NCBI RefSeq assembly: GCF_003814835.1
Contig: NZ_RKRG01000002.1
Coordinates: 434,001 to 498,000 of the forward strand
Source: Methanobrevibacter gottschalkii DSM 11977
GTDB lineage: Archaea > Methanobacteriota > Methanobacteria > Methanobacteriales > Methanobacteriaceae
Length of the DNA: 64,000 nt
Direction of reading: 5' to 3'
Below are positions 1 through 64,000 of this stretch, in pieces (the stretch's first letter is position 1; every line of letters starts with the position of its first letter). A program made the translations under genes and the position numbers. The notes beneath the pieces were generated by a model. It made no database searches and was not told the origin of the DNA. It worked only from the letters and a program-made list of their open reading frames with translations.

Positions 1-909
1 AATTTTGATAAATTCATTAGAGATTATCTGACAGTTAAAACGGATAAAGTTCCTGTATTTAGAAATATTTATTCTGATTTTAAAAAATATTCAGCACAAA
101 TTGATGTTAAAGAATTAGTTAAAGATATCCACAAATATGCTTTCTATTTCAATTCAATTGCTTTTGGTGCTGAGGAGAATCCGAAACTGAAAGAATCCCT
201 TGACAGTTTAAATAGTTTGGGTTATGATGTAACTGATCCATTTATGCTTCATTTATATAGGGATTACAAAGAAAATAAATTGTCCACTGATGATTTCTGT
301 GAAATTATTAAATATACTGAAAGTTATTTGCTTAGAAGATTGATTTGTTCTATTCCAACACCATCTTTAAATAAAACATTTGCTGGAATGTATGTTCAAA
401 TTGACAATACAAGTCATTTAAGTTCATATAAAGCGATTTTACGTTCAAAAGAAAATTATCAAAGAATGCCGAGCAATAGGGAATTCGTAGCCAATTTTAG
501 ACAAAGGGATATTTACAATTTAAGATCAAAAAATAGGGATTATATATTCGATAAATTTGAAAATTGGGGCTCAAAAGAAAAAACTAATATTCAAAATTAC
601 ACTATTGAACATATCATGCCTCAAAATCCAAATCTTTCACAAGATTGGAAGCTAGAACTTGGAGAACAATGGGCAGATATTCAAAAGACTTATTTGCATA
701 CAATTGGGAACTTAACATTAACAGGGTATAATTCGGAGTTAAGTGATAGGTCATTCAATGAAAAAAGAGATATGGCTGGAGGTTTTAAAGATAGTGCTAT
801 TAGATTAAATATTTATTTGCAGGATTTAAATAATTGGAATGAAAATGAAATTAAATTAAGGACAAACAGATTTGTAGAAAAAGCTAAAACAATTTGGCCA
901 TATCCGTAA
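1..909 (+). CDS. DUF262/DUF1524 (GmrSD-type) protein, C-terminal part
   Basis: The reading frame is open from base 1, so the gene begins before the window and only its last ~302 residues are seen. The visible part ends in a DUF1524-type HNH-like nuclease region: EHIMPQ at about 607-624, followed by the IGNLTLTGYNSELSD block typical of that family. DUF262+DUF1524 proteins are known as GmrSD-type modification-dependent restriction enzymes, where DUF262 acts as the NTPase and DUF1524 as the nuclease. The DUF262 half would lie outside the window. It is followed by a 116-bp gap and appears to be a single gene. A defence role is inferred from the family; the domain call rests on the HIMPQ/NLTLT motifs. 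Confidence 0.72.
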   Translation, partial: NFDKFIRDYLTVKTDKVPVFRNIYSDFKKYSAQIDVKELVKDIHKYAFYFNSIAFGAEENPKLKESLDSLNSLGYDVTDPFMLHLYRDYKENKLSTDDFCEIIKYTESYLLRRLICSIPTPSLNKTFAGMYVQIDNTSHLSSYKAILRSKENYQRMPSNREFVANFRQRDIYNLRSKNRDYIFDKFENWGSKEKTNIQNYTIEHIMPQNPNLSQDWKLELGEQWADIQKTYLHTIGNLTLTGYNSELSDRSFNEKRDMAGGFKDSAIRLNIYLQDLNNWNENEIKLRTNRFVEKAKTIWPYP

Positions 910-1025
910 GATGTTAAAATACTTTTTGGACATTATTGTAAATTAACCATCTACTATATATATTAATTAAAAACATAATTTAAATCATTGGTAAGTTAAT
1001 TTTAATTAACTGAAGGTTTGATAAT

Positions 1026-1850
1026 ATGGTTCGATTTTCACAAACTCTTGATGATAAACAATCAAAGAATAGAGAAAAATCTTATAGGCAAGTTATGGAG
1101 AATCCTTATCATGCATCTGAGAATAGGCAATCCTATAGTGCTCAAAATGAGGATAGATTTTATAGCCAACCGTCTGTTCAGAGATCCAATTATCATGAGG
1201 ATAATTTTCACTCACAAAAAGATGAGGTCATATATGAAATGTCTGTTATTGAAAAGGAATCTGTCAAACCAGATTATTCAAAACCAGAATTAAAGTTCCC
1301 TGCCGATCAAAACATTCAGTTTGGTGTTGAATATGCACCAAATTCAAAACCTCCTGTTATTGGTAGAAATTACACAATAAGATCAAATTCCATTATTTAC
1401 AATGATGTTGTAATTGGTGATAATTTCAGAACAGGTCATAATGTTGTTATTCGTGAAAACACCAATATTGGGGATGATGTTTTAATTGGAACCAATACTG
1501 TTATTGAAGGGGATGTTATTATTGGAAATGATGTTAGTATTCAATCTAATGTATATATTCCAACTAATTCTGTAATTGAAGATAATGTATTTATCGGACC
1601 TTGTGCTTGTTTTACAAACGATAAATATCCTGTTAGAATTAACTATGAACTTCAAGGACCTAAAGTTAGGCGTGGTGCGTCTATTGGAGGCAATACTACC
1701 TTTTTATCAAATGTTGAAGTAGGTGAAGGTTCTATTGTTGCTGCTGGAGCTATCGTAATACATTCTGTTCCACCATTCTATTTGGCTATTGGAACACCTG
1801 CCCGTATTAAACCACTTCCGGATCACTTGAAAGTTCCAAATAAATTTTAG
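1026..1850 (+). CDS. Hexapeptide-repeat sugar N-acetyltransferase (WbpD/WlbB-like)
   Basis: A 274-residue left-handed beta-helix acyltransferase. Hexapeptide repeats of the [IV]G-x4 kind run from about residue 110 to 240 ([18 protein letters not shown]). The block FTNDKYPVR followed by [13 protein letters not shown] matches UDP-2-acetamido-3-amino-glucuronate N-acetyltransferases of the WbpD/WlbB group, so a role in surface glycan or N-glycan sugar synthesis is likely. The first ~95 residues are polar (Ser, Asn, Gln, Tyr, Arg), have no hexapeptides and look disordered, an extension beyond the usual ~200-residue enzyme. The start ATG is preceded by a weak GGTTTGAT site. A rubredoxin gene follows after 17 nt. 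Confidence 0.8.
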
Positions 1851-1867
1851 ATAATGGAGACTGTTTT

Positions 1868-2029
1868 ATGGCTAAATATAAATGTAAGATTTGCGGTTAT
1901 ATTTTTGATGAAGATAATATTGAAGAGGGATTAAATATTCCTGAAGGAACTAAATTTGAAGATTTACCTTCTTCATTTAAATGTCCAAAATGTGGGATGC
2001 CAAAATCAATGTTTATGAAAATGGATTAA
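1868..2029 (+). CDS. Rubredoxin (full-length)
   Basis: A 53-residue rubredoxin. It has the two knuckles CKICGYIFDE (Cys 6 and 9) and CPKCGMPK (Cys 39 and 42) that bind one Fe(SCys)4 centre, with the usual ~29-residue loop between them. It would carry single electrons in the cytoplasm, in anaerobes typically to rubrerythrin-type or flavodiiron oxygen and peroxide reductases. It lies 17 nt behind the acetyltransferase and is first of three rubredoxin genes in a row. The length is normal for the family. Its partner is not visible in the window. Confidence 0.9.
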   Translation: MAKYKCKICGYIFDEDNIEEGLNIPEGTKFEDLPSSFKCPKCGMPKSMFMKMD

Positions 2030-2099
2030 TTTTATATATTATCATGACTAAGATAATAATGTTTAAACTTTAATTTAAAAATAAAGGAGATTGTTAAAT

Positions 2100-2219
2100 A
2101 TGGCAAAATTTAAATGTAAAATTTGCGGATACGTAACTGAAGAATTCGAAGAACTCCCAGAAGACTTTAAATGTCCTATGTGCGGCGCAACTGCAGACAT
2201 GTTTGAAAAAATAGAATAG
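2100..2219 (+). CDS. Mini-rubredoxin (39 aa)
   Basis: A 39-residue rubredoxin-like protein with CKICGYVTEE and CPMCGATADMF, that is, Cys 6, 9, 25 and 28. Only about 15 residues separate the two CxxC knuckles, against ~29 in the full-length neighbour, so most of the central loop is missing. This short form resembles the rubredoxin-like tail of rubrerythrins more than free rubredoxin. It has a good ribosome binding site (AAAGGAGA) 8 nt before the ATG. It probably binds Fe(Cys)4 and transfers electrons. The intact four-Cys pattern and its own RBS argue for a real gene and not a remnant. Confidence 0.85.
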   Translation: MAKFKCKICGYVTEEFEELPEDFKCPMCGATADMFEKIE

Positions 2220-2227
2220 GTGTTACA

Positions 2228-2338
2228 ATGGCTTTTATATGTAAAGTATGTAATTTCGTTTTAGAAGAAGATGAATTACCTGAAGATTACATATGTCCTG
2301 TTTGTGGCGTAGGTGCAGAACATTTTGAAGAACAATAA
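2228..2338 (+). CDS. Mini-rubredoxin (36 aa)
   Basis: A 36-residue protein starting 8 nt after the previous stop. The knuckles are CKVCNFVLEE (Cys 5 and 8) and CPVCGVGAEHF (Cys 23 and 26), with a 14-residue loop. The aromatic and Gly after the first CxxC are replaced by Asn-Phe, so the iron-site surroundings differ from classic rubredoxin. The C-terminal AEHFEE resembles the end of rubrerythrin rubredoxin domains. It is last in the tandem trio, and a terminator hairpin overlaps its stop codon. Function as a small electron carrier is inferred from the four-Cys site. Confidence 0.82.
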   Translation: MAFICKVCNFVLEEDELPEDYICPVCGVGAEHFEEQ

Positions 2339-2345
2339 GTTCTTC
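2327..2345. terminator. Terminator hairpin after the rubredoxin genes
   Basis: GAAGAAC and GTTCTTC form a perfect 7-bp stem around a 5-nt loop that contains the stop codon of the last rubredoxin, followed at once by TTTTT. It lies between convergent genes and would also face the YigZ-family gene. Confidence 0.6.
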
Positions 2346-2348
2346 TTT

Positions 2349-2948
2349 TTATTTATTTTCTAGAAACTGTTTATTTTTAAATCCAGTATTTATTTTTCCT
2401 GAGTATTTTTCAAATATTTTTAAAATATCTCTACCGTCCTTTGATACAATATCATAACTGACTTTATCACTGTATTCTTTATTGATTACTTCTAAATTAT
2501 TATTTCTAACTTCACTGTCTACTATCCTGATATTTGAATATTCAAAAATAAGTTTATAAACATCATATTCTTCAATTTCAAGTATTTCAGCTTCACCAAC
2601 AGCTTCCATAACGGATTTGGAGTATGCTCTTACAAGGCCTCCGGCACCAAGTTTAATTCCACCAAAGTATCTTGTAACAATTGCAGTTACGTTGTGAAGT
2701 TCATTTTTTCTTAAAACGTTGATCATAGGTTTTCCTGCAGTTCCTCCAGGTTCTCCATCATCATCAAAGCCTTCTCCATCACTTACAATATATGCAGTGC
2801 AATTATGTGTTGCATCACTGTACTGTTCCCTAAATTTCTGAATTACGGCTTTTGATTCTGCCTTTGTTTCAGTTGGAACTAGTGAACAGATAAATTGGGA
2901 TTTTTTAACATTGATTTCGCTTTGAATTGCATTTTTAATAGTTTTCAT
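2349..2948 (-). CDS. YigZ/IMPACT family protein (UPF0029)
   Basis: A 199-residue member of the YigZ/IMPACT family. The signature GGTAGKPMINVL, then VTRYFGGIKLGAGGLVRAYS, lies at about residues 68-110, with DDDGEPGG just before it. Bacterial and archaeal members have this RNase PH/S5-like fold followed by a ferredoxin-like C-terminal domain; eukaryotic IMPACT acts in translation control. The length is normal. It is convergent with the rubredoxin genes and divergent from the small secreted protein gene at 3015. The exact function in archaea is unknown. Confidence 0.8.
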   Translation of the reverse strand: MKTIKNAIQSEINVKKSQFICSLVPTETKAESKAVIQKFREQYSDATHNCTAYIVSDGEGFDDDGEPGGTAGKPMINVLRKNELHNVTAIVTRYFGGIKLGAGGLVRAYSKSVMEAVGEAEILEIEEYDVYKLIFEYSNIRIVDSEVRNNNLEVINKEYSDKVSYDIVSKDGRDILKIFEKYSGKINTGFKNKQFLENK

Positions 2949-3014
2949 TGTATCAATATCTTTTTATATTATTGTAGACATATTATTGTTAATTAATTTT
3001 ATGGGGTGATATTC

Positions 3015-3425
3015 TTGCCGGGCAGTAAATCTGCTACATTTCTAGTAATTTTTATAGTGGCTATTGTAGCTTTCTGTATTGCATGTGTTTGTGCATCTAT
3101 GACAGGACAAATATCAATCTTGCCAAATGATAATGAATCAGAGAGTATATTGGATAATCTTTCTGCTATTACAAATGATACTGGTAACAGCGGACAAAGT
3201 TACGGTTCTAAAGATTATAGTTCATCAAGTTCAAGTAGTTCTTCTAATGATGATTCCCAAGTGGAGACTACAACTGACCATTCAGGTGATAATCAAGGGG
3301 ACTCCCAGAAGGATTCAGATGATCATGACCATGAGAATTCTAATCAAAATAATAAAGATAAAGATACTAAAACTGATTCTGGGCATGCAGGTCAAGGCTC
3401 AGGAGATGCTAATGATTTTGATTAA
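3015..3425 (+). CDS. Membrane-anchored Ser/Asp-rich small protein
   Basis: I do not recognise a family. A TTG start at 3015 is preferred: GGGGTGAT lies just 4 nt upstream, and the in-frame GTG at 3006 would overlap that site. The ~136-residue product has one N-terminal membrane helix (about residues 9-30, rich in Val, Ile and Ala). After it comes a low-complexity tail of Ser, Asp, Asn and Lys, including a run of nine serines and several Asn-rich acidic stretches. This looks like an anchored extracellular or pseudoperiplasmic protein. It is convergent with arfB and ends one base before that gene's last codon. Confidence 0.6.
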   Translation: MPGSKSATFLVIFIVAIVAFCIACVCASMTGQISILPNDNESESILDNLSAITNDTGNSGQSYGSKDYSSSSSSSSSNDDSQVETTTDHSGDNQGDSQKDSDDHDHENSNQNNKDKDTKTDSGHAGQGSGDANDFD

Positions 3426-3426
3426 T

Positions 3427-4119
3427 CTAGAAATCCAGTAACTTTTCAACATCAAAGAGTACGGAGCTAATAGCTAAAGTGAATAGTCTTTCTCCGTATT
3501 CTTCATCTATATAAACACCATTTTCTTCAACATCGCGTGCACCTTCTTCAATGTTCGGGTCATCACGACGTGCTTGTTTAAAACCGTATAAACCAACTTC
3601 CTCATATTCATTAACATTTGTTTGATTGTCTAATTCGTTTTCATTAACAATACCTAAAACCTTTGCCATTGACAACTCACCACTTCCTCCATGGGGGCCT
3701 TCGGAGGAGATTACTTTATTGTTGAATACGACAATCATATCTGTTTTATCTTCAATATCCCATAACTCACTCATTAAAGGAATATTTCCACCATGGGAAT
3801 TAACAATTACTACTTTTTCAATATCTAAGAATTTTTTAGCATCATTAAGTGTTCTAATAACATTTTCTTTCAATGTTTCAAGAGAAACGTGCACACCATG
3901 GTCAATTGTATCTAATTCATAAGCTGGAAATATTATTCCTAAAAATTTAGCTCCTGTTTGAAGAGAAGACTGGAATGCAATGTGCGCTCCAATTTTTGCA
4001 TCAGTATCAATTGGAAGTGCCGGACCGTGGTTTTCTAAGTGTGAACCAAGTGCTATGATTCCAATTTTGTGAACTTCGGGATTTCTTATGTTTCCTGCTC
4101 TGTATCTTAATTCAGCCAT
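3427..4119 (-). CDS. arfB: ArfB, 2-amino-5-formylamino-6-ribosylaminopyrimidinone 5'-phosphate deformylase
   Basis: A 230-residue creatininase-superfamily hydrolase. LGSHLENHGPALPIDTDA (from about residue 25) supplies the Glu, His and Asp metal ligands, with NSHGGN near residue 108 and the acidic HGGSGELSMA near 143. The methanogen members with this pattern are ArfB, which removes formate from the product of the archaeal GTP cyclohydrolase III, the second step towards riboflavin and the deazaflavin F420. The length fits. It is followed on the same strand, 9 nt upstream, by a PUA-domain gene. Both this call and pathway role are family knowledge. Confidence 0.82.
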   Translation of the reverse strand: MAELRYRAGNIRNPEVHKIGIIALGSHLENHGPALPIDTDAKIGAHIAFQSSLQTGAKFLGIIFPAYELDTIDHGVHVSLETLKENVIRTLNDAKKFLDIEKVVIVNSHGGNIPLMSELWDIEDKTDMIVVFNNKVISSEGPHGGSGELSMAKVLGIVNENELDNQTNVNEYEEVGLYGFKQARRDDPNIEEGARDVEENGVYIDEEYGERLFTLAISSVLFDVEKLLDF

Positions 4120-4128
4120 ATTATCACA

Positions 4129-4611
4129 TTATAATTCAAAATTCCAAATATCGTCACCAACATAGTGTTTGGTTTCAACTGCTTTTCCTGAATCATTTCT
4201 GACCATTTCTTCACCAGAAAGTAAACTTACTCCAATAGCTAATGGTTTTCCATGTGTTTCATCAATAATTAAAACTACATCTCCTTCTTTCACACCTTCT
4301 GAAGCAGCTACAATTCCAGGACTCATAATGTCTGCACCATTGGCTACAAATCTAATTGCACCCATGTCTACAGTTACAGTTTTAGCATCAATTTCATTAT
4401 CAAGAGCTGCTTTAAGTGTTGGAAATGGTCTTTCATCAATCAATATAATATATGGTTCACCATCTACTAAGATAAATGAATTAGGTTCTGCTTCAAGTAT
4501 TTCTACATTTTTCTTTCCCTGAAGTAAGTTTCCATATTCACCTAATTCTGCTTTTATTTCTTTAATTTTCTTTTTTTTCAAGAAATTTCTTTTTTTAACT
4601 TTTACAACCAT
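4129..4611 (-). CDS. PUA-domain RNA-binding protein (MCT-1-like)
   Basis: A ~160-residue archaeal protein with a basic N-terminus (VVKVKKRNFLKKKK) and a C-terminal PUA domain: MGAIRFVANGADIMSPGIV followed by VKEGDVVLIIDETHGKPLAIG. This arrangement matches the archaeal DUF1947/PUA family related to MCT-1 and the eIF2D N-terminus, thought to act on tRNA or the ribosome. I chose ATG 4611 over TTG 4626 because GGGAT lies 6 nt before it and family members begin at about this point. It sits directly upstream of arfB, probably in one transcript. Confidence 0.75.
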   Translation of the reverse strand: MVVKVKKRNFLKKKKIKEIKAELGEYGNLLQGKKNVEILEAEPNSFILVDGEPYIILIDERPFPTLKAALDNEIDAKTVTVDMGAIRFVANGADIMSPGIVAASEGVKEGDVVLIIDETHGKPLAIGVSLLSGEEMVRNDSGKAVETKHYVGDDIWNFEL

Positions 4612-4820
4612 ATTAATCCCAATCAATACTTTATTAAATAGTATTTATTATTTAAAATAAATAAAACTATTGTTGGTTTTAAGTTGTATATTTCAAACAA
4701 ACGATTTTACATTTATTTTAATAGGTTCTTTTCATATTATTTATTCCTGGTTCGGTGAAAAGTTATATATTCAGTTAATATGCTGTTAACTGCTTGATTT
4801 ATTGAATTCAAGGTATAAAT

Positions 4821-5318
4821 TTATAAAAAGTTTTTAATTGCAGAATAGGCACTGTTTCTTGAAAAAACATATTTGTAATCTATATCCTCTCCGAAATTAG
4901 CAATATGCAATGGAGGATCTTTTATTGCATATCTGGTTATTGAACTTGCATTATTATCCTTTAATCTTTTTATCGATGCATCAATTATCTCAAGTTCCTT
5001 TTTGCTAAATTTAAACTGGGGGATTATCGTTAAGTAGTATCTGTGTATAATTCTGTTGTAATATGCTTCCCTTCTTAAAAACAGTTTATCTGTAGCTATT
5101 AATTCTTCTGTAACTTCCTTGAAATGTTTTGGTTCTATTCCTTTTTTGGATTTGATATACGTTTCACATGTGAGAAATTTTCCATATACTTCATAATAAT
5201 TGAGATCAATAAAATATAAAATGCCGCAGAGTACGGTTTTTCCTAAATTGGGTTTTGAATAACATTTTAAGAGAATGTACATTATTAAATCAATATATTT
5301 TTCACGGTTGAAATTCAT
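4821..5318 (-). CDS. Panacea-domain (DUF4065/SocA-like) protein, orphan
   Basis: A 165-residue protein with the Panacea signature near its N-terminus: the order YILLKCYSKPNLGKTVL, then LYFIDLNYYEVYGKFLT, then TYIKSKKGIEP agrees with the family's 'NLGKTKL..LLYF.D..YY..YG...TG..Y....GP' pattern. In this family the domain usually acts as an antitoxin or protein-protein adaptor next to a toxin gene. No toxin-like gene is adjacent here: the PUA gene lies downstream and LSm is divergent. One copy of the TTTTCAAATGCTC element sits 64 nt before its start. The toxin-neutralising role is family knowledge only. Confidence 0.65.
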   Translation of the reverse strand: MNFNREKYIDLIMYILLKCYSKPNLGKTVLCGILYFIDLNYYEVYGKFLTCETYIKSKKGIEPKHFKEVTEELIATDKLFLRREAYYNRIIHRYYLTIIPQFKFSKKELEIIDASIKRLKDNNASSITRYAIKDPPLHIANFGEDIDYKYVFSRNSAYSAIKNFL

Positions 5319-5847
<529 letters not shown>

Positions 5848-5905
5848 GTATTATTCAATACTTTTCTAAATTATAGTTTTACGATAAATAGGAGGAGGTG
5901 TATCA

Positions 5906-6094
5906 ATGTCAAAGGGAACTCCATCAATGGGTAAGAAGAATAAGAAAACCCATATTAGATGTAGAAGATGTGGTAGAAACACTTACCATATACGTAAAAA
6001 AGTTTGTGCTTCTTGTGGATTCGGTAAATCTAAAAAACTTAGAAGATACAGTTGGCAAAACAAAAAACCTACTACTAGACAAAGATTGGTATAA
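5906..6094 (+). CDS. rpl37e: 50S ribosomal protein L37e
   Basis: A 62-residue, very basic, zinc-binding ribosomal protein. It starts [20 protein letters not shown] and carries [10 protein letters not shown] and CASCGFG, giving a C2-C2 zinc ribbon. AGGAGGTG lies 5 nt before the start ATG. A longer overlapping frame nearby lacks the Cys pattern and was discarded. It follows LSm and ends before a terminator hairpin at 6108. Confidence 0.95.
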
Positions 6095-6107
6095 GGTTTT
6101 TATCTGT

Positions 6108-6129
6108 GTACTAATTCATAGTACTTTTT
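6108..6129 (+). terminator. Terminator after L37e
   Basis: GTACT and AGTAC pair around a 7-nt loop, followed by TTTTT, 13 nt after the L37e stop. The next 250 bp before the transporter gene are AT-rich, with one further perfect hairpin, GATAATA/TATTATC (6141-6160). Confidence 0.5.
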
Positions 6130-6378
6130 AATTTATTTGGGATAATAAACGCATATTATCTCATAAACTAACTATTTTTAGGATTTTGGCCATATAGGTC
6201 ATGGTTTTATTTTTTTAATCTATTGAATTTTTATAAATTGTACATTTGTTGATAATGTATAATTAATAGTGAACGAATAATTACAATTTAATTCAATATC
6301 TAAAAATATTATAAAAAAAGATTTATATAATTATCAAGATAGTTATATTAAGAATTTATAATATTGGAGAATTTTCAG

Positions 6379-7770
6379 ATGAAATATGATAAAAGTCTAA
6401 TAGTACTTTTTATAATACAAATTTGCGAAGGATTTAGTTTTTATGGGCTTGGAGCTATATTAACTTTATTCATGACTCAATTTTTAAATTTAAGCCTTTC
6501 ATTTGCATTTTTAGTTTATGGTACCTATTTTGGATTAGTTTATATTGCAACATTATTTGGAGGATATTTGTCTGATAAATATATAAGAAGCAGATGTCTT
6601 ATAAATGCGGGAATAATCCTGATGGGTTTAGGTTTTATTGTCCTGAGTTATTTTGCATCATGGGCTAATCCCCTTGTGCAGACACATTCTTATTTCTATT
6701 TTAATACTCCCGAAATCATGCTGATAATTAGTTTAATGTCTATAATTTTGGGTGAAGGACTATTGAGAGTAAATATCTCCTCAACTGTAAAACAGGTATA
6801 TGAAGATAATGAAAAGAAAGTTGAATCTGCATTTACATTATTGATAATGGCATTAAATATTGGAGCTGTTAGTTCTGCAATAATACTTGGATTAACAATT
6901 GGTGAAGGAAATTTAAGTTTATATAAGTATGGATTCTTAATACTTGCAGTTAGCTTATTCATTGGAATAATAATTTATAATCTATTTAGAAATAAATATT
7001 TGGTAAATTCAAAAGGAGAGATAGTTGGAATTAAGCCTTCAATAAAATTGGAATCTGTAATGGACAATGCGGAGGAAAAATTGACCAAACAAGAAAGAAA
7101 TCATGTGAAAGCTATTATAATTATACTTTCCATATCTTTAATATTCTTCATCGGTTTTGAAGTAATCGATTCATCATTAATGTTTTTTGCAAAAGATTAT
7201 GTTGCAAATACAATTCCATTTGTCCCATTTAGGATAAGTCCTGAAATAATCAAATTTATAGAACCCTTTGGTGTAATTATATTCTCACCATTTATACTAA
7301 CATACTTTAATCTAAAAGACGGTGATGAAAATGAATCTTTAATATTTAGAATAATGCTTGGAATTATTGTATTGCTTGTAACTTATGCAGTATTTTTCAT
7401 ACCTTGCATGATGGTCGATAATAATATGACTGATGTCTCAATAATTTTCATTATAATCATGGAGCTAATCAGATCAACTTCTGAAATATTAATACTTCCT
7501 ATAGGTTTGAGTATTGTATCAAAATTATCTCCAGCAAAATACTTATCTCGATTACTCGGATTATTCTATTGTTCTTTGGCAGGAGCATATGTGGTGTCCG
7601 GATATATGGCAGGATTCTATCCTAATGCTGAAAGTATGGCACATAAGTTATTTGGTTTAATACAAATCAATGATTTTAAAATCTTTGCTTCAGTATTTAT
7701 AGTGATGTATTTGACATTGTTTACAGCTACTTATATTTCTCGAAATAAAATTAGGGATTTAATGGAATAA
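6379..7770 (+). CDS. POT/PTR-family peptide transporter (MFS)
   Basis: A ~463-residue membrane protein with about 12-14 hydrophobic segments. The first helix carries EGFSFYGLGAIL, matching the 'ERFSYYG.RAIL' motif of proton-dependent oligopeptide transporters, followed by the loop GGYLSDKYIRSR between helices 2 and 3. The first Glu of the E-x-x-E-R/F motif region is retained, but the classical Arg is replaced by Gly. ATG 6379 is chosen because GGAGA is 8 nt upstream. It probably imports di- and tripeptides or related solutes with protons. It stands alone between a terminator and convergent genes. Confidence 0.75.
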   Translation: MKYDKSLIVLFIIQICEGFSFYGLGAILTLFMTQFLNLSLSFAFLVYGTYFGLVYIATLFGGYLSDKYIRSRCLINAGIILMGLGFIVLSYFASWANPLVQTHSYFYFNTPEIMLIISLMSIILGEGLLRVNISSTVKQVYEDNEKKVESAFTLLIMALNIGAVSSAIILGLTIGEGNLSLYKYGFLILAVSLFIGIIIYNLFRNKYLVNSKGEIVGIKPSIKLESVMDNAEEKLTKQERNHVKAIIIILSISLIFFIGFEVIDSSLMFFAKDYVANTIPFVPFRISPEIIKFIEPFGVIIFSPFILTYFNLKDGDENESLIFRIMLGIIVLLVTYAVFFIPCMMVDNNMTDVSIIFIIIMELIRSTSEILILPIGLSIVSKLSPAKYLSRLLGLFYCSLAGAYVVSGYMAGFYPNAESMAHKLFGLIQINDFKIFASVFIVMYLTLFTATYISRNKIRDLME

Positions 7771-7798
7771 ATTAATGTGTAGCAATTAAATGAATATT

Positions 7799-8761
7799 TT
7801 AATTAACCACATTTCTTTTTTCATTATTGATGAATGCCTTATAATTTTTTATAATTTCATCAACAAGTCTTTTTCGTGCATCAATGCTTGCCCATCCGAT
7901 GTGCGGTGTTATTATTATGTTTTCGGCATCAAGTAAAGGATTATCTTCACTCATTGGTTCGGTTACAACAACATCAACACCAGCAGACAATACTTTTCCA
8001 CTATTTAATGCATCAGCTAAATCATTTTCTCTTACAAGCCCTCCTCTTGAAACATTAACAATTCTAACGCCATTTTTCATTTTGTCAATATTTTCTTTTC
8101 GAATAATGTCTTTTGTATCTTCTGTTAATGGGCAATGAAGTGTAATAATGTCTGATTTAGCAAAAATTTCATCTTTATCTACAAAATTAATGTTTTCCTC
8201 ACTATATTTTTCAGGATGATCTGTGTTTACAATTATATTCATTCCAAAGCTTTTAGCTATTGTTGCAACTTTCTTACCAATGTTTCCATAACCGATAATT
8301 CCTAATGTTTTACCTGAAAGCTCGCTTATTGGTTTGAGCCAGTAGCAGAATATTTCTGAATTTATCCAGTCACCATTTTTCACACTTTGATTATGGAGTT
8401 CAAGATTACAGGTCTGCTCTAAAATAAGCGCCCATGTAAGTTGAACAACACTGTCTGTACTGTAAGCAGGTACATTCGTAACGGTTATGTTTCTTTTTCT
8501 TGCAGCAGTCATGTCAACAACATTATATCCTGTAGCACAAACTCCAACATATTTGATATTTGGACATTTTCTGAATACTTCTTCATCTATTATAACTTTA
8601 TTATCAAATATGACTTCTGCATCACCGATATGTTCGAACTTATTTCTTTCAGTTGTATTTTCATAAATTGTTAAATCGACATGTTCGGAAAGTTCTTCCC
8701 ATGATATGTCTCCTTTGTCAATTGCACTTGCTTCAAGCAGTACTCCTTTCATTTTTTTCAT
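7799..8761 (-). CDS. D-2-hydroxyacid dehydrogenase (glycerate dehydrogenase-like)
   Basis: A ~320-residue NAD-dependent D-2-hydroxyacid dehydrogenase. The Rossmann motif GIIGYGNIGKKVA is near residue 150, the catalytic Arg in NVSRGGLV, a Glu in DVVVTEP, and the catalytic His in TPHIGW. An N-terminal catalytic subdomain holds GVCATGYNVVD. ATG 8761 follows a GATGAT site and gives the usual family length; an upstream TTG at 8818 would add 19 atypical residues. It lies 60 nt behind the B6 kinase gene on the same strand. The substrate is not determined: hydroxypyruvate/glycerate or a related hydroxy acid. Confidence 0.82.
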   Translation of the reverse strand: MKKMKGVLLEASAIDKGDISWEELSEHVDLTIYENTTERNKFEHIGDAEVIFDNKVIIDEEVFRKCPNIKYVGVCATGYNVVDMTAARKRNITVTNVPAYSTDSVVQLTWALILEQTCNLELHNQSVKNGDWINSEIFCYWLKPISELSGKTLGIIGYGNIGKKVATIAKSFGMNIIVNTDHPEKYSEENINFVDKDEIFAKSDIITLHCPLTEDTKDIIRKENIDKMKNGVRIVNVSRGGLVRENDLADALNSGKVLSAGVDVVVTEPMSEDNPLLDAENIIITPHIGWASIDARKRLVDEIIKNYKAFINNEKRNVVN

Positions 8762-8821
8762 AAAAATCATCTTTAGTATTATGTTAGGGTTATTCATGGT
8801 GGTGATGGTCATATTCAAGAA

Positions 8822-9736
8822 TTAGATAAATAAGTCTGTCACTTGACCGAGAAGTGATTCGAAGTTCACTCCACGATCTTGGAAGTTAGGTTGTTTTGAT
8901 GAAACAATCATTGCATCGTGAGTAATATTTCCTGCAAATTCAACAGACTCAAAAAGGTCTTTACCAACCATAACTGCTGCTAAAAGGGAACTTGCATATA
9001 AATCACCAGTTCCATGTAACATGTAAGGTAAAAATTCATTGGATGCTTCAGAGATATCCATGTCCTTACCACCAACGAAGTTGCGAATGATTCCATCTTC
9101 ACGTTGTATACCTTTTAATACAACATATTTGGCTCCATGGTCTAGAAGTGCGTTTAGAATACGGTGCGCTTCCTCATCATCAATATTTGCCCCTCTCCAT
9201 TTTTCACCAATTGGTTCACCTAAAATAATAGCAGCTTCGGTAAGATTTGGAGTAAGAATATCAGCTTCACATGCAAGACTTGCCATTGCTTGACATAAAT
9301 CATCATCATAAGTAGGATATACTTGTCCATGGTCAGCCATAACAGGATCTACAACTTTTAGAGCATGAGGGTATGTTTCATAAACACTTTTGATCACTTC
9401 AACTTGTTCATCAGATCCTAAAAACCCGGAATAAACAGCATCTATGTCTATGTCGATTTCTTTCCAGGTATTCAAATAATCGTTAAGGATTTCTGTGGTG
9501 TCATGCATATACCATGTAGGATATCCGGTATGATTTGAAAATAATCCTGTCGGAACTGGGCAAACATCACAACCGGCTGCTGAAAGTACTGGAATAGCTA
9601 CGCCAAGTGAACATTTCCCATATCCGCAGAGATCGTGTATTGCAGCTACACGAGGGATGTAATCTTCGTGTCTTTTATAAAGAATTGGAGCATTCGAATT
9701 ATTAATTTCATTTTTTTCAATATTTTCTTTACTCAT
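8822..9736 (-). CDS. Pyridoxal/pyridoxine kinase (PdxY/PdxK-like)
   Basis: A 304-residue ribokinase-superfamily enzyme. RVAAIHDLCGYGKCSLGVA and CDVCPVPTGLFSNHTGYP in the N-terminal half are the pyridoxal-kinase hallmarks. KVVDPVMADHG in the middle and LHGTGDLYASSLLAAV at about residue 247 hold the anion hole and catalytic Asp. It phosphorylates vitamin B6 vitamers in the salvage of pyridoxal phosphate. About 25 extra polar residues precede the core. It shares a transcript with the downstream D-2-hydroxyacid dehydrogenase. Confidence 0.82.
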   Translation of the reverse strand: MSKENIEKNEINNSNAPILYKRHEDYIPRVAAIHDLCGYGKCSLGVAIPVLSAAGCDVCPVPTGLFSNHTGYPTWYMHDTTEILNDYLNTWKEIDIDIDAVYSGFLGSDEQVEVIKSVYETYPHALKVVDPVMADHGQVYPTYDDDLCQAMASLACEADILTPNLTEAAIILGEPIGEKWRGANIDDEEAHRILNALLDHGAKYVVLKGIQREDGIIRNFVGGKDMDISEASNEFLPYMLHGTGDLYASSLLAAVMVGKDLFESVEFAGNITHDAMIVSSKQPNFQDRGVNFESLLGQVTDLFI

Positions 9737-9893
9737 TTTCTACCTCTTGAATAATAATAGTTGTTGTTATATTTTTCATAATGGTTTATAAATTTATTAT
9801 TCTTCAAATATCCATTTTTACAAATATTTATATATAATTAGGATTTAAGATAGGAAATAATGTCATGTGTTATAAAATATGAAGGTGACAATA

Positions 9894-10733
9894 ATGATGA
9901 GAAAAGTAACTCATAAAACCAAAGGACAAAAAGCAATTGACGGAGCAGGAGTGCATCTGGTACGTGTATTAGGCAACACTACAACCGATGTTCATGATCC
10001 ATTTTTAATGTTGGATGCTTTTGATAGTACAAATCCTGATGATTATACTGCAGGTTTTCCAATGCACCCTCACAGAGGCATTGAAACAATAACTTTTGTC
10101 AGCAAAGGACAAATGCTTCATCAAGATCATTTGGGAACTGAAGCACTTGTTGGAGATGGTGAAGCTCAATGGTTAACTGCGGGTTCTGGTGCTGAACATG
10201 CAGAATTTCCCGGTGGAGAACGCATGCTTGGAACACAGTTATGGTTAAATCTTCCAGCAAAAGATAAAATCACTGCTCCTCCAGCATATCACAGTATAAC
10301 TACAGATGAAATTAAGGAATTCTCTTTAGATGGTGGATTTTTAAGATTGATGGCTGGTGAATATAATGGTGAGGAAGGTTGGCAAGGCAAATACTTACCA
10401 GTTGATTTCTATGATATTCATCTAGAACCAAACACTAAAGTGGAAATTCCAGTTAAAGAAGGACGGTCCGCTTTTGTATTTACATTACTCGGTGATGTAG
10501 TTATAAGTGGTGATGTTGTTTTAGAAAAAACAGCTGCAAAGTTAAGTGATGGTGACCATGTAATATTCGAAACTAAAGATAACAGTGCTGAAATATTATT
10601 ATACAGTTCTAAAAGATTGGATGAACCAGTAGCTTGGGCAGGACCAATTGTCATGAATACAAGAGAAGAATTGAATCAGGCTTTTGAAGATTTGGCAAAC
10701 GGTACTTTTATAAAAAAACAAGCTGAATATTAG
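9894..10733 (+). CDS. Pirin-family protein (bicupin)
   Basis: A ~279-residue pirin. FPMHPHRGIETITF, then HQDHLGTEALVGDGEAQWLTAGSGAEHAE (two metal-ligand blocks, HPHRG and AGSGAEHAE) supply the His and Glu ligands of the N-terminal cupin. The C-terminal cupin holds FVFTLLGDVVISG and the late LLYSSKRLDEPVAWAGPIVMN block. Microbial pirins can be quercetinase-like dioxygenases or regulators; the substrate cannot be told here. I chose ATG 9894 because GGTGAC lies 4 nt upstream. It is a single gene divergent from the B6 kinase. Confidence 0.85.
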   Translation: MMRKVTHKTKGQKAIDGAGVHLVRVLGNTTTDVHDPFLMLDAFDSTNPDDYTAGFPMHPHRGIETITFVSKGQMLHQDHLGTEALVGDGEAQWLTAGSGAEHAEFPGGERMLGTQLWLNLPAKDKITAPPAYHSITTDEIKEFSLDGGFLRLMAGEYNGEEGWQGKYLPVDFYDIHLEPNTKVEIPVKEGRSAFVFTLLGDVVISGDVVLEKTAAKLSDGDHVIFETKDNSAEILLYSSKRLDEPVAWAGPIVMNTREELNQAFEDLANGTFIKKQAEY

Positions 10734-10803
10734 AATATTTTAGATAAGTTTATATAATAATTGATGTTATATTAAAATAATTGAATTTTTTAGGAGGTCT
10801 TTT

Positions 10804-11211
10804 ATGGTAGAATTAAAAGATATAGCTCAAGAAAATGAAGTGGATTTAGAAAACTGTGTTGTTTTTGTAAGAGGTGAAGATGATATTTTAGCTGTTGATG
10901 TTTCTAATGCAAAGATTAGGCAAAGAAGTGACGATACTATGGGTTTTACTTTTTCAATTACACCGGAACAAACTTTAAAATTTGAAGAATATTTTAATAA
11001 ATTTGCAAATGGTGAAAAATTTTACTTTGATATTTCACAAACTGGATATAGGCCTGCTTATTATAGGGGTCTGTCTCAGATTAATAAAGAAGTCAGTGAA
11101 GAGTATGACACAAAGTTCAATGTAACTTTATTTGCACAAAAAGCTATTGTAGAGCCTGATGATTCATATTTTGCACCAACTTGTGCTTGTTGCCAATTCT
11201 GTCATTTATAA
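10804..11211 (+). CDS. Conserved hypothetical protein with C-terminal Cys cluster
   Basis: A 135-residue soluble protein of no family I recognise, with an AGGAGGT site 7 nt before the ATG. It ends in CACCQFCHL, a compact four-Cys/His tail that could bind a metal. The block FYFDISQTGYRPAYYRGL near residue 75 is matched by LSMDISETGEFRVSFRGI in the next gene, and both share the spacing from an N-terminal 'VVFVR'/'IVLTR' strand. The two are therefore diverged tandem paralogues. They are 10 nt apart and co-transcribed. Confidence 0.6.
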   Translation: MVELKDIAQENEVDLENCVVFVRGEDDILAVDVSNAKIRQRSDDTMGFTFSITPEQTLKFEEYFNKFANGEKFYFDISQTGYRPAYYRGLSQINKEVSEEYDTKFNVTLFAQKAIVEPDDSYFAPTCACCQFCHL

Positions 11212-11221
11212 GGGTGATATA

Positions 11222-11611
11222 ATGTTTGATTCCCCATTTTCCAACTACATTGTATTAACTCGTAATAAAACAAATGAATCTATAAAACTAGATCAAAGAA
11301 GAGTTAAACTCAGAGAAAATAAGAATGGTTTAATGGCTTTAAGTTATATTGGACCTTTATTTGAAATCATGGATTTGGAAGACTTTTTTGATGATATGAT
11401 TTCTTCTGAAAAATTAAGTATGGATATCAGTGAAACAGGGGAATTTCGTGTAAGTTTTAGAGGAATAATAGATGGGAAGGGAAAAAATTTCCCTCAAAAC
11501 TTAGACCATAAGATTATTCTTCTACAAGAACCTACTTGCTTGGATGAAAGAGTCAATATTCAAGAAACTGGTTTTTCAAAATTTAAATTGAAAAATGAAG
11601 TTTCTGAATAA
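11222..11611 (+). CDS. Conserved hypothetical protein, paralogue of upstream gene
   Basis: A 129-residue protein starting at an ATG with GGGTGAT 3 nt upstream. It resembles the preceding gene in its central DISETGEFRVSFRG segment and overall length but lacks the C-terminal Cys tail. It has no membrane helix or signal peptide. The function is unknown. It is convergent with the next minus-strand gene, 7 nt away. Confidence 0.6.
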   Translation: MFDSPFSNYIVLTRNKTNESIKLDQRRVKLRENKNGLMALSYIGPLFEIMDLEDFFDDMISSEKLSMDISETGEFRVSFRGIIDGKGKNFPQNLDHKIILLQEPTCLDERVNIQETGFSKFKLKNEVSE

Positions 11612-11618
11612 TCTTTTT

Positions 11619-11954
11619 TTATAGTTCATCTTCCACAGCATCCCATAAGTCAACTGCCCACCCATTTTCACCATCAATTACCATATCAAGTAATCTTACT
11701 TTACCATCTCTGAAACGGAATAATCTATAATCCTGTTGGGTTTTTCTTCCTGTTTTTTCTTTATTGCAATCAAGATATATTCCTTCATCATAATTTTCTT
11801 CAAAGTCTCCTGCTTTAACAAAGTCACCTACAAGAGAATATCCGTTTTTAACACTTTTATCTAGTTTTTCAATAGTTTTTAACCATCCGCCCTCTGCTCT
11901 AAATTTCATTTCGGGATCAATTCTTGTTATTTCTTCTTGCCAGTTTATAATCAT
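11619..11954 (-). CDS. Conserved hypothetical protein
   Basis: A 111-residue soluble protein starting MIINWQEEITRIDPEMKF, with no family I recognise. It is rich in Asp, Glu, Lys and Trp. The region QQDYRLFRFRDGKVRLLDMV looks like a beta meander. An upstream frame would add 23 hydrophobic residues but lacks a ribosome binding site, and ATG 11954 is preceded by TTTGGTAAAT. A TTTTCAAATGCTC element lies 63 nt upstream, which links it in regulation to the repair genes discussed elsewhere. Confidence 0.5.
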   Translation of the reverse strand: MIINWQEEITRIDPEMKFRAEGGWLKTIEKLDKSVKNGYSLVGDFVKAGDFEENYDEGIYLDCNKEKTGRKTQQDYRLFRFRDGKVRLLDMVIDGENGWAVDLWDAVEDEL

Positions 11955-12017
11955 ATTTACCAAAATCCTAGTTTTTATTTTTAATTTGGTTTTTATGAAC
12001 ATATAAATAAATTGAGA

Positions 12018-12030
12018 GAGCATTTGAAAA
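12018..12030 (-). promoter_or_regulatory. TTTTCAAATGCTC element, copy B
   Basis: It reads toward the gene starting at 11954, 63 nt before its start. A TATA-like box, TATATATAA (12051-12059), lies upstream, placing the element near the predicted transcription start. Next to it, CATTTG and CAAATG form a small palindrome. The rnc gene is on the other side at 12107. Confidence 0.55.
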
Positions 12031-12106
12031 CAAATGTTTTAATGGTTATGTATATATAATTAGAAAATCATAGTAATTATGTTATTAATTTATTTGGGCT
12101 TTATTT

Positions 12107-12778
12107 ATGAATTTATATGAAAAGTTTGGTATTAAAACGGATAATAAAGTTTTATATGATACTGCATTTACACATGGTTCATATTCTACTAAACATGATT
12201 TAAAATATAATTATGAACGTTTGGAATTTTTAGGGGATTCTGTTTTAAGTGTAATTGTTTCTGAGTATTTGTATGAAAAATATCCTCATTATGAAGAAGG
12301 TAAATTAACAAAATTACGAGCAAATTATGTTTGTCAATTCGCATTAATTTATTATTCTCATGAATTGGGTCTTGATAAATATCTAAAAGTCGCTGCTAAA
12401 GAATCAAACTTAACTAAAAATGAAATATTGTCTATAACTGCAGATATCTTCGAATCATTTTTAGGAGCAATGTTTTTAGATCAAGGTTGGTATTTTGTAA
12501 AAAGATTTGTATCTAATTCAATATTCAAATTCATTGATGCAAATGTTATATTCTTTGCAGATTATAAATCTGCTATGAAAGAATATGGGGATGCTAAAGA
12601 CTTGGAGGTTTCATATAAAATTTTAAAAGAATGTGGTGTACCTCATAACAAAACATTCATCACAGCAATATTAATTGATGGTGAAGAGATGGGTGTTGGA
12701 AAAGGTAAGAATAAAAAAGAAGCAGAACAAGCAGCTGCAAAAGTAGCTATTGAAAAATTAAATATTAAAGTGTTTTAA
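12107..12778 (+). CDS. rnc: Ribonuclease III
   Basis: A 223-residue bacterial-type RNase III that cleaves double-stranded RNA. The signature [12 protein letters not shown] lies at residues 36-47 (Glu37, Glu40, Asp44), and the second metal-binding pair is in [11 protein letters not shown] (Asp113, Glu116), so the catalytic set is complete. A C-terminal double-stranded RNA-binding domain ends in [21 protein letters not shown]. RNase III is uncommon in archaea, which normally use the splicing endonuclease for rRNA bulge-helix-bulge sites. Its stop is followed after 1 nt by the metX start, so the two are co-transcribed. Confidence 0.92.
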
Positions 12779-12779
12779 A

Positions 12780-14246
12780 ATGAATAAAGAGTCTGTTGGA
12801 ATTGTTGAAACGGAATATCATGATATATCCAATCCTATTATATTAGATAGTGGAGAAACTCTTGACGAAGTCACTGTTGCTTATGAAACTTATGGTGAAC
12901 TTAATAAAGAGAAGTCTAATGCTATTTTAATTTGTCATGCATTAACAGGTGATGCTCATGCTGCAGGCTGGCATGAAGGGGATAAAAAACCTGGCTGGTG
13001 GGAAATGGTGATTGGTCCGGGTAAAGCATTGGATAGTGAAAAATATTTCATAATTTGTTCTAATGTATTGGGAGGATGTAAAGGAACAACTGGTCCAAGT
13101 TCTATTAGTCCTAAAACTGGTAAAGAATATGGCGTTGATTTTCCAGTAATTACAATTAATGATATGGTTAAAGTTCAAAAAGAATTAATAGACTCTTTTG
13201 GTATTAGTCAATTAGCTGCAGTTATTGGCGGATCTATGGGGGGGATGCAAGTTCTTGAATGGATGGTATCTTATCCTAGAATGATGAAAAAAGCAATTGC
13301 AATAGCAACTGCCGGCAGATCTTCGCCTCAACAGATTGCATTCAATACTGTAGGCCGTCAGGCTATATTTTCAGATTCTAAGTGGAATAATGGAAATTAT
13401 TATGATACTTGTGAGATTCCAAGTAATGGTTTGTCACTCGCACGTATGATTGCTCACATTACTTATTTAAGTGATGAATCAATGGATATTAAATTTGGGC
13501 GTGGTCTTCAAGATAAGGATGAAATTAGCTATGACTTTTCTGTAGATTTCCAAGTTGAAAGTTACCTGAAACATCAAGGGGAAACATTTGTAAAACGTTT
13601 TGATGCTAATAGTTATCTATTTATTACAAAAGCTGTTGATCTGTTCGATCTTTCAGCTAATGATTCATTAATTGACGGATTTAAAAATGTTGAAGCAAAA
13701 ATTAAAATTATTTCAGTTGATACGGATTGGTTATATCCAACAGAGCAGAGTATGGAACTTGTAACTGCTCTTAATGCTAATGATGTTGATGTTTCATTTT
13801 CAGAAATAAAATCTAACTATGGTCATGACGCATTTTTACTTGAGAGAGGTCAGCTTAATTATATTTTCTCTAATTTCTTGTCAGAAAATGTGGTTGATGA
13901 TTTAATGATAGAGGATATAGCTACAATTAGGGAAAATGCCGATATTGTTGAAGCGGCTAAATTAATGCTAGATAAACATTTAACTCATATTCCTGTTGTT
14001 ACTGATGATTGTAAACTTATTGGAATTGTTACAAGTTGGGATTTGTCCAAATCTATTGCTACAAATTCCAATCATTTAAAAGATATCATGACAAAAAAAG
14101 TTAAATATTGTCATGCAAATGATTCAATAGAGGAAATCGCACGTAAAATGCGTAAATTTGATATTTCATGTCTTCCGGTAGTTGATGAAGAGATGAAGGT
14201 TTTAGGTCTTATTACTACAGATCAGATTAGTAATTTACTTAGTTAA
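12780..14246 (+). CDS. metX: Homoserine O-acetyltransferase with C-terminal CBS domains
   Basis: A 488-residue fusion. Residues 1-~370 are an alpha/beta-hydrolase acyltransferase of the MetX family: [11 protein letters not shown], the nucleophile Ser152 in [10 protein letters not shown], the Asp in SVDTDWLYP and the His in [10 protein letters not shown]. Residues ~380-488 form two CBS motifs ([18 protein letters not shown] and [19 protein letters not shown]), likely binding an adenosyl ligand as a regulatory module. It catalyses acyl transfer from acetyl-CoA to homoserine for methionine synthesis. The same CBS fusion is known in methanogens. It is 1 nt behind rnc. Confidence 0.88.
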
Positions 14247-14289
14247 GTTACTTCTTTTTTTATTTATTTTAATTTTTGGAGTCGTTACT

Positions 14290-14982
14290 ATTTCAAGAAA
14301 ATCTAAATTTATTGATGGTGCTAAAAAGGGTATTCCAATCACATTCGGCTATGTTCCGATGGGTATTGGGTATGCTGCTATTGCAATTAAAGCAGGCATG
14401 ACTCCATTACAGACAATTTCTATGTCTGTTCTTGTTTATGCAGGTGCTGGCCAGTTCATTGCTGCATCAATGATATTGAGCAGTGCAAGTGTATTGGCAA
14501 TCGTATTAACTAATTTTGTAGTTAATTTAAGATATTTTGTAATGTCGACCTGTGTTTTAAATCAAATTGAAGACTCCAACTTACCTTTAAATGTCTTGGC
14601 AGCTCATACTACTGTTGATGAATCATTTGCAGTGTTTTCATTGAGTGAAGATTCAAGTATTTGGGTCTATTTGGGAATTGCAGTAACTGCATGGTTAAGT
14701 TGGATTTTAGGAGCTGCAATTGGTGTTGTAGTATTGGATCTTCTTCCGGTAATAGTTACAAACAGTTTTAACATTTCACTTTATGCATTGTTTGTAGCAA
14801 TTTTAACTCCTGCTATTAAAGAAAACAAACAGATTGCAATTTTGGTTGCAATAACAGCTGTTTTAAATATTATTTTAAGTCAATTCTTAGGAAACTGGTC
14901 GTTAATTGTATCAACCCTTGTTGGTGCAGCAATTGGAATGTATATTGTTGATGATGAATATTTGCTTTCAGGTGATGCTTAA
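14290..14982 (+). CDS. azlC: AzlC-family branched-chain amino acid exporter subunit (non-canonical start)
   Basis: The large subunit of the two-component AzlCD exporter, ~230 residues and about six membrane helices. The first in-frame ATG is at 14359, but homology clearly begins earlier: the frame upstream reads DGAKKGIPITFGYVPMGIG, which is the AzlC N-terminal motif. No ATG, GTG or TTG exists in frame between the upstream stop and 14359. A GGAG site at 14278-14281 is 8 nt before an ATT codon at 14290, so I place the start there. The azlD start overlaps its stop codon (TAATG). Confidence 0.72.
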   Translation: MSRKSKFIDGAKKGIPITFGYVPMGIGYAAIAIKAGMTPLQTISMSVLVYAGAGQFIAASMILSSASVLAIVLTNFVVNLRYFVMSTCVLNQIEDSNLPLNVLAAHTTVDESFAVFSLSEDSSIWVYLGIAVTAWLSWILGAAIGVVVLDLLPVIVTNSFNISLYALFVAILTPAIKENKQIAILVAITAVLNIILSQFLGNWSLIVSTLVGAAIGMYIVDDEYLLSGDA

Positions 14983-15296
14983 TGGATTATATGATGTTGG
15001 TTATTGTAGGTTGTACTCTTGTAACATTTATTCCAAGATTAATTCCAGCTTTATTTATTGATAAGCTTAATTTCTCACCAAAATTTGAGAAATTTTTAGA
15101 TTTAATTCCATATACTGCTCTTGCAGCATTAATATGTCCTGGAGTATTGACAGTAGATAACCAATTGTGGTATATTGGATTGATTGGAGCTGTTGTAGCA
15201 GCATGTCTGGCTTGGAAAAAAGCACCGATGGGAGCAATTGTTATTATAACAGTAGTTGTTTTAATAGCAGTTTATTCAATTGTTCCATTTTTTTAA
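14982..15296 (+). CDS. azlD: AzlD-family branched-chain amino acid exporter subunit
   Basis: A 104-residue membrane protein with four hydrophobic segments and the AzlD motif TFIPRLIPALF followed by FLDLIPYTALAAL. It pairs with the upstream AzlC to export branched-chain amino acids. Its ATG overlaps the azlC stop by one base, implying coupled translation. The length is normal. Confidence 0.87.
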   Translation: MDYMMLVIVGCTLVTFIPRLIPALFIDKLNFSPKFEKFLDLIPYTALAALICPGVLTVDNQLWYIGLIGAVVAACLAWKKAPMGAIVIITVVVLIAVYSIVPFF

Positions 15297-15668
15297 TTTT
15301 GTAAAACTTTTATGTTAATAATCATTTGCAAATGTTATAATTACATTGCATATGTTAATAATTATTTACGTAATATATAAATATTTTGACTACTATTTTC
15401 TCAATTAATATTCGTTTATTTTTATTAAATTTTAAATAAGTATTTTTTAAGTTGTTTTATTGTTAAAAAATATATTATAACTGAAAATTATCGTTAAAAT
15501 AATTTTCAATATCTTTTTTTCTAATTTAAACTAATTAAATTAATTTTATTATTAATAGTTAACTTTATATATGATGTAATTTAATATTAACATAAGTAAT
15601 TAGATTTTAACATAATTACTCAAGTACTTAAATACTTTTTGCAAAAATAACTTTATTTGTGGATTATT
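15297..15668. other. 372-bp AT-rich intergenic region with repeats
   Basis: No ORF is seen. It holds two near-identical direct repeats TATGTTAATAAT-ATTT (15311-15326 and 15351-15366, 40 bp apart). It also holds an inverted repeat AGTAATTA-N10-TAATTACT (15595-15620) and a promoter-like CTTAAATAC near 15627 in front of the HTH regulator gene. Confidence 0.5.
15595..15620. promoter_or_regulatory. Inverted-repeat operator candidate upstream of HTH gene
   Basis: AGTAATTA and TAATTACT form a perfect 8-bp inverted repeat with a 10-bp spacer, ending 48 bp before the XRE-family regulator start and just upstream of its TATA-like box. The site geometry suits a dimeric HTH protein, so autoregulation is plausible. 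Confidence 0.4.
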
Positions 15669-15905
15669 ATGAGAACCATGATTAAATATTTAAGACAAGA
15701 GCTCAAGATGAGTCAAAAAGAACTTGGGAATAAAGTTGGAGTTACAAGACAGACAATAAATGCTCTAGAGAACGGCAGATATAATCCATCTTTATTTTTA
15801 GCTTATGATATAACTCAAGTTTTTAATAAAATGTTATTTAAAGGGGACAAAGAACAATACTTTGTCATGGAGGATATTTTCATTTTTGATGAGGATTATT
15901 ATTAG
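15669..15905 (+). CDS. XRE-family (Cro/C1) HTH transcriptional regulator
   Basis: A 78-residue protein consisting almost only of an HTH_3 domain: LRQELKMSQKELGNKVGVTRQTINALENGRYNPS, given here as SQKELGNKVGVTRQ (recognition helices) and ALENGRYNPSL. A short acidic tail follows. This YgzD/YdzF-like type is often found beside small membrane proteins. The start ATG 15669 follows GTGGATT. The next gene (DUF4013) begins 10 nt after its stop, so it likely regulates itself and the two membrane genes. Confidence 0.85.
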   Translation: MRTMIKYLRQELKMSQKELGNKVGVTRQTINALENGRYNPSLFLAYDITQVFNKMLFKGDKEQYFVMEDIFIFDEDYY

Positions 15906-15915
15906 GTGATTTGAG

Positions 15916-16647
15916 ATGATTTTAGATATATATAAAGATGCATTTGAATATTCTGCTAAAGATTGGAAGACATTATTGATATTGGGTGTTATCTGTTTAT
16001 TCAGTTTTTTATTAATCCCAGTATTTTTACTTGCAGGATATAATTATAGGGTGGTTGGTACGGCAGTGCGTGGAATTATCAATGGAAAAGATCCATTGCC
16101 TGAGTTTGATGATCTTATTGGAATGTTTATTGATGGAATAAAAGTTGTAATTGTTCAAATTGTTTATTTAATTGTACCTGCAGTTACATTTATCGTATTT
16201 GTTCTCATTGCTAATCATTTATCCGGTGTTTTAGCATCTGCTGTAGTACTTCTGGGATGTTTAGTTACATTAATTCTTGGAATTATTGCATGTTTAATGA
16301 TTCAGATGGGAATATGTCACATGGCATATAATGATGGGGCGTTTACAAAAGCATTTGCTGCTGAGGAAATAAAAGCAGTAATTAATGAAATCGGATTATT
16401 TAAATGTCTTTTGACTTATGTTGGAATAATAATTATATGTGTAGTTTTCGGAGTTGTTGTTACAGGGATAGTTGGAATAATATTTACAATATTCGGTCTT
16501 TCAGGAGCTATGTTAGGTGTTGATGCAGGTGGAATCCTTGTTTTAGGTACATTAGTTAATTCACTGATTACAACATTTGTTGTAGGACCATATTTAAGTA
16601 TCTTCACTGGAAGATCCATTGGATTATTATATACTATGCAAATATAG
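15916..16647 (+). CDS. DUF4013 membrane protein
   Basis: A 243-residue integral membrane protein with about six hydrophobic segments in pairs. The N-terminal pattern (DAFEYSAKDWKTLLILG), then GYNYRVVGTAVRGIINGKDPLPEFDD, fits DUF4013, a family of unknown function common in methanogens. The central 'G-N-Y-x-R/N-x-V ... LPEF' block is the best marker. It is followed 8 nt later by a second DUF4013 gene. Confidence 0.78.
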   Translation: MILDIYKDAFEYSAKDWKTLLILGVICLFSFLLIPVFLLAGYNYRVVGTAVRGIINGKDPLPEFDDLIGMFIDGIKVVIVQIVYLIVPAVTFIVFVLIANHLSGVLASAVVLLGCLVTLILGIIACLMIQMGICHMAYNDGAFTKAFAAEEIKAVINEIGLFKCLLTYVGIIIICVVFGVVVTGIVGIIFTIFGLSGAMLGVDAGGILVLGTLVNSLITTFVVGPYLSIFTGRSIGLLYTMQI

Positions 16648-16655
16648 GTGGGAAT

Positions 16656-17480
16656 ATGACAAGTATAACAGATTGTGTTGTTGAAGGGTTAAAATATCCT
16701 TTCAATGATTTAAAAAAAGTATTAAGCTTTGGTGTATTGTTTGCATTGATTAATTTAATATCATTGGATATTACTACTAAATTTATTGATGCAGTAATAA
16801 AATATTCTAAATTATATCCTTCTGCAAGTAATGTGTTCCATTTATCACAATTGCCTGCCAATGATATTTATATGATAATTGCTTTGCTGATTATTAGTTT
16901 TATAATTGTATTGTTTATAAATGGATATGAATGGAATATTGTTAGATTTTCAATTGATAAAAAGGAGGATCTTCCGGAATTTAGTAATGTATTAAAAATG
17001 TTTGTCAACGGAGTAAAATATTTCCTTGTCAATGTTGCATACAATATTATTCCGATTGTACTTTTAATAATTGGATTAGCATTATTTAATGAATCATACA
17101 GTCCAATTATTATATTGATTTCAGTATTATTGTTCTTAATTGCTTATTTTATCTTAATTATGGCATTAAATAATATGGTTGCACATGATAGTATTAAAAA
17201 AGCATTTGATTTAAGGGAAATAACTAAGAACATTTCAAATCTCGGATGGGGAAAATATATAGGAATTATAGTATTTACTTTAATTGTATATCTTGTTATA
17301 ATGGTTGCTGTAGGAGTTATCTTATTTTTTATAACAGTATTCATCATATCAGCAATTACTGATCAGTCCATGATTATATCAATTTTTTTAGCAATAATTG
17401 AGGGATTATTCATACTTCCTTATGTTGAAATATTCTTCAGCAGAGTATTTGGATCCATTTATAGAGAATCAATTAAATGA
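16656..17480 (+). CDS. DUF4013 membrane protein, second copy
   Basis: A 274-residue paralogue of the preceding gene with the same layout: an amphipathic start (VVEGLKYPFNDLKKVLSFG), then NGYEWNIVRFSIDKKEDLPEFSNVLKMFVNGVKY, with its LPEF marker, and paired membrane helices. The function is unknown; a role in membrane or envelope homeostasis under the upstream regulator is only a guess. The next ATG is 45 nt on. Confidence 0.78.
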   Translation: MTSITDCVVEGLKYPFNDLKKVLSFGVLFALINLISLDITTKFIDAVIKYSKLYPSASNVFHLSQLPANDIYMIIALLIISFIIVLFINGYEWNIVRFSIDKKEDLPEFSNVLKMFVNGVKYFLVNVAYNIIPIVLLIIGLALFNESYSPIIILISVLLFLIAYFILIMALNNMVAHDSIKKAFDLREITKNISNLGWGKYIGIIVFTLIVYLVIMVAVGVILFFITVFIISAITDQSMIISIFLAIIEGLFILPYVEIFFSRVFGSIYRESIK

Positions 17481-17525
17481 TTAATGGATGTTTTTCAACA
17501 TCCTATTTTTTTATTAGGTGAACTT

Positions 17526-18116
17526 ATGAATATTAATGTTGAATTATTTTATCTTTTCAATCATGCATTTCAAAATCCATTTTTTGATTATATAATGCCG
17601 GTTTTCACTCACTTCGGAGGATTTAAATTTTTAATATTGGTATTGATAGCTATTGTGTTATATGCTCATTTAAGAAATAAGAGAACACTTAGAAAAATCA
17701 TTTTTTTAACATTAATCGCTTTGTTATTTTCAGATGGTATTGCTTTTGTCTTAAAACATTTAATTCATGAACCAAGACCTTTTTTAAGTTTAGATAATGT
17801 ACATTTATTAATTGCTGAAGATGATCCTCTTTCATTTCCTTCAGGCCATACTACTTCCACAATTGCAATAGTCACATTTCTTGTATTTAATATGAAAGAA
17901 TTAGCTAAAAAACATTATAAAATCATAAATGTTTGTTTAATAATTTTTGCAATATTAATTCCATTTTCAAGAATGTATATTGGAGTTCATTATCCCGGTG
18001 ATGTGTTAGCTGGTGCAGCAATTGGAATTGTTGGTGCAGTAATTGTTAATCACTTTAAATGTGAAATTTTAAATAGAATTGATATATTAAATAAAATTAA
18101 GGAGTCTATATCATGA
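17526..18116 (+). CDS. PAP2-family membrane phosphatase
   Basis: A ~196-residue PAP2 phosphatase with about six membrane helices. The three acid-phosphatase motifs are present: KHLIHEPRP, then FPSGHTTST, then SRMYIGVHYPGDVLAG. The catalytic His and Arg residues are all retained. It probably dephosphorylates isoprenoid diphosphates or phospholipid phosphates. ATG 17526 has AGGTGA 4 nt upstream and is preferred to an ATG at 17484. The stop overlaps the next start (ATGA). Confidence 0.87.
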   Translation: MNINVELFYLFNHAFQNPFFDYIMPVFTHFGGFKFLILVLIAIVLYAHLRNKRTLRKIIFLTLIALLFSDGIAFVLKHLIHEPRPFLSLDNVHLLIAEDDPLSFPSGHTTSTIAIVTFLVFNMKELAKKHYKIINVCLIIFAILIPFSRMYIGVHYPGDVLAGAAIGIVGAVIVNHFKCEILNRIDILNKIKESIS

Positions 18117-18388
18117 ATAATTTTGAAAATCAGAAATTTTGCCAATCCTGTGCAATGCCTCTTGAAAGTAGTGATTTTTTTGGAACTAATGCAGATGGAA
18201 GTAAAAATGAAGACTATTGTATTTACTGTTTTAAAGACGGTGAATTCACATCAGACATGTCAATGGATGAAATGATGAACTTCTGTATTGATAAAATGAC
18301 TGAAGTCCATCCAGACATTGATAAACAACAAGCGACTGCAATGATGGGTGAAATATTTCCTAAATTAAAAAGATGGGCGGATGATTAA
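18113..18388 (+). CDS. Small zinc-ribbon protein (pfam12674-like)
   Basis: A 91-residue soluble protein. The N-terminal ribbon has CQSCAMPLESSDFFG and YCIYCFKDGEFT, giving two CxxC knuckles for one zinc. A C-terminal helical part with MDEMMNFCIDKM follows. This matches the 'putative zinc ribbon' family found across bacteria and archaea, of unknown function. Its ATG overlaps the phosphatase stop by 4 nt, so translation is coupled. Confidence 0.8.
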   Translation: MNNFENQKFCQSCAMPLESSDFFGTNADGSKNEDYCIYCFKDGEFTSDMSMDEMMNFCIDKMTEVHPDIDKQQATAMMGEIFPKLKRWADD

Positions 18389-18444
18389 ATTTACTTAACC
18401 ACTTTTTTTAAACCTTAAATTTTAATTAACAAAAAATCTAATAG

Positions 18445-18453
18445 TATATATAA
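18445..18453 (+). promoter_or_regulatory. TATA box of the asparagine synthetase gene
   Basis: TATATATAA is centred about 31 nt before the asnB ATG. With the usual ~26-nt spacing the transcript would start around 18475, which implies a very short leader. Confidence 0.45.
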
Positions 18454-18479
18454 CAATATAAAAGGATTTTTTTGATAAT

Positions 18480-19925
18480 ATGTGTTCAATAGTTGGATTG
18501 CAAGGTAATGTTAAAGCAGAAGATATTCTTAAAATGTTAAAGGTCTCTAAAAGTAGGGGTCCTGATTCATCAGGCATTTATCTGGATAAGCTTTATAAAA
18601 ATATTAATCTAGATGAATTTGAAGATGATAATACATATCCAATTGCTTTTGGCCATAATTTACTTTCTATTTATGATTTGAATAATAGAATATCAAAATT
18701 ACAACCAGTAACTGATGATAATCTTGTTTTATTGTTCAATGGTGAGATTTATAATTTTAAAACAATTACAAACTTACTTTCTAAAGTTGGCGTTGAAAAA
18801 GAAATTTTGTCTGATGCAGAAGCTTTACTTTATTTAATTGATTTTTACAATAAAGGAGATTTAGTTAAAGCTATTCAAAATACTACCAGATTATTCGATG
18901 GGGACTATGCATTTGCCGTATTTGATGGTGAAAACTTGGCTCTTGTACGTGATCCTCTAGGAGTTAAACCATTATTTTATGGTGAAAATGACAAATTAAA
19001 AGGATTCGCATCATCAAAACAATCATTAAAAGAAGTAGGAATCACTGATATTAATACATTAAAACCAGAACATATACTTTTTAATGGTCAGGATATATCT
19101 CCAGCTCAAGCAGTTCACGAAAAAGTATTTGAGGGGGATGTAGCTAAAATAGAGAAAATGTTAAGATTAAGTGTTCTTAAAAGAGTTGAAGATATAAATG
19201 AGATTGGTGTAATCTTTTCAGGTGGTCTTGACAGTTCTTATTTGGCATTATTATTAAAAGAAATATCTGAAAATGTTCCTTTAAAAATCAAACTTTATGC
19301 TGTTGGGGTAAAAGGTTCGAAGGATGTTGAAGCAGCAGTATATGCTTCTAAATTCTTAAATTTGGATTTGGAAATCTGTGAAGTAACAGAAAAACTAATT
19401 CTTGAAGCACTGCCAAGTGTAGTTAAAGCTATCGGTGACGATAATCTAATGAAAGTTGGTGTTGGACTTACAACTTACTTTGCAACAAAAATGGTTGCCT
19501 GTGATGGTGTAAAAGTTGCTGTTTCAGGTCAAGGAGCTGATGAGCTATTTGGAGGGTATAAAAGATACTTGCAGAGTTTTGTTGATGGAACCTTAAACTA
19601 CGATTTAAGGGAAGATATGTCAAATATGTATCATGTAAATCTTGAAAGGGATGATGCGTGTTCCATGCTTAACGGTGTTGAATTAAGATTACCGTTTTTA
19701 GATAAAACTCTTGTTGAATTAGTATTGAATATTCCTGACAATAAAAAGATTGTTTCAATGCATGACGATATGAGAAAAAGTATCTTAAGAAAATTAGCTT
19801 TTGAAGGAGGCCTTGATTATGAAATTGCATACAGACCTAAAAAAGCTGCCCAATATGGAACTGGCATTGACAAAATATTAAGAAAAAAGATAATAAAAGA
19901 TATGGATATTTCTCAATTTTTATAA
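18480..19925 (+). CDS. asnB: Asparagine synthetase (glutamine-hydrolysing), AsnB-like
   Basis: A 481-residue class II glutamine amidotransferase-synthetase. Cys2 after the start Met is the glutaminase nucleophile. SRGPDSSG and LLFNGEIYN complete that domain. The C-terminal ATP-pyrophosphatase domain has VIFSGGLDSS near residue 250, SGQGADELFGGYKRY, and ELRLPFLD. It converts aspartate, glutamine and ATP to asparagine. It is shorter than E. coli AsnB (554 residues), as usual for methanogen forms. It is a single gene with its own promoter. Confidence 0.88.
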   Translation: MCSIVGLQGNVKAEDILKMLKVSKSRGPDSSGIYLDKLYKNINLDEFEDDNTYPIAFGHNLLSIYDLNNRISKLQPVTDDNLVLLFNGEIYNFKTITNLLSKVGVEKEILSDAEALLYLIDFYNKGDLVKAIQNTTRLFDGDYAFAVFDGENLALVRDPLGVKPLFYGENDKLKGFASSKQSLKEVGITDINTLKPEHILFNGQDISPAQAVHEKVFEGDVAKIEKMLRLSVLKRVEDINEIGVIFSGGLDSSYLALLLKEISENVPLKIKLYAVGVKGSKDVEAAVYASKFLNLDLEICEVTEKLILEALPSVVKAIGDDNLMKVGVGLTTYFATKMVACDGVKVAVSGQGADELFGGYKRYLQSFVDGTLNYDLREDMSNMYHVNLERDDACSMLNGVELRLPFLDKTLVELVLNIPDNKKIVSMHDDMRKSILRKLAFEGGLDYEIAYRPKKAAQYGTGIDKILRKKIIKDMDISQFL

Positions 19926-20156
19926 TTTTTTGACATTGTAAAAATCCTTTTTTCATCAAATTTTGTATTTAATATTTTGAATCATTTTTGTAATTTTAGT
20001 AAAAATCAATAATATCACAATGATTTCACTTAAAAATAGTTATTATATGGAGTCTAAAAAATCAAACATCTAAAGTTTTTAGGCTATTTAATCTTTAACT
20101 TTATTAATATTAAAAAATATATTTATTCATATTATTAATATTAGGAGTTTTTATCA

Positions 20157-20372
20157 ATGACAATCGAAAAAGATGCAGAAGATATTATAGAAAAATTCTC
20201 AAAAATTTTAGAAGATATTCCAGATTCAGATGAAACCTGGTATATTACAGATAATTTAAATTTAACACGTGATGATAAATCTCAAGAAAAAAATCCTGAG
20301 AAAATTTTAAGAAATGCTAGAATTGATAAAGAAGGAAATTTAATTGTTAAAAAAGCAGATTGGACTAATTAA
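20157..20372 (+). CDS. gatC: GatC-like amidotransferase subunit
   Basis: A 71-residue protein. EDIIEKFSKILEDIPDSDETWY, seen as IIEKFSKILEDIP and then ETWYITDNLNLTRDD, matches the small GatC-like subunit of methanogen Asp-tRNA(Asn)/Glu-tRNA(Gln) amidotransferases. That subunit wraps and stabilises GatA-GatB. It starts after a GGAG site and leads a cluster with the ACT-domain and homoserine dehydrogenase genes, an order I recall from Methanothermobacter. GatA and GatB are not in the window. The call rests on pattern memory of a short protein. Confidence 0.62.
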   Translation: MTIEKDAEDIIEKFSKILEDIPDSDETWYITDNLNLTRDDKSQEKNPEKILRNARIDKEGNLIVKKADWTN

Positions 20373-20383
20373 GAGGGATTTAA

Positions 20384-20869
20384 ATGAGGATAAATTTAGT
20401 TCTCGAACTTTTAGATGCTCCGGGGCAATTAGTTAAAGCATTAGAACCTATTAGTACTTATGGTGCTAATCTTGTAACTATTATCCATAAAAGGGACTAT
20501 AAAAATGATAATGGTATGGTTCCAGTTCAACTTACGATTGAAGGAGAACGTAATGATCTTAAAAATGTTGTAGATAAGTATGAAGAGTTAGGATTCACTA
20601 TTATTGAAATGGATGGTGTTGTTAAAAAAGAAAAAATTACTACAATTCTTTTTGGTCATATTGTTGATCAAGATTTAAGGGATACTATGGATAAAATTAA
20701 TCAAATTGATGGTGTTATTATTGTTGCATTTGATATTAAACTAAATGGTGAAGAAAAATCCACAGCCTTAATTAATATCGAAGCCGATGTTGGTTTAAAA
20801 CAAAATGTTTTTGATAGAATTGCAGAAATAGCAGAAGAGAAAGAGTTACTTGTGATTAATGAGGTTTAA
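20384..20869 (+). CDS. ACT-domain regulatory protein
   Basis: A 161-residue soluble protein made of two ACT-like halves. The first begins [20 protein letters not shown], with the ACT hallmark 'D-x-P-G-x-L', and the second runs from about residue 85. It is placed 8 nt before homoserine dehydrogenase and in archaea is found beside it, so it probably senses an amino acid such as threonine and controls that enzyme, which lacks its own ACT domain. No catalytic residues are seen. Confidence 0.8.
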
Positions 20870-20877
20870 GTGATAAT

Positions 20878-21897
20878 ATGGATGAATGTAAAGTCATTAT
20901 CATGGGATTTGGTTCAGTAGGTCAAGGTGTGGCTAAGGCAATTTCCATGAAAAAAGATTTAATTAAAGATAAAACTGGAGTGGACATAAAAGTTGTTGCT
21001 GCAGCTGATTCATCTTCATCTGCAATCTCACAAGAAGGATTAGATGAAGAATTACTTGTAAAAACAAAAAAGGAAGAAGGTAAATTATCAGCATATCCTG
21101 AATTTGGGTCTGATAAGAATGGTGCAGATATTTTAGACGCTGTTGAATACGATTGTCTTATCGAAGCAACTCCTACTAATATCGTGGATGCAGAACCTGC
21201 ACTTTCACTAACATTCAAAGCATTTGAACAGGGAAAAGATGTAGTAACATCAAATAAAGGACATTTGGCTCTTAAATTTAGGGAAGTTGTTGAAGCAGCT
21301 GAAAAAGCGGGTGTAGAGTTTAAATATGAAGCTACTGTTGGCGGGTCAATGCCGATTATTAATTTTACAAAAGAAACATTGGCATCATGTGAAATTAAAT
21401 CAATTAAAGGTATTTTGAATGGTACTACCAATTATATATTATCAAGAATGACCTCCGAAGGTTCAGAATATGAAGTTATTCTTAAAGAGTCTCAAGAATT
21501 AGGAATAGCTGAAACAGACCCAACACAAGATGTTGAAGGTATTGATGCTGCATGCAAAACTGTAATTCTTGCTAATTCTCTTTTAGGAATTGATGCAACT
21601 TACAGTGATGTTAAAGTCGAAGGTATTTCAAAAATTAACTCACAAGCTATTGAACTTGCAAAAAAAGACGATTATTTAATTAAGTTAATAGCTGAAGTAT
21701 CTCCTGATAATTTACAGGTATCCCCACGTTTAGTTAAAAGAGGAAGTTCCTATGATGTAAGTGGAACTTTGAACATGGCTACAATTAAAACTGATTTAGC
21801 TAATGAAGTATCTGTAATTGGACTTGGAGCAGGATCACTTGAAACTGCTTCTGCAATGTTGACTGATTTAATTAGTATTTTAAAAAATAAAATCTAA
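20878..21897 (+). CDS. hom: Homoserine dehydrogenase
   Basis: A 339-residue short-form homoserine dehydrogenase. The N-terminal Rossmann motif is [26 protein letters not shown] holds the cofactor-side Lys. The family signature [16 protein letters not shown] lies near residue 180, with [17 protein letters not shown] supplying the catalytic Asp and Lys region. It reduces aspartate semialdehyde to homoserine, the branch point for threonine and methionine. No C-terminal ACT domain is present; the neighbour gene supplies one. The apgM-like gene follows by 34 nt. Confidence 0.9.
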
Positions 21898-21931
21898 TTG
21901 GCTATTTTATTTTTTTACTTTTTTTGATAAC

Positions 21932-23143
21932 ATGAAATACGTAATTTTTATTCCAGACGGTTCTAGTGATCTTCCACTAGATGAAATTAATGGTCAAACT
22001 CCCTTAAAAGTAGCTAACACTCCAAACATTGATAAATTAGCTAAAGCGGGTTATGGCGGATTAACCAATAATGTTCCTGAAGGTTATACTCCAGGTTCAG
22101 ATGTAGCTAACATGAGCATCTTCGGATACAATCCTGCAGATTATTATACTGGTAGGGGGCCTCTTGAAGCAGGCAGTGTTGGAATTGAAACCACTCCATG
22201 TGATGTGATATTTAGATGCAACACTATTTTTGAAAAAAATGGTAAAATGGAAGATTTTAATGCAGGCCATATCACAACAGAAGAAGCAGATGTATTGATG
22301 AAAGGATTAAACAGATATTTCAATGATAAATATCCTGGATTTAAAGGTAAATTTTACACTGGAATTAGTTACAGACATTTGTTTGTATATTCCTGTGATA
22401 ATGTTGAAGATGCCGAAATTTTAGCAAACTTAAAAACAATGCCTCCTCATGATATTTCAGGTGAAAATCTAGTTGATAATTTATTTGGAGACTGTGAACT
22501 TGCTCGTGAAATCCAAAACATCATGTTTGAATCCAAAGAATTCTTAAAAACACAGGAAATTAATCAAAAAAGAGAGATTCCAGCAAATATGGTATGGTTG
22601 TGGGGTCAGGGTGTAACTCCAAAACTACTTAACTTTAAAGAAAAATATGGTCTTGATGCGGCTGTAATTACTGGTGTGGACTTACTTAAAGGCATTGGAG
22701 TATTTGCAGGAATGGAAATTATTGATGTTCCTGGAGCTACTGGATTTTTCGATACTGATTATGAGGCAAAGGGAAAATATGGAATTGAAGCTTTAAAAAG
22801 AAATGATGTGTTATTTATTCATATAGAAGCACCTGATGAAGCAGGTCATGCTCAGTTACTTGATGAAAAAGTAAAGGCGATTGAACAAATTGATAAATTT
22901 ATTGTCGGACCTATCTTGGATAGTTTAGAGGGTCAAGATTACAGAGCAGCAATTTTACCGGATCATCCAACTCCTATTGATATTGGAACACATACTCGTG
23001 ATGATGTTCCGATTATTATGTACGCATCAGATATGGAGGGGGATGATTGTGTTGCATTTGATGAGGTATCTGTTTTAAATGGAAGTATAACTAAAAAAGA
23101 AGGTTACAAATTAATGCAAAGATTGATTGATGGAGATTTTTAA
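21932..23143 (+). CDS. apgM: ApgM-type phosphoglycerate mutase (possible homoserine kinase)
   Basis: A 403-residue archaeal cofactor-independent phosphoglycerate mutase family protein of the alkaline phosphatase superfamily. Metal and nucleophile motifs are IPDGSSDLP near the N-terminus, TPGSDVANMSIFGY at residues 53-66, IHIEAPDEAGHA near 300 and LPDHPTPIDIGTHT near 350. The established activity is interconversion of 3- and 2-phosphoglycerate. Some members of this family act as an alternative homoserine kinase (ThrB2), and its place directly behind homoserine dehydrogenase makes that worth considering. The 1-nt gap to the next gene implies co-transcription. Confidence 0.85.
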   Translation: MKYVIFIPDGSSDLPLDEINGQTPLKVANTPNIDKLAKAGYGGLTNNVPEGYTPGSDVANMSIFGYNPADYYTGRGPLEAGSVGIETTPCDVIFRCNTIFEKNGKMEDFNAGHITTEEADVLMKGLNRYFNDKYPGFKGKFYTGISYRHLFVYSCDNVEDAEILANLKTMPPHDISGENLVDNLFGDCELAREIQNIMFESKEFLKTQEINQKREIPANMVWLWGQGVTPKLLNFKEKYGLDAAVITGVDLLKGIGVFAGMEIIDVPGATGFFDTDYEAKGKYGIEALKRNDVLFIHIEAPDEAGHAQLLDEKVKAIEQIDKFIVGPILDSLEGQDYRAAILPDHPTPIDIGTHTRDDVPIIMYASDMEGDDCVAFDEVSVLNGSITKKEGYKLMQRLIDGDF

Positions 23144-23144
23144 A

Positions 23145-23780
23145 ATGAAAGTATTACTAGTAAACGGGAGCCCAAACAGAAAAGGCTGCACATACACAGC
23201 ATTATCAGAAGTTGCAAATGTCTTAAATGAACATGATATTGAAACTGAGATTTTTTGGATTAAAACAAAACCAATAACAGGTTGTACTGCATGTGGAACT
23301 TGTGCAACTATTGGAAAATGTACTTATGATGCGGATAGTGTTAATGAATTTGTTGAAAAAGCATATGAAGCTGATGCGTTTGTCTTCGGTTCACCAGTTT
23401 ATTATGCAAGTGCAAATGGATCAATGGTTTCATTTTTGGACAGAGCATTCTACTCTAATTCTCATGGAAAAGGGGCGGAAGCATTTAAACACAAACCCGG
23501 TGCAGTTATATGTTCTGCAAGAAGGGGTGGAACAACTGCAACTTATGATCAACTGATTAAATATTTAGGAATTTCCCAAATGCCTATTATCTCCTCATTC
23601 TATTGGAATATGGTTCATGGGAACACTCCTGAAGAAGTACTTCAGGATGAAGAAGGATTGGGGACTATGAGACAATTGGCACATAATATGGCATTTTTCT
23701 TGCAGTGTCTTGAAGCAGGTGCTGAAAAAGGTCTAAAAGTAACTGAAGAACCAAAACCTCGAACAAATTTTATAAGATAA
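23145..23780 (+). CDS. Iron-sulfur flavoprotein / NAD(P)H-dependent FMN reductase family
   Basis: A ~211-residue flavodoxin-fold protein. VLLVNGSPNRKGCTYTAL forms the FMN phosphate loop. GCTACGTCATIGKC (near residue 45) gives the compact C-x2-C-x2-C-x5-C motif of Isf-type iron-sulfur flavoproteins. FVFGSPVYYASANG is the second FMN-contact region. Isf proteins shuttle electrons from ferredoxin in anaerobes, perhaps to oxygen or peroxide. ATG 23145 follows GGAGAT by 7 nt and overlaps no upstream coding. Confidence 0.82.
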   Translation: MKVLLVNGSPNRKGCTYTALSEVANVLNEHDIETEIFWIKTKPITGCTACGTCATIGKCTYDADSVNEFVEKAYEADAFVFGSPVYYASANGSMVSFLDRAFYSNSHGKGAEAFKHKPGAVICSARRGGTTATYDQLIKYLGISQMPIISSFYWNMVHGNTPEEVLQDEEGLGTMRQLAHNMAFFLQCLEAGAEKGLKVTEEPKPRTNFIR

Positions 23781-23784
23781 AACT

Positions 23785-25140
23785 ATGAACATATTTAAAA
23801 CTCCTGAAGGTTACATATATTCAAATAAAGCATTGCTTGCTTTATTCATTCCTCTTTTAATAGAATATGCATTGGAATTTTTTGTAGGATTTGCAGATTC
23901 TATAATGGTTGCATCATTAGGTGAAGCTGCAATTTCAGGAGTTTCTTTAGTTGATTTTTTAATTCAACTTCTTATTTTTTCTTTTTCAGCTCTTGCAACT
24001 GGTGGAGCTGTTGTTGCCGGACAATACTTGGGTAATAAGCAAATAGATAAAGCTCAGGATTCTGCTACTCAATTAGTTTGGTTTTCAACAATCTTATCAG
24101 TCATATTAATGATTATTGTTATTATTTTAAGGCAGTATTTAATCGGGATTTTATTTGGTCAAATTGAAGTTGATGTTTGGCAAAATGCCGATAAATATTT
24201 ATATATTGTTGCATTATCTATTCCTTTTTTAGCTATTTACAATGCAGGTGCATCAATTTTTAGAACAACTAACAATGCATCCCTGCCAATGAAAATACTA
24301 TTCATTTGTGATATATTAAATATTGTAGGTAATGCGATTTGTATTTATTATTTAGGATGGGATGTTCATGGTGTTGCAATACCTACGGTAATATCAAGAC
24401 TGTTATCCGCAATTCTAATATTGCACTTTGTTGTTAATGAAGATTATAAACTGCACATTAAAAGAACATTAATTCATAAATTTGACTTTAAAATACTTAG
24501 AAAGGTCTTGCAGGTTGGTATTCCTTATGGTATTGAAAATGGGTTATTTCAGCTTGGAAGAGTGTTGGTTTTAAGTATTGTTTCAACATTTGGAACAATG
24601 GCAATAGCTGCAAACTCAGTAGGTTATGCAGTCGGGATATTTTCAGTATTACCTGGTTTTGCAATTAATTTAGGTTTAACAGCTATAATTTCAAGATGCG
24701 TTGGAGCTAATGATTATGAACAGGTCCGATATTATAATAAAAAGTGTTTAATTATTGTATTTGTCTCACATATTGTAATCAATTTAATTATTTTTGCAGC
24801 ATTACCGCTAATTTTGAATATTTATAATTTATCAGCTAAGACTGCAGCCATGACAAGTGAAATGATTATTTGGCATGGCATATTCGGTATTATAATTTGG
24901 CCACTTTCTTTCACATTGCCTGCTACATTTAGAGGTGCTGGCGATTCAAAATCAGTGATGTATATTAGTTTAATTGTAATGTTTACCTGTAGAATTGCTC
25001 TTTCATATGTAATTGCGGATTTTATGGGTGTTGGTGTATTCGGGACATGGATTGCAATGTTTATTGATTGGTATGTGAGGGCAGCAATTTATATTTACAG
25101 GTACTTTTCAAATAAATGGACAGAATACAGGGTGATTTAA
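23785..25140 (+). CDS. MATE-family efflux transporter
   Basis: A 451-residue integral membrane protein with 12 hydrophobic segments in two homologous halves. The MATE hallmark is in helix 1-2 (PLLIEYALEFFVGFADSIMVASLGE) and its repeat around IPYGIENGLFQLGRVL. It would export organic cations or drugs in exchange for Na+ or H+. It lies 4 nt behind the flavoprotein gene and its stop overlaps the next start (TAATG), so the three genes form one unit. Confidence 0.88.
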   Translation: MNIFKTPEGYIYSNKALLALFIPLLIEYALEFFVGFADSIMVASLGEAAISGVSLVDFLIQLLIFSFSALATGGAVVAGQYLGNKQIDKAQDSATQLVWFSTILSVILMIIVIILRQYLIGILFGQIEVDVWQNADKYLYIVALSIPFLAIYNAGASIFRTTNNASLPMKILFICDILNIVGNAICIYYLGWDVHGVAIPTVISRLLSAILILHFVVNEDYKLHIKRTLIHKFDFKILRKVLQVGIPYGIENGLFQLGRVLVLSIVSTFGTMAIAANSVGYAVGIFSVLPGFAINLGLTAIISRCVGANDYEQVRYYNKKCLIIVFVSHIVINLIIFAALPLILNIYNLSAKTAAMTSEMIIWHGIFGIIIWPLSFTLPATFRGAGDSKSVMYISLIVMFTCRIALSYVIADFMGVGVFGTWIAMFIDWYVRAAIYIYRYFSNKWTEYRVI

Positions 25141-25547
25141 TGGATGGAATTGTATATAAAAATACACATAATTTTAGTAAAAGAGAACTCGAAGAGTTAT
25201 TTTTATCTCTGGAATGGTCAGCAGGTCATTTTCCAGATAAACTGATAATTGCAATGAAAAACTTCAAAACAGTCTTTTCAGCATGGGATGGTGAAGACCT
25301 TGTTGGTTTGGCATGTGCTATGGATGACGGTATAATGAATGCATATGTTCATTATTTGCTTGTAAAACCGGAATATCAGTTAAAAGGAATTGGAAAAGAA
25401 TTGCTGAATAGAATTACAACTCATTATAAAGATTACATGCGTATAGTTGTAGTTGCATATAGTGATGAAATTAAGTTTTATGAATATTGCGGATTTGAAA
25501 AAGCAGATGATGCAAGTCCAATGTTTATAACTAAACTATGGGCTTAG
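25140..25547 (+). CDS. GNAT-family N-acetyltransferase
   Basis: A ~135-residue GNAT acyltransferase. The acetyl-CoA loop is LVKPEYQLKGIGKELLNRI (motif Q/R-x2-G-x-G/A), with the following strand IVVVAYSDEIKFYEYCGFEKA. It starts with GGTGAT 3 nt upstream and overlaps the MATE stop by 1 nt. The substrate is unknown; position suggests a resistance or modification role with the exporter, but this is only context. Confidence 0.85.
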   Translation: MDGIVYKNTHNFSKRELEELFLSLEWSAGHFPDKLIIAMKNFKTVFSAWDGEDLVGLACAMDDGIMNAYVHYLLVKPEYQLKGIGKELLNRITTHYKDYMRIVVVAYSDEIKFYEYCGFEKADDASPMFITKLWA

Positions 25548-25555
25548 GTGATTGA

Positions 25556-26329
25556 ATGGTATTATTCAGAGGAGATATCAAGTGTAAAAGCTTGCAAAGA
25601 CGTACATCAATTAGTGTGATATTGCCTGCTGATAATATTCACTTCTTAAGTGATACAGAAGAGATAGTTCCTCAACCCTATAAAACATTATATCTGCTCC
25701 ATGGACTGTATGGTAGTGATGATATATTTCTTGCAAATACTTCTATTCAAAAATTTGCAGAAGATCATGGAATAGCTATTGTAATTCCATGTGGGGAAAA
25801 TAGTTTTTATTTGGATAATAAAAAAGCTCATGCATATTATGGTGAATATGTTGGTCAGGAACTTTTAGATATTACAAGAAATATTTTCCCATTATCTGAT
25901 AATAGGGAAGATACATTTATTGCAGGTTTTTCAATGGGGGGTTATGGGGCTATTAGAAATGGTCTTAAGTACTCAAAAAACTTCTCAAAAATTGGTATGA
26001 TTTCAGCAGCATTAATAACTGATGAAATTGTTGATTATACAGATGATGATAATGTGTTATGGTCAAATTCATTTTATAAATCATGTTTTGGTGATTTGGA
26101 TAAAATTAAAAATTCGGATAAAGATCCCAAATATTTAATTGAAAATACTGCCGATATTCCAGATATTTTCATGGCATGTGGTGTTGATGACTTTTTATAT
26201 GATAAAAATGTTGAATTTTATGAGTTTTTAGAGTCAAAAGATATTAATGCTGAATTTATGCAGTCTCCGGGTGAACACACTTGGGATTTTTGCGATAGGT
26301 ATGTTAAAGAATTTATTAAAAGGTTATAA
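25556..26329 (+). CDS. Alpha/beta-hydrolase esterase (FrmB/tributyrin esterase-like)
   Basis: A 257-residue esterase of the D/FrmB family. YLLHGLYGSDD is the oxyanion-hole region. The nucleophile Ser is in AGFSMGGYGA near residue 128, the acid in MACGVDDFLYD, and the His in PGEHTWDFCDRYV. No signal peptide is seen. It likely hydrolyses short acyl or feruloyl-type esters or S-formylglutathione-like thioesters. It lies 8 nt behind the GNAT gene and 8 nt before the zinc-ribbon gene. Confidence 0.83.
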   Translation: MVLFRGDIKCKSLQRRTSISVILPADNIHFLSDTEEIVPQPYKTLYLLHGLYGSDDIFLANTSIQKFAEDHGIAIVIPCGENSFYLDNKKAHAYYGEYVGQELLDITRNIFPLSDNREDTFIAGFSMGGYGAIRNGLKYSKNFSKIGMISAALITDEIVDYTDDDNVLWSNSFYKSCFGDLDKIKNSDKDPKYLIENTADIPDIFMACGVDDFLYDKNVEFYEFLESKDINAEFMQSPGEHTWDFCDRYVKEFIKRL

Positions 26330-26337
26330 GTGATATT

Positions 26338-26781
26338 ATGAAATGTCCTGAATGTGGTAATGAACTGGATGAGGATAATTACTGTAGTGAATGTATGGAA
26401 TTTATAGATAATCCCATTGGAGGCAGGCTTTGTCCATATTGTGGTGAGGAATTGGATGAAGATAATTATTGTAATAGTTGCATGCAGTATTATTATGAAG
26501 AAGAAAATACACAAGAACTTGAAGAAATAGATTATGATTCTATGGTAAATAATGGTGATTCAATTTGTTTAAACTGTACTTTTTGGTCTGTAAGTCCTTA
26601 TGGGTCGGCTCATGGAATGATTTGTAGAAAAGGTCAGATATCTGATGGTCCTGGAGATTCATGCGGGTTATTTGTCCAAGAATATAATTTTGCAAACTAT
26701 GGTGATGCAGGTCAATATCAATTTAATGAAACAAATCGTGCAATTTCAAATAAATTATATCATTGGAAAAATAGCGGGTAA
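26338..26781 (+). CDS. Multi zinc-ribbon protein
   Basis: A 147-residue soluble protein. Two near-identical N-terminal ribbons (CPECGNELDEDNYCSEC and CPYCGEELDEDNYCNSC) each bind one zinc. A third Cys set follows in CLNCTFWSVSP, with later Cys residues in MICRKG and DSCGLF. The repeated ELDEDNYC unit points to internal duplication. The function is unknown; zinc-ribbon arrays of this kind often mediate protein or nucleic acid contacts. It is last in the + run before pyrG. Confidence 0.7.
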   Translation: MKCPECGNELDEDNYCSECMEFIDNPIGGRLCPYCGEELDEDNYCNSCMQYYYEEENTQELEEIDYDSMVNNGDSICLNCTFWSVSPYGSAHGMICRKGQISDGPGDSCGLFVQEYNFANYGDAGQYQFNETNRAISNKLYHWKNSG

Positions 26782-26871
26782 TTTCTGTTTTATTTATAAT
26801 ATGATTAAAATTTTTATATATTATGAAAAACTAATGTAATACTATAAATTTTATTTATGGAGAGGATTTTT

Positions 26872-28473
26872 CTGACAAAGTATATTATTATAACTGGTGG
26901 GGTAGTTAGTTCCATAGGTAAGGGTATTACATCCGCATCTATGGGAAGGATTTTAAGATCTTATGGTTTAAACGTTTCAGCTATTAAAATAGATCCGTAT
27001 TTAAACTGGGATTCTGGAACACTCAACCCATATCAGCATGGTGAAGTATTTGTAACTAGTGATGGTATGGAAACTGATTTGGATCTCGGTCACTACGAAA
27101 GATTTTTGGATGTTGAACTTAAAGGATTAGCTAATATTACTACTGGTAAAGTTTACGAATCAGTCATTGCTAAAGAAAGAGAAGGTGGATATTTAGGTGA
27201 ATGTGTACAAGTTATTCCACATATTACTAATCGTATTAAAGAAATGATTAGGGAAAACTCTGAAAGCGCTGATTATGATGTTGTTTTAGTTGAACTCGGT
27301 GGTACTGTCGGAGATATTGAGAGCCAACCTTTCCTTGAAGCATTAAGACAACTCAGAAATGAGGAAGGTCGTGAAAATGTTATGTTTGTCCATGTTACAT
27401 TTATTCCCTACCTGGATGCAGCTGGAGAATTCAAAACAAAACCAACTCAGCACTCTACAAAAGAATTAAGAAGTGTTGGAATTAACCCTGATGTTATTGT
27501 ATGCAGGTCACAAAAACCAATTGATGATGGTTTAAGAGGAAAAATCGCTCATTTCTGTGATGTTGACTTTGAAGCTGTTGTAAATACTCCTGATGCTGAT
27601 ACAATTTATGAAGTTCCTTTAGTCTTGGAAGAACACAGCATTGGTGAATTAATCGTTAAAAGAATAGGATTAAATATTAAACCTGATTCTTCTAAATTAA
27701 ATGAATGGAGGGAAGTGGTTAAATCTTTAAAAATTAAAGAACCTAAAGTTAATATTGGTATTATAGGTAAATATGTGGAGCTTGAAGATTCATATATTAG
27801 TATCAGAGAATCACTACTCCATGCAGCGGCAAGCATTGGTGTTAAAGCTAATATTATATATTTAAGCTCTGATGTTGAAGAATTGGATCAGGATGCCATG
27901 TCTGAACTGGATGGTATTCTAATTCCTGGAGGATTCGGTGAACGTGGTTTTGAAGGTAAATTGGATGCAATTGAATATGCAATTGAAAATAATGTGCCTT
28001 TGTTTGGAATTTGCCTTGGAATGCAATCTATGGTGACTCAATTTGCAAGGAGAAATGGTTTTTCTGGTGCAAATAGTTCCGAATTTGATGATGACTTAAA
28101 ATTCCCAGTTATTGATATGATGGAAGAGCAAAAGAAAATCAAAAACATGGGCGGAACAATGCGTTTAGGATCTTATGGTTGTAAAATAATTGAAGGTACC
28201 AAAACTTATGAAGCTTATGGTGAAAGTGATATCGAGGAACGTCACAGACACAGGTATGAATTTAATAATGATTATAGGGATGGTTTACAAGAAAAAGGTT
28301 TAATTATTTCTGGAACAAGTCCTGATGACTTTTTAGTTGAAATTATTGAGTTGCCAAATCATCCATGGGCTGTTGGTTGCCAATTCCATCCGGAATTTAA
28401 ATCAAGACCAAATAGGCCTCATCCATTATTTAAAGCATTTTTAGAAGCTATTCATGATTATTCTAAAAATTAA
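26872..28473 (+). CDS. pyrG: CTP synthase (CTG start likely)
   Basis: A ~533-residue CTP synthase that aminates UTP with glutamine. The N-terminal synthetase domain shows [18 protein letters not shown] and [19 protein letters not shown]. The C-terminal glutaminase has the nucleophile Cys in FGICLGMQ and the His-x-Glu in [11 protein letters not shown]. Family members begin 'MTKYIFVTGGVVS'. Here that maps to a CTG at 26872, which has GGAGAGG 7 nt upstream; the ATG at 26857 would have the Shine-Dalgarno inside its own second codon. I prefer the CTG start. Confidence 0.85.
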
Positions 28474-28549
28474 TATTTCTCTTTTTCTTTTATTTAATAT
28501 ATTAAAATCAATTTTACAAGTTTATTTTCTATCTAATTAATATTATTCT

Positions 28550-29434
28550 ATGTTAAATAGTATAATTATGATTATTACTACTATATTCCTGATTCAAATT
28601 ATTATAACAGTTTTATTTTCAATAATGGCTGCAATTTATGATATAAAAAGTAATATTGTTCCAAACAAATTAAATTATTCTTTGATATTTTTTGGCTTAT
28701 TTTCAAATTTAATTTTATCAATAATTTCAAATAATATTAAATATATTTTAGCTTCTTTTATTTCAATGTTTATTACATATGCTGTAACTTATATGTTATG
28801 GAAATTAAATATTTGGGGAGGAGGAGATGTAAAGTTATTTACAGCAATTGCAACAGTAATACCATCTGGTCTTAATATCAACTTTTTGAATATTTTTCCA
28901 CAATTGTCCGTATATCCATTTTCATTTAGTGTTGTAATTAATAGTATTTTAGTATCATTTCCATTTTTGGTAATCTTTGTCACTCATTTAATATTTAAAA
29001 ATAAAGTGTTTATGGGCAATATTGATTTTCTAGTCAATATCTTTAACATTGAAAGTCTGAAATATATAAAAAATTCAACTTTAAACAAATTAATTCCTAT
29101 TAAGGATTTAAAGGAAGGAATGATAGTCAATGATTATTATTTTAATAATGAGCACATTATTGAACTTTTAAGTGAGATGGGAGGTAATTTGGAGATTTAT
29201 AAATCAAACCGCAATGATTTCAAATATTATTTTAAATCACAAAGTGCAGGCGGAATAACAAATGAGGAAGTATGGCAGCTTAAAATTATGAATTCACAAG
29301 ATATAATTTCCGATAATATATCAATTAAATTATCATTTCCATTTGCTCCAGCAATATTTTTAGGATTGGTAATAGCTATAGTGTATGGGGATATGATGAT
29401 GTTGATCATTAAAAACATATTCTTGGTGATATGA
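28550..29434 (+). CDS. Archaeal prepilin peptidase (EppA/A24 family)
   Basis: A 294-residue membrane aspartic peptidase of family A24. The two catalytic Asp are Asp31 in AIYDIKSNIVPN and Asp93 in IWGGGDVKLF, the GxGD motif. Six or more hydrophobic segments surround them, with a longer soluble insertion near the C-terminus. It removes class III signal peptides from pilin-like proteins. The next gene, overlapping by 1 nt, encodes such a substrate, so the pair forms a functional unit. EppA versus FlaK type cannot be decided, but no archaellum genes are nearby. Confidence 0.82.
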   Translation: MLNSIIMIITTIFLIQIIITVLFSIMAAIYDIKSNIVPNKLNYSLIFFGLFSNLILSIISNNIKYILASFISMFITYAVTYMLWKLNIWGGGDVKLFTAIATVIPSGLNINFLNIFPQLSVYPFSFSVVINSILVSFPFLVIFVTHLIFKNKVFMGNIDFLVNIFNIESLKYIKNSTLNKLIPIKDLKEGMIVNDYYFNNEHIIELLSEMGGNLEIYKSNRNDFKYYFKSQSAGGITNEEVWQLKIMNSQDIISDNISIKLSFPFAPAIFLGLVIAIVYGDMMMLIIKNIFLVI

Positions 29435-29862
29435 TGGTTAAAGAAAGTGGTGCTCAGATTTCATTAGAGTATATGTTAATTTTTTCAATATCACTGGTTA
29501 TTTTAATTGTTTTTACATTACCTCTAGCTGAAAATTCAATTAGAAATACTCTTGATGTTTCCGATTCTTTAAATGTGAAATCAGATTTATCAAAAATAGC
29601 TAATGCAATTAAGCAAGTTTATGGTGAAGGTCAAGGATCAAGACAAACAATTAAAATTGAAAGTAACAAGAAACTTAAAATTAATATAGCAAACAGTCAT
29701 GTTTCAACAAGTTTTAAACTTAAAAGTAATTCCAAAAAGGATATAAAAGAGCATGTAATGTCAAATATTGGGAAAACAACCATCTCATTAAATAAAGGTG
29801 AAAATGTGATAATTGTGGAATGGCCTGTTAATTCTAAAAATATGTTAATTTATACAGTATAA
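29434..29862 (+). CDS. Class III signal peptide protein (type IV pilin-like)
   Basis: A ~142-residue pilin-like protein. Its N-terminus, MVKESGAQISLEYML, carries the class III signal: cleavage is expected before Gln8, leaving the QISLEY start followed by a ~20-residue hydrophobic helix (IFSISLVILIVFTLPLA). The mature part is a short beta-rich domain. GGTGAT lies 3 nt before ATG 29434. Overlap with the peptidase gene strongly supports an enzyme-substrate pair. It may form a short surface fibre or be a single anchored protein. Confidence 0.83.
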   Translation: MVKESGAQISLEYMLIFSISLVILIVFTLPLAENSIRNTLDVSDSLNVKSDLSKIANAIKQVYGEGQGSRQTIKIESNKKLKINIANSHVSTSFKLKSNSKKDIKEHVMSNIGKTTISLNKGENVIIVEWPVNSKNMLIYTV

Positions 29863-29932
29863 TTATTTTTATACAAAATTATTTTAACTATTTCACTTAA
29901 ATATAGTATAAAATAATTGAATAGGTGAATTT

Positions 29933-30736
29933 ATGGATATAATAACTACAATTATTTACCTCGTTTTGTTTATAGTCATGATGGTATTTGTATTTTCTAT
30001 TGGAATGTTAAGACAATACATGCCTAAACGCGAGGTAATATTAGTAATCCTTGTAGCTTTTTTAATTGGTTCAATTGGAGGGGCATTTTTCCTTGATCCG
30101 ATTTATGATGAATTACCAAATGTTGCAAGTGTTATTGAAAAGAATATGCCAAATAATGAAGAAACATTATATTTGGATTTATCATCTTCAATTAATATTG
30201 ATGATTTGAAAAATAATTTATCTGCAACTGATGGATTTATATCATTTGATGAAAAATCGGTTAATATTCCAATGTGGACATTTAATGAGAGAGAACATAA
30301 TTACTTTGATGAAATAGTTGGAAATATTGATTCGAATTATAAAGCTTATAATATAAGTACATCTGAGATTCAAATAACTCTTGCTGATAATTATACTTCT
30401 GCTCAAGCTTTAAAATCTTTTTCAGATTGGTATAAATTGGTTTATGGTGAAACTATTTCTTATGCGCAAGTTCATGCAGTATTGGTTGTTGATTCATCAT
30501 CTCTTGATACGTTTGAGCATATTTTACTTCAAAAAGGTATTGTTGCTTCAAAAATAGAAGGGCCGATTCAGGACACAGTAAACAATACAAATTCATCAAT
30601 GTTAACTAACATAGAATTTACATTGGTCTGTGGTGGTATTGGTGTTGTTGTAGCATTTATGGGTATATATGTTGATTCTGTTGTTCCAGCATATAGGAAA
30701 TTTAGAAAATTCTTAAGGGAAAAACGCAGACGGTAA
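29933..30736 (+). CDS. Conserved membrane protein of unknown function
   Basis: A 267-residue protein with two N-terminal membrane helices (about residues 5-26 and 34-54), a ~160-residue extracytoplasmic domain with several Asn-x-Ser/Thr sites, and one C-terminal helix (about 225-247) followed by a basic tail (KFRKFLREKRRR). I do not recognise the family. It lies 4 nt before dph6 and has GGTG 8 nt before its ATG. Confidence 0.65.
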   Translation: MDIITTIIYLVLFIVMMVFVFSIGMLRQYMPKREVILVILVAFLIGSIGGAFFLDPIYDELPNVASVIEKNMPNNEETLYLDLSSSINIDDLKNNLSATDGFISFDEKSVNIPMWTFNEREHNYFDEIVGNIDSNYKAYNISTSEIQITLADNYTSAQALKSFSDWYKLVYGETISYAQVHAVLVVDSSSLDTFEHILLQKGIVASKIEGPIQDTVNNTNSSMLTNIEFTLVCGGIGVVVAFMGIYVDSVVPAYRKFRKFLREKRRR

Positions 30737-30740
30737 TTTT

Positions 30741-31430
30741 ATGAATGTTGCAGTTTTATTTTCAGGTGGAAAAGATAGTACGATGGCATTATATAATGCT
30801 TTAGATTCGAAAGAAGATGTTAAATATCTTCTTTCTATGAAATCCAGGAATGATGAATCATATATGTTTCATGTTCCTAATATCCATTTAACTGATTTGT
30901 TGTCACAAGCTTTCGATATTCCAATAATGTCTGTTGAAACTGATGGGATTAAAGAAGATGAACTTAAAGATTTAAAGCAGGCATTCGAAAATCTCAAAGA
31001 TTTAGGTGTTGAAGCTATATATACTGGTGCACTCTATTCACAATATCAAAAATCAAGAATTGAACAGTTATGTGATGAAGTTGGACTTGTTGCTATTTCT
31101 CCTTATTGGCATGTCGATGAATTGGAGTATATGAGAAAAATAGTGTCTTTAGGCTTTAAAATTATAATAAGTGGAGTTGCAGCTTGGGGTTTAGATGAAT
31201 CATGGCTTGGAAGAATAATCGATGATGAAACCATTGATGAATTAATGGAAATTCATGAAAAATATCATGTTGATTTAGCTTTTGAGGGTGGTGAAGCTGA
31301 AACATTAGCTATTGATGGTCCTATTTTTAAAAAAAGAATTAAAATCTTAAAATATAAAAAAGAATGGCATAATGACAGTGGTGTTTACATTATTGAAGAT
31401 GCAGTTTTAGAGGAAAAAATGAATTTATAA
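30741..31430 (+). CDS. dph6: Diphthine-ammonia ligase (Dph6-type ATP-pyrophosphatase)
   Basis: A 229-residue PP-loop ATPase. VLFSGGKDSTMAL is at the N-terminus. The family blocks GALYSQYQKSRIEQLCDEVGL and GVAAWGLDESWLGR follow, with FEGGEAETLAIDGPIF at the C-terminus. It is the archaeal Dph6 / MJ0570 type, which completes the diphthamide modification of elongation factor 2. The length matches the archaeal form. The 3' end overlaps a convergent gene by 6 nt. Confidence 0.87.
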   Translation: MNVAVLFSGGKDSTMALYNALDSKEDVKYLLSMKSRNDESYMFHVPNIHLTDLLSQAFDIPIMSVETDGIKEDELKDLKQAFENLKDLGVEAIYTGALYSQYQKSRIEQLCDEVGLVAISPYWHVDELEYMRKIVSLGFKIIISGVAAWGLDESWLGRIIDDETIDELMEIHEKYHVDLAFEGGEAETLAIDGPIFKKRIKILKYKKEWHNDSGVYIIEDAVLEEKMNL

Positions 31431-31964
31431 TTCAATTTCATCTAAAAATTTATTTATGCTGTTTGTATAGCTTTCCAAATCTGTTTCATTAATGATTATT
31501 TTATCAGAAAGTGAGATTACATCACCAATTCCAAAATCTAATTCCATTTGGTCTCTTGCTTTAAATTCAACATAATCAGTGGAATCGTCTTCTCTCATTC
31601 TATTTTTTAATCTTTCAAATCTTAAAGTCGGATTTGCAAAAATTGATAAAATAATAAAATTTTCAAAGTTTTTTTTAAACATGTTAACTTCATGAGGACT
31701 TCTAATACCTTCAACAATAATTTTACTTTCAAATCCTTCTTCTTGAAGTTTTTTAATTTTTTTAATAGTTAGTTCAGAAACAATGTACTGTCCAAATTCT
31801 GCTCTTAAATTTTGGGCAGTTTCTTTAGTGCTTTCTCCTCTTTTTTTAGATTCTTCACGTATGATATCTCCCATACTTACAATTTTTGCTCCTCTTTCAA
31901 TTGCAATTTTAGAAACTAAACTTTTTCCAGATCCTGGTAGGCCTGATATTCCCATTACTTGCAT
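31425..31964 (-). CDS. UPF0200 P-loop nucleotide kinase (dephospho-CoA kinase-like)
   Basis: A ~179-residue P-loop kinase. Walker A is GISGLPGSGKSLVSKIA. MGDIIREESKKRG and VEGIRSPHEVNMFKK resemble the nucleotide-binding and lid parts of dephospho-CoA kinases and adenylate kinases. This is the archaeal UPF0200 family, of unproven function. ATG 31964 follows a GTGAAGAT site; a GTG at 31973 is the alternative. It sits directly behind phosphopantothenate synthetase, which suggests, but does not prove, a role in coenzyme A synthesis. Confidence 0.78.
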   Translation of the reverse strand: MQVMGISGLPGSGKSLVSKIAIERGAKIVSMGDIIREESKKRGESTKETAQNLRAEFGQYIVSELTIKKIKKLQEEGFESKIIVEGIRSPHEVNMFKKNFENFIILSIFANPTLRFERLKNRMREDDSTDYVEFKARDQMELDFGIGDVISLSDKIIINETDLESYTNSINKFLDEIEL

Positions 31965-31969
31965 TATCT

Positions 31970-32707
31970 TCACTCTTTTACTTTAATTTGTTCTAAAGAT
32001 TCTTTTAGATTTTCTTCATTGTCAAATTCATTAACAAGTTCAACTAGTATTTTTTTATCCTGAGTTTTCAAATCATTAGCTATTTGTGTCATAAAAGGTA
32101 TTGCACGAACAATATTGTCCATAATTGATACATCAGACATTTTGGATGTTCTAGAAAGTGGGTTCAAATCAATTGTTAGAATATTTTTACCACTTTTTTT
32201 CAATATTTCTGCTCTATCTCCATCTTCAAGAGGAATTAATATTGTATCTGCTGTGTAAATTCCATTTTTACTTGCACTAGCCCTATTATTTTCTATATCA
32301 TTGATGTATTCAATATCATCATCAAGACCACCAAGTATGTTTCTGTAACCGTGATCTTCATATAATTTGGTAATTATTTTAACTCTTTCGTTGGTTTTGT
32401 AGAATAAATTAATTTCAATTTTAGCATTAATGGCATTGGCAAATTCAATTATTTCATCAATAGCTAATGCGGTTGCATTTCCATTAACTGAAATCACAGG
32501 GTTGTTTGATAAAAGCAGTGCTGCAACAGCAACATACATTGCTCTTTTTGCAGGATATGTTGTTTTCTCACCAATCAGATAATCAAAAGCTTCGCCTCTA
32601 CCATGTGCAATTAAAGCTGAATCCGCTAAATAACCCTCTTTGGAAGCTTTAACCATTTTATCTCTTAAAAGTAATGATTCGTATCGAGGGTGTGATTTGG
32701 GTATCAT
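31970..32707 (-). CDS. 4-phosphopantoate--beta-alanine ligase
   Basis: A 245-residue protein of the archaeal phosphopantothenate synthetase family (former DUF137). The N-terminus KSHPRYESLLLRDKMVKASKEG and the block HGRGEAFDYLIGE, then VAALLLSNNPVISVNGNATAL, are its hallmarks. The C-terminal LTIDLNPLSRTSKMSDVSIMDNIVRAIP, here recognised by DLNPLSRTS and VSIMDNIVRA, closes the domain. It joins 4-phosphopantoate and beta-alanine using ATP in archaeal CoA synthesis. Neighbours are UPF0200 downstream and a small membrane protein upstream, 12 nt away. Confidence 0.85.
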   Translation of the reverse strand: MIPKSHPRYESLLLRDKMVKASKEGYLADSALIAHGRGEAFDYLIGEKTTYPAKRAMYVAVAALLLSNNPVISVNGNATALAIDEIIEFANAINAKIEINLFYKTNERVKIITKLYEDHGYRNILGGLDDDIEYINDIENNRASASKNGIYTADTILIPLEDGDRAEILKKSGKNILTIDLNPLSRTSKMSDVSIMDNIVRAIPFMTQIANDLKTQDKKILVELVNEFDNEENLKESLEQIKVKE

Positions 32708-32719
32708 ATTTTAATCTCC

Positions 32720-33103
32720 TTATTTTAAATCAATAGTCATTTGAGCTAAATATCCTAAAAATGTTGTAATTAATAAAGTAATTGTAATCATTGAAAAAAC
32801 ATGCAATGTATAATTTCCAATGATGTATAAATTCTTTTGAAGGGATATGATAAATATATAATCTAAAATAATATCTATTATAACAAAGATTATTCCAACC
32901 AAAAAGCCTTCAACAATTTCATTAGTATCAATAGCTCTGATATATAGTATTCCAAAAAATCCAGTTACAATTATTGTAATAATAGGCACCACTATGTTGA
33001 CATTACGAACATTTGTTGTAAAAATTGGGTTGAATGTGGCTGAAAGCACAAAAGTTAAAATCCATATTAGTACTCCAAATATTATTGCTAATTTGATTTT
33101 CAT
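32720..33103 (-). CDS. Small four-helix membrane protein
   Basis: A 127-residue integral membrane protein with four hydrophobic segments (about residues 3-22, 38-60, 64-88 and 98-122). The motif AIDTNEIVEGFLVGIIF between helices 2 and 3 is polar at its start. I do not recognise a characterised family. It appears to lead the minus-strand unit with phosphopantothenate synthetase and UPF0200. No transport or enzymatic motif is seen. Confidence 0.6.
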   Translation of the reverse strand: MKIKLAIIFGVLIWILTFVLSATFNPIFTTNVRNVNIVVPIITIIVTGFFGILYIRAIDTNEIVEGFLVGIIFVIIDIILDYIFIISLQKNLYIIGNYTLHVFSMITITLLITTFLGYLAQMTIDLK

Positions 33104-33448
33104 AGTAAAACCTTTTAAAATAACTATTTACTATTTTAGTTTAAAAATAATATAAATTTTTCTAAGTTGATATTAAGTAGTAATTTTTAGTTTAAATTAT
33201 AATTAAAAAATAAGTTTTGGGAGGGTTAGGTAGTTAAAAAAGGGATTAACTACCTAACAACTTGCTTTAACAAGTTTTTAGAGAAATGAATTTTTTTTAA
33301 ATTTGGCTGTTTAATCTATCTCTCCGGCTACTTTGTAGCCAATTATAATATTTGATGTTTGCATTATATAAATGTTAGTATAATTTATAAAAAATCAAAT
33401 ATACTTTATTAAAAAATATATAGTATGTTTTTAATAAATCTTAGTTGA
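33104..33448. other. 345-bp divergent intergenic region with three hairpins
   Basis: No ORF is seen. It contains a strong 13-bp hairpin (33225-33258), a 6-bp hairpin (33259-33276), a T8 run (33291-33298) and the hairpin GGCTAC-TTT-GTAGCC (33326-33340). Promoter-like AT-rich elements precede the exonuclease gene at 33449. Confidence 0.5.
33220..33298 (+). ncRNA. Candidate small RNA (tandem hairpins + T8)
   Basis: A perfect 13-bp stem, GTTAGGTAGTTAA with TTAACTACCTAAC, closes an AAAAGGGA loop. It is followed directly by AACTTG-CTTTAA-CAAGTT, and the stretch ends at TTTTTTTT, the usual archaeal terminator. TTTAAATTATAATT at about 33191-33204 could be the TATA region for a start near 33222. No coding frame covers it. 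Strand and ends are inferred. Confidence 0.4.
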
Positions 33449-34483
33449 ATGAATGCTTATATTGAACATGAAAAATATTTGAAAAATACATTGCTTGGAT
33501 TAAATAATTCATCAGATTCCAAACAAAAAGAAAAGAGTTTGTCTAGTCATTATTTTAAAGATTTAAAAGAAAAATTGTTAATACAATATGAGAATAAATC
33601 ATTAAAAGATGTAATGGACTGCAATATATGTAACACATCTTTTGGGGATGCATTGAAAATAACTACAAAAGAAAAAATTGATTTTAATATTTATGATAAT
33701 AATTTTAAAAATCAAATTAATCACAATCTCAAATTACTTCCGAAAATTGGCCTTAAAACTGAAGAAAATCTTAAAAATAAGGGATACATGACAATTGAAT
33801 CTCTTAAAAATCATGACAAATATTGCGATACCGCATCAAAATTTCTAAATAAAATTGATGACATGTCTTTTCATGAAATAATGGATTTATTGGATAACAA
33901 TAGGTATTCTAAAAAGTGTAGGGATAATTTACTTAAATGTATAAGTTTAACTGATGTTGAAAACTTCAAATTCATGGATATTGAAACTAAAGGACTTTCA
34001 AATGTTCCAATAATTTTAATAGGTGTTGCTGAAATCAAAAAATGTAAAATCATATCTTCACAATATTTCTTAAGGGATTACACTGAAGAACAGAATATTA
34101 TTGAAGCATATTTGAATCATTTGGATGAAGATTCTATTCATGTAACATTCAATGGAAAAAGTTTCGATGTTCCATTTATACGGAATAGATGTATTTACAA
34201 TAGAATTAACCATAATCTGGAGTTGCCTCATTTGGATTTAATGTATTTTGCAAAGAATTTATGGAAAGGTTCACTTCCAAATTTCAAACTTCAAACTATT
34301 GAAGAGGAAATTTTTGGAATAACTCGTTATAGGGATGTTCCCGGCCAATATATTCCAGGATATTATGACACTTATTTATCCAAGAAAAATATAGGGCCAG
34401 TTGTACCAATAATCCAACACAACTGTCAAGATATTATTTCGCTTGCAAGTTTTCTTGAGAAAATGTATGAGGATGTAAATTAG
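33449..34483 (+). CDS. RNase H-like 3'-5' exonuclease (YprB/MrfB-like)
   Basis: A 344-residue DEDD-type exonuclease. Exo I is FKFMDIETKGL (Asp and Glu near residue 176), Exo II is HVTFNGKSFDVPF near 235 with PHLDLMYFAK after it, and Exo III is HNCQDIISLA near 330. A helix-hairpin-like stretch (LPKIGLKTEENLKNKGYMTI) precedes the nuclease. This is the YprB/MrfB layout, but without the C-terminal TPR seen in Bacillus MrfB. MrfB works with the helicase MrfA in excising mitomycin adducts, and an MrfA-like gene lies at 58450 here. The next gene starts 1 nt after its stop. Confidence 0.78.
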   Translation: MNAYIEHEKYLKNTLLGLNNSSDSKQKEKSLSSHYFKDLKEKLLIQYENKSLKDVMDCNICNTSFGDALKITTKEKIDFNIYDNNFKNQINHNLKLLPKIGLKTEENLKNKGYMTIESLKNHDKYCDTASKFLNKIDDMSFHEIMDLLDNNRYSKKCRDNLLKCISLTDVENFKFMDIETKGLSNVPIILIGVAEIKKCKIISSQYFLRDYTEEQNIIEAYLNHLDEDSIHVTFNGKSFDVPFIRNRCIYNRINHNLELPHLDLMYFAKNLWKGSLPNFKLQTIEEEIFGITRYRDVPGQYIPGYYDTYLSKKNIGPVVPIIQHNCQDIISLASFLEKMYEDVN

Positions 34484-34484
34484 T

Positions 34485-35987
34485 ATGGGTTTATTTGATA
34501 GATTTAAAAAAAGCGATAAAAAAGAAAAGAAATTAATTCCAGATAATCCGGAGATTGAAGATGAAGAGCTACGTTTAAAAGAAATAGCTATTAATCATAA
34601 AGATAGGCTTGAAAGGGCGCAAGCAGCAGATAAAATTTCAAATGAATTTCTTGCACTGGACATGGCTAAGACCGTGAAAGATAGGGCTATTAGATTAATT
34701 GCTGCAAATAAATTAAAAGATGAAGATTTATTAATGGATGCTGCTTTAAACTCACAGTTTTTCGATGTAAGAAGCTTTGCATGGGAAAGACTTGGGGAGA
34801 ACAATAAATCCATAGCTGAAATTGTAATAAATACTAAGAAAAATTCTCATGTAGATGAAATATTTAATAAAATTGTTGATGAAGAAACTCTTAAATGGAT
34901 TGCAATTGAAGCAGTTGATAAAAGATATAGAACACGTGCTCTAAATAAAATTGATGATGCCGGGATATTATATGATTTAGTTTTTAAATCAAATGACAGT
35001 TCTATTAAAAAAGCAGCTATTTTAAAAGATTCTTTTGTAAGTGAGGATATTCTTAAAAAAGTCGCCATTGAAGATAAGGATGAAGGAGTAAAAAAAATCG
35101 CTATTGGTAAAATTAAAAATGAGGATTCACTTGTATTAATAGCTCAAAATGAAGATAATGCGAAGGTTAGATCATTCATTTTTGATAAAATTAACAATCC
35201 GGAAAATTTAAAGCATATTATTTTAGATTCTAAAAAGGCAGATGTCAAAACAGAATTAATTAACAAGATAACTGACTCTGACCTTTTAGCCAAAATCGCA
35301 CTTGAAGATAATGATAATATTGTTAGAAGTGAAGCTGTTAAAAAAATAACTGACGAAGAGATATTAATTAAAATAATCAGCACGGAAAAAGATAGATTTG
35401 TTCGCCAGATTGCTGTAAAAAATATAAACAATCCTAAAGAATTAATTAAAATAGCTTTAAATGATGATGATCAGTTTGTAAGAAATCATGCAATTTCAAA
35501 TTCTGCTCTGGCCGATGAAAAAGATTTTAAATATTTGGCCATTAATTCAATACATGAAGATGTGGCATCGGAAGCATTAAATCATATTAATGATGAAAAT
35601 GATTTCATTGATATATTAAAAAATGCTAAACTCACATCAATTAGAAAAAATACACTAGATAACATCAGTGATTTAGAAACATTAATTAGAATTATTCTTT
35701 CAAACGAGGATGAAGAATTTTCTCTTAAAGCTTTAGATAAAATCAAAGTGGAAAAATGCCTGATTAAAATATATGAACAGAATATTTCAGAAAATATCTC
35801 AATCAGAGCTATTTCATTAATAAGAAATCAAAAATATTTGGGTGAAGTAGCTAGAAACGATTCTTCTTGGAAAGTTCGTGAAGCGGCTACTAAAAAAGTG
35901 GTAAGTAGAAAAGTTTTAAAAGAAATCTCAAATAATGATGAAAATGAGTATGTGAGAAATATTGCTAAAAAGAAATTGAAATTATAA
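34485..35987 (+). CDS. Alpha-helical (HEAT/LRV-like) repeat protein
   Basis: A 500-residue protein with a basic N-terminus (MGLFDRFKKSDKKEKK) and then ~17 repeats of about 26 residues. The best preserved follow the plan V-R-x2-A-V-K-K-I-x-D-x-E-x-L-I-K-I-A-x(6-7), for example VRSEAVKKITDEEILIKI and VRQIAVKNINNPKELIKI. This makes an alpha solenoid suited to protein binding, resembling HEAT or leucine-rich-repeat-variant arrays. No enzymatic domain is seen. It starts 1 nt after the MrfB-like gene, so the two are co-expressed and may interact. It converges with the next gene with a 6-nt overlap. Confidence 0.72.
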   Translation: MGLFDRFKKSDKKEKKLIPDNPEIEDEELRLKEIAINHKDRLERAQAADKISNEFLALDMAKTVKDRAIRLIAANKLKDEDLLMDAALNSQFFDVRSFAWERLGENNKSIAEIVINTKKNSHVDEIFNKIVDEETLKWIAIEAVDKRYRTRALNKIDDAGILYDLVFKSNDSSIKKAAILKDSFVSEDILKKVAIEDKDEGVKKIAIGKIKNEDSLVLIAQNEDNAKVRSFIFDKINNPENLKHIILDSKKADVKTELINKITDSDLLAKIALEDNDNIVRSEAVKKITDEEILIKIISTEKDRFVRQIAVKNINNPKELIKIALNDDDQFVRNHAISNSALADEKDFKYLAINSIHEDVASEALNHINDENDFIDILKNAKLTSIRKNTLDNISDLETLIRIILSNEDEEFSLKALDKIKVEKCLIKIYEQNISENISIRAISLIRNQKYLGEVARNDSSWKVREAATKKVVSRKVLKEISNNDENEYVRNIAKKKLKL

Positions 35988-36740
35988 ATAAAGTTCAACT
36001 TCTTTTCTTTCACTATTTTCACTTTCAAAAACAGGTTTTTTAGTTTCAAATGCTTCTCCGGTAAAACTTCTAGCATCTTCTTGACATATATGGATGCATG
36101 CAGTGCATCTTGAACATATGTCAAGGTCAACATCGGCAGGATCCTCATCAGGTATTGCATTTTCAGGACAGAAAGTAACACAATCATAACAGAATATGCA
36201 TTTATTCTGATCACAGCTTACGATAAAAGGCAATTGTTTGTAATCGGCATATGGTCTGTTTCCAGGAACTTCTGAGTTGAGGGATTCACCAGATTCCAAT
36301 TTTTCTACACATTTTTGTCCAAATTCATTGATTTTTTCCATATCTGCAGTATCTGGTCTTCCAACGGCAACACCATTAAAAATGGAGTGGTGGCTAACGG
36401 TGGAAATTGCTGCGATAACATCAAAGTTATTTTCTTTAAGAATATCTACTAATTCAATTAATGCATCGCCTACTTTAGCATTTCCATAGTTTGCAACAGC
36501 AATTGCTTTTGTGTTATTTCCTGTTAATTTCAATAGTCTATTGCGAGCGGTTTTTGGGATTCTTCCAGAAAAAACAGGCATTCCAACAATAACAATATCA
36601 CTGTCTGTAAATTCTTTAGTGTCATTAAAATGTAATAAATCACAAATCTCTTTTTCGTATTTGAAGTTAGTAGCTATTTTATCTACTATTTTTTTAGTAG
36701 TCCCAGATGGGCTAAAAAATATTCTAGTTATTTTTTTCAT
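35982..36740 (-). CDS. EFR1-type flavodoxin-ferredoxin protein
   Basis: A ~252-residue two-domain redox protein. Residues 1-~160 are flavodoxin-like, with the FMN loop FFSPSGTTKKIVD and VGMPVFSGRIPKTAR. Residues ~185-235 carry two [4Fe-4S] ferredoxin motifs, CIFCYDCVTFCPENAIP and CSRCTACIHICQEDA. EFR1-family proteins are thought to pass electrons between ferredoxin and flavin. ATG 36740 has AGGTGTGA upstream; a longer frame to 36770 lacks support. It stands alone, divergent from the M42 peptidase. Confidence 0.85.
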   Translation of the reverse strand: MKKITRIFFSPSGTTKKIVDKIATNFKYEKEICDLLHFNDTKEFTDSDIVIVGMPVFSGRIPKTARNRLLKLTGNNTKAIAVANYGNAKVGDALIELVDILKENNFDVIAAISTVSHHSIFNGVAVGRPDTADMEKINEFGQKCVEKLESGESLNSEVPGNRPYADYKQLPFIVSCDQNKCIFCYDCVTFCPENAIPDEDPADVDLDICSRCTACIHICQEDARSFTGEAFETKKPVFESENSERKEVELYL

Positions 36741-36841
36741 ATTCACACCTATTAATAATATGATTGTCAATATTTAAAAGTTTATCAAATAAAATAGAAA
36801 TTAATTAATATTATTAAACTATAAATTTATTTGGTGATATG

Positions 36842-37870
36842 ATGGAATTAATGAGAGAGCTATCTTTAACACCAGGCGTTTCTGGTTCCGAAGAAAAAAT
36901 AGCTGAAATTATTACACGTGAATTAAAAGATGTAGCTGATAAAATTGAAACTGACAGTATGGGAAACATTATTGCAACCAAAAAAGGTGAAAAAAAGGCT
37001 CCTACTGTAATGCTAGCATCTCACATGGATGAGATTGGTTTAATGGTAAGGTACATTGATGATGATGGTTTTATTAAATTCTCAAACATTGGTGGAATTA
37101 ATGATCAGATGTTAATGAACCAGACTGTAACTGTTCATTCTTCCGTTGGAGAACCGATTGTAGGAGTCATTGGTTCAAAACCACCTCACGTAACAACTGC
37201 TGAAGAAAAAAACAAAGTTGTTAAATCTACCGACATGTTTATTGATATTGGTGCAAAAGACAAAGAAGAAGCAGAGAAAATGGTTAGAATTGGAGACAAA
37301 ATGACATTCAATTCTTTATTTGCTGAATATCCAAATAATTTAATCATGGGTAAAGCATTAGACAATCGTGTAGGTTGCTATGTAATGATGGAAGTTTTAA
37401 AAAGAGTAGATACTAGAGCTACTGTTTATGGTGTAGGTACCGTTCAGGAAGAAGTAGGTCTTAAGGGAGCTAAAACTTCCGCATTTAGATTAAACCCTGA
37501 TCTTGCTATTGCACTTGATGTAACATTATCTGGTGATCATCCTGGAATTAAACCGGAGGAGGCGCCTGTAGTGATGGGTAAAGGTCCGGCTATTATATTG
37601 GCGGATGCAAGTGGAAGGGGTATTTTGACTCAACAGTCTGTAAAAGATTTGCTCATTAATGCTGGAGATGAAAATGAAATTCCATATCAGTTAGAAGTAA
37701 GTGATGGCGGCACTACTGATGGAACTGCAATACACTTAACTCGTGAAGGAATTCCAACAGGTGTTTTATCTGTTCCTACTCGTTATATACACACTCCGGT
37801 AAGTGTATGTAGTATGGATGATGTTGAAGCAACTATTCAATTAATTACAGAAGCCATAAATAATTTATAA
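36842..37870 (+). CDS. M42-family aminopeptidase
   Basis: A ~342-residue dinuclear-metal aminopeptidase (tetrahedral TET type). It shows [15 protein letters not shown], the metal ligands in [18 protein letters not shown] and [11 protein letters not shown], the Asp in [11 protein letters not shown], and the C-terminal His in [11 protein letters not shown]. It would cleave N-terminal residues from peptides in the cytoplasm. Two ATGs are adjacent; GGTGAT is 3 nt before the second (36842), so that one was chosen. The gene stands alone. Confidence 0.9.
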
Positions 37871-37944
37871 GACTTCTATAAACTTAGTTTATTATATTTG
37901 ATTATAATAAACTCTTATTTTTTTATTATAACTGTAAATAATAG

Positions 37945-38430
37945 TTATTTAAATCTGTCATCTGATTTTTGCGATTTTGCTTTTTGGTGTTTTGATTCAA
38001 ACCATCCTATTTTTAGTTCATCAATTGTATCTTCGTATAATTGTGGAACATATGGTTTAATATCTAAAAGTGGAGTTCCATTAAGAATATCTACATTTTC
38101 AACATGTACTTTGTTTCCTTCAACTTTATTTACTTTAACAACACTCATTCCAATACGATTTGGCCTTTTTGGAGATCTTGTTGCAAAAACACCATGAGTT
38201 TTTGTATCCATAAACGGTTTTACTTCAAGTTTGTATCCTTCAACTTTGTGAAGTAAATAAATTAAATGAATGTGTGAAAAATCTTTTAAATCTTTTAGTC
38301 CATCAACAAATTTATCTTTAATTTCAATGGTTCCTTTAATTCCTTTTGCTCCTGTAGGCTGAATTGGCATACCTTCAATTTCTTTAAATTCAGTATGTAT
38401 TGTACCAATTGATTCTAATTCGATATTCAT
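37945..38430 (-). CDS. trmO: TsaA/TrmO-family tRNA m6t6A37 methyltransferase
   Basis: A ~161-residue protein of the TsaA-like fold. IGTIHTEFKEIEGMPIQP starts the domain. KDFSHIHLIYLLHK and THGVFATRSPKRPNRIGMSVVK, with RSPKRPNRIG as the SAM-binding hallmark, follow, then VDILNGTPLLDIKPYVP. TrmO adds a methyl group to t6A37 of tRNA. The start at 38430 fits family members; an ATG at 38451 is possible, as neither has a strong RBS. It is convergent with the peptidase gene. Confidence 0.83.
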   Translation of the reverse strand: MNIELESIGTIHTEFKEIEGMPIQPTGAKGIKGTIEIKDKFVDGLKDLKDFSHIHLIYLLHKVEGYKLEVKPFMDTKTHGVFATRSPKRPNRIGMSVVKVNKVEGNKVHVENVDILNGTPLLDIKPYVPQLYEDTIDELKIGWFESKHQKAKSQKSDDRFK

Positions 38431-38481
38431 AGTTATTATATTCAACTTCATATATTAAAATACTTTCTTTTTTTAATTTAC

Positions 38482-38594
38482 GATATGAATTATTTTCCGT
38501 AATCGTATAAAAACATTGATTTTATAAAAAAACAAAACATTTATATTTAATTTTGTATAATATAATATTCAATGTATGAATGATATGAATTATT
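38482..38594. repeat. 13-bp direct repeat GATATGAATTATT upstream of molbindin
   Basis: GATATGAATTATT occurs at 38482-38494 and 38582-38594, exactly 100 bp apart, within the leader region of the molbindin gene. The second copy extends into a perfect inverted repeat. Confidence 0.5.
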
Positions 38595-38602
38595 ATTCAT
38601 AT
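38583..38602. promoter_or_regulatory. Operator-like palindrome before molbindin
   Basis: ATATGAAT-TATT-ATTCATAT is a perfect inverted repeat ending 23 bp before the molbindin start. Further half-sites (ATTCA, TATGAAT) precede it, and the TATA-like GTATAATATAATATT around 38555-38569 places it near the transcription start. A metal- or oxyanion-responsive repressor is a reasonable guess. Confidence 0.45.
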
Positions 38603-38625
38603 TTAATATAAGGAGATTAATTAAT

Positions 38626-38832
38626 ATGCAACTTAGTGCAAGAAATCAATTAAATGGAAAAGTAACTGGCGTGGAGAAAGGTGCTGTAATGGCTAACATC
38701 AAAATAGAAGTAAGTGAACCTAGCACTATTACTGCGATTATTACCAAAGAATCTGCAGAAAAATTAGGTTTAGCTGAAGGTGATGATGTAACTGCCATCA
38801 TCAAATCTACTGAAGTTATAATTGGAAAATAA
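38626..38832 (+). CDS. Molbindin (TOBE/Mop-domain oxyanion-binding protein)
   Basis: A 68-residue single Mop/TOBE domain: LSARNQLNGKVTGVEKGAVM and ITKESAEKLGLAEGDDVTAIIKSTEVII, marked by SARNQLNGKV and LGLAEGD. Molbindins assemble into hexamers that store or buffer molybdate or tungstate, the metals of formylmethanofuran dehydrogenase. AAGGAG lies 10 nt before the ATG. The molybdopterin gene moaE is next, convergent. Confidence 0.88.
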   Translation: MQLSARNQLNGKVTGVEKGAVMANIKIEVSEPSTITAIITKESAEKLGLAEGDDVTAIIKSTEVIIGK

Positions 38833-38849
38833 GTTTAGGATTGTTGGGA

Positions 38850-38990
38850 TTAGTATCCCATAAATCCCAATAATATTAAAATTATAAAAATAATTACTCC
38901 TGCTTTTAATAATGTTTTTAAGTTTTTAATTATTGCATAAACTATTAAAAACAAGAGTATTAATCTTAAAATGAAAAATAAGGAAATCAA
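38850..38990 (-). CDS. 46-residue two-helix membrane protein downstream of moaE
   Basis: A small ORF that starts TTG 2 nt after the moaE stop. The last moaE codons, GCT GGA GGA TAA, supply a GGAGGAT ribosome binding site 5 nt upstream. The product, which begins MISLFFILRLILLFLIVYAI, has two hydrophobic helices (residues 3-20 and 30-45) joined by KNLKTLLKAG, and ends GFMGY. The coupling and strong RBS support translation. The function is unknown. The stop lies in an inverted repeat, TTGGGATT/AATCCCAA. Confidence 0.5.
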   Translation of the reverse strand: MISLFFILRLILLFLIVYAIIKNLKTLLKAGVIIFIILILLGFMGY

Positions 38991-38992
38991 GT

Positions 38993-39430
38993 TTATCCTC
39001 CAGCTAGAATGACTTTTGTTCCTTCATCAGAAATTTCTTCTTTTTTAAAATCAACATCGAATTTCACGGTTTCTATTACTTCTTTTAAAGCTTTATAACT
39101 TTCATCTCTATGATAACCTAAAACAGCAACTAAGAATAATAAATCGCCAGTGTAAAATTCACCAATGTAGTGTACTACTGAGATTTCAGCAACATTGTAT
39201 TTGATTTTGGCATTTTCAACGATTTTTTCAATTTCGGACTTTGTTTTTTCTTTATCAGGGGTAGTTAAAATTAACTTTTGTAAGTTCATATTTTCTTCTT
39301 TTCCTCTTACAAAACCTTCAAAACTAAAAATAGCTCCGCAGTAATCAACTTTTGAATTTTTTTTCAATTCATCGATTAGATCAGCTGTAGTAATTTTATC
39401 TTCTTTTGATTCAATGACTCTTACGACCAT
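38993..39430 (-). CDS. moaE: Molybdopterin synthase catalytic subunit (MoaE)
   Basis: A ~145-residue MoaE-like protein: VDYCGAIFSFEGFVRGKEEN is the N-terminal core. AEISVVHYIGEFYTGDLLFLVAVLGYHRDESYKALKEVIE, seen as VVHYIGEFYTGD and GYHRDESYKAL, is the MoaE signature, and VDFKKEE replaces the usual 'PIWKKE'. It inserts sulfur into precursor Z to form molybdopterin with MoaD. ATG 39430 is placed after GGAGATGAAAATA. It forms a unit with the small membrane ORF downstream. Confidence 0.82.
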   Translation of the reverse strand: MVVRVIESKEDKITTADLIDELKKNSKVDYCGAIFSFEGFVRGKEENMNLQKLILTTPDKEKTKSEIEKIVENAKIKYNVAEISVVHYIGEFYTGDLLFLVAVLGYHRDESYKALKEVIETVKFDVDFKKEEISDEGTKVILAGG

Positions 39431-39481
39431 TATTTTCATCTCCTTTTATATTGTATATTTTTTACATATTAATAACTATTG

Positions 39482-40024
<543 letters not shown>

Positions 40025-40735
40025 TTACGGTTCTAAACTATCTAAACTTTTAATTAAATTGTCTGCAGTTTTTTGTTTTTCCATTAATGCATCAGTAATT
40101 GAAGTTTCCATAAGTAATGTAGTAACTCCTTTACTTGCAATCGGTTTTGTAACTTTTTCAGGGCTTGTTCCTTCACTAAATTGATAATCCACTAAATTAA
40201 CATCATTAGCAATATGTGAAATATAGGAGTCAACTGTGTTGGTTCTGTTGGATAAACTAAATATAAAATTTGAATATTCATAATCTGGGTTTATTTCATG
40301 AACATCCAATACAATAAATGGCTTATCCTTAACAATATTTGGAACAATGAATTTGTTAGCTAATTCTTCACCAGCAGGCCTTGTATCTTCACGGGAAGTT
40401 AAATTATCTTTTGTTTTAATATAATATATTACATATTTTTTAGTAAGATTATTAGTTCCATTTTCGGAAGTAATATTATAAATTGTATTATTCACCGCTT
40501 CGTGAATTTCATGTTCTCTTGGATGGACTCCTAAAATAAGTCCAACGGTTTCATTAGAGGACATATTACCGGCTTCAATTTTATAAACAGTACCATTAGC
40601 ATTGTGCCCTACATTTGTAATATTATAAACATTATCTGGAGTGTTCATCATGGAACTAACGATAATTGATAAATTAAATATTACAATAGCTATTAGAACA
40701 ATAAGTAATATTTGGTATTGCATTTTTTTATTCAT
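40025..40735 (-). CDS. Membrane-anchored M14/AstE-like metallopeptidase homologue
   Basis: A 236-residue protein with an N-terminal membrane anchor (about residues 8-28) and an extracytoplasmic domain with many Asn-x-Ser/Thr sequons. LGVHPREHEIHEAVN near residue 68 resembles the zinc-binding His-x-x-Glu of M14/AstE hydrolases. IVLDVHEIN near 142 could give the third His ligand, and LLMETS near 212 the catalytic Glu. The length and fold are compatible with a small carboxypeptidase or amidohydrolase. In this pseudomurein organism it might trim cell-wall peptides, but that is a guess. It precedes the NMNAT gene on one strand. Confidence 0.5.
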   Translation of the reverse strand: MNKKMQYQILLIVLIAIVIFNLSIIVSSMMNTPDNVYNITNVGHNANGTVYKIEAGNMSSNETVGLILGVHPREHEIHEAVNNTIYNITSENGTNNLTKKYVIYYIKTKDNLTSREDTRPAGEELANKFIVPNIVKDKPFIVLDVHEINPDYEYSNFIFSLSNRTNTVDSYISHIANDVNLVDYQFSEGTSPEKVTKPIASKGVTTLLMETSITDALMEKQKTADNLIKSLDSLEP

Positions 40736-40834
40736 AAGATAACCTTATTCAGTTTTAATATATTAGATATCTAACTAAACTTATATTAAAGACTTTTTAC
40801 TTATATTTAATTAATTAAATTAAGGAGTTTGCTC

Positions 40835-41509
40835 ATGGAAAATAAAAATATGATTATTATTTTTGCGGCAGTTGCTGTGGTAATTATTGCAATCGCCGGC
40901 ATTTTATTTGCTACTGGATTCATTGGCGGTAATGATGTCGAAACTACTCCATTTAAAATGAGTTTTATGGAAGGTAGTTTTATAGGTAATGTAAGTCTTG
41001 AAAATGATAAAGAGAAATTCATGCATTCTTATGAGGATAAAGAAAATAAAATAACTTATAATATTTCCACTGTGGACAACTCTTCAGTATTAATGGAAAT
41101 ATATCAAATTCAAGGTTTGGGTAATCCTGAAGTAAGATCATTCAATGGCAATGAATGGAATATTTACTTTACACAGGCAGTTCCAAATAATAATTCAAGC
41201 ACTAATTCTTCTAATGGGGATGATGCAATGAATATTATTATTGGAGAATCACAAGGTAAAAAACAAGGTTATTTGATTTATATGATTATTGATGGCAAAT
41301 CTAAAATCAATGCCACCGGTAAAATGTATGGCGAAGCATATACTAATTATTTTGAACCTTTACTTGAAAGTTTAACTTTGAAAGAAAGTAAGAATGTTCC
41401 ACATATTTATGATGAATTTGGACTTACAAAAGAACAGTTTGATTATCAGATTGATTTGATACGTCAGTATAAATCTGGAAATACTTCTGCACTTCAGGGA
41501 GCTCAATAG
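40835..41509 (+). CDS. Membrane-anchored hypothetical protein
   Basis: A ~224-residue protein with a single N-terminal helix (NMIIIFAAVAVVIIAIAGIL) and an extracytoplasmic beta-rich domain with a Ser/Asn-rich stretch and several N-glycosylation sequons. I recognise no family. TAAGGAG lies 8 nt before ATG 40835. The tsr3 gene follows after 2 nt. Confidence 0.6.
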   Translation: MENKNMIIIFAAVAVVIIAIAGILFATGFIGGNDVETTPFKMSFMEGSFIGNVSLENDKEKFMHSYEDKENKITYNISTVDNSSVLMEIYQIQGLGNPEVRSFNGNEWNIYFTQAVPNNNSSTNSSNGDDAMNIIIGESQGKKQGYLIYMIIDGKSKINATGKMYGEAYTNYFEPLLESLTLKESKNVPHIYDEFGLTKEQFDYQIDLIRQYKSGNTSALQGAQ

Positions 41510-41511
41510 CT

Positions 41512-42042
41512 ATGAGAATTACAGTTTTTCACGCAAATGAATGTGATAGAAAGAAATGCACTTCCATAAAAATGGAAAAAATGGGTAAATGTAGATTGGT
41601 TTATGATATAAATAAAATTCCTGGTGGTGCAGTAGTTCTAAATCCATATGCGGAGAAAGCTGTATCTTATGAAGATTATAAATATGTACAGAGAAGGGGT
41701 GTTGTTGGTTTGGATTGTTCTTGGAATGAAGTATCCCAATCTAAAAAATTCTTTTCCTTGTCAAAATATCACAGGTCACTTCCTTTTTTAATAGCAACAA
41801 ACCCTGTAAATTATGGAAAGCCATGTATCTTATCTACAGTTGAAGCTATTGCTGCAACACTTTATATTACACGTTTCAAAGATGAGGCATATGATATGAT
41901 GGATGGTTTTAAATGGGGTCATACATTTTTAGAGCTAAATCAGGATTTGCTTGAGGCGTATAGTGAAGTAGACACTAGTGCTGAAGTTGTTCGTCTTCAA
42001 AATGAATTTTTAGAAAATTCTAAAAAGGAAGTAAATGATTGA
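41512..42042 (+). CDS. tsr3: Tsr3, 16S rRNA aminocarboxypropyltransferase
   Basis: A 176-residue DUF367/Tsr3 family protein. The RLI-like N-terminus (ECDRKKCTSIKMEKMG) and GVVGLDCSWNEV, RSLPFLIATNPVNYGKP and LSTVEAIAATLYI are the conserved blocks. It transfers an aminocarboxypropyl group from SAM to a hypermodified pseudouridine of small-subunit rRNA. The length is normal. It ends just before a terminator, and L40e follows. Confidence 0.88.
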   Translation: MRITVFHANECDRKKCTSIKMEKMGKCRLVYDINKIPGGAVVLNPYAEKAVSYEDYKYVQRRGVVGLDCSWNEVSQSKKFFSLSKYHRSLPFLIATNPVNYGKPCILSTVEAIAATLYITRFKDEAYDMMDGFKWGHTFLELNQDLLEAYSEVDTSAEVVRLQNEFLENSKKEVND

Positions 42043-42065
42043 GTTGATTGGCATATTTTGATTTT

Positions 42066-42091
42066 AAAGAGATTTTTTAGCTAATCTCTTT
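42066..42091 (+). terminator. Terminator after tsr3
   Basis: AAAGAGATT and AATCTCTTT form a perfect 9-bp stem around an 8-nt loop, 24 nt after the tsr3 stop, followed by TTATT. Confidence 0.5.
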
Positions 42092-42261
42092 TATTAATCA
42101 ACTTGCTGAATAATATTTTTTTATAAATGCATATTTTCCTTATTTTAGGTTAAAATAACTAAACATTTAAATACTATTAAATTTAAACAATTAATTAATA
42201 GTTATGAATACCATAACAGTTTATTATTATTAATTTTCACGATTATAAGGAGGAGTTTTTA

Positions 42262-42408
42262 ATGGCAAGATTCGAAGAAGCAGAAAACAGAATGTTCAAT
42301 GTAAAAATCTGTTTAAAATGTAACGCTCGTAACCCTGCTGGTGCTACAACTTGTAGAAAATGTGGTTACAAAGGTTTAAGATACAAAGCTAAAGAACCAA
42401 GAGGATAG
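42262..42408 (+). CDS. rpl40e: 50S ribosomal protein L40e
   Basis: A 48-residue basic zinc-ribbon ribosomal protein. Two CxxC knuckles, [19 protein letters not shown], hold one zinc; [12 protein letters not shown] closes the protein. AGGAGG lies 8 nt before the ATG. It has its own promoter region after the tsr3 terminator. Confidence 0.93.
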
Positions 42409-42522
42409 GCTCATTCTCTTATCTTTTTATTTATTTTTTTAAAACTTATTCTTGACTAATTTTTATTTATTAACAATTAATTTAATATATTATTTTTAAT
42501 AAAACTTATTTTAGGTATTCTT

Positions 42523-43275
42523 ATGAAAGATGTTGAAAATTATATTCGAGATATATTGAAAAGTAGGAAGATACACTTTACTTTAATTGACCCTGATGAA
42601 CAGACACCAGAAGAAGCTTTGGAAATAGCCACTCAAGCTATTGAAGGTGGAACTGATGGTATTATGATTGGAGGATCTACTGTTAATGGTGATGATGTAA
42701 ACAATACTTGCAAAATATTATCTGAAAATATTGCCGTTCCGATTATTATTTTTCCGGGCAATACTAGTAGTGTAAGTGAATATGCTGATGCTATTTTTTA
42801 CATGAGTTATGTAAACTCAAGAGATCCATATTGGATTAATGGTGCTCAAGCATTAGCTGCCCCGGCAGTTAAAGCATCTGGAATGGAAATATTATCAATG
42901 CATTACATGGTTGTTTCTCCTGGAGGAACTGTTGGCTGGGTTGGAGATGCAAATTTAGTACCTAGAAACAAACCTAAAATTCCTGCAGCTTATGCAATGT
43001 CTGCAGAATTATTTGGGATTAAGTTTTTTTATCTTGAAGCAGGTTCTGGTGCAGAAGAACCAGTTCCACCAAAAATGGTTGGTTATGCTAAAATGGCAGG
43101 TCCAAAAAATATTCTTGTCGTTGGCGGAGGAATCCGTGATGGCAAAGCAGCTTATATGGCTGCAAAAGCCGGTGGGGATGTTATTGTAACAGGTACTGTT
43201 GTTGAAGAAGTAGATGATGTGAAAACTAAAATTCAAGAAATAACCGGAGCTATTTTAAAAGCTTCAATGGAGTAG
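42523..43275 (+). CDS. Geranylgeranylglyceryl phosphate synthase
   Basis: A 250-residue TIM-barrel GGGP synthase (PcrB-like). KIHFTLIDPDEQTPEEAL, GIMIGGSTVNGDD, and IIIFPGNTSSVSEYAD are early motifs. FFYLEAGSGAEEPVPPKMV and VGGGIRDGKAAYMAAKAGGDVIVTG, seen as EAGSGAEEPVP and VGGGIRDG, are the phosphate-binding end. It makes the first ether bond of archaeal membrane lipids. The gene is followed by nurA after 64 nt. Confidence 0.92.
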   Translation: MKDVENYIRDILKSRKIHFTLIDPDEQTPEEALEIATQAIEGGTDGIMIGGSTVNGDDVNNTCKILSENIAVPIIIFPGNTSSVSEYADAIFYMSYVNSRDPYWINGAQALAAPAVKASGMEILSMHYMVVSPGGTVGWVGDANLVPRNKPKIPAAYAMSAELFGIKFFYLEAGSGAEEPVPPKMVGYAKMAGPKNILVVGGGIRDGKAAYMAAKAGGDVIVTGTVVEEVDDVKTKIQEITGAILKASME

Positions 43276-43288
43276 TTTTCAGCTGCTC
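43276..43288 (+). promoter_or_regulatory. Degenerate copy of the repair-associated element before nurA
   Basis: TTTTCAGCTGCTC differs from TTTTCAAATGCTC at two positions. It reads in the sense direction of nurA, 51 nt before its start. It could also be part of an imperfect terminator hairpin (AGTAG/CTGCT) of the preceding gene. Confidence 0.3.
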
Positions 43289-43339
43289 TTACCATACTTT
43301 TTTTATTTATTATTAACATAGTCATTAAACAGTGATATT

Positions 43340-44413
43340 ATGTTAAATTCATTATACGAAAAAGCCATAGCTAAAAGAGGATTTATTCATGATATTGATT
43401 CACAAACTGATGTTGAATCTCAATTGGAGTATAAATGGTTTAATAGAGATATTCTAGAAATTGATAATGGTTTTTCTATTGCTGCAGGAGATGGAAGTTT
43501 CAACAAAAAGAAATTTCTAACAACTAATTTTTGTGCAGTAGGCGCTGAATCTATAATTTATGATGGTAAAATTAAGAAGATAGATGATTCAGATATTTTT
43601 GATATTCCGCATGTCTCTTTTTTAGATGAATTGCTCAGTAATTATATGGCTATTTATGAACTTAAATGTGCACTTAGAACCATTAAAGAATATAATGTTG
43701 ATTATTATATGATTGATGGATCTATTTTAGGAGATTTACAAAACCCATTTCCAAGAGGTGCTAAATTACCCTCCAAACTTAAAAATAATTTAGATGATAT
43801 TCTACTTAAAGAATTTGAGAGAAGATTAAACATAAAAAAATATGGATTAATATTTCCAGAAATTAGGGATTCACTAAATCTTGTTGAATTTCCAAAAAAT
43901 GAAAATTCAAATAAAATTGAAGAATATAATCTTCACCTTGCTTCTATTGAAAAAATAATTCTATTAAAAGAAATTTTACAATTTAGAAAAAAAATCATTT
44001 CAATTTCAAAAACTTCATCTGATAATGATTTATTTCATTGGAATATTCCAGATATTGCATTCTTAGATAAATTTACAGAAAAGCAGGGAATTTCATTAAT
44101 TAAACATAAAACAGTATATAAAAAAACAGCATTTCCATACTTTAATGATTTTTTTAAGAGTATAACATTTACAATCTTTTATATTCGTTTACAAGATAAT
44201 AAAAATGTATTGAAAGTTGAATTGCCTTATAAGGCATCAAAAGAGGACGTATTTGAATTAATTAAAAAGATTAATGCATTAACAGTTCAAGGTTATCCAT
44301 ATTTACTTAATAAAGCACATAATGATGTTGTAATTACAGATAAGAATATTAAGGAATTATTAAAAATAGCTAAAATTTATGAAACAACTAATAGGGAAGT
44401 GATGTCATGGTAG
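43340..44413 (+). CDS. nurA: NurA 5'-3' nuclease
   Basis: A 357-residue NurA-domain nuclease. The two metal-binding Asp are Asp51 in FSIAAGDGSFNKK and Asp126 in DYYMIDGSIL. It forms a dimer on the HerA hexamer and resects DNA ends with Mre11-Rad50 during archaeal recombination. The 3' end overlaps herA by 7 nt. A degenerate element resembling the mre11 motif lies 51 nt upstream of its start. Confidence 0.87.
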   Translation: MLNSLYEKAIAKRGFIHDIDSQTDVESQLEYKWFNRDILEIDNGFSIAAGDGSFNKKKFLTTNFCAVGAESIIYDGKIKKIDDSDIFDIPHVSFLDELLSNYMAIYELKCALRTIKEYNVDYYMIDGSILGDLQNPFPRGAKLPSKLKNNLDDILLKEFERRLNIKKYGLIFPEIRDSLNLVEFPKNENSNKIEEYNLHLASIEKIILLKEILQFRKKIISISKTSSDNDLFHWNIPDIAFLDKFTEKQGISLIKHKTVYKKTAFPYFNDFFKSITFTIFYIRLQDNKNVLKVELPYKASKEDVFELIKKINALTVQGYPYLLNKAHNDVVITDKNIKELLKIAKIYETTNREVMSW

Positions 44414-45894
44414 TTGGAATTTGTATTGGTGAAACTTCACTTACAGAGGTAACCTTCATTTCAGATAAAATGCCAAAAGTTGGCGAATATGTTACAATTG
44501 AATATGATGGAAAGAAAGTTTTAGGAATGATTGAAAATTTAATAAGGGGAAATGATTCTTTAAATGTTGATATTAATGATTTCAATGCAATACAAAAGAT
44601 TTCAAGAATTGGTGCTGAAGATAATTATATTAAGGGTAGGGTAAAAATTCTCGGTGATGTTAATGATAATTTAAAATTACCAAGAACACCTGTACTTCCA
44701 GGAACAGAAATTCATCTAGCTGATGGAGAAATTTTAGATAAAATATTCAATGTAAAGAATCCCATTAAGTTGGGCTGTCTTGTAAATCAAAGTGATGTTG
44801 ATGTAAATGTTGAAGCAAATCCAATTTTATCAAGACATTTAGCTATTCTTGCAATGACCGGTGCAGGCAAATCAAATACTGTAGCTGTTTTAATAGATCA
44901 ATTATTAGGTTATAATGTTCCTATTTTCGTTTTTGATATGCATGGCGAATATAAAGATGCGGAATTTCCCAATGGCAATGTTAATGTAATAATGCCTAAA
45001 ATCAATCCTCATTATATGAATTTCTATGAAATCAAAAAATTGGTAAATATTGGTGCAAATAGTTTTATTCAGGAAAGACACTTTAGAAGAGCATTCAAAC
45101 AAGCTGAAAAGAATATTTCAGATGGTATAGCACAGACTAATAATTTCCTACAAATAATGTATGATATTTTAGATAAAGATTCACATGTTGAAGGATCAGA
45201 TAAACAAATTGTTGATGTAATGAATAAAATTGATGATGCAATGGAGAGATACTCCAATTTATTCGATAAAAACATTGGAAATATTTTATCTAATGTCAAA
45301 AGAGGGTATGTTAATGTTTTGGATTTAAGTCAAGTTGATGAGTCAGTTGCAAGTGTTTTAGTAAGTCACATATTAAGAAACGCACTTAAAAGAAGTAAAG
45401 ATGCGGCACATACTGGTGATAAAAAAGATTTAATTGATAATTCAGTATTCTTTATTTTAGAAGAAGCACATATTTTAGCTCCGAATAAGAGAGAATCCGA
45501 TTCTAAAAGATGGATTCAAAGAGTTGCAAGAGAAGGTCGTAAATTCGGTTTAGGTTTATGTTTGGTAAGTCAATCCCCAAAAACAGTTGATCATGATGCA
45601 TTATCTCAGATGAACAACATGATTATTTTAAGGCTTGTTGAACCTGAAGATCAAAGGCATGTTCAATCAGCTAGTGAAAGCTTATCACAAGATTTGATTA
45701 ATCAGCTTCCATCATTAAACGTTGGGGAAGCTATTGTTTTAGGTTTGATGAGTAAAATACCAACACTTGTTAAAATTGACATGTTTAAAGGTCGTCGTCA
45801 TGGTGATGATATGGATTTAATCTCTTATTTCAAAGAGTTAGGTGAGGATTCAGATTATAATGATGAAACAGTAGATATGGGGTATGATTACTAA
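44407..45894 (+). CDS. herA: HerA DNA helicase
   Basis: A 495-residue hexameric HerA/FtsK-type ATPase. The N-terminal HAS-barrel (residues 1-~130) is followed by Walker A MTGAGKSNT (Lys155), then FVFDMHGEY (Walker B-like), IRES-type LEEAHILAPN, and the arginine-finger and sensor region RWIQRVAREGRKFGLGL. It unwinds DNA ends with NurA. The start is within nurA, so translation is coupled. mre11-rad50 follows 178 bp downstream, the usual archaeal arrangement of these genes. Confidence 0.93.
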   Translation: MVVGICIGETSLTEVTFISDKMPKVGEYVTIEYDGKKVLGMIENLIRGNDSLNVDINDFNAIQKISRIGAEDNYIKGRVKILGDVNDNLKLPRTPVLPGTEIHLADGEILDKIFNVKNPIKLGCLVNQSDVDVNVEANPILSRHLAILAMTGAGKSNTVAVLIDQLLGYNVPIFVFDMHGEYKDAEFPNGNVNVIMPKINPHYMNFYEIKKLVNIGANSFIQERHFRRAFKQAEKNISDGIAQTNNFLQIMYDILDKDSHVEGSDKQIVDVMNKIDDAMERYSNLFDKNIGNILSNVKRGYVNVLDLSQVDESVASVLVSHILRNALKRSKDAAHTGDKKDLIDNSVFFILEEAHILAPNKRESDSKRWIQRVAREGRKFGLGLCLVSQSPKTVDHDALSQMNNMIILRLVEPEDQRHVQSASESLSQDLINQLPSLNVGEAIVLGLMSKIPTLVKIDMFKGRRHGDDMDLISYFKELGEDSDYNDETVDMGYDY

Positions 45895-45957
45895 TTCCAT
45901 ATTTTTTTATTATTCATCTTATTTTCGATATATTATTCTTAATGCAATTTTTATTTA

Positions 45958-45970
45958 TTTTCAAATGCTC
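45958..45970 (+). promoter_or_regulatory. TTTTCAAATGCTC element, copy C
   Basis: It reads in the sense of mre11, 102 nt upstream of its start, in the herA-mre11 gap. A TATA-like GATATATTATT (around 45927-45937) lies upstream, placing the element near a predicted start. CTTAAATGCTTTA at about 46013-46025 is a weaker second match. Confidence 0.55.
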
Positions 45971-46072
45971 TTTAAAAAATATTAAATATGGAAAAGCATA
46001 AACTATTATTCACTTAAATGCTTTAGAAAGTGTTTAAATTGGTTATATACAAAAATTTTAAAAGGTAATATA

Positions 46073-47314
46073 ATGAAATTTGCACATTTAGCAGATACTC
46101 ATTTAGGTTATCGTCAATTTGGTTTAATTGAACGTGAAAAAGACTTTTATGAAGTATTTGAAAAGGTTATAGATAAAATAATTGAAGAAAAAGTGGATTT
46201 TGTAATTCATAGTGGGGATTTATTTGAAACTGCAAGACCGTCTCCCAATGCACTTTTAGTTTTCCAAAAAGGTTTATTAAAATTAAAAGGTGCAGGAATT
46301 CCTATGTATGCAATTGCAGGAAATCATGATTCTGTAATGCGTCAAGGAGCTATCCCTCCGCAAGTAATATTTAAAAAACTGGGTTTAAAAGTAATTAGTC
46401 CAATTAACACTGATTATATGCATGGAGATATTTTTATTGCAGGTTTGCCTTACTATCCATCATCACAGAGTAAAACTCTAAAATCTAAATTAGCAGAATT
46501 ATCTAAAAAGGCAGCCAATCATGAAAAATCTATTCTAGTATTGCATCAAGGCATTGACAAATATCTAGGATATCAATATGAATTAGAAATAGGAGATATT
46601 CCAGATAATTTTACTTATTATGCTTTTGGTCATATTCATAAGTATATTAATGAATCATTTGGTAATGGAAGATTAGTTTATCCCGGATCTGTTGAAATTT
46701 GGAAAACTGATGAAGTTGAAGATTATAAAAAGAACGGGAAAGGTTTCGTTGTTGTTGATCTTGAGGGTCCAAAACCAATTGTTAAAAGGGTCAAAATCGA
46801 TGTTCCTCGTGAATTTATTAAAAGATCACTTGATTATGAAAACTTAGAAAGTGGTATTGCAGGTATTAAAGAAACAATTAAGGACTTTGATAAACAGCCT
46901 ATTTTGAATTTAACAATTAAAGATGTTGAATCTGATACAAGTGGTGTTTATGATATTATTAATGAAGATTTAGGTGATTTGTCTTTAATGATTAGACCAA
47001 AATTTAATATTAAAGGTGAAGAGCTTATTGATGAAGATAATATTAAAAAGAATGGTTTGGGCGCTAAAGAAATATTGGTGGAACAATTAAAGAAATATAA
47101 TGATGATAATGTAACTCAGTTAGCTATTGACTTATATGAATATTTATCAAAAGATAAGATTGAAGAGTCAAAAGATTTAATTGAACAGTTCTATAATGAC
47201 TTTTATAATTCAACTAAGGATGAAGTTGAATTACAAACAGAAGAAATTGAACCTGAAACCGCCCAGGTGAAGTCAGAAGATGTTCAAGCAACATTTAATG
47301 AGGTTTTAAAATGA
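46073..47314 (+). CDS. mre11: Mre11 DNA repair exonuclease
   Basis: A 413-residue SbcD/Mre11 phosphoesterase. The five metal motifs are present: LADTHLGYRQ (Asp8, His10), HSGDLFE, AGNHDSV, LHQGID and FGHIHKYI. A cap domain and a C-terminal acidic tail follow. It processes double-strand breaks as a complex with Rad50. The stop overlaps the rad50 start by 4 nt (ATGA). Confidence 0.93.
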   Translation: MKFAHLADTHLGYRQFGLIEREKDFYEVFEKVIDKIIEEKVDFVIHSGDLFETARPSPNALLVFQKGLLKLKGAGIPMYAIAGNHDSVMRQGAIPPQVIFKKLGLKVISPINTDYMHGDIFIAGLPYYPSSQSKTLKSKLAELSKKAANHEKSILVLHQGIDKYLGYQYELEIGDIPDNFTYYAFGHIHKYINESFGNGRLVYPGSVEIWKTDEVEDYKKNGKGFVVVDLEGPKPIVKRVKIDVPREFIKRSLDYENLESGIAGIKETIKDFDKQPILNLTIKDVESDTSGVYDIINEDLGDLSLMIRPKFNIKGEELIDEDNIKKNGLGAKEILVEQLKKYNDDNVTQLAIDLYEYLSKDKIEESKDLIEQFYNDFYNSTKDEVELQTEEIEPETAQVKSEDVQATFNEVLK

Positions 47315-50058
47315 TTTTCACAAAATTACGATTAAGAAATTTCAAATCTCATGAGGATACAATTATTAGATTTGAAAAAGGCATTAGTGTTATTGTAGGT
47401 GAAAATGGTGCGGGAAAATCAACAATTCTGGAAGGCATTAGTTTTTCTTTATTCAAACAGCACACTGCTAAAAAAATTGATGACCTGGTTAGAAATAATG
47501 CACAATCAATGTTTGTTGAATTAAAATTCATTTCTAATGGAAAAAAATACAAGATTGTTCGTGAGAAAAAATCAAACTTAAAATCAGTATTATATAAGAA
47601 AACATCTTTAGATGGTGAATATGTTCACGTTTGCAGTGGGGATAAAGAAGTAGCAAATGAAATATATCAAATTTTAGATATAGATTCTGACTTATTCTTA
47701 AATGCAATTTATATTAGACAAGGTGAAATAGCTGAATTGGTTGATAAAACTCCCGCTGAGAAAAAACAGTTGATTGCTAAATTATTGGGTATTGATTCAT
47801 TAGAAAAATCTTGGAAACACTTATTGCCCTTCATTAATGATTATGAAAATCAACTTTCTGAACTTAAAGGTAAACTTTACAATTCAAAGGAATTAGCAGA
47901 CGATTTGACTAGGAAAAGAGAGGAGTTAAATTCATTAAAACAAAGAGGATATGAACTTGAGGAAAATATTGAAGAAGTCAGCGTATTACTTAAAGAGATT
48001 TCTGAAAGTAAAAGGGACATGGAAAGAGAAAAGGAAATCTATGAAACTCAGGTTAATAATCTTGAAAATGAAGAAAAAACATTATCTAAATTGGAACAGG
48101 ATAAACATGTAATTCAAAATAATTTAGATAATATTAGAGAAGCTGAAGAACAAATTTCAAGATTGGAGAAATATGTTTCAAAATTAGATGTTTATCTTGA
48201 TTTTGAAAAATCTGTTTTAAGTATACAAAATTTAAAACAGAAAGAACAAGAAATTGAGGATAAAATTAAATCTATTGCTCAACAAAAACAACTTGTTGCA
48301 GACAATAAAGAGAATTATAATAAATTTTTAGCTTCAGATGAGGAAATTAATAAATATAATAATCAAAAAGTTAATTTCGAAAAAGAATTAGCTACCATGG
48401 CTAAACTGGATAAAGATAAAAAAGATCTTTTAAAAGAAGTTCAAAATGAACGTAATGAAGTTAACCAATTTTTTGCAAGAGCTAAAGATAAGTTAGATGA
48501 TTATGGATTGGACCAGGATAGATTGGCTAAAATAAATGATATTAATAGTATTGAAGATGCCACAAACAATTTCTTTGATGAGATATCTGGAAAAATTAAA
48601 AGTTTATCTGATGATATTATTGCTAAGAATGAAGAAATCGTTGTATTTAAGCAAAACATTAAATCAAGCCAAAAACCTTTAAAAGATTTGAAAGATGTGG
48701 ACAGTAAATGTCCTGTTTGTCAAGCGGATATTGATGATAATAAAAAATCTGAATTAATCAAACAGTACAATGCTGAAATCGAAGAAAACACTAAATTAAT
48801 CTCAGAATATGAAGAAAGTGTTCGTTTACTCACTAAGAATAAAGCAAGTTTTGAAGATAAATCTGATAAATTATCAGAATTATCCAAACAAATTATTGAA
48901 TATAAACATAAATTCTCTCATTTGGAAAATCAATTAGTTAAATTAAACAAGCTTGATGATGAACTTGTATCTAAGGACTTTATTAGTGGTAAATTAGGTG
49001 AATTAATTCTTATTATTGCAAATAAAAAAGAAAATCGTGAATCTTATAAAGAATTTTATGATGCATATAATCAGGCAAAAGGTGCATTAGAGGTTTTAGG
49101 TAGTGAAATAGACGCACAATATAAATTAAAACAAGTTAAAAATGAAATTGATAATCATGTAACTAATATTAAACTTGCAATTGAACAAGATCCTCATTTA
49201 AGTAGAGATATAACTGCTGCTGAACTTCAAGATCGTATTACTGATTTAAAACATAAAAATGAGGAATACAATCAACTTAAAGGCTTTATTCAAAATAAAA
49301 AATCGTATTTAACACAACTTGATTCAGTTAAAGAGGACATTGGAATGTCTATTAATCAGATAGATATTCTTAAAAATAAAATCAAAGCTTCTGTTTATGA
49401 TACTGAAAAATACGAACAAATTATTTATCATTCTGATATATATGAAAGAAGATTTAATAAGTTTAACAACGAACTTTCAGGCATTAAAGGACAAGCACGC
49501 GAAACAATTACTCAAGTTAAAGATTTGACTGGTAAATTAGAATCTGTTAAAGTATTCCAAAAACAGTATGATGACATTTCAGATTATATTAATTTACTAA
49601 ATCATTTTAGAAGCTTATATAGTAAAAATGGCATTCAAAAAGATTTAAGAAATATTTCAAGGCCATTGATTCAAAAGTATACTAAAGACTTCTTTAATGA
49701 ATTTAACTTTAATTATTCTGATCTGACTCTTGATGATGAATATGATGTGACTGTTTATGGTCCTGAAGGGGAATCTTCAATGAGTATGGTTAGTGGTGGT
49801 GAAAAAATAGCTATAGCATTAGCTTTAAGACTTGGTATTACACAAGCAATGGCTAATGGGGAATTGGATACTATTTTACTTGATGAGCCTACAATTCATT
49901 TAGATTCATCAAGAAGACACGAGTTAATCAATTTATTAAAAGAAATGTCTGTACTGCCTCAAATGATAATTGTGACTCATGAACCTCAACTTGAGAATGC
50001 TGCAGATAATTTAATTAAAGTAGAAAAAGTGAACGGTGTTTCAAAAGTAATAATGTAA
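47311..50058 (+). CDS. rad50: Rad50 ATPase
   Basis: A 915-residue SMC-like ATPase. Walker A is VGENGAGKSTIL near residue 31. Two long coiled coils (about 170-450 and 490-750) flank the zinc-hook CPVC at 467-470. The C-terminal half has the signature SMVSGGEKIAIALALRLG, Walker B LDTILLDEPTIHLD and the H-loop VTHEPQL. It tethers DNA ends and controls Mre11. The length is normal for archaea. A perfect hairpin follows the stop. Confidence 0.94.
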   Translation: MIFTKLRLRNFKSHEDTIIRFEKGISVIVGENGAGKSTILEGISFSLFKQHTAKKIDDLVRNNAQSMFVELKFISNGKKYKIVREKKSNLKSVLYKKTSLDGEYVHVCSGDKEVANEIYQILDIDSDLFLNAIYIRQGEIAELVDKTPAEKKQLIAKLLGIDSLEKSWKHLLPFINDYENQLSELKGKLYNSKELADDLTRKREELNSLKQRGYELEENIEEVSVLLKEISESKRDMEREKEIYETQVNNLENEEKTLSKLEQDKHVIQNNLDNIREAEEQISRLEKYVSKLDVYLDFEKSVLSIQNLKQKEQEIEDKIKSIAQQKQLVADNKENYNKFLASDEEINKYNNQKVNFEKELATMAKLDKDKKDLLKEVQNERNEVNQFFARAKDKLDDYGLDQDRLAKINDINSIEDATNNFFDEISGKIKSLSDDIIAKNEEIVVFKQNIKSSQKPLKDLKDVDSKCPVCQADIDDNKKSELIKQYNAEIEENTKLISEYEESVRLLTKNKASFEDKSDKLSELSKQIIEYKHKFSHLENQLVKLNKLDDELVSKDFISGKLGELILIIANKKENRESYKEFYDAYNQAKGALEVLGSEIDAQYKLKQVKNEIDNHVTNIKLAIEQDPHLSRDITAAELQDRITDLKHKNEEYNQLKGFIQNKKSYLTQLDSVKEDIGMSINQIDILKNKIKASVYDTEKYEQIIYHSDIYERRFNKFNNELSGIKGQARETITQVKDLTGKLESVKVFQKQYDDISDYINLLNHFRSLYSKNGIQKDLRNISRPLIQKYTKDFFNEFNFNYSDLTLDDEYDVTVYGPEGESSMSMVSGGEKIAIALALRLGITQAMANGELDTILLDEPTIHLDSSRRHELINLLKEMSVLPQMIIVTHEPQLENAADNLIKVEKVNGVSKVIM

Positions 50059-50069
50059 ATTACATTATT
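50049..50069. terminator. Hairpin between rad50 and the MTH538-like gene
   Basis: AATAATGTA and TACATTATT form a perfect 9-bp stem with a 3-nt loop that includes the rad50 stop, followed by TTATTATTTTTTT. It would end the rad50 transcript and lies at the 3' ends of two convergent genes. Confidence 0.55.
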
Positions 50070-50081
50070 CTTATTATTTTT

Positions 50082-50477
50082 TTACATAGTTTCAGCTGCA
50101 TCTTTAATTGCATCAATTATGCAGTTCGCATTCCAGCCAACAATGGTTGCTGCTTTTTCTTCTAATTTAATTGGGACTTCTTCTACACCTAATGGTCTAA
50201 CTAAAACAATAGGTATTTCATATTTTTCGCTTACAATTAATAAATCTTCAAAAAGTTCTTTATTATCATTATAAAGGCCGGCCAATAAAACAATCCTATC
50301 TACTTTTTGATAAAATTCTTCACCGGCAGTGGAATATGCTCCAGACATGGATTCTTTCCATAAAAAATCTGTCTTTGAGTATAATTTTTCTGTAAACTGA
50401 TTATATTCTTTGTTTGTGTCAAATCCATTTGTTATTATTAAATTGTAAATTTTATTGTCTCTTTCATCTTCAAACAT
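50082..50477 (-). CDS. MTH538/ThsB-like TIR-like (DUF1863) protein
   Basis: A 131-residue single-domain protein of the MTH538 TIR-like family (DUF1863). The hallmarks are IYNLIITNGFDTNKEY at the first strand, RIVLLAGLYNDNKELFEDLL in the middle, and IVLVRPLGVEEVP followed by TIVGWNANCIIDAI at the end, matching 'V.PWG.E..P' and 'IVGWN...I..AI'. Members have a flavodoxin/TIR-like fold; ThsB of Thoeris antiphage defence is a relative. There is no ThsA-like partner. To my memory the founding MTH538 gene also lies near rad50-mre11 in Methanothermobacter, so the neighbourhood may be conserved. Confidence 0.72.
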   Translation of the reverse strand: MFEDERDNKIYNLIITNGFDTNKEYNQFTEKLYSKTDFLWKESMSGAYSTAGEEFYQKVDRIVLLAGLYNDNKELFEDLLIVSEKYEIPIVLVRPLGVEEVPIKLEEKAATIVGWNANCIIDAIKDAAETM

Positions 50478-50580
50478 TTTCTCACCTTGCTTTTATTTTA
50501 AATATTATAATATAAAAATATTTATTAATTTTAAAAATGTAATTTTAATTATAACGATTTATTTTAAGGAATTATTTTTT

Positions 50581-51861
50581 ATGAAAGCAGCAGTAATTGG
50601 ATTAGGCGTAGAAGGAAAAAAAGCAGTAAACTCTCTTTTAAATCATGGATGGGAAGTTTATGCCACTGATTTGAATATTAATGTTGATTTATCTGGTTTA
50701 AATCTACCAAATTTGTCACTTGATGTAATTGATGAAACTCAAACAGTTTCAATTGTTGGAGATGGCATAACTCTTGATTTAGGTTTTACAAATCCTTATG
50801 ACATTGATCAGTGCGATGCAGTAGCAATTAGCCCTAGCATGTTTGGAGGAGAATTTGCAACAAAATTATTAAAAAATTCAAATTTACTAAGTGATGTTGT
50901 AGACAAACATAAAGATATTTTTACTATCGGAATTACAGGGACTAATGGCAAAACAACCACTGTACATATGTTAAAAGAAATCTTGGAAAATGCTGGTAAA
51001 AATGTTTTAGTTGGAGGAAATGGGGGTGGAGGATTTTCAGGTTATTATGACTTAATTCTTGAAGCTAATGAAGGGGAATATGATATATTGCTTGTAGAGG
51101 TATGTGATATGACTCTTGATTTCTGCAAATATTGTTTTGATTTTGACATGATTGGTCTTACTAATATTGGTAATGATCATATGAATGTTCATAAAACCAT
51201 TGCCAACTATAAAAATTCTCTTGTTAGATTTTTTGAGGGAAAAACAGTATTCACTGCATTTAATCAAGATTTTAACACTGATTTTAAAGAATCTAGCGAT
51301 AAAAACATTCCTTATTTTGAATATCAGGATGAATTAAAATTATTTGGCAAATTTAATTTACTTAATGCAGGTCTTGCAACAGCCATAGCAAGGGAATTGA
51401 AAATACCTAAAGATGTTATTAAATCAACACTTTCTGAATTTAATGCTGTTGAAGGCAGATTAGATGTTTACAAAATTAATAATGTTTCTGTTTATGTTGG
51501 AAAAACTGATAATTCCGATGCATTAACTTCAATTTTATCTGAAAAAGATTTTTATGCTATATTTATAGGCACGCCCCGCCATAATGAAATCCACAGATTG
51601 GATATTTTAGATGCTGCTGTTAGGTATAATCCGGAAGTTATTGTATTATTCCCTGGATTGGATGATACTCTGGACATGGCGGTTTATAGATTAAATTCCC
51701 TCGGTTATATGGGGAATATCATTACGGTAAATTCTCTTGATGAAATTATCGAATTAGTTGCTGAGTATTCACATGAGGATGCTATATTAATAGGGGGCAA
51801 TGGTCAAGATACTCTTATTAATATTCAAGAAAGAATTAAGTTAATTTCTGAAAATTTATAG
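50581..51861 (+). CDS. Mur ligase-family protein (pseudomurein or related)
   Basis: A 426-residue Mur-type ATP-dependent amide ligase. An N-terminal Rossmann part (AVIGLGVEGKKAVNSLL) resembles MurC/D. The central P-loop is IGITGTNGKTTTVHML near residue 120, followed by IGLTNIGNDHMNVHKT, and a C-terminal domain with NAVEGRLDVYKINN (seen as VEGRLDV) and SDALTSIL. Methanobacteriales use Mur homologues to build pseudomurein peptides. This one is a candidate, although the exact substrate cannot be read. The VanW-like surface gene lies 80 nt downstream, also suggesting a cell-wall theme. Confidence 0.75.
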   Translation: MKAAVIGLGVEGKKAVNSLLNHGWEVYATDLNINVDLSGLNLPNLSLDVIDETQTVSIVGDGITLDLGFTNPYDIDQCDAVAISPSMFGGEFATKLLKNSNLLSDVVDKHKDIFTIGITGTNGKTTTVHMLKEILENAGKNVLVGGNGGGGFSGYYDLILEANEGEYDILLVEVCDMTLDFCKYCFDFDMIGLTNIGNDHMNVHKTIANYKNSLVRFFEGKTVFTAFNQDFNTDFKESSDKNIPYFEYQDELKLFGKFNLLNAGLATAIARELKIPKDVIKSTLSEFNAVEGRLDVYKINNVSVYVGKTDNSDALTSILSEKDFYAIFIGTPRHNEIHRLDILDAAVRYNPEVIVLFPGLDDTLDMAVYRLNSLGYMGNIITVNSLDEIIELVAEYSHEDAILIGGNGQDTLINIQERIKLISENL

Positions 51862-51941
51862 GAAATTGCCTTTGTGCAATAAGCTTTTTATATAAGGTTA
51901 ACTAAAATTATAACATTATTATATTTATTAAGGTGTATTAA

Positions 51942-53129
51942 ATGAGTAGCGGTTGGAGAAGAATATCAATTACAATATGTTTGGCATTAATTGTTTTAAG
52001 TATATTATTTGTTGCATTTAGTGCAGCAACTAACGCGCCTTATACCGCTCAATCCGTTGCAGATGAGTATAATCTTCCTATAGGACAATCCATGTTTGAA
52101 AACCAATCTATTTTAGGTCAACAAGATTCAATTTCTGTACCATTGATATCAAATGTTGGATTCTTACAACATCAAATTACTGCATTAGATATTCAAGGAT
52201 TATTAATGACTTTGACTACTGGTATGGTTCCATTTGATTTTTCAACTGTATCTAGTGAAGGTATAGACTCATATGGGGATGTGGTTAATGTAGAAGGCCC
52301 AGGATTTTTAACATTTGAAGGAGATAAATTGGCTGTAAAATCACCAAATAACTATGTATGGGGGTACAGTACTCCATATAAATGGTTAGTTAAAACTGAT
52401 ACTGGTGTGGATGTTGTTGAAAATGGAACTGTTGTTAAATCTGTTCCAGAAAATGAAATTAAGAATTTAGATTATCATAATGATTATTATAATAGTTCTA
52501 CTATTAGAAGTTGGTATAACTATGATGCTCATAATGGGTCTACATTTACTTTAGAAAAAGGAATGAAAGGATTTTCTGATGGCAGGAATAATATTAGTGC
52601 TGCTGATGTGCCAGTAATATTTGGTCATGATGTTGTTGATTATGCATCTGAATATCCTACTGGTTCTCCTATTCTGTTATACTCTGGAAATTACACTGAA
52701 GAAGATGGTGAAGCTTATGGAACTTCTTTAGGATCACATGCAGAATATGGTGATTCAATTAGGGAAGTAAATGCAAGACAATTTGTTGATGCCTGGAATG
52801 GAACTGTAATTCCACCTAATTCAACTTCAAGTGGTAAAGATTATGTGTACTTTGAATCAGCTGTTGATCCAACTGCTCCTGGAGGAAGTGCAGCGCATGG
52901 TGTATGTCCGCCTGCTAGGGCTTTAAGAGCAGCAGTCACTGCTGAAGGTTTCGGTTTACCTGTTGGTATGACTTGGGACGAAGATGCAGTTTTATTTGGG
53001 TATAATCCTGCACAGGATATTACAGTTACAAATAATCATGATTATCCAGTATTGATTAAAATGTGGACTGAAGGTGAAGGTACTGGAATGGGTATTTACT
53101 GTCAAATTGTAAGATATATTCCGAAATAA
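51942..53129 (+). CDS. Membrane-anchored VanW-like surface protein
   Basis: A 395-residue protein with an N-terminal membrane helix (about residues 9-29) and a large external domain with many Asn-x-Ser/Thr sequons. From about residue 315 the pattern GGSAAHGVCPPARALRAA, then GMTWDEDAVLFGYNPAQDITVTNNHDYPVLIKMW, is very like the VanW domain ('GGGiCQvsttLy.A', then 'GrDA.v.y...Dl.f.N....pi.i'). The classic Cys-Gln is Cys-Pro here. VanW proteins are cell-wall associated in bacteria. It lies behind a Mur ligase gene, consistent with pseudomurein metabolism. A terminator follows. Confidence 0.6.
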   Translation: MSSGWRRISITICLALIVLSILFVAFSAATNAPYTAQSVADEYNLPIGQSMFENQSILGQQDSISVPLISNVGFLQHQITALDIQGLLMTLTTGMVPFDFSTVSSEGIDSYGDVVNVEGPGFLTFEGDKLAVKSPNNYVWGYSTPYKWLVKTDTGVDVVENGTVVKSVPENEIKNLDYHNDYYNSSTIRSWYNYDAHNGSTFTLEKGMKGFSDGRNNISAADVPVIFGHDVVDYASEYPTGSPILLYSGNYTEEDGEAYGTSLGSHAEYGDSIREVNARQFVDAWNGTVIPPNSTSSGKDYVYFESAVDPTAPGGSAAHGVCPPARALRAAVTAEGFGLPVGMTWDEDAVLFGYNPAQDITVTNNHDYPVLIKMWTEGEGTGMGIYCQIVRYIPK

Positions 53130-53136
53130 GGAATAT
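53116..53136 (+). terminator. Terminator after the VanW-like gene
   Basis: ATATTCC and GGAATAT form a perfect 7-bp stem with a 7-nt loop around the stop codon, followed by TTCTTTTTTTCTTTTTT. Confidence 0.65.
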
Positions 53137-53153
53137 TTCTTTTTTTCTTTTTT

Positions 53154-53807
53154 ATGTCAATCTCAACTATTATTACAGCGGCTGGAAAAAATTCCAGAAT
53201 GAGAAATGATCAGATTTCTCGCAATATTGAATTAACAAATAAACTTATTCTTCCATTTAAAAATAAAACAGTTATAGAGACAACTATTGATAATGCATTA
53301 TCTGCAGATATAGATGAATGTATTGTGGTACTTGGTCATTATGCTAATGAAATTCTAGAATCTATTTTTGATAATTATAAAGATTCAGTTAAATTTGTAA
53401 TTAATAATCCTGTTGATGTAGGTTTGTCAGTATCACTTTACAATGGTTTATCAAATATTTCTTCTGATTTTGCATTGTGTATAACAGCAGACCAACCAAC
53501 TGTGTCAACTGAAACTTTTAATCGTATGATTGAAGCAAGTCAGAACTCCAAAAATCCAAATAGGACAATTTCTATTTTGAGAAGAAGAAAAATTGGATTA
53601 CTGGATAGTGCTGAAGGATTAGGCATGCCATTTGTAGCTCATCGTTTAAATTTAATGAATTATTTGGAAAATGAAGATGATAATATAAATCCAATTTTAA
53701 GAAAAATTTTCAATGATGGTTATACATTTTATGGAATAAAAGAAAAAAATAAAAAAGAATTATTAAATATTAATTATTATGATGATTATCTGGCTCTTTT
53801 AGATTGA
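53154..53807 (+). CDS. MobA-like nucleotidyltransferase
   Basis: A 217-residue NTP-transferase. The N-terminal STIITAAGKNSRMRND is the nucleotide-binding G-x-G-x-R-like motif, and LCITADQPTVS near residue 100 holds the metal-binding Asp. The closest pattern is the MobA/MocA family that attaches GMP or CMP to molybdopterin, but sugar-nucleotide enzymes share it. No molybdopterin gene is adjacent. The 3' end overlaps the convergent DUF169 gene by 9 nt. Confidence 0.72.
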   Translation: MSISTIITAAGKNSRMRNDQISRNIELTNKLILPFKNKTVIETTIDNALSADIDECIVVLGHYANEILESIFDNYKDSVKFVINNPVDVGLSVSLYNGLSNISSDFALCITADQPTVSTETFNRMIEASQNSKNPNRTISILRRRKIGLLDSAEGLGMPFVAHRLNLMNYLENEDDNINPILRKIFNDGYTFYGIKEKNKKELLNINYYDDYLALLD

Positions 53808-54473
53808 TTCAAGACCAGAAATAACTTCTTCGATTTTAGCTTTACTGATACCAACAGTCATTTCATTATCTTTAATATCGGCTGCTTTTCTTGAACCATC
53901 GCAACCTAAAGTGAAATTAACACCATTTGTGATATATGGGTCTGCAAATGCATCTCCACATAATGATTGAATACCTGCAAATGAAGGATTAATTTTTTCA
54001 CCAGTTTTATAAACAATACTTTGGGCAAGTTTCATTCCACCAACAGGTTCGGTTATAATTTGAATAACATCTGCTTCAAAGTCTGCTTCATCCAACGGTG
54101 CATATATCATTCCCCAATGGATATCTTTAACAATAGAAAGTTTTGAAGTTAATTTTTTAGCGGTTTCTAAATCTTGGAATCTGCCTAATGAGAAATATTT
54201 TTCACCGTTTGCTAATTTTTCAGGCATATCTCTAAGTCCAATTGCACCTGCTCCACCTAAACATAACTGTTGATCAATTGTGGAGTAAAAAGTGTTTCCA
54301 AGTGAAGCTTTTCTAACCATTTCGCAATGTCTAATTTTTTCATCAATTAAGTCAATGCCTTCTGGTAAGTCATCTTCAGTTTTAATCAACTTCATTGCAA
54401 CAGGTTTTGCATCAAGTTTAATTTTACTTTCAATCACTTCGCAATATTTTTTGTTTTTTTCCAAATTAGTCAT
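53799..54473 (-). CDS. DUF169 family protein
   Basis: A ~224-residue DUF169 protein. KPVAMKLIKTEDDLPEGI, then RHCEMVRKASLGNTFYSTIDQQLCLGGAGAIG (key CEMVRKA and CLGGAGA blocks) and GCDGSRKAADIKDNEMTVGI, seen as DGSRKAADI, are the family's marks. The conserved Cys residues suggest a metal or cofactor site; the function is unknown. ATG 54473 is chosen at the family N-terminus. It follows the nuclease gene by 25 nt on the same strand, and may belong to that transcript. Confidence 0.75.
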   Translation of the reverse strand: MTNLEKNKKYCEVIESKIKLDAKPVAMKLIKTEDDLPEGIDLIDEKIRHCEMVRKASLGNTFYSTIDQQLCLGGAGAIGLRDMPEKLANGEKYFSLGRFQDLETAKKLTSKLSIVKDIHWGMIYAPLDEADFEADVIQIITEPVGGMKLAQSIVYKTGEKINPSFAGIQSLCGDAFADPYITNGVNFTLGCDGSRKAADIKDNEMTVGISKAKIEEVISGLESI

Positions 54474-54498
54474 TATAATCGCCAATATAATATTTGTA

Positions 54499-55734
54499 TT
54501 AAGGAATTTTAAAGTCTTTTGTTTTAACACTGTTATTTTTACAGAAAGTCTTAAAATCACAAGCACTGCAGGTTCTTTCATCCGAATCTCCTTTCCATGC
54601 ATCTTGAATTTTACATCCTTTCATCTCTTTAATTAATGATTCTTCAATATTTGAAACAACACTATCAAATTTTAAAAGTGCTTTTTCTCTTTCATATTCA
54701 TCAACATTTATAATTCTAATGGATCTGTCAATTTTGAAGTTATCACTTAATTCAGGAGCTTTATCATCTTCTTGCCAGCTATTAATTAACTCAATGTCTT
54801 TATCATATTCATATCCAATATCAGTTAATCCATTGTTTAATTCATCTTTAATTAAAATCAAGTCCTCTTTTGAAGGAACTAATTCATTTAAGTAAAAAAT
54901 AATTCCAGCTATTATTGGTTTAGATGATTTCTGTTCTGATCTAAGCCATGAATAAGTTAATATCTGTTGTTCATGAGTTTCCCATTTATTTTCAACTTTA
55001 GGATTGTTAACTTTTTCAGGGGGTCTTTTCATTCCTTTATAATCAATAAGTATTTCATACTCGTCATCTTTGTCAAATTTAGCAATTCTTTTCTGGAAAT
55101 TCTCATCTTTCTTTAAGTATTCTATAATTCTATTATTATAATTATCAAAATTACTTTGTTCTAATGTTTTATTGATTTTAACAGATGATGAAACATCCAC
55201 CACACCATTAATTCCATAGTAATTTGATCTACTAGTGTTTTCATCATAGTTGGGCATATCACGTATGCCTTTTATTAAGTGTTCAGATGCGTCAATTAAT
55301 GGGAATAAATCTTTTCCCCAAATATTTATTGCTTTTTCAGCTCTAGCACTTGCTAATTTCTTATGGTCATGTTCATTTAAATCATCAATTGTTAATTCTT
55401 CATCTGATTGATTATGAATACTGAAAAATAAATCCTCATCAAATGGGTAAAGGCCTCTAACCTGTAATCTCAAATCAATTAAATCCTCAATTGGTCTAAT
55501 ATCCTTTTTCCAGTCCCAAGGAAAATGCATATTGTTTTGTTCCCATTGTATGTATGCTTCTTCGATAACTCCATGAATAAATTCCCCAAACCATCTTTGA
55601 ACAGGTTTTGATGGTGGTAGTGTTCCTTTATTTTGGTATCTGTATTGTAAATTACAAGTTAAGTATGATAATAAATCTCCAGTTACACTGTATTCTGGAA
55701 TCATATATGATTTTGATCTTGATGGCAATTTCAA
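54499..55734 (-). CDS. PD-(D/E)XK nuclease with Fe-S cluster (AddB/RecB-like)
   Basis: A 411-residue RecB/Cas4-type nuclease. The order is FGEFIHGVIEEAY (His54 and Glu), an Asp near GINGVVDVSS, YEILIDYKG (Asp-x-Lys) and HEQQILTYSW (Gln-x3-Tyr). Cys27 in YLTCNLQYRY and C-terminal Cys389, 392 and 398 in CSACDFKTFC would hold a [4Fe-4S] cluster, as in AddB and Cas4. It starts TTG with AGGAAGTG upstream and lies 11 nt after the UvrD-like helicase, with which it likely forms a helicase-nuclease. No cas1 or CRISPR repeat is present, so Cas4 function is not supported. Confidence 0.8.
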   Translation of the reverse strand: MKLPSRSKSYMIPEYSVTGDLLSYLTCNLQYRYQNKGTLPPSKPVQRWFGEFIHGVIEEAYIQWEQNNMHFPWDWKKDIRPIEDLIDLRLQVRGLYPFDEDLFFSIHNQSDEELTIDDLNEHDHKKLASARAEKAINIWGKDLFPLIDASEHLIKGIRDMPNYDENTSRSNYYGINGVVDVSSSVKINKTLEQSNFDNYNNRIIEYLKKDENFQKRIAKFDKDDEYEILIDYKGMKRPPEKVNNPKVENKWETHEQQILTYSWLRSEQKSSKPIIAGIIFYLNELVPSKEDLILIKDELNNGLTDIGYEYDKDIELINSWQEDDKAPELSDNFKIDRSIRIINVDEYEREKALLKFDSVVSNIEESLIKEMKGCKIQDAWKGDSDERTCSACDFKTFCKNNSVKTKDFKIP

Positions 55735-55745
55735 ATTAACACTTC

Positions 55746-58184
55746 CTAAATTAAATAAATTTCATTAAATCCAATATATTTTTCATCTCTACTCCATCCA
55801 AGAGCAACATTTGGGATATTAAAATGATTATTCTTTTTGTTATATCCTTCAATAGCAGGGTTTAGGCCAATTAGCAATAATACTTTTTCAGCTCTTGAAA
55901 ATGCAACAAAGTAAAGTCTTGTTAAATCATCAAATGATTTGTCTTTTTCTCCTCTTTTACTTTGTCCAATCTTGCTGTATCGTCTTATTCTATCCTCAAG
56001 TGTTGTTTCTTCTTTAATTGATTTTGGGAATCTTAATTTCTGAGTCCTTATGTCATTTTGCTTAAATCTAGAACCCACATCTACAATAACTAATGGAAAT
56101 TCTAATCCTTTTGACTGATGGATGGACAATACATTAATTCTATTGTCAGGTAATGTTTCAAGTAATGATTCATCAATCTGTATTCCTCCAGTAGATAAAG
56201 GAATGAAAATATTCCAGATAGCTTCAAGAATAGATTCTCTTTCTTGTTTTTGGGTTCTAAAAGAAATATTTGAATGATAATCATTAAAAAATCCTGTTTG
56301 TGTAATGGATTGTGTAATTGCTTCTAGATATACAATACCTTCCACGTCTTCTTGTAATTCTTCAATCCAAGTCGTTATTTTGTATGCAAGTTCCATCAAA
56401 CTTGCAGTTTTGGGCCATTCTTCATGCCCTCTTGGTCTTCTAAGTTGCCAATATGTAACAAATTGGGATAATGTTATTGGTTCATGAGGTTCAGGATTTA
56501 ACTTAATAAAATCTTTAGCCTTTATTCTCCAACGTCTCATGTTGTGTGTTGCTAATTTAGGTATTGTCTTATCAGATTTTTGCACAGTACTATCAGGATC
56601 AATACATTCAAGCATTAAACCACAAAAAATACCAACAATATCAATATCTTGAAGCTCAATTCCTCTGGGGTTAAATACTTCAATCGGTTGTCTTAATTTT
56701 TTAAGATTTTTTCTAAGATAATGTAAGAATGAACGGTTGCCGTAATATGTTTCTTTAGGTGAATATGATAAAATTGCAATGTCTGATGCTGAACCGTAAT
56801 CACTATCTAACTTAAGAGTTATTTTTTCAATTTCTTTTCCTGCTTTTACATTTTCCGCTTTAATTTGCTGTAATCTTGCTATGTCAATTACACCATTTAC
56901 TTTTTCATAATATTCCTTATTTAAAACCTGCAGTACTTTAATTTCAGCTTCACCTTTGTTTACAAGTTGATTGATTAACTTTGATAAATCTTTTGCAAGC
57001 ATTTCTGGGTTGTTTCTAAACATTCCTAAAATTGGCATTTTATCATTATCGAAATCTGGAGCAATGATTTTAGGCTTATTTTCAACTCTTGCATTCTGAT
57101 ATTCACTATCCAATTCAGCAAATTGATTGCAATGTTCTATTATATTTTCTGTTGAACGATAATTTGTCCTTAAATTTATTTCTTCAACTTCAATACCTAG
57201 TTTTTCATTAATGCGTTCTTGGTAAGTTGTGAATAAATCAACGGTGGCTCCTCTAAATCTATAAAGTGACTGATCATCATCACCTACTACAGTTATATTG
57301 CCATTATTTGCAATAGCGGAGCGGGCAATTGTAAAGTAAATATCTTCTTGAAGTAAATTTGTGTCCTGATATTCGTCGATTAGAACAATTTTAGTTTCAT
57401 TTAAAAATGTTTCTAATTCATTGTTTTTTAATTTTTTAAGAAATTCTGATTCAAGCATAGCAAAATCAATTGTATTTCTATTTTGAAGTTTATCTTCATA
57501 TTTTTTTATACAGTCAAGGGCAATGCGTGCTCCACTATCTTTTTGGGTTTTATTGTATAATTCATTGAAATCGACCTGATCGTAATAGATTCTATTTTTT
57601 ATTTCAATTAGAATTTCACTTAGTTTAGATGGTTCTTCGATTTTTTCTTTACCGCTCACTTCTTTAAGATATTCTACTAGATTTTTATTGAGATATTTTT
57701 CATCTTCAATAATGATTTTTATCATTGCGGAGTTAGCTACAAACCCTTCAATAACTATTGCTTGATTTTCACCGGGTTTTTTATATTCTCTAAGCAATTC
57801 TTCCGCAATGCTGTCTGTTGTACCTATTTTTATTTGATTAAAATCAATTCTTGTAATCTTTGTAATATTGTTGAAATCGTGAATTGTGTTTAGAAGATGA
57901 TTTTTAATCATATCTCCCCAACCTAATATTCTTGAATACAATTCATCAGCTGCTTTTCTTGTAAATGTTGTAGCTATTATTTCATTTGGTTCAATATCAT
58001 CTACAAAAATGTATTTTAATATTTTCAGCACCATTACAGTTGTTTTTCCAGAACCTGGTCCTGCAACAAGAAATAATGATTTATTGCAAGGAGCTAAAAT
58101 TGCATTTTTCTGTTCTTTATTTGAAGAAATATCTCTTTTAAGTATATTAACAACCATGTCTTCAAATTCTTCATATGAAATCAT
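55746..58184 (-). CDS. UvrD/AddA-like superfamily 1 helicase
   Basis: A ~812-residue SF1A helicase. Walker A is LVAGPGSGKTTVMVL (Lys47). Motif Ia is IATTFTRKAADEL, motif II LIDEYQDTNLLQ, motif III VVGDDDQSLYRFRGA, motif IV NYRSTENI, motif V NVLSIHQSKGLEFPLVIV and motif VI YFVAFSRAEKVLLLIG. It lacks a C-terminal nuclease, which the next gene supplies. ATG 58184 is 5 nt behind a GAGGG site. The promoter has a symmetric TATA box at 58273 and a TTTTCAAATGCTC element at 58246. Confidence 0.88.
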   Translation of the reverse strand: MISYEEFEDMVVNILKRDISSNKEQKNAILAPCNKSLFLVAGPGSGKTTVMVLKILKYIFVDDIEPNEIIATTFTRKAADELYSRILGWGDMIKNHLLNTIHDFNNITKITRIDFNQIKIGTTDSIAEELLREYKKPGENQAIVIEGFVANSAMIKIIIEDEKYLNKNLVEYLKEVSGKEKIEEPSKLSEILIEIKNRIYYDQVDFNELYNKTQKDSGARIALDCIKKYEDKLQNRNTIDFAMLESEFLKKLKNNELETFLNETKIVLIDEYQDTNLLQEDIYFTIARSAIANNGNITVVGDDDQSLYRFRGATVDLFTTYQERINEKLGIEVEEINLRTNYRSTENIIEHCNQFAELDSEYQNARVENKPKIIAPDFDNDKMPILGMFRNNPEMLAKDLSKLINQLVNKGEAEIKVLQVLNKEYYEKVNGVIDIARLQQIKAENVKAGKEIEKITLKLDSDYGSASDIAILSYSPKETYYGNRSFLHYLRKNLKKLRQPIEVFNPRGIELQDIDIVGIFCGLMLECIDPDSTVQKSDKTIPKLATHNMRRWRIKAKDFIKLNPEPHEPITLSQFVTYWQLRRPRGHEEWPKTASLMELAYKITTWIEELQEDVEGIVYLEAITQSITQTGFFNDYHSNISFRTQKQERESILEAIWNIFIPLSTGGIQIDESLLETLPDNRINVLSIHQSKGLEFPLVIVDVGSRFKQNDIRTQKLRFPKSIKEETTLEDRIRRYSKIGQSKRGEKDKSFDDLTRLYFVAFSRAEKVLLLIGLNPAIEGYNKKNNHFNIPNVALGWSRDEKYIGFNEIYLI

Positions 58185-58245
58185 ATTTTCCCTCAAATTT
58201 AATATAATTTAATTTATGTTAATCATATTAATAAAATAATGTAAA

Positions 58246-58258
58246 GAGCATTTGAAAA
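58246..58258 (-). promoter_or_regulatory. TTTTCAAATGCTC element, copy D
   Basis: It reads in the sense of the UvrD-like helicase gene, 61 nt before its start. TATA box 58273-58282 predicts transcription starting near 58251, inside the element, as expected for an operator. Confidence 0.6.
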
Positions 58259-58272
58259 GTAATCTTGAATAT

Positions 58273-58282
58273 TTTATATAAA
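58273..58282. promoter_or_regulatory. Symmetric TATA box TTTATATAAA
   Basis: A perfectly palindromic TATA box between the divergent helicase genes. It could direct transcription both ways: leftward to the UvrD-like gene (predicted start near 58251) and rightward toward the hairpins at 58312. Confidence 0.5.
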
Positions 58283-58299
58283 CTTTAATTATTTTAAAA

Positions 58300-58370
58300 A
58301 CATAACATTACTGGGAAGTTATCTTCCCATAATATGCATAGAATAATTTAGAAACGATTTGTTTCTAACT
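58300..58370 (+). ncRNA. Candidate small RNA or leader with two hairpins
   Basis: TGGGAAG-TTAT-CTTCCCA (58312-58329) is a 7-bp stem. TTAGAAAC-GATTT-GTTTCTAA (58348-58368) is an 8-bp stem. Both are perfect and follow the symmetric TATA box by the right distance; a T run follows at about 58376. They may instead be the leader of the helicase gene at 58450 or repressor sites. Confidence 0.3.
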
Positions 58371-58449
58371 TACTATTTTTAACAACACGAATTATTTAAA
58401 TATTATTTTAACTTAAATATAAATATTAATTTTAATTTTAGCTGATATT

Positions 58450-61320
58450 ATGTCTGAAGTAAACAATATAGATATGTTCAAAAATGATGTGAGGTATAGG
58501 GAAAACATTGCCCATATTGAAACAATACCGGCTAAAAAGGCTAGTTTTAAAAAAGTTGATAATTTAAATGAAAATATTGTCAATTACTTATATTCAAAAG
58601 ATGTGAAATTATACAAACATCAGGCAGAGACATATGAAGCTATTAAAAATGGTGAAAATGTAATTATTACAACACCGACAGCATCTGGAAAAACTTTAGC
58701 TTTTAATCTACCCATAATGGAAACTATGATTGAAGATGATAATGCTACAGCTCTTTATATTTATCCTGCAAAAGCATTATCTAATGATCAGTTACATGTT
58801 CTAGAAAATCTTGAAAAGGAATTGGATATAACTATCAATCCGAGAACTTACGATGGAGACACTCCAAGAAATGAAAAAAGAGGAATTCGTGAAAAATCAA
58901 GGATTGTTCTAACAAATCCATATCAATTACATTTAATTTTATCCTGGCATCATCAATGGACAAGATTTTATAAAAATCTCAGATATATTGTAATTGATGA
59001 ATCACATTATTATAAAGGAGTATTTGGTTCTAATGTTTCATTTTTAATTAAAAGGTTAAAAAGAATAGCTAACTTTTATGGTTCTTATCCTCAATTTATT
59101 TTATCATCTGCAACTCTTGCTAATCCATTGGAATTAGCTAATAGATTGACTGGGCAGGATTTTGTATTGGTTGATAATGATACATCTCCCAGTGGCGAGA
59201 AAGACTTCATTTTATATAATCCTTTTCAAAACTATGTTAGAAATAAGGTTTATGCTCAAAATGCACCTTCTGTGCATATGGAAACTGAAAATATTTTCAT
59301 GTATCTGATGTTAAAAAATATCCAAACATTGTGCTTTACAGTTTCAAGGAAAACCACAGAATTAATTGCAATGTGGGCTAAAAAAGATATGACTCAAGTA
59401 AAAGGAAAACTGGCCCATAGAATTGCAGCATATAGGGCAGGATATCAACCTCAGGAGAGGCGTGAAATTGAAGAAGGTCTTAAAAGTGGAAAATATCTTG
59501 GAGTTACATGCACAAATGCTTTAGAACTTGGAATCAATATTGGTTCTCTTGATGCAGTCATTATTTCTGGTTATCCTGGAACTATGATTTCTACTTGGCA
59601 ACAATCTGGAAGGGCAGGTAGAAGTAATCAAAAATCAATCGCGATATTAATAGCATTTGAAAATCAGTTGGACCAGTATTTCATGAATAATCCAAAGTTT
59701 TTCTTTGACAAACCTCATGAAAATGCTATTATTGACTTGACAAATCCAATATTGCAGGAAGCCCATTTACTGTGTGCTGCAAAGGAATTGCCTCTTAAAC
59801 GTGGTGAAGCAGAAAAATACTTTGACATATCTCAGGATGTTATAGATGAGCTTGTCTCTAAAAAGGATTTATATGAAAATCATCGTGGAGACTTTATGTA
59901 TCCTTATGATGACAATCCTGCAATGGATCATTCTTTAGATCAGATTTCATCAGAAGAATTTAAAGTAATGGTTAATGGAAGGCTTTTAGAGACTATGGAA
60001 CGTTCCCAAGTTTATAGGGAAGCTCATGAAGGAGCTATTCTGATTAATAAGGGAGATACTTACGTAGTTAATAGTGTTAATCTAAAAAAAGGTTATGTGA
60101 ATGTGTCAAAAGAAGTTGTAGATTATCATACAATGGTTTTAAATAAAACTGAGACCAATATTAAAAAGAAATTATCAAAAACAAAATATGGTGATTTGAC
60201 AATTCATTTCGGTGAACTTACTGTAAGTGAAGATTATTTTAAATATAAAAAAATGCACTTTTCAAAACCTATTGGAACATTTTTACTTGATTTGCCTCCT
60301 TTAACATTTAATACAAAAGGATTATGGTTTACAATTCCAAAAGAAGTTAAAGATGCTGTGGAAGACATGTTTCCAAATGATGAAGAAGTTTTTGCTGGCG
60401 GTCTTCATGGTGCAGAACATGCTTTAATTGGTCTATTTCCACTTCATACAATGTGTGATAGATTTGATATTGGTGGACTTTCAACAAATTATCATGAAGA
60501 CACCCAAGAGGCTACAATTTTTATCTATGATGGTTATGAAGGCGGAATTGGAATTACCGAAAAAGCAGTAGATGTTTTTGTTGACCTTTTAAATTCCACA
60601 ATTGATTTATTAAACAATTGCAAATGTAAGAAAGGTTGTCCTGCATGCATTTATTCTCCAAAATGTGGAAATGATAATAAGCCACTCCATAAAGGTGCAA
60701 CTAAATATATACTTGAATACATGAAAAAATTAATTTCTGATGAGGTTGATGGTCAAAAAGAGGATATTATTGATGTTCAGTCCACTGTTGATGATTCAAA
60801 GGAATTTGAAGAAGCTTATCAATTATATGAAAATGGGGATTATTCTGCTTCAAAAGATATTTTAAATAATATCTTAGCAAATGATAAAAAACATGTAAGA
60901 TCATTGGCTTTAATGGCTCAAATATTATATGATCAAGATCAAAAAGATATTGCATTACTATTTACTAAAAAAGCGCTGGCAATTGACAGGTCAAATGAAA
61001 TGGCTAACAATTTGGAAGTGTTATTGACCAATAAATCTAAAACTAAAGAAAATCATTCTGATTTATCTTCACTTGATGATGTTGATACATTGTTTGAGGA
61101 AGCATATGACATGTACAGTCAAGGTGATTTGGATGCTTCTTTGAACATTTTAGAAAAATTACTTGATTTTGACAGTAAAAATGCAGAAACGTTGGCCTTA
61201 ATGGGATTAATACATTATCATTCAGGTTTTTTCCCTAAAGCTGTTGAATATTATAGAAAAGCAACAAAAATAAATAAAAATGGCGAAATGGTTAAAGAAT
61301 TAAAAATACGGGTGTCTTAA
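58450..61320 (+). CDS. MrfA/Hrq1-like DEAD/H helicase with C-terminal TPRs
   Basis: A 956-residue SF2 helicase. Motif I is TTPTASGKTLAF (Lys81), motif II VIDESHYYKG near 182, with SSATLANPLELA, CTNALELGINIG and QQSGRAGRSNQ completing the core. A DUF1998-type zinc region with CKCKKGCPACIYSPKCG (about 724-741) follows, and GYEGGIGIT precedes it. This is the MrfA/YprA/Hrq1 layout that unwinds DNA with bulky adducts. Residues ~785-956 add two TPR-like pairs (FEEAYQLYENGDYSASKDIL and FEEAYDMYSQGDLDASLNIL), which Bacillus MrfA lacks. A YprB/MrfB-like nuclease without TPRs is encoded at 33449. Confidence 0.85.
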   Translation: MSEVNNIDMFKNDVRYRENIAHIETIPAKKASFKKVDNLNENIVNYLYSKDVKLYKHQAETYEAIKNGENVIITTPTASGKTLAFNLPIMETMIEDDNATALYIYPAKALSNDQLHVLENLEKELDITINPRTYDGDTPRNEKRGIREKSRIVLTNPYQLHLILSWHHQWTRFYKNLRYIVIDESHYYKGVFGSNVSFLIKRLKRIANFYGSYPQFILSSATLANPLELANRLTGQDFVLVDNDTSPSGEKDFILYNPFQNYVRNKVYAQNAPSVHMETENIFMYLMLKNIQTLCFTVSRKTTELIAMWAKKDMTQVKGKLAHRIAAYRAGYQPQERREIEEGLKSGKYLGVTCTNALELGINIGSLDAVIISGYPGTMISTWQQSGRAGRSNQKSIAILIAFENQLDQYFMNNPKFFFDKPHENAIIDLTNPILQEAHLLCAAKELPLKRGEAEKYFDISQDVIDELVSKKDLYENHRGDFMYPYDDNPAMDHSLDQISSEEFKVMVNGRLLETMERSQVYREAHEGAILINKGDTYVVNSVNLKKGYVNVSKEVVDYHTMVLNKTETNIKKKLSKTKYGDLTIHFGELTVSEDYFKYKKMHFSKPIGTFLLDLPPLTFNTKGLWFTIPKEVKDAVEDMFPNDEEVFAGGLHGAEHALIGLFPLHTMCDRFDIGGLSTNYHEDTQEATIFIYDGYEGGIGITEKAVDVFVDLLNSTIDLLNNCKCKKGCPACIYSPKCGNDNKPLHKGATKYILEYMKKLISDEVDGQKEDIIDVQSTVDDSKEFEEAYQLYENGDYSASKDILNNILANDKKHVRSLALMAQILYDQDQKDIALLFTKKALAIDRSNEMANNLEVLLTNKSKTKENHSDLSSLDDVDTLFEEAYDMYSQGDLDASLNILEKLLDFDSKNAETLALMGLIHYHSGFFPKAVEYYRKATKINKNGEMVKELKIRVS

Positions 61321-61325
61321 GCTAG

Positions 61326-62465
61326 TTATTCATAAGGTGAGAATCCCTCTTGGAAATGTTCCACTACTTTTTCCAATTCTTCTGGAATGTCTATTTTTTG
61401 AGTACAATAATCAAGACAAGTTCCACAATATGTGCATTCATCTGCAGGAACTTTTTCATCCCCTAATTTATCGAAATATAATCTGTAAATATTGGATTCC
61501 GGTTGGTTCTTACTTGTATTGTATAGATTGAAATATTCCGGAATAGGGATCATTTCTGGACATGCATCAACACAATATCCGCATTCGCTGCATGATACTG
61601 CAAGATTGTCTGAAAGTTTCTGAGCCATTTTTTCTAAAAATTCGTTTTCTTCTCTATTCAACGGTTTGAAATTCTCATAGGTATCGCAATTATCAAGTAA
61701 ATCTTCCATTTTGCTCATGCCACTTAATACCATTTTAACATGTTCAAGTGATGCGCAGAATCTTATTGCAAAACTGGCTATTGATTTATTTGGATTGAAC
61801 TCTTTAAAATCATTTTTAATTTCATCGTTTGGATTTACAATAACCCCACCTTTTAGAGGTTCCATTACATAAACGTCAAGCCCATGTTCTACACATAAAT
61901 CATAACATTTATGAGCTTCAATGGCCGGATCTTCCCAATCAAGGTAATTGAGTTCTAATTGAACAATATCAAAGATATCTCCATATTCATCAAGGACCTC
62001 TTTTAATAAATCTGATTTGTCGTGAAAACTAAATCCAATTTCACGTGCAATGCCATTTTCTTTCATTTTTTTAACATATTCAAAGGTATCTGCATTTTTT
62101 GCATTTTTAAGCCATGGTCCGTTGATATTGTGTATGAAAAATACATCAAAATAATCAATTCCAAGTCTTTCAAGCATTTCATTAACAAATTTTTCGTTGT
62201 CTTCACTGTTAGTTAATGCCCAAGTAGGCATTTTATCGCAAATCTTGAATGTTTCACGGGGATATCTTTCGACTAGTGCTTTTCTGATAGCTACTTCGCT
62301 TTTACCATTATGATAAGCGTAAGATGTATCGAAGTAGTTATATCCTTTTTCCATGTAAATATCAACCATTTTATTAAATAAATCCTGGTCGATTGATGAT
62401 GGATCGTTTTCATCGGTTGTTGGAAGTCTCATACATCCAAAACCAAATTTAGATTTAAAATTCAT
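61326..62465 (-). CDS. Aldo/keto reductase with C-terminal 2[4Fe-4S] ferredoxin domain
   Basis: A 379-residue fusion. The N-terminal TIM-barrel AKR has YFDTSYAYHNGKSE with the catalytic Asp and Tyr, a Lys in KICDKMP, and VVNPN later. Residues ~295-365 carry CSECGYCVDACPEMIPIP and CTYCGTCLDYCTQKIDIP, two ferredoxin-like cluster sites. These AKR-ferredoxin proteins are common in methanogens and may couple ferredoxin or NADPH to carbonyl reduction; the substrate is unknown. It is divergent from hypA. Confidence 0.87.
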   Translation of the reverse strand: MNFKSKFGFGCMRLPTTDENDPSSIDQDLFNKMVDIYMEKGYNYFDTSYAYHNGKSEVAIRKALVERYPRETFKICDKMPTWALTNSEDNEKFVNEMLERLGIDYFDVFFIHNINGPWLKNAKNADTFEYVKKMKENGIAREIGFSFHDKSDLLKEVLDEYGDIFDIVQLELNYLDWEDPAIEAHKCYDLCVEHGLDVYVMEPLKGGVIVNPNDEIKNDFKEFNPNKSIASFAIRFCASLEHVKMVLSGMSKMEDLLDNCDTYENFKPLNREENEFLEKMAQKLSDNLAVSCSECGYCVDACPEMIPIPEYFNLYNTSKNQPESNIYRLYFDKLGDEKVPADECTYCGTCLDYCTQKIDIPEELEKVVEHFQEGFSPYE

Positions 62466-62645
62466 AATACTATCTCCTATTAATTATTACTTATTTTTTG
62501 ATTATTTATATATAAATGTTGTTAAACTCAACATTAATTTAAATAATTTTAAATTTAAGTATTACTCGAATATTCTCTGGATATTAAATACTTTTATAAA
62601 TTAACAAAACTATAATTAGTATATTAATGTTTAAGGAGTAGTAAA

Positions 62646-63023
62646 ATGCATGAATTATCTATGGCTCAAGGTATTATAAATGCAGTGTTAGATACTGCAA
62701 AAGAAAATAATGCTACTGAAGTTAACAAAGTTACAATTGAAGTTGGGAGATTAGCTATGATTAATCCGGAACAACTGCAATTTATCTTAGGTGTTTTAAT
62801 TGAAAACACCATAATGGAGGATGCAGAAATTAATTTTGAGGAAGTTCCCGTTGAAATGAAATGTTTTGATTGTGATTTCCACGGTAATGCTGTACTTGAT
62901 GATAGTGATCACTATGCACCACTTGTTAAATGTCCTAAATGCAATAGTCTTAAAATTGATATATTGAATGGAAAAGATATCATTGTTAAAAATATTGTTA
63001 TTGAAAAACCTGATGATGCTTAA
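62646..63023 (+). CDS. hypA: HypA hydrogenase nickel-insertion protein
   Basis: A 125-residue HypA. MHELSMAQGI gives the N-terminal Met-His nickel ligands (His2). The zinc domain is CFDCDFHG and CPKCNSLKI, with EDAEINFEEVPVEMKC before it. It delivers nickel to [NiFe] hydrogenases together with HypB. TAAGGAG lies 9 nt before the ATG. hypB follows by 18 nt. Confidence 0.94.
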   Translation: MHELSMAQGIINAVLDTAKENNATEVNKVTIEVGRLAMINPEQLQFILGVLIENTIMEDAEINFEEVPVEMKCFDCDFHGNAVLDDSDHYAPLVKCPKCNSLKIDILNGKDIIVKNIVIEKPDDA

Positions 63024-63041
63024 ATTTAAGGAGGTAATAAT

Positions 63042-63692
63042 ATGCACCAAGTTGCTGATGTAGAAGTTGCAAAAAATATTATGGATGCTAATAAAAGATT
63101 AGCTGATAAAAACTTAAAAAATTTAGAAGATAAAAACATATTCTGTGTTGATTTTGTCGGAGCAATTGGTTCTGGTAAAACAACTCTTGTGGAAGATATT
63201 ATTGATAATACTGATTATAAGATTGGCGTTCTTGCAGGAGATGTTATCTCAAAATTTGATGCAGGACGTATAGAAAAACACAATGTACCTGTAGTTGGAT
63301 TAAACACTGGTAAAGAATGTCATTTGGATGCACATTTGGTAGGTCACGGACTTGCAGATTTGCCGTTAGATGATTTGGATATGGTTATTATTGAAAATGT
63401 GGGTAATTTGATTTGTCCTGTTGACTTTGAATTAGGTTCCCATTTAAGAATTGTTGTTGTTAGTGTTACTGAAGGTGACGATACTGTAGAAAAACATCCA
63501 ATTATTTTCCAAACTTCAGATGTTGTTGTTATCAATAAAATTGATTTAGCGGATGCAGTTGGTGCTGATGCTGATAAAATGGTTGCTGATGCTCAAAAAT
63601 TGAATCCTAAAATTAAAATAATCAAATCTAGCTTAAAAGAAGGTAAAGGATTAGACGAAATCATTTCAACTATTGAAGAAGCTATGAACTAA
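63042..63692 (+). CDS. hypB: HypB hydrogenase nickel-incorporation GTPase
   Basis: A 216-residue SIMIBI GTPase. The P-loop is FVGAIGSGKTTLVEDI. GKECHLDAHLV holds the Cys-His metal site at the dimer face, IIENVGNLICP is switch II, and VVINKIDLADAVG is the NKxD guanine motif. It releases nickel to HypA or the hydrogenase on GTP hydrolysis. AAGGAGG lies 9 nt before the ATG. It forms an operon with hypA. Confidence 0.94.
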   Translation: MHQVADVEVAKNIMDANKRLADKNLKNLEDKNIFCVDFVGAIGSGKTTLVEDIIDNTDYKIGVLAGDVISKFDAGRIEKHNVPVVGLNTGKECHLDAHLVGHGLADLPLDDLDMVIIENVGNLICPVDFELGSHLRIVVVSVTEGDDTVEKHPIIFQTSDVVVINKIDLADAVGADADKMVADAQKLNPKIKIIKSSLKEGKGLDEIISTIEEAMN

Positions 63693-63708
63693 ATCCATGG
63701 TGATTTTA

Positions 63709-64000
63709 TGAAAGTATGGATAGATATTTCAAATGCACCTCATGTTAGGTTTTTTAAGAATGTTATTAAGTATCTAGAAGCTGAAGGTGAGGATGTAATC
63801 GTTACAGCAAGGCAATTTGGTGATATCCATAAATTAATGGAAATGTATGATATTGATTTCATTTCTGTTGGTAAACATGGTGTAAGCTTATATGATAAGC
63901 TTAAAGAAAGCACTTCAAGAGTTTATAATCTTGTTGATGTGATTCATGATGAAAATGTGGATGTTGCACTTAGCAAGCATTCAATTGAACTTCCAAGAAT
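63709..64000 (+). CDS. DUF354 family protein, N-terminal part
   Basis: The gene continues beyond the window; ~97 residues are visible. The start MKVWIDISNAPHVRFFKNVI, seen as WIDISNAPHVRFF, then EDVIVTARQF and SVGKHG, matches DUF354, a glycosyltransferase-like family in archaea. GGTGAT lies 3 nt before the ATG, which is 16 nt after the hypB stop. Its link to hydrogenase maturation is probably only positional. Confidence 0.75.

What the first reader, a model, noticed from the sequence alone, without database searches (positions are those of the whole stretch)
50082..50477. MTH538/ThsB-like TIR-fold protein beside rad50
The 131-residue product shows DUF1863 marks (IVLVRPLGVEEVP, TIVGWNANCIIDAI). 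Relatives act as the sensing, NAD-derived-signal-producing ThsB of Thoeris defence, but no ThsA effector is near. From memory, MTH538 also sits near mre11-rad50 in Methanothermobacter, so the association may be conserved. It could be a DNA-damage or phage sensor that uses the Mre11-Rad50 context.
Basis: partly seen in the sequence, partly recalled or inferred. Interest (0 to 1): 0.6.

Follow-up and report, generated by a model that had tools for sequence, protein, structure and literature searches.

The report
Inactive TIR-like protein beside rad50
This is the Methanobrevibacter version of MTH538, a small protein related to the phage-alarm enzyme ThsB; nearly all methanogens of its family inherit it as an ordinary chromosomal gene, but it has lost the residue that makes the alarm signal, so it is probably a repurposed housekeeping protein and not a Thoeris defence sensor.

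Summary
The ORF at 50082-50477 is real, lies on the minus strand, and encodes the ortholog of M. thermautotrophicus MTH538 (PDB 1eiw). The TIR/flavodoxin-like fold and homology to ThsB-type TIR proteins hold. A Thoeris sensor role does not: the catalytic glutamate of ThsB (E85) is Leu79 here and absent in all 93 distinct family members, but present in 11/11 ThsB-type controls. The SHSW and WIxxE motifs are gone too. The assembly (99.98% complete) has no SIR2-type or macro-type ThsA. The gene evolves under strong purifying selection (dN/dS about 0.05-0.12) and is found in 133/151 Methanobacteriales genomes, unlike a mobile defence gene. The link to rad50 is real (convergent within 400 bp in 61/62 congeneric genomes, and near it in all eight Methanothermobacter genomes) but is not an operon. 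In Methanothermobacter and other deep genera the gene is the last of a codirectional msrA-korA-korB-MTH538 run facing rad50. Methanobrevibacter lost korAB and msrA from the site and kept this gene; Methanosphaera moved it away from rad50. Most likely it is a domesticated, non-catalytic TIR-fold protein that binds a ligand or partner through its conserved RPxGxE...GWNxxCI edge. Its ligand and pathway remain unknown.

The parts
50082..50477 (-). MTH538-family (TIR/ThsB-like fold) gene, 131 aa; Leu79 stands where ThsB-type proteins have the catalytic Glu; conserved R94-P-x-G97-x-E99 and G114-W115-N116-x-x-C119-I120
50482..50486 (-). GGTGA ribosome-binding site, 4 nt upstream of the ATG (50477-50475)
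   Evidence: sequence
50478..50580 (.). 103-bp AT-rich intergenic stretch between two divergent genes; should hold both promoters (inferred)
   Evidence: sequence
50049..50069 (.). perfect 10-bp inverted repeat AATAATGTAA-a-TTACATTATT spanning the rad50 stop codon, followed by a T-rich stretch: possible bidirectional terminator (inferred)
   Evidence: sequence
47311..50058 (+). rad50, convergent neighbour (not an operon partner)
   Evidence: synteny
46073..47314 (+). mre11
44407..45894 (+). herA
43340..44413 (+). nurA
50581..51861 (+). pMurD2 pseudomurein peptide ligase, divergent neighbour (ORF list gives an upstream TTG at 50455; the homologous start is ATG 50581)
   Evidence: NF053647, 623.6 bits, cut-off 550

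Best explanation
The gene encodes the MTH538 ortholog: a single-domain TIR/ThsB-fold protein that descends from or shares an ancestor with ThsB-type TIR NADases but has lost the catalytic glutamate and the surrounding active-site motifs (shown by alignment). It has become a vertically inherited gene kept by nearly all Methanobacteriaceae and Methanothermobacter (shown by distribution and purifying selection). The most likely working mode is non-enzymatic: the conserved loops after strands 4 and 5 (RPxGxE and GWNxxCI), on the edge where flavodoxin-like folds bind nucleotides, bind a small ligand or a protein partner and act as a sensor or scaffold (inferred). Its neighbourhood is positional inheritance: the ancestral order was pMurD2 < | > msrA > korA > korB > MTH538 > < rad50 < mre11 < herA < nurA, and the lineage of this window lost msrA-korA-korB from between pMurD2 and MTH538 (shown by comparison of genera; the direction of change is inferred). 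It is not part of Thoeris.
For: Catalytic-Glu column: L 75, I 6, H 5, V 3, D 3, Q 1, E 0 of 93 distinct orthologs, against E in 11/11 ThsB-type controls. The same pairing, L79 to the Glu, appears in an independent hhalign alignment (prob 99.6%, E 8e-24). In solved ThsB (6lhy/9b7d) and 8fz9 the profile puts a Glu in that column, and in MTH538/1eiw it does not. The Glu is the proven catalytic residue of ThsB (E85Q dead; PMC10022894). No PF08937 protein (E<=1e-3), SIR2_2 or ThsA_Macro in the assembly. Present in 133/151 genomes; dN/dS 0.05-0.12 in unsaturated pairs. E99 and W115 invariant in 93/93, R94 in 90, N116 in 90, G97 in 88. msrA-korA-korB-MTH538 codirectional in 8/8 Methanothermobacter genomes, one g16 genome and at least one g15 genome. 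korB found in only 14 of 151 genomes while this gene is in 133.
Against: Absence of the canonical Glu does not prove absence of all activity: E99 is invariant and could serve in a different active site, and three members have Asp at the Glu position. No ligand or partner is known. The model is of moderate confidence (pLDDT 75.7). The direction of gene loss is inferred, since no outgroup outside the order was found to carry the gene.
Confidence: 0.62

Rival explanations
1. An active ThsB-like sensor that senses phage and makes an NAD-derived signal for an unrecognised effector encoded elsewhere.
For: Homology to ThsB: PADLOC ThsB E=2.4e-5, hhalign 99.6% with ThsB-type proteins, Foldseek hits to TIR 8fz9 and EcThsB 8wcf.
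Against: Catalytic Glu missing in 93/93 and SHSW/WIxxE motifs lost; no ThsA of either type in the genome; core-gene distribution and synteny unlike defence genes; true PF08937 ThsB-type genes in the order are patchy (55/151 genomes with any match, some of them members of this family).
Confidence: 0.07
2. A DNA-damage sensor or accessory factor of Mre11-Rad50, which is why it stays beside rad50.
For: Near rad50 in many genera: 61/62 genus-g1 genomes within 400 bp, g9 13/15, single genomes of g3, g5, g7, codirectional 23-48 bp downstream in g10; near it also in Methanothermobacter. In Methanosphaera it instead converges on nucS, another DNA-repair nuclease.
Against: Convergent orientation almost everywhere, so no co-transcription; 1-14 kb apart in several genera; hundreds of kilobases away in the four Methanosphaera-type genomes where both genes lie on one contig; at least four g13 genomes have rad50 but no detectable copy. 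In Methanothermobacter the neighbouring Rad50/Mre11/HerA are only 21-33% identical to those here, yet the gene is still there.
Confidence: 0.12
3. An enzyme with a relocated active site: a nucleotide N-glycosidase or deoxyribosyltransferase-like activity using E99, as suggested by the related YtoQ/MilB/DNPH1 fold group.
For: E99 invariant 93/93; weak profile hits to YtoQ (8of6, E=0.005) and Pfam Nuc_deoxyri_tr3; Foldseek matches to YtoQ, NDT 6evs and MilB.
Against: E99 is also common in ThsB-type proteins that keep the normal Glu (7/11), so it is probably structural or substrate-positioning; Foldseek hits beyond 1eiw are weak (E>=1e-3) and include many unrelated flavodoxin-like folds.
Confidence: 0.12
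4. An accessory or regulatory factor of the OAFO-type 2-oxoacid:ferredoxin oxidoreductase KorAB (with MsrA), retained for another task where KorAB was lost.
For: msrA-korA-korB-MTH538 codirectional with about 50-130 bp between korB and MTH538 in 8/8 Methanothermobacter, and codirectional with the same three genes in g16 and g15. A paralog sits downstream of sulfur-carrier thiS (and thiI) in Methanobrevibacter.
Against: korB ortholog found in only 14 of 151 genomes, while this gene is in 133, so KorAB cannot be its partner in Methanobrevibacter.
Confidence: 0.15

Closest known systems
MTH538 (PDB 1eiw; Cort et al. 2000 J Mol Biol 302:189, cited in PMC6790972 and PMC6718144)
   Same: Ortholog: profile E=3.6e-28, same RPYGxExVP and GWNxxCI motifs, same gene position facing rad50; Foldseek best hit (E=1.6e-8, TM 0.74/0.86).
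   Different: 29% identical over the fold alignment; 20 residues longer with a longer strand-2 region; the msrA-korA-korB genes upstream of MTH538 are missing here.
ThsB (Thoeris TIR NADase; 6lhy, 9b7d, 8wcf; PF08937)
   Same: Same superfamily and flavodoxin-like TIR fold; shared RPxGxE and W(N) C-terminal motifs with the SHSW subgroup of PF08937.
   Different: No catalytic Glu, no SHSW, no WIxxE; no ThsA in the genome; vertically inherited, not mobile.
Response-regulator receiver (CheY-like) domains
   Same: Overall alpha/beta doubly wound fold (Foldseek hits); MTH538 has been called CheY-like (PMC6718144).
   Different: Pfam gives no receiver-domain match for any family member; the phospho-acceptor site was not examined residue by residue.
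YtoQ / nucleoside deoxyribosyltransferase-like proteins
   Same: Weak profile and fold similarity.
   Different: Weak scores, shorter protein, catalytic Glu not identified.

Membership tests
MTH538 ortholog group | Significant full-length similarity to MTH538 and the shared motifs | tested here: met
   L163 contains the gene matching 1eiw 100% and the family alignment joins both
MTH538 ortholog group | Same genomic position (between pMurD2 and convergent rad50) | tested here: met
ThsB_TIR (PF08937) | Pfam match above the 21.2-bit gathering score | tested here: not met
   no match for P0001; some orthologs exceed it (L070 30 bits, L071 26 bits)
Active TIR NADase / ThsB | Catalytic glutamate on helix alpha-C (ThsB E85) | tested here: not met
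   Leu79; 0/93 family members have Glu, confirmed by hhalign
Thoeris system | ThsA effector (SIR2-SLOG or TM-macro) in the genome or beside thsB | tested here: not met
   no PF13289 or PF20016 match at E<=1 in the assembly
TIR-type fold | Five-stranded parallel sheet with alternating helices, similar to TIR structures | tested here: met
   AF2 model pLDDT 75.7, beta-alpha x5; Foldseek 1eiw 1.6e-8 and TIR 8fz9 prob 1.00, TM 0.6
Functional partner of Mre11-Rad50 | Co-transcription or consistent co-occurrence with rad50 | tested here: not met
   convergent; unlinked in Methanosphaera-type genomes; rad50 without the gene in at least four g13 genomes
NAD-derived signal production | NADase or cyclase activity | not testable with these tools
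   needs biochemistry

The most novel reading that the evidence does not exclude
A TIR immune enzyme was domesticated early in the Methanobacteriales into a catalytically dead, housekeeping nucleotide (NAD/ADP-ribose-type) or redox sensor, whose conserved edge still binds the ligand that ThsB relatives consume, coupling ferredoxin/sulfur metabolism (ancestral korAB-msrA neighbourhood; thiS-linked paralog) or DNA-end repair to nucleotide state.
Probability: 0.18. Interest if true: 0.6.

Novelty: new member of a known kind. Interest (0 to 1): 0.33.

Why it matters
The PADLOC profile search scores this protein as ThsB, and 16 of 35 family members hit Pfam's ThsB_TIR model, so automatic annotation could count a core methanogen gene as Thoeris. 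Showing that the branch lacks the catalytic Glu in 93/93 members corrects that reading. The branch is also a natural case of an immune-type TIR fold kept as a housekeeping protein in archaea. The korA-korB-MTH538 gene run seen here gives a concrete first place to look for the function of a structure solved in 2000.

Tried and rejected
(1) Thoeris membership: rejected, no catalytic Glu and no ThsA. (2) Operon with rad50: rejected for nearly all genomes (convergent). The codirectional cases (g10, g13) look like local rearrangements. (3) A phage or plasmid origin: P0001 finds only distant (23-25% identity) TIR-domain proteins on plasmids and one contig in the phage set. The single IMG/VR hit (L134) is a contig carrying mre11 and rad50, so host DNA at that end. 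(4) NAD-capped RNA decapping by TIR proteins (PMC10937652 abstract) was considered; it involves the same kind of NAD cleavage and was not pursued given the lost Glu. (5) The phylum search found no relative outside Methanobacteriales; only one other genome of the phylum was available.

Full report
OBSERVATION. The 131-codon ORF is at exactly 50082-50477 on the minus strand. It starts with ATG after a GGTGA ribosome-binding site and shares a 103-bp divergent intergenic stretch with pMurD2, whose homologous start is ATG 50581. Its stop lies 23 bp from that of rad50, so the two genes converge. A perfect 10-bp inverted repeat followed by T-rich sequence spans the rad50 stop, which would fit a terminator (inferred). 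Pairs of close orthologs give dN/dS 0.05-0.12, so the protein is under purifying selection.

IDENTITY. The protein alone finds MTH538 (1eiw) at 1.5e-12, and a 35-member family profile finds it at 3.6e-28. The locus L163, from a one-contig genome of 1,751,377 bases, carries an ORF identical to the 1eiw residues used as query, so it is MTH538 itself. The AlphaFold2 model (pLDDT 75.7, pTM 0.69) is a beta-alpha doubly wound fold. Its Foldseek best hit is 1eiw (1.6e-8). Weaker hits follow, including a B. cereus TIR protein (8fz9), YtoQ, nucleoside deoxyribosyltransferases, CheY-like receivers and EcThsB. Pfam ThsB_TIR does not match P0001 but matches 16 of 35 family members weakly, two of which were scanned singly and lie above its cut-off. 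PADLOC ThsB matches 34 of 35.

CATALYTIC SITE. As controls I took 11 ThsB-type TIR proteins, three from Methanobacteriales genomes and eight from haloarchaeal and rhizobial plasmids. They all carry SHSW (one SHAW), NxSV-like and WIxxE motifs. Profile-profile comparison of the two sets gives probability 99.6%, E 8e-24, so homology is secure. In a joint alignment the catalytic Glu column is E in 11/11 controls and E in 0/93 distinct MTH538-family sequences (L 75, I 6, H 5, V 3, D 3, Q 1; window residue Leu79); H, S and W of SHSW and W of WIxxE are also lost. hhalign pairs L79 with the same Glu independently. The control profile aligns that Glu with the Glu of WVRYE in ThsB structures 6lhy/9b7d and with a non-Glu residue in 1eiw. 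I take this Glu to be E85, since it is the only Glu in that stretch and the chain numbering is offset by 1-2 residues; E85Q abolishes ThsB activity (PMC10022894). By contrast the family has fixed E99 (93/93), W115 (93/93), R94 (90), N116 (90) and G97 (88) in the loops after strands 4 and 5. In the tree the ThsB-type set falls on one side of a fully supported branch (100/100).

THOERIS. The window's assembly (1.88 Mb, 99.98% complete) has no PF08937 match at 1e-3, no SIR2_2 and no ThsA_Macro. PF08937 proteins in the order are patchy (55 of 151 genomes with any match, some of them members of this family), whereas this gene is in 133 of 151 and undetected in family f2 and most of genus g13.

NEIGHBOURHOOD. 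In genus g1, 61 of 62 genomes with both genes on one contig have rad50 convergent within 400 bp, the other at 714 bp; in g9 it is 13 of 15. In g8 and one g6 genome the genes are convergent but 5-14 kb apart. In g10 and g13 they are codirectional. None of the 19 Methanosphaera-type (g12) genomes shows linkage, and in the four where both lie on one contig they are about 0.7-1.9 Mb apart; there the gene converges on nucS in all four loci inspected. In all eight Methanothermobacter genomes, one g16 genome and at least one g15 genome, the order is pMurD2 < > msrA > korA > korB > MTH538 > < rad50, with rad50 about 1-5 kb on, and KorAB is identified as a 2-oxoacid:ferredoxin oxidoreductase of the OAFO type. 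korB orthologs were found in only 14 of 151 genomes. The simplest reading is that the Methanobrevibacter-side lineages lost msrA-korA-korB from this site, bringing MTH538 next to pMurD2; the direction is inferred because no outgroup was found to carry the gene. A second copy in many Methanobrevibacter genomes lies directly downstream of thiS, sometimes with thiI between.

MECHANISM. Shown: fold, homology, loss of the TIR catalytic residue, broad retention, purifying selection, gene order. Inferred: that the protein has no enzymatic activity and works by binding a ligand or partner at the conserved edge. Not known: the ligand, the partner, the process. A role with Mre11-Rad50 is possible but only positional evidence supports it; a role with KorAB may have been ancestral but cannot hold in Methanobrevibacter.

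NOVELTY. The protein is an ortholog of a structure known since 2000, so it is a member of a known kind.

Noticed in passing
window 43340-50058 compared with L073-L075, L163-L167: The HerA-Mre11-Rad50 cassette beside MTH538 in Methanothermobacter is only about 21-33% identical to the one at the same position here, while pMurD2 (about 43%) next to it, and korB between Methanothermobacter and genus g16 (about 65-70%), diverge much less. This suggests in-place replacement of the whole DNA-end-resection cassette by a distant version.
   Followed up: partly
L081, L082, L147-L152, L154: A second MTH538-family paralog in many Methanobrevibacter genomes sits codirectionally just downstream of thiS (ubiquitin-like sulfur carrier), with thiI between them in two loci.
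   Followed up: partly
L064-L067, L153: In Methanosphaera-type genomes the MTH538-family gene converges on nucS (DNA mismatch endonuclease) and lies beside a nitrilase-family gene. The same arrangement in L153, from a g1 genome (G096), suggests Methanosphaera contamination of that assembly.
   Followed up: partly
L134: IMG/VR contig IMGVR_UViG_2684622740_000002 ends in rad50, mre11 and the MTH538-family gene, i.e. host chromosome beside or mistaken for a provirus.
   Followed up: no
window 54499-58196: A UvrD-type helicase and RecB-family nuclease pair lies about 4 kb from the Mre11-Rad50 cassette, and the whole stretch is kept in order in most Methanobrevibacter loci, forming a DNA-repair island.
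   Followed up: no
genome G099: One congeneric genome has 20 ThsB_TIR matches, many in long proteins, unlike the window genome, which has none.
   Followed up: no
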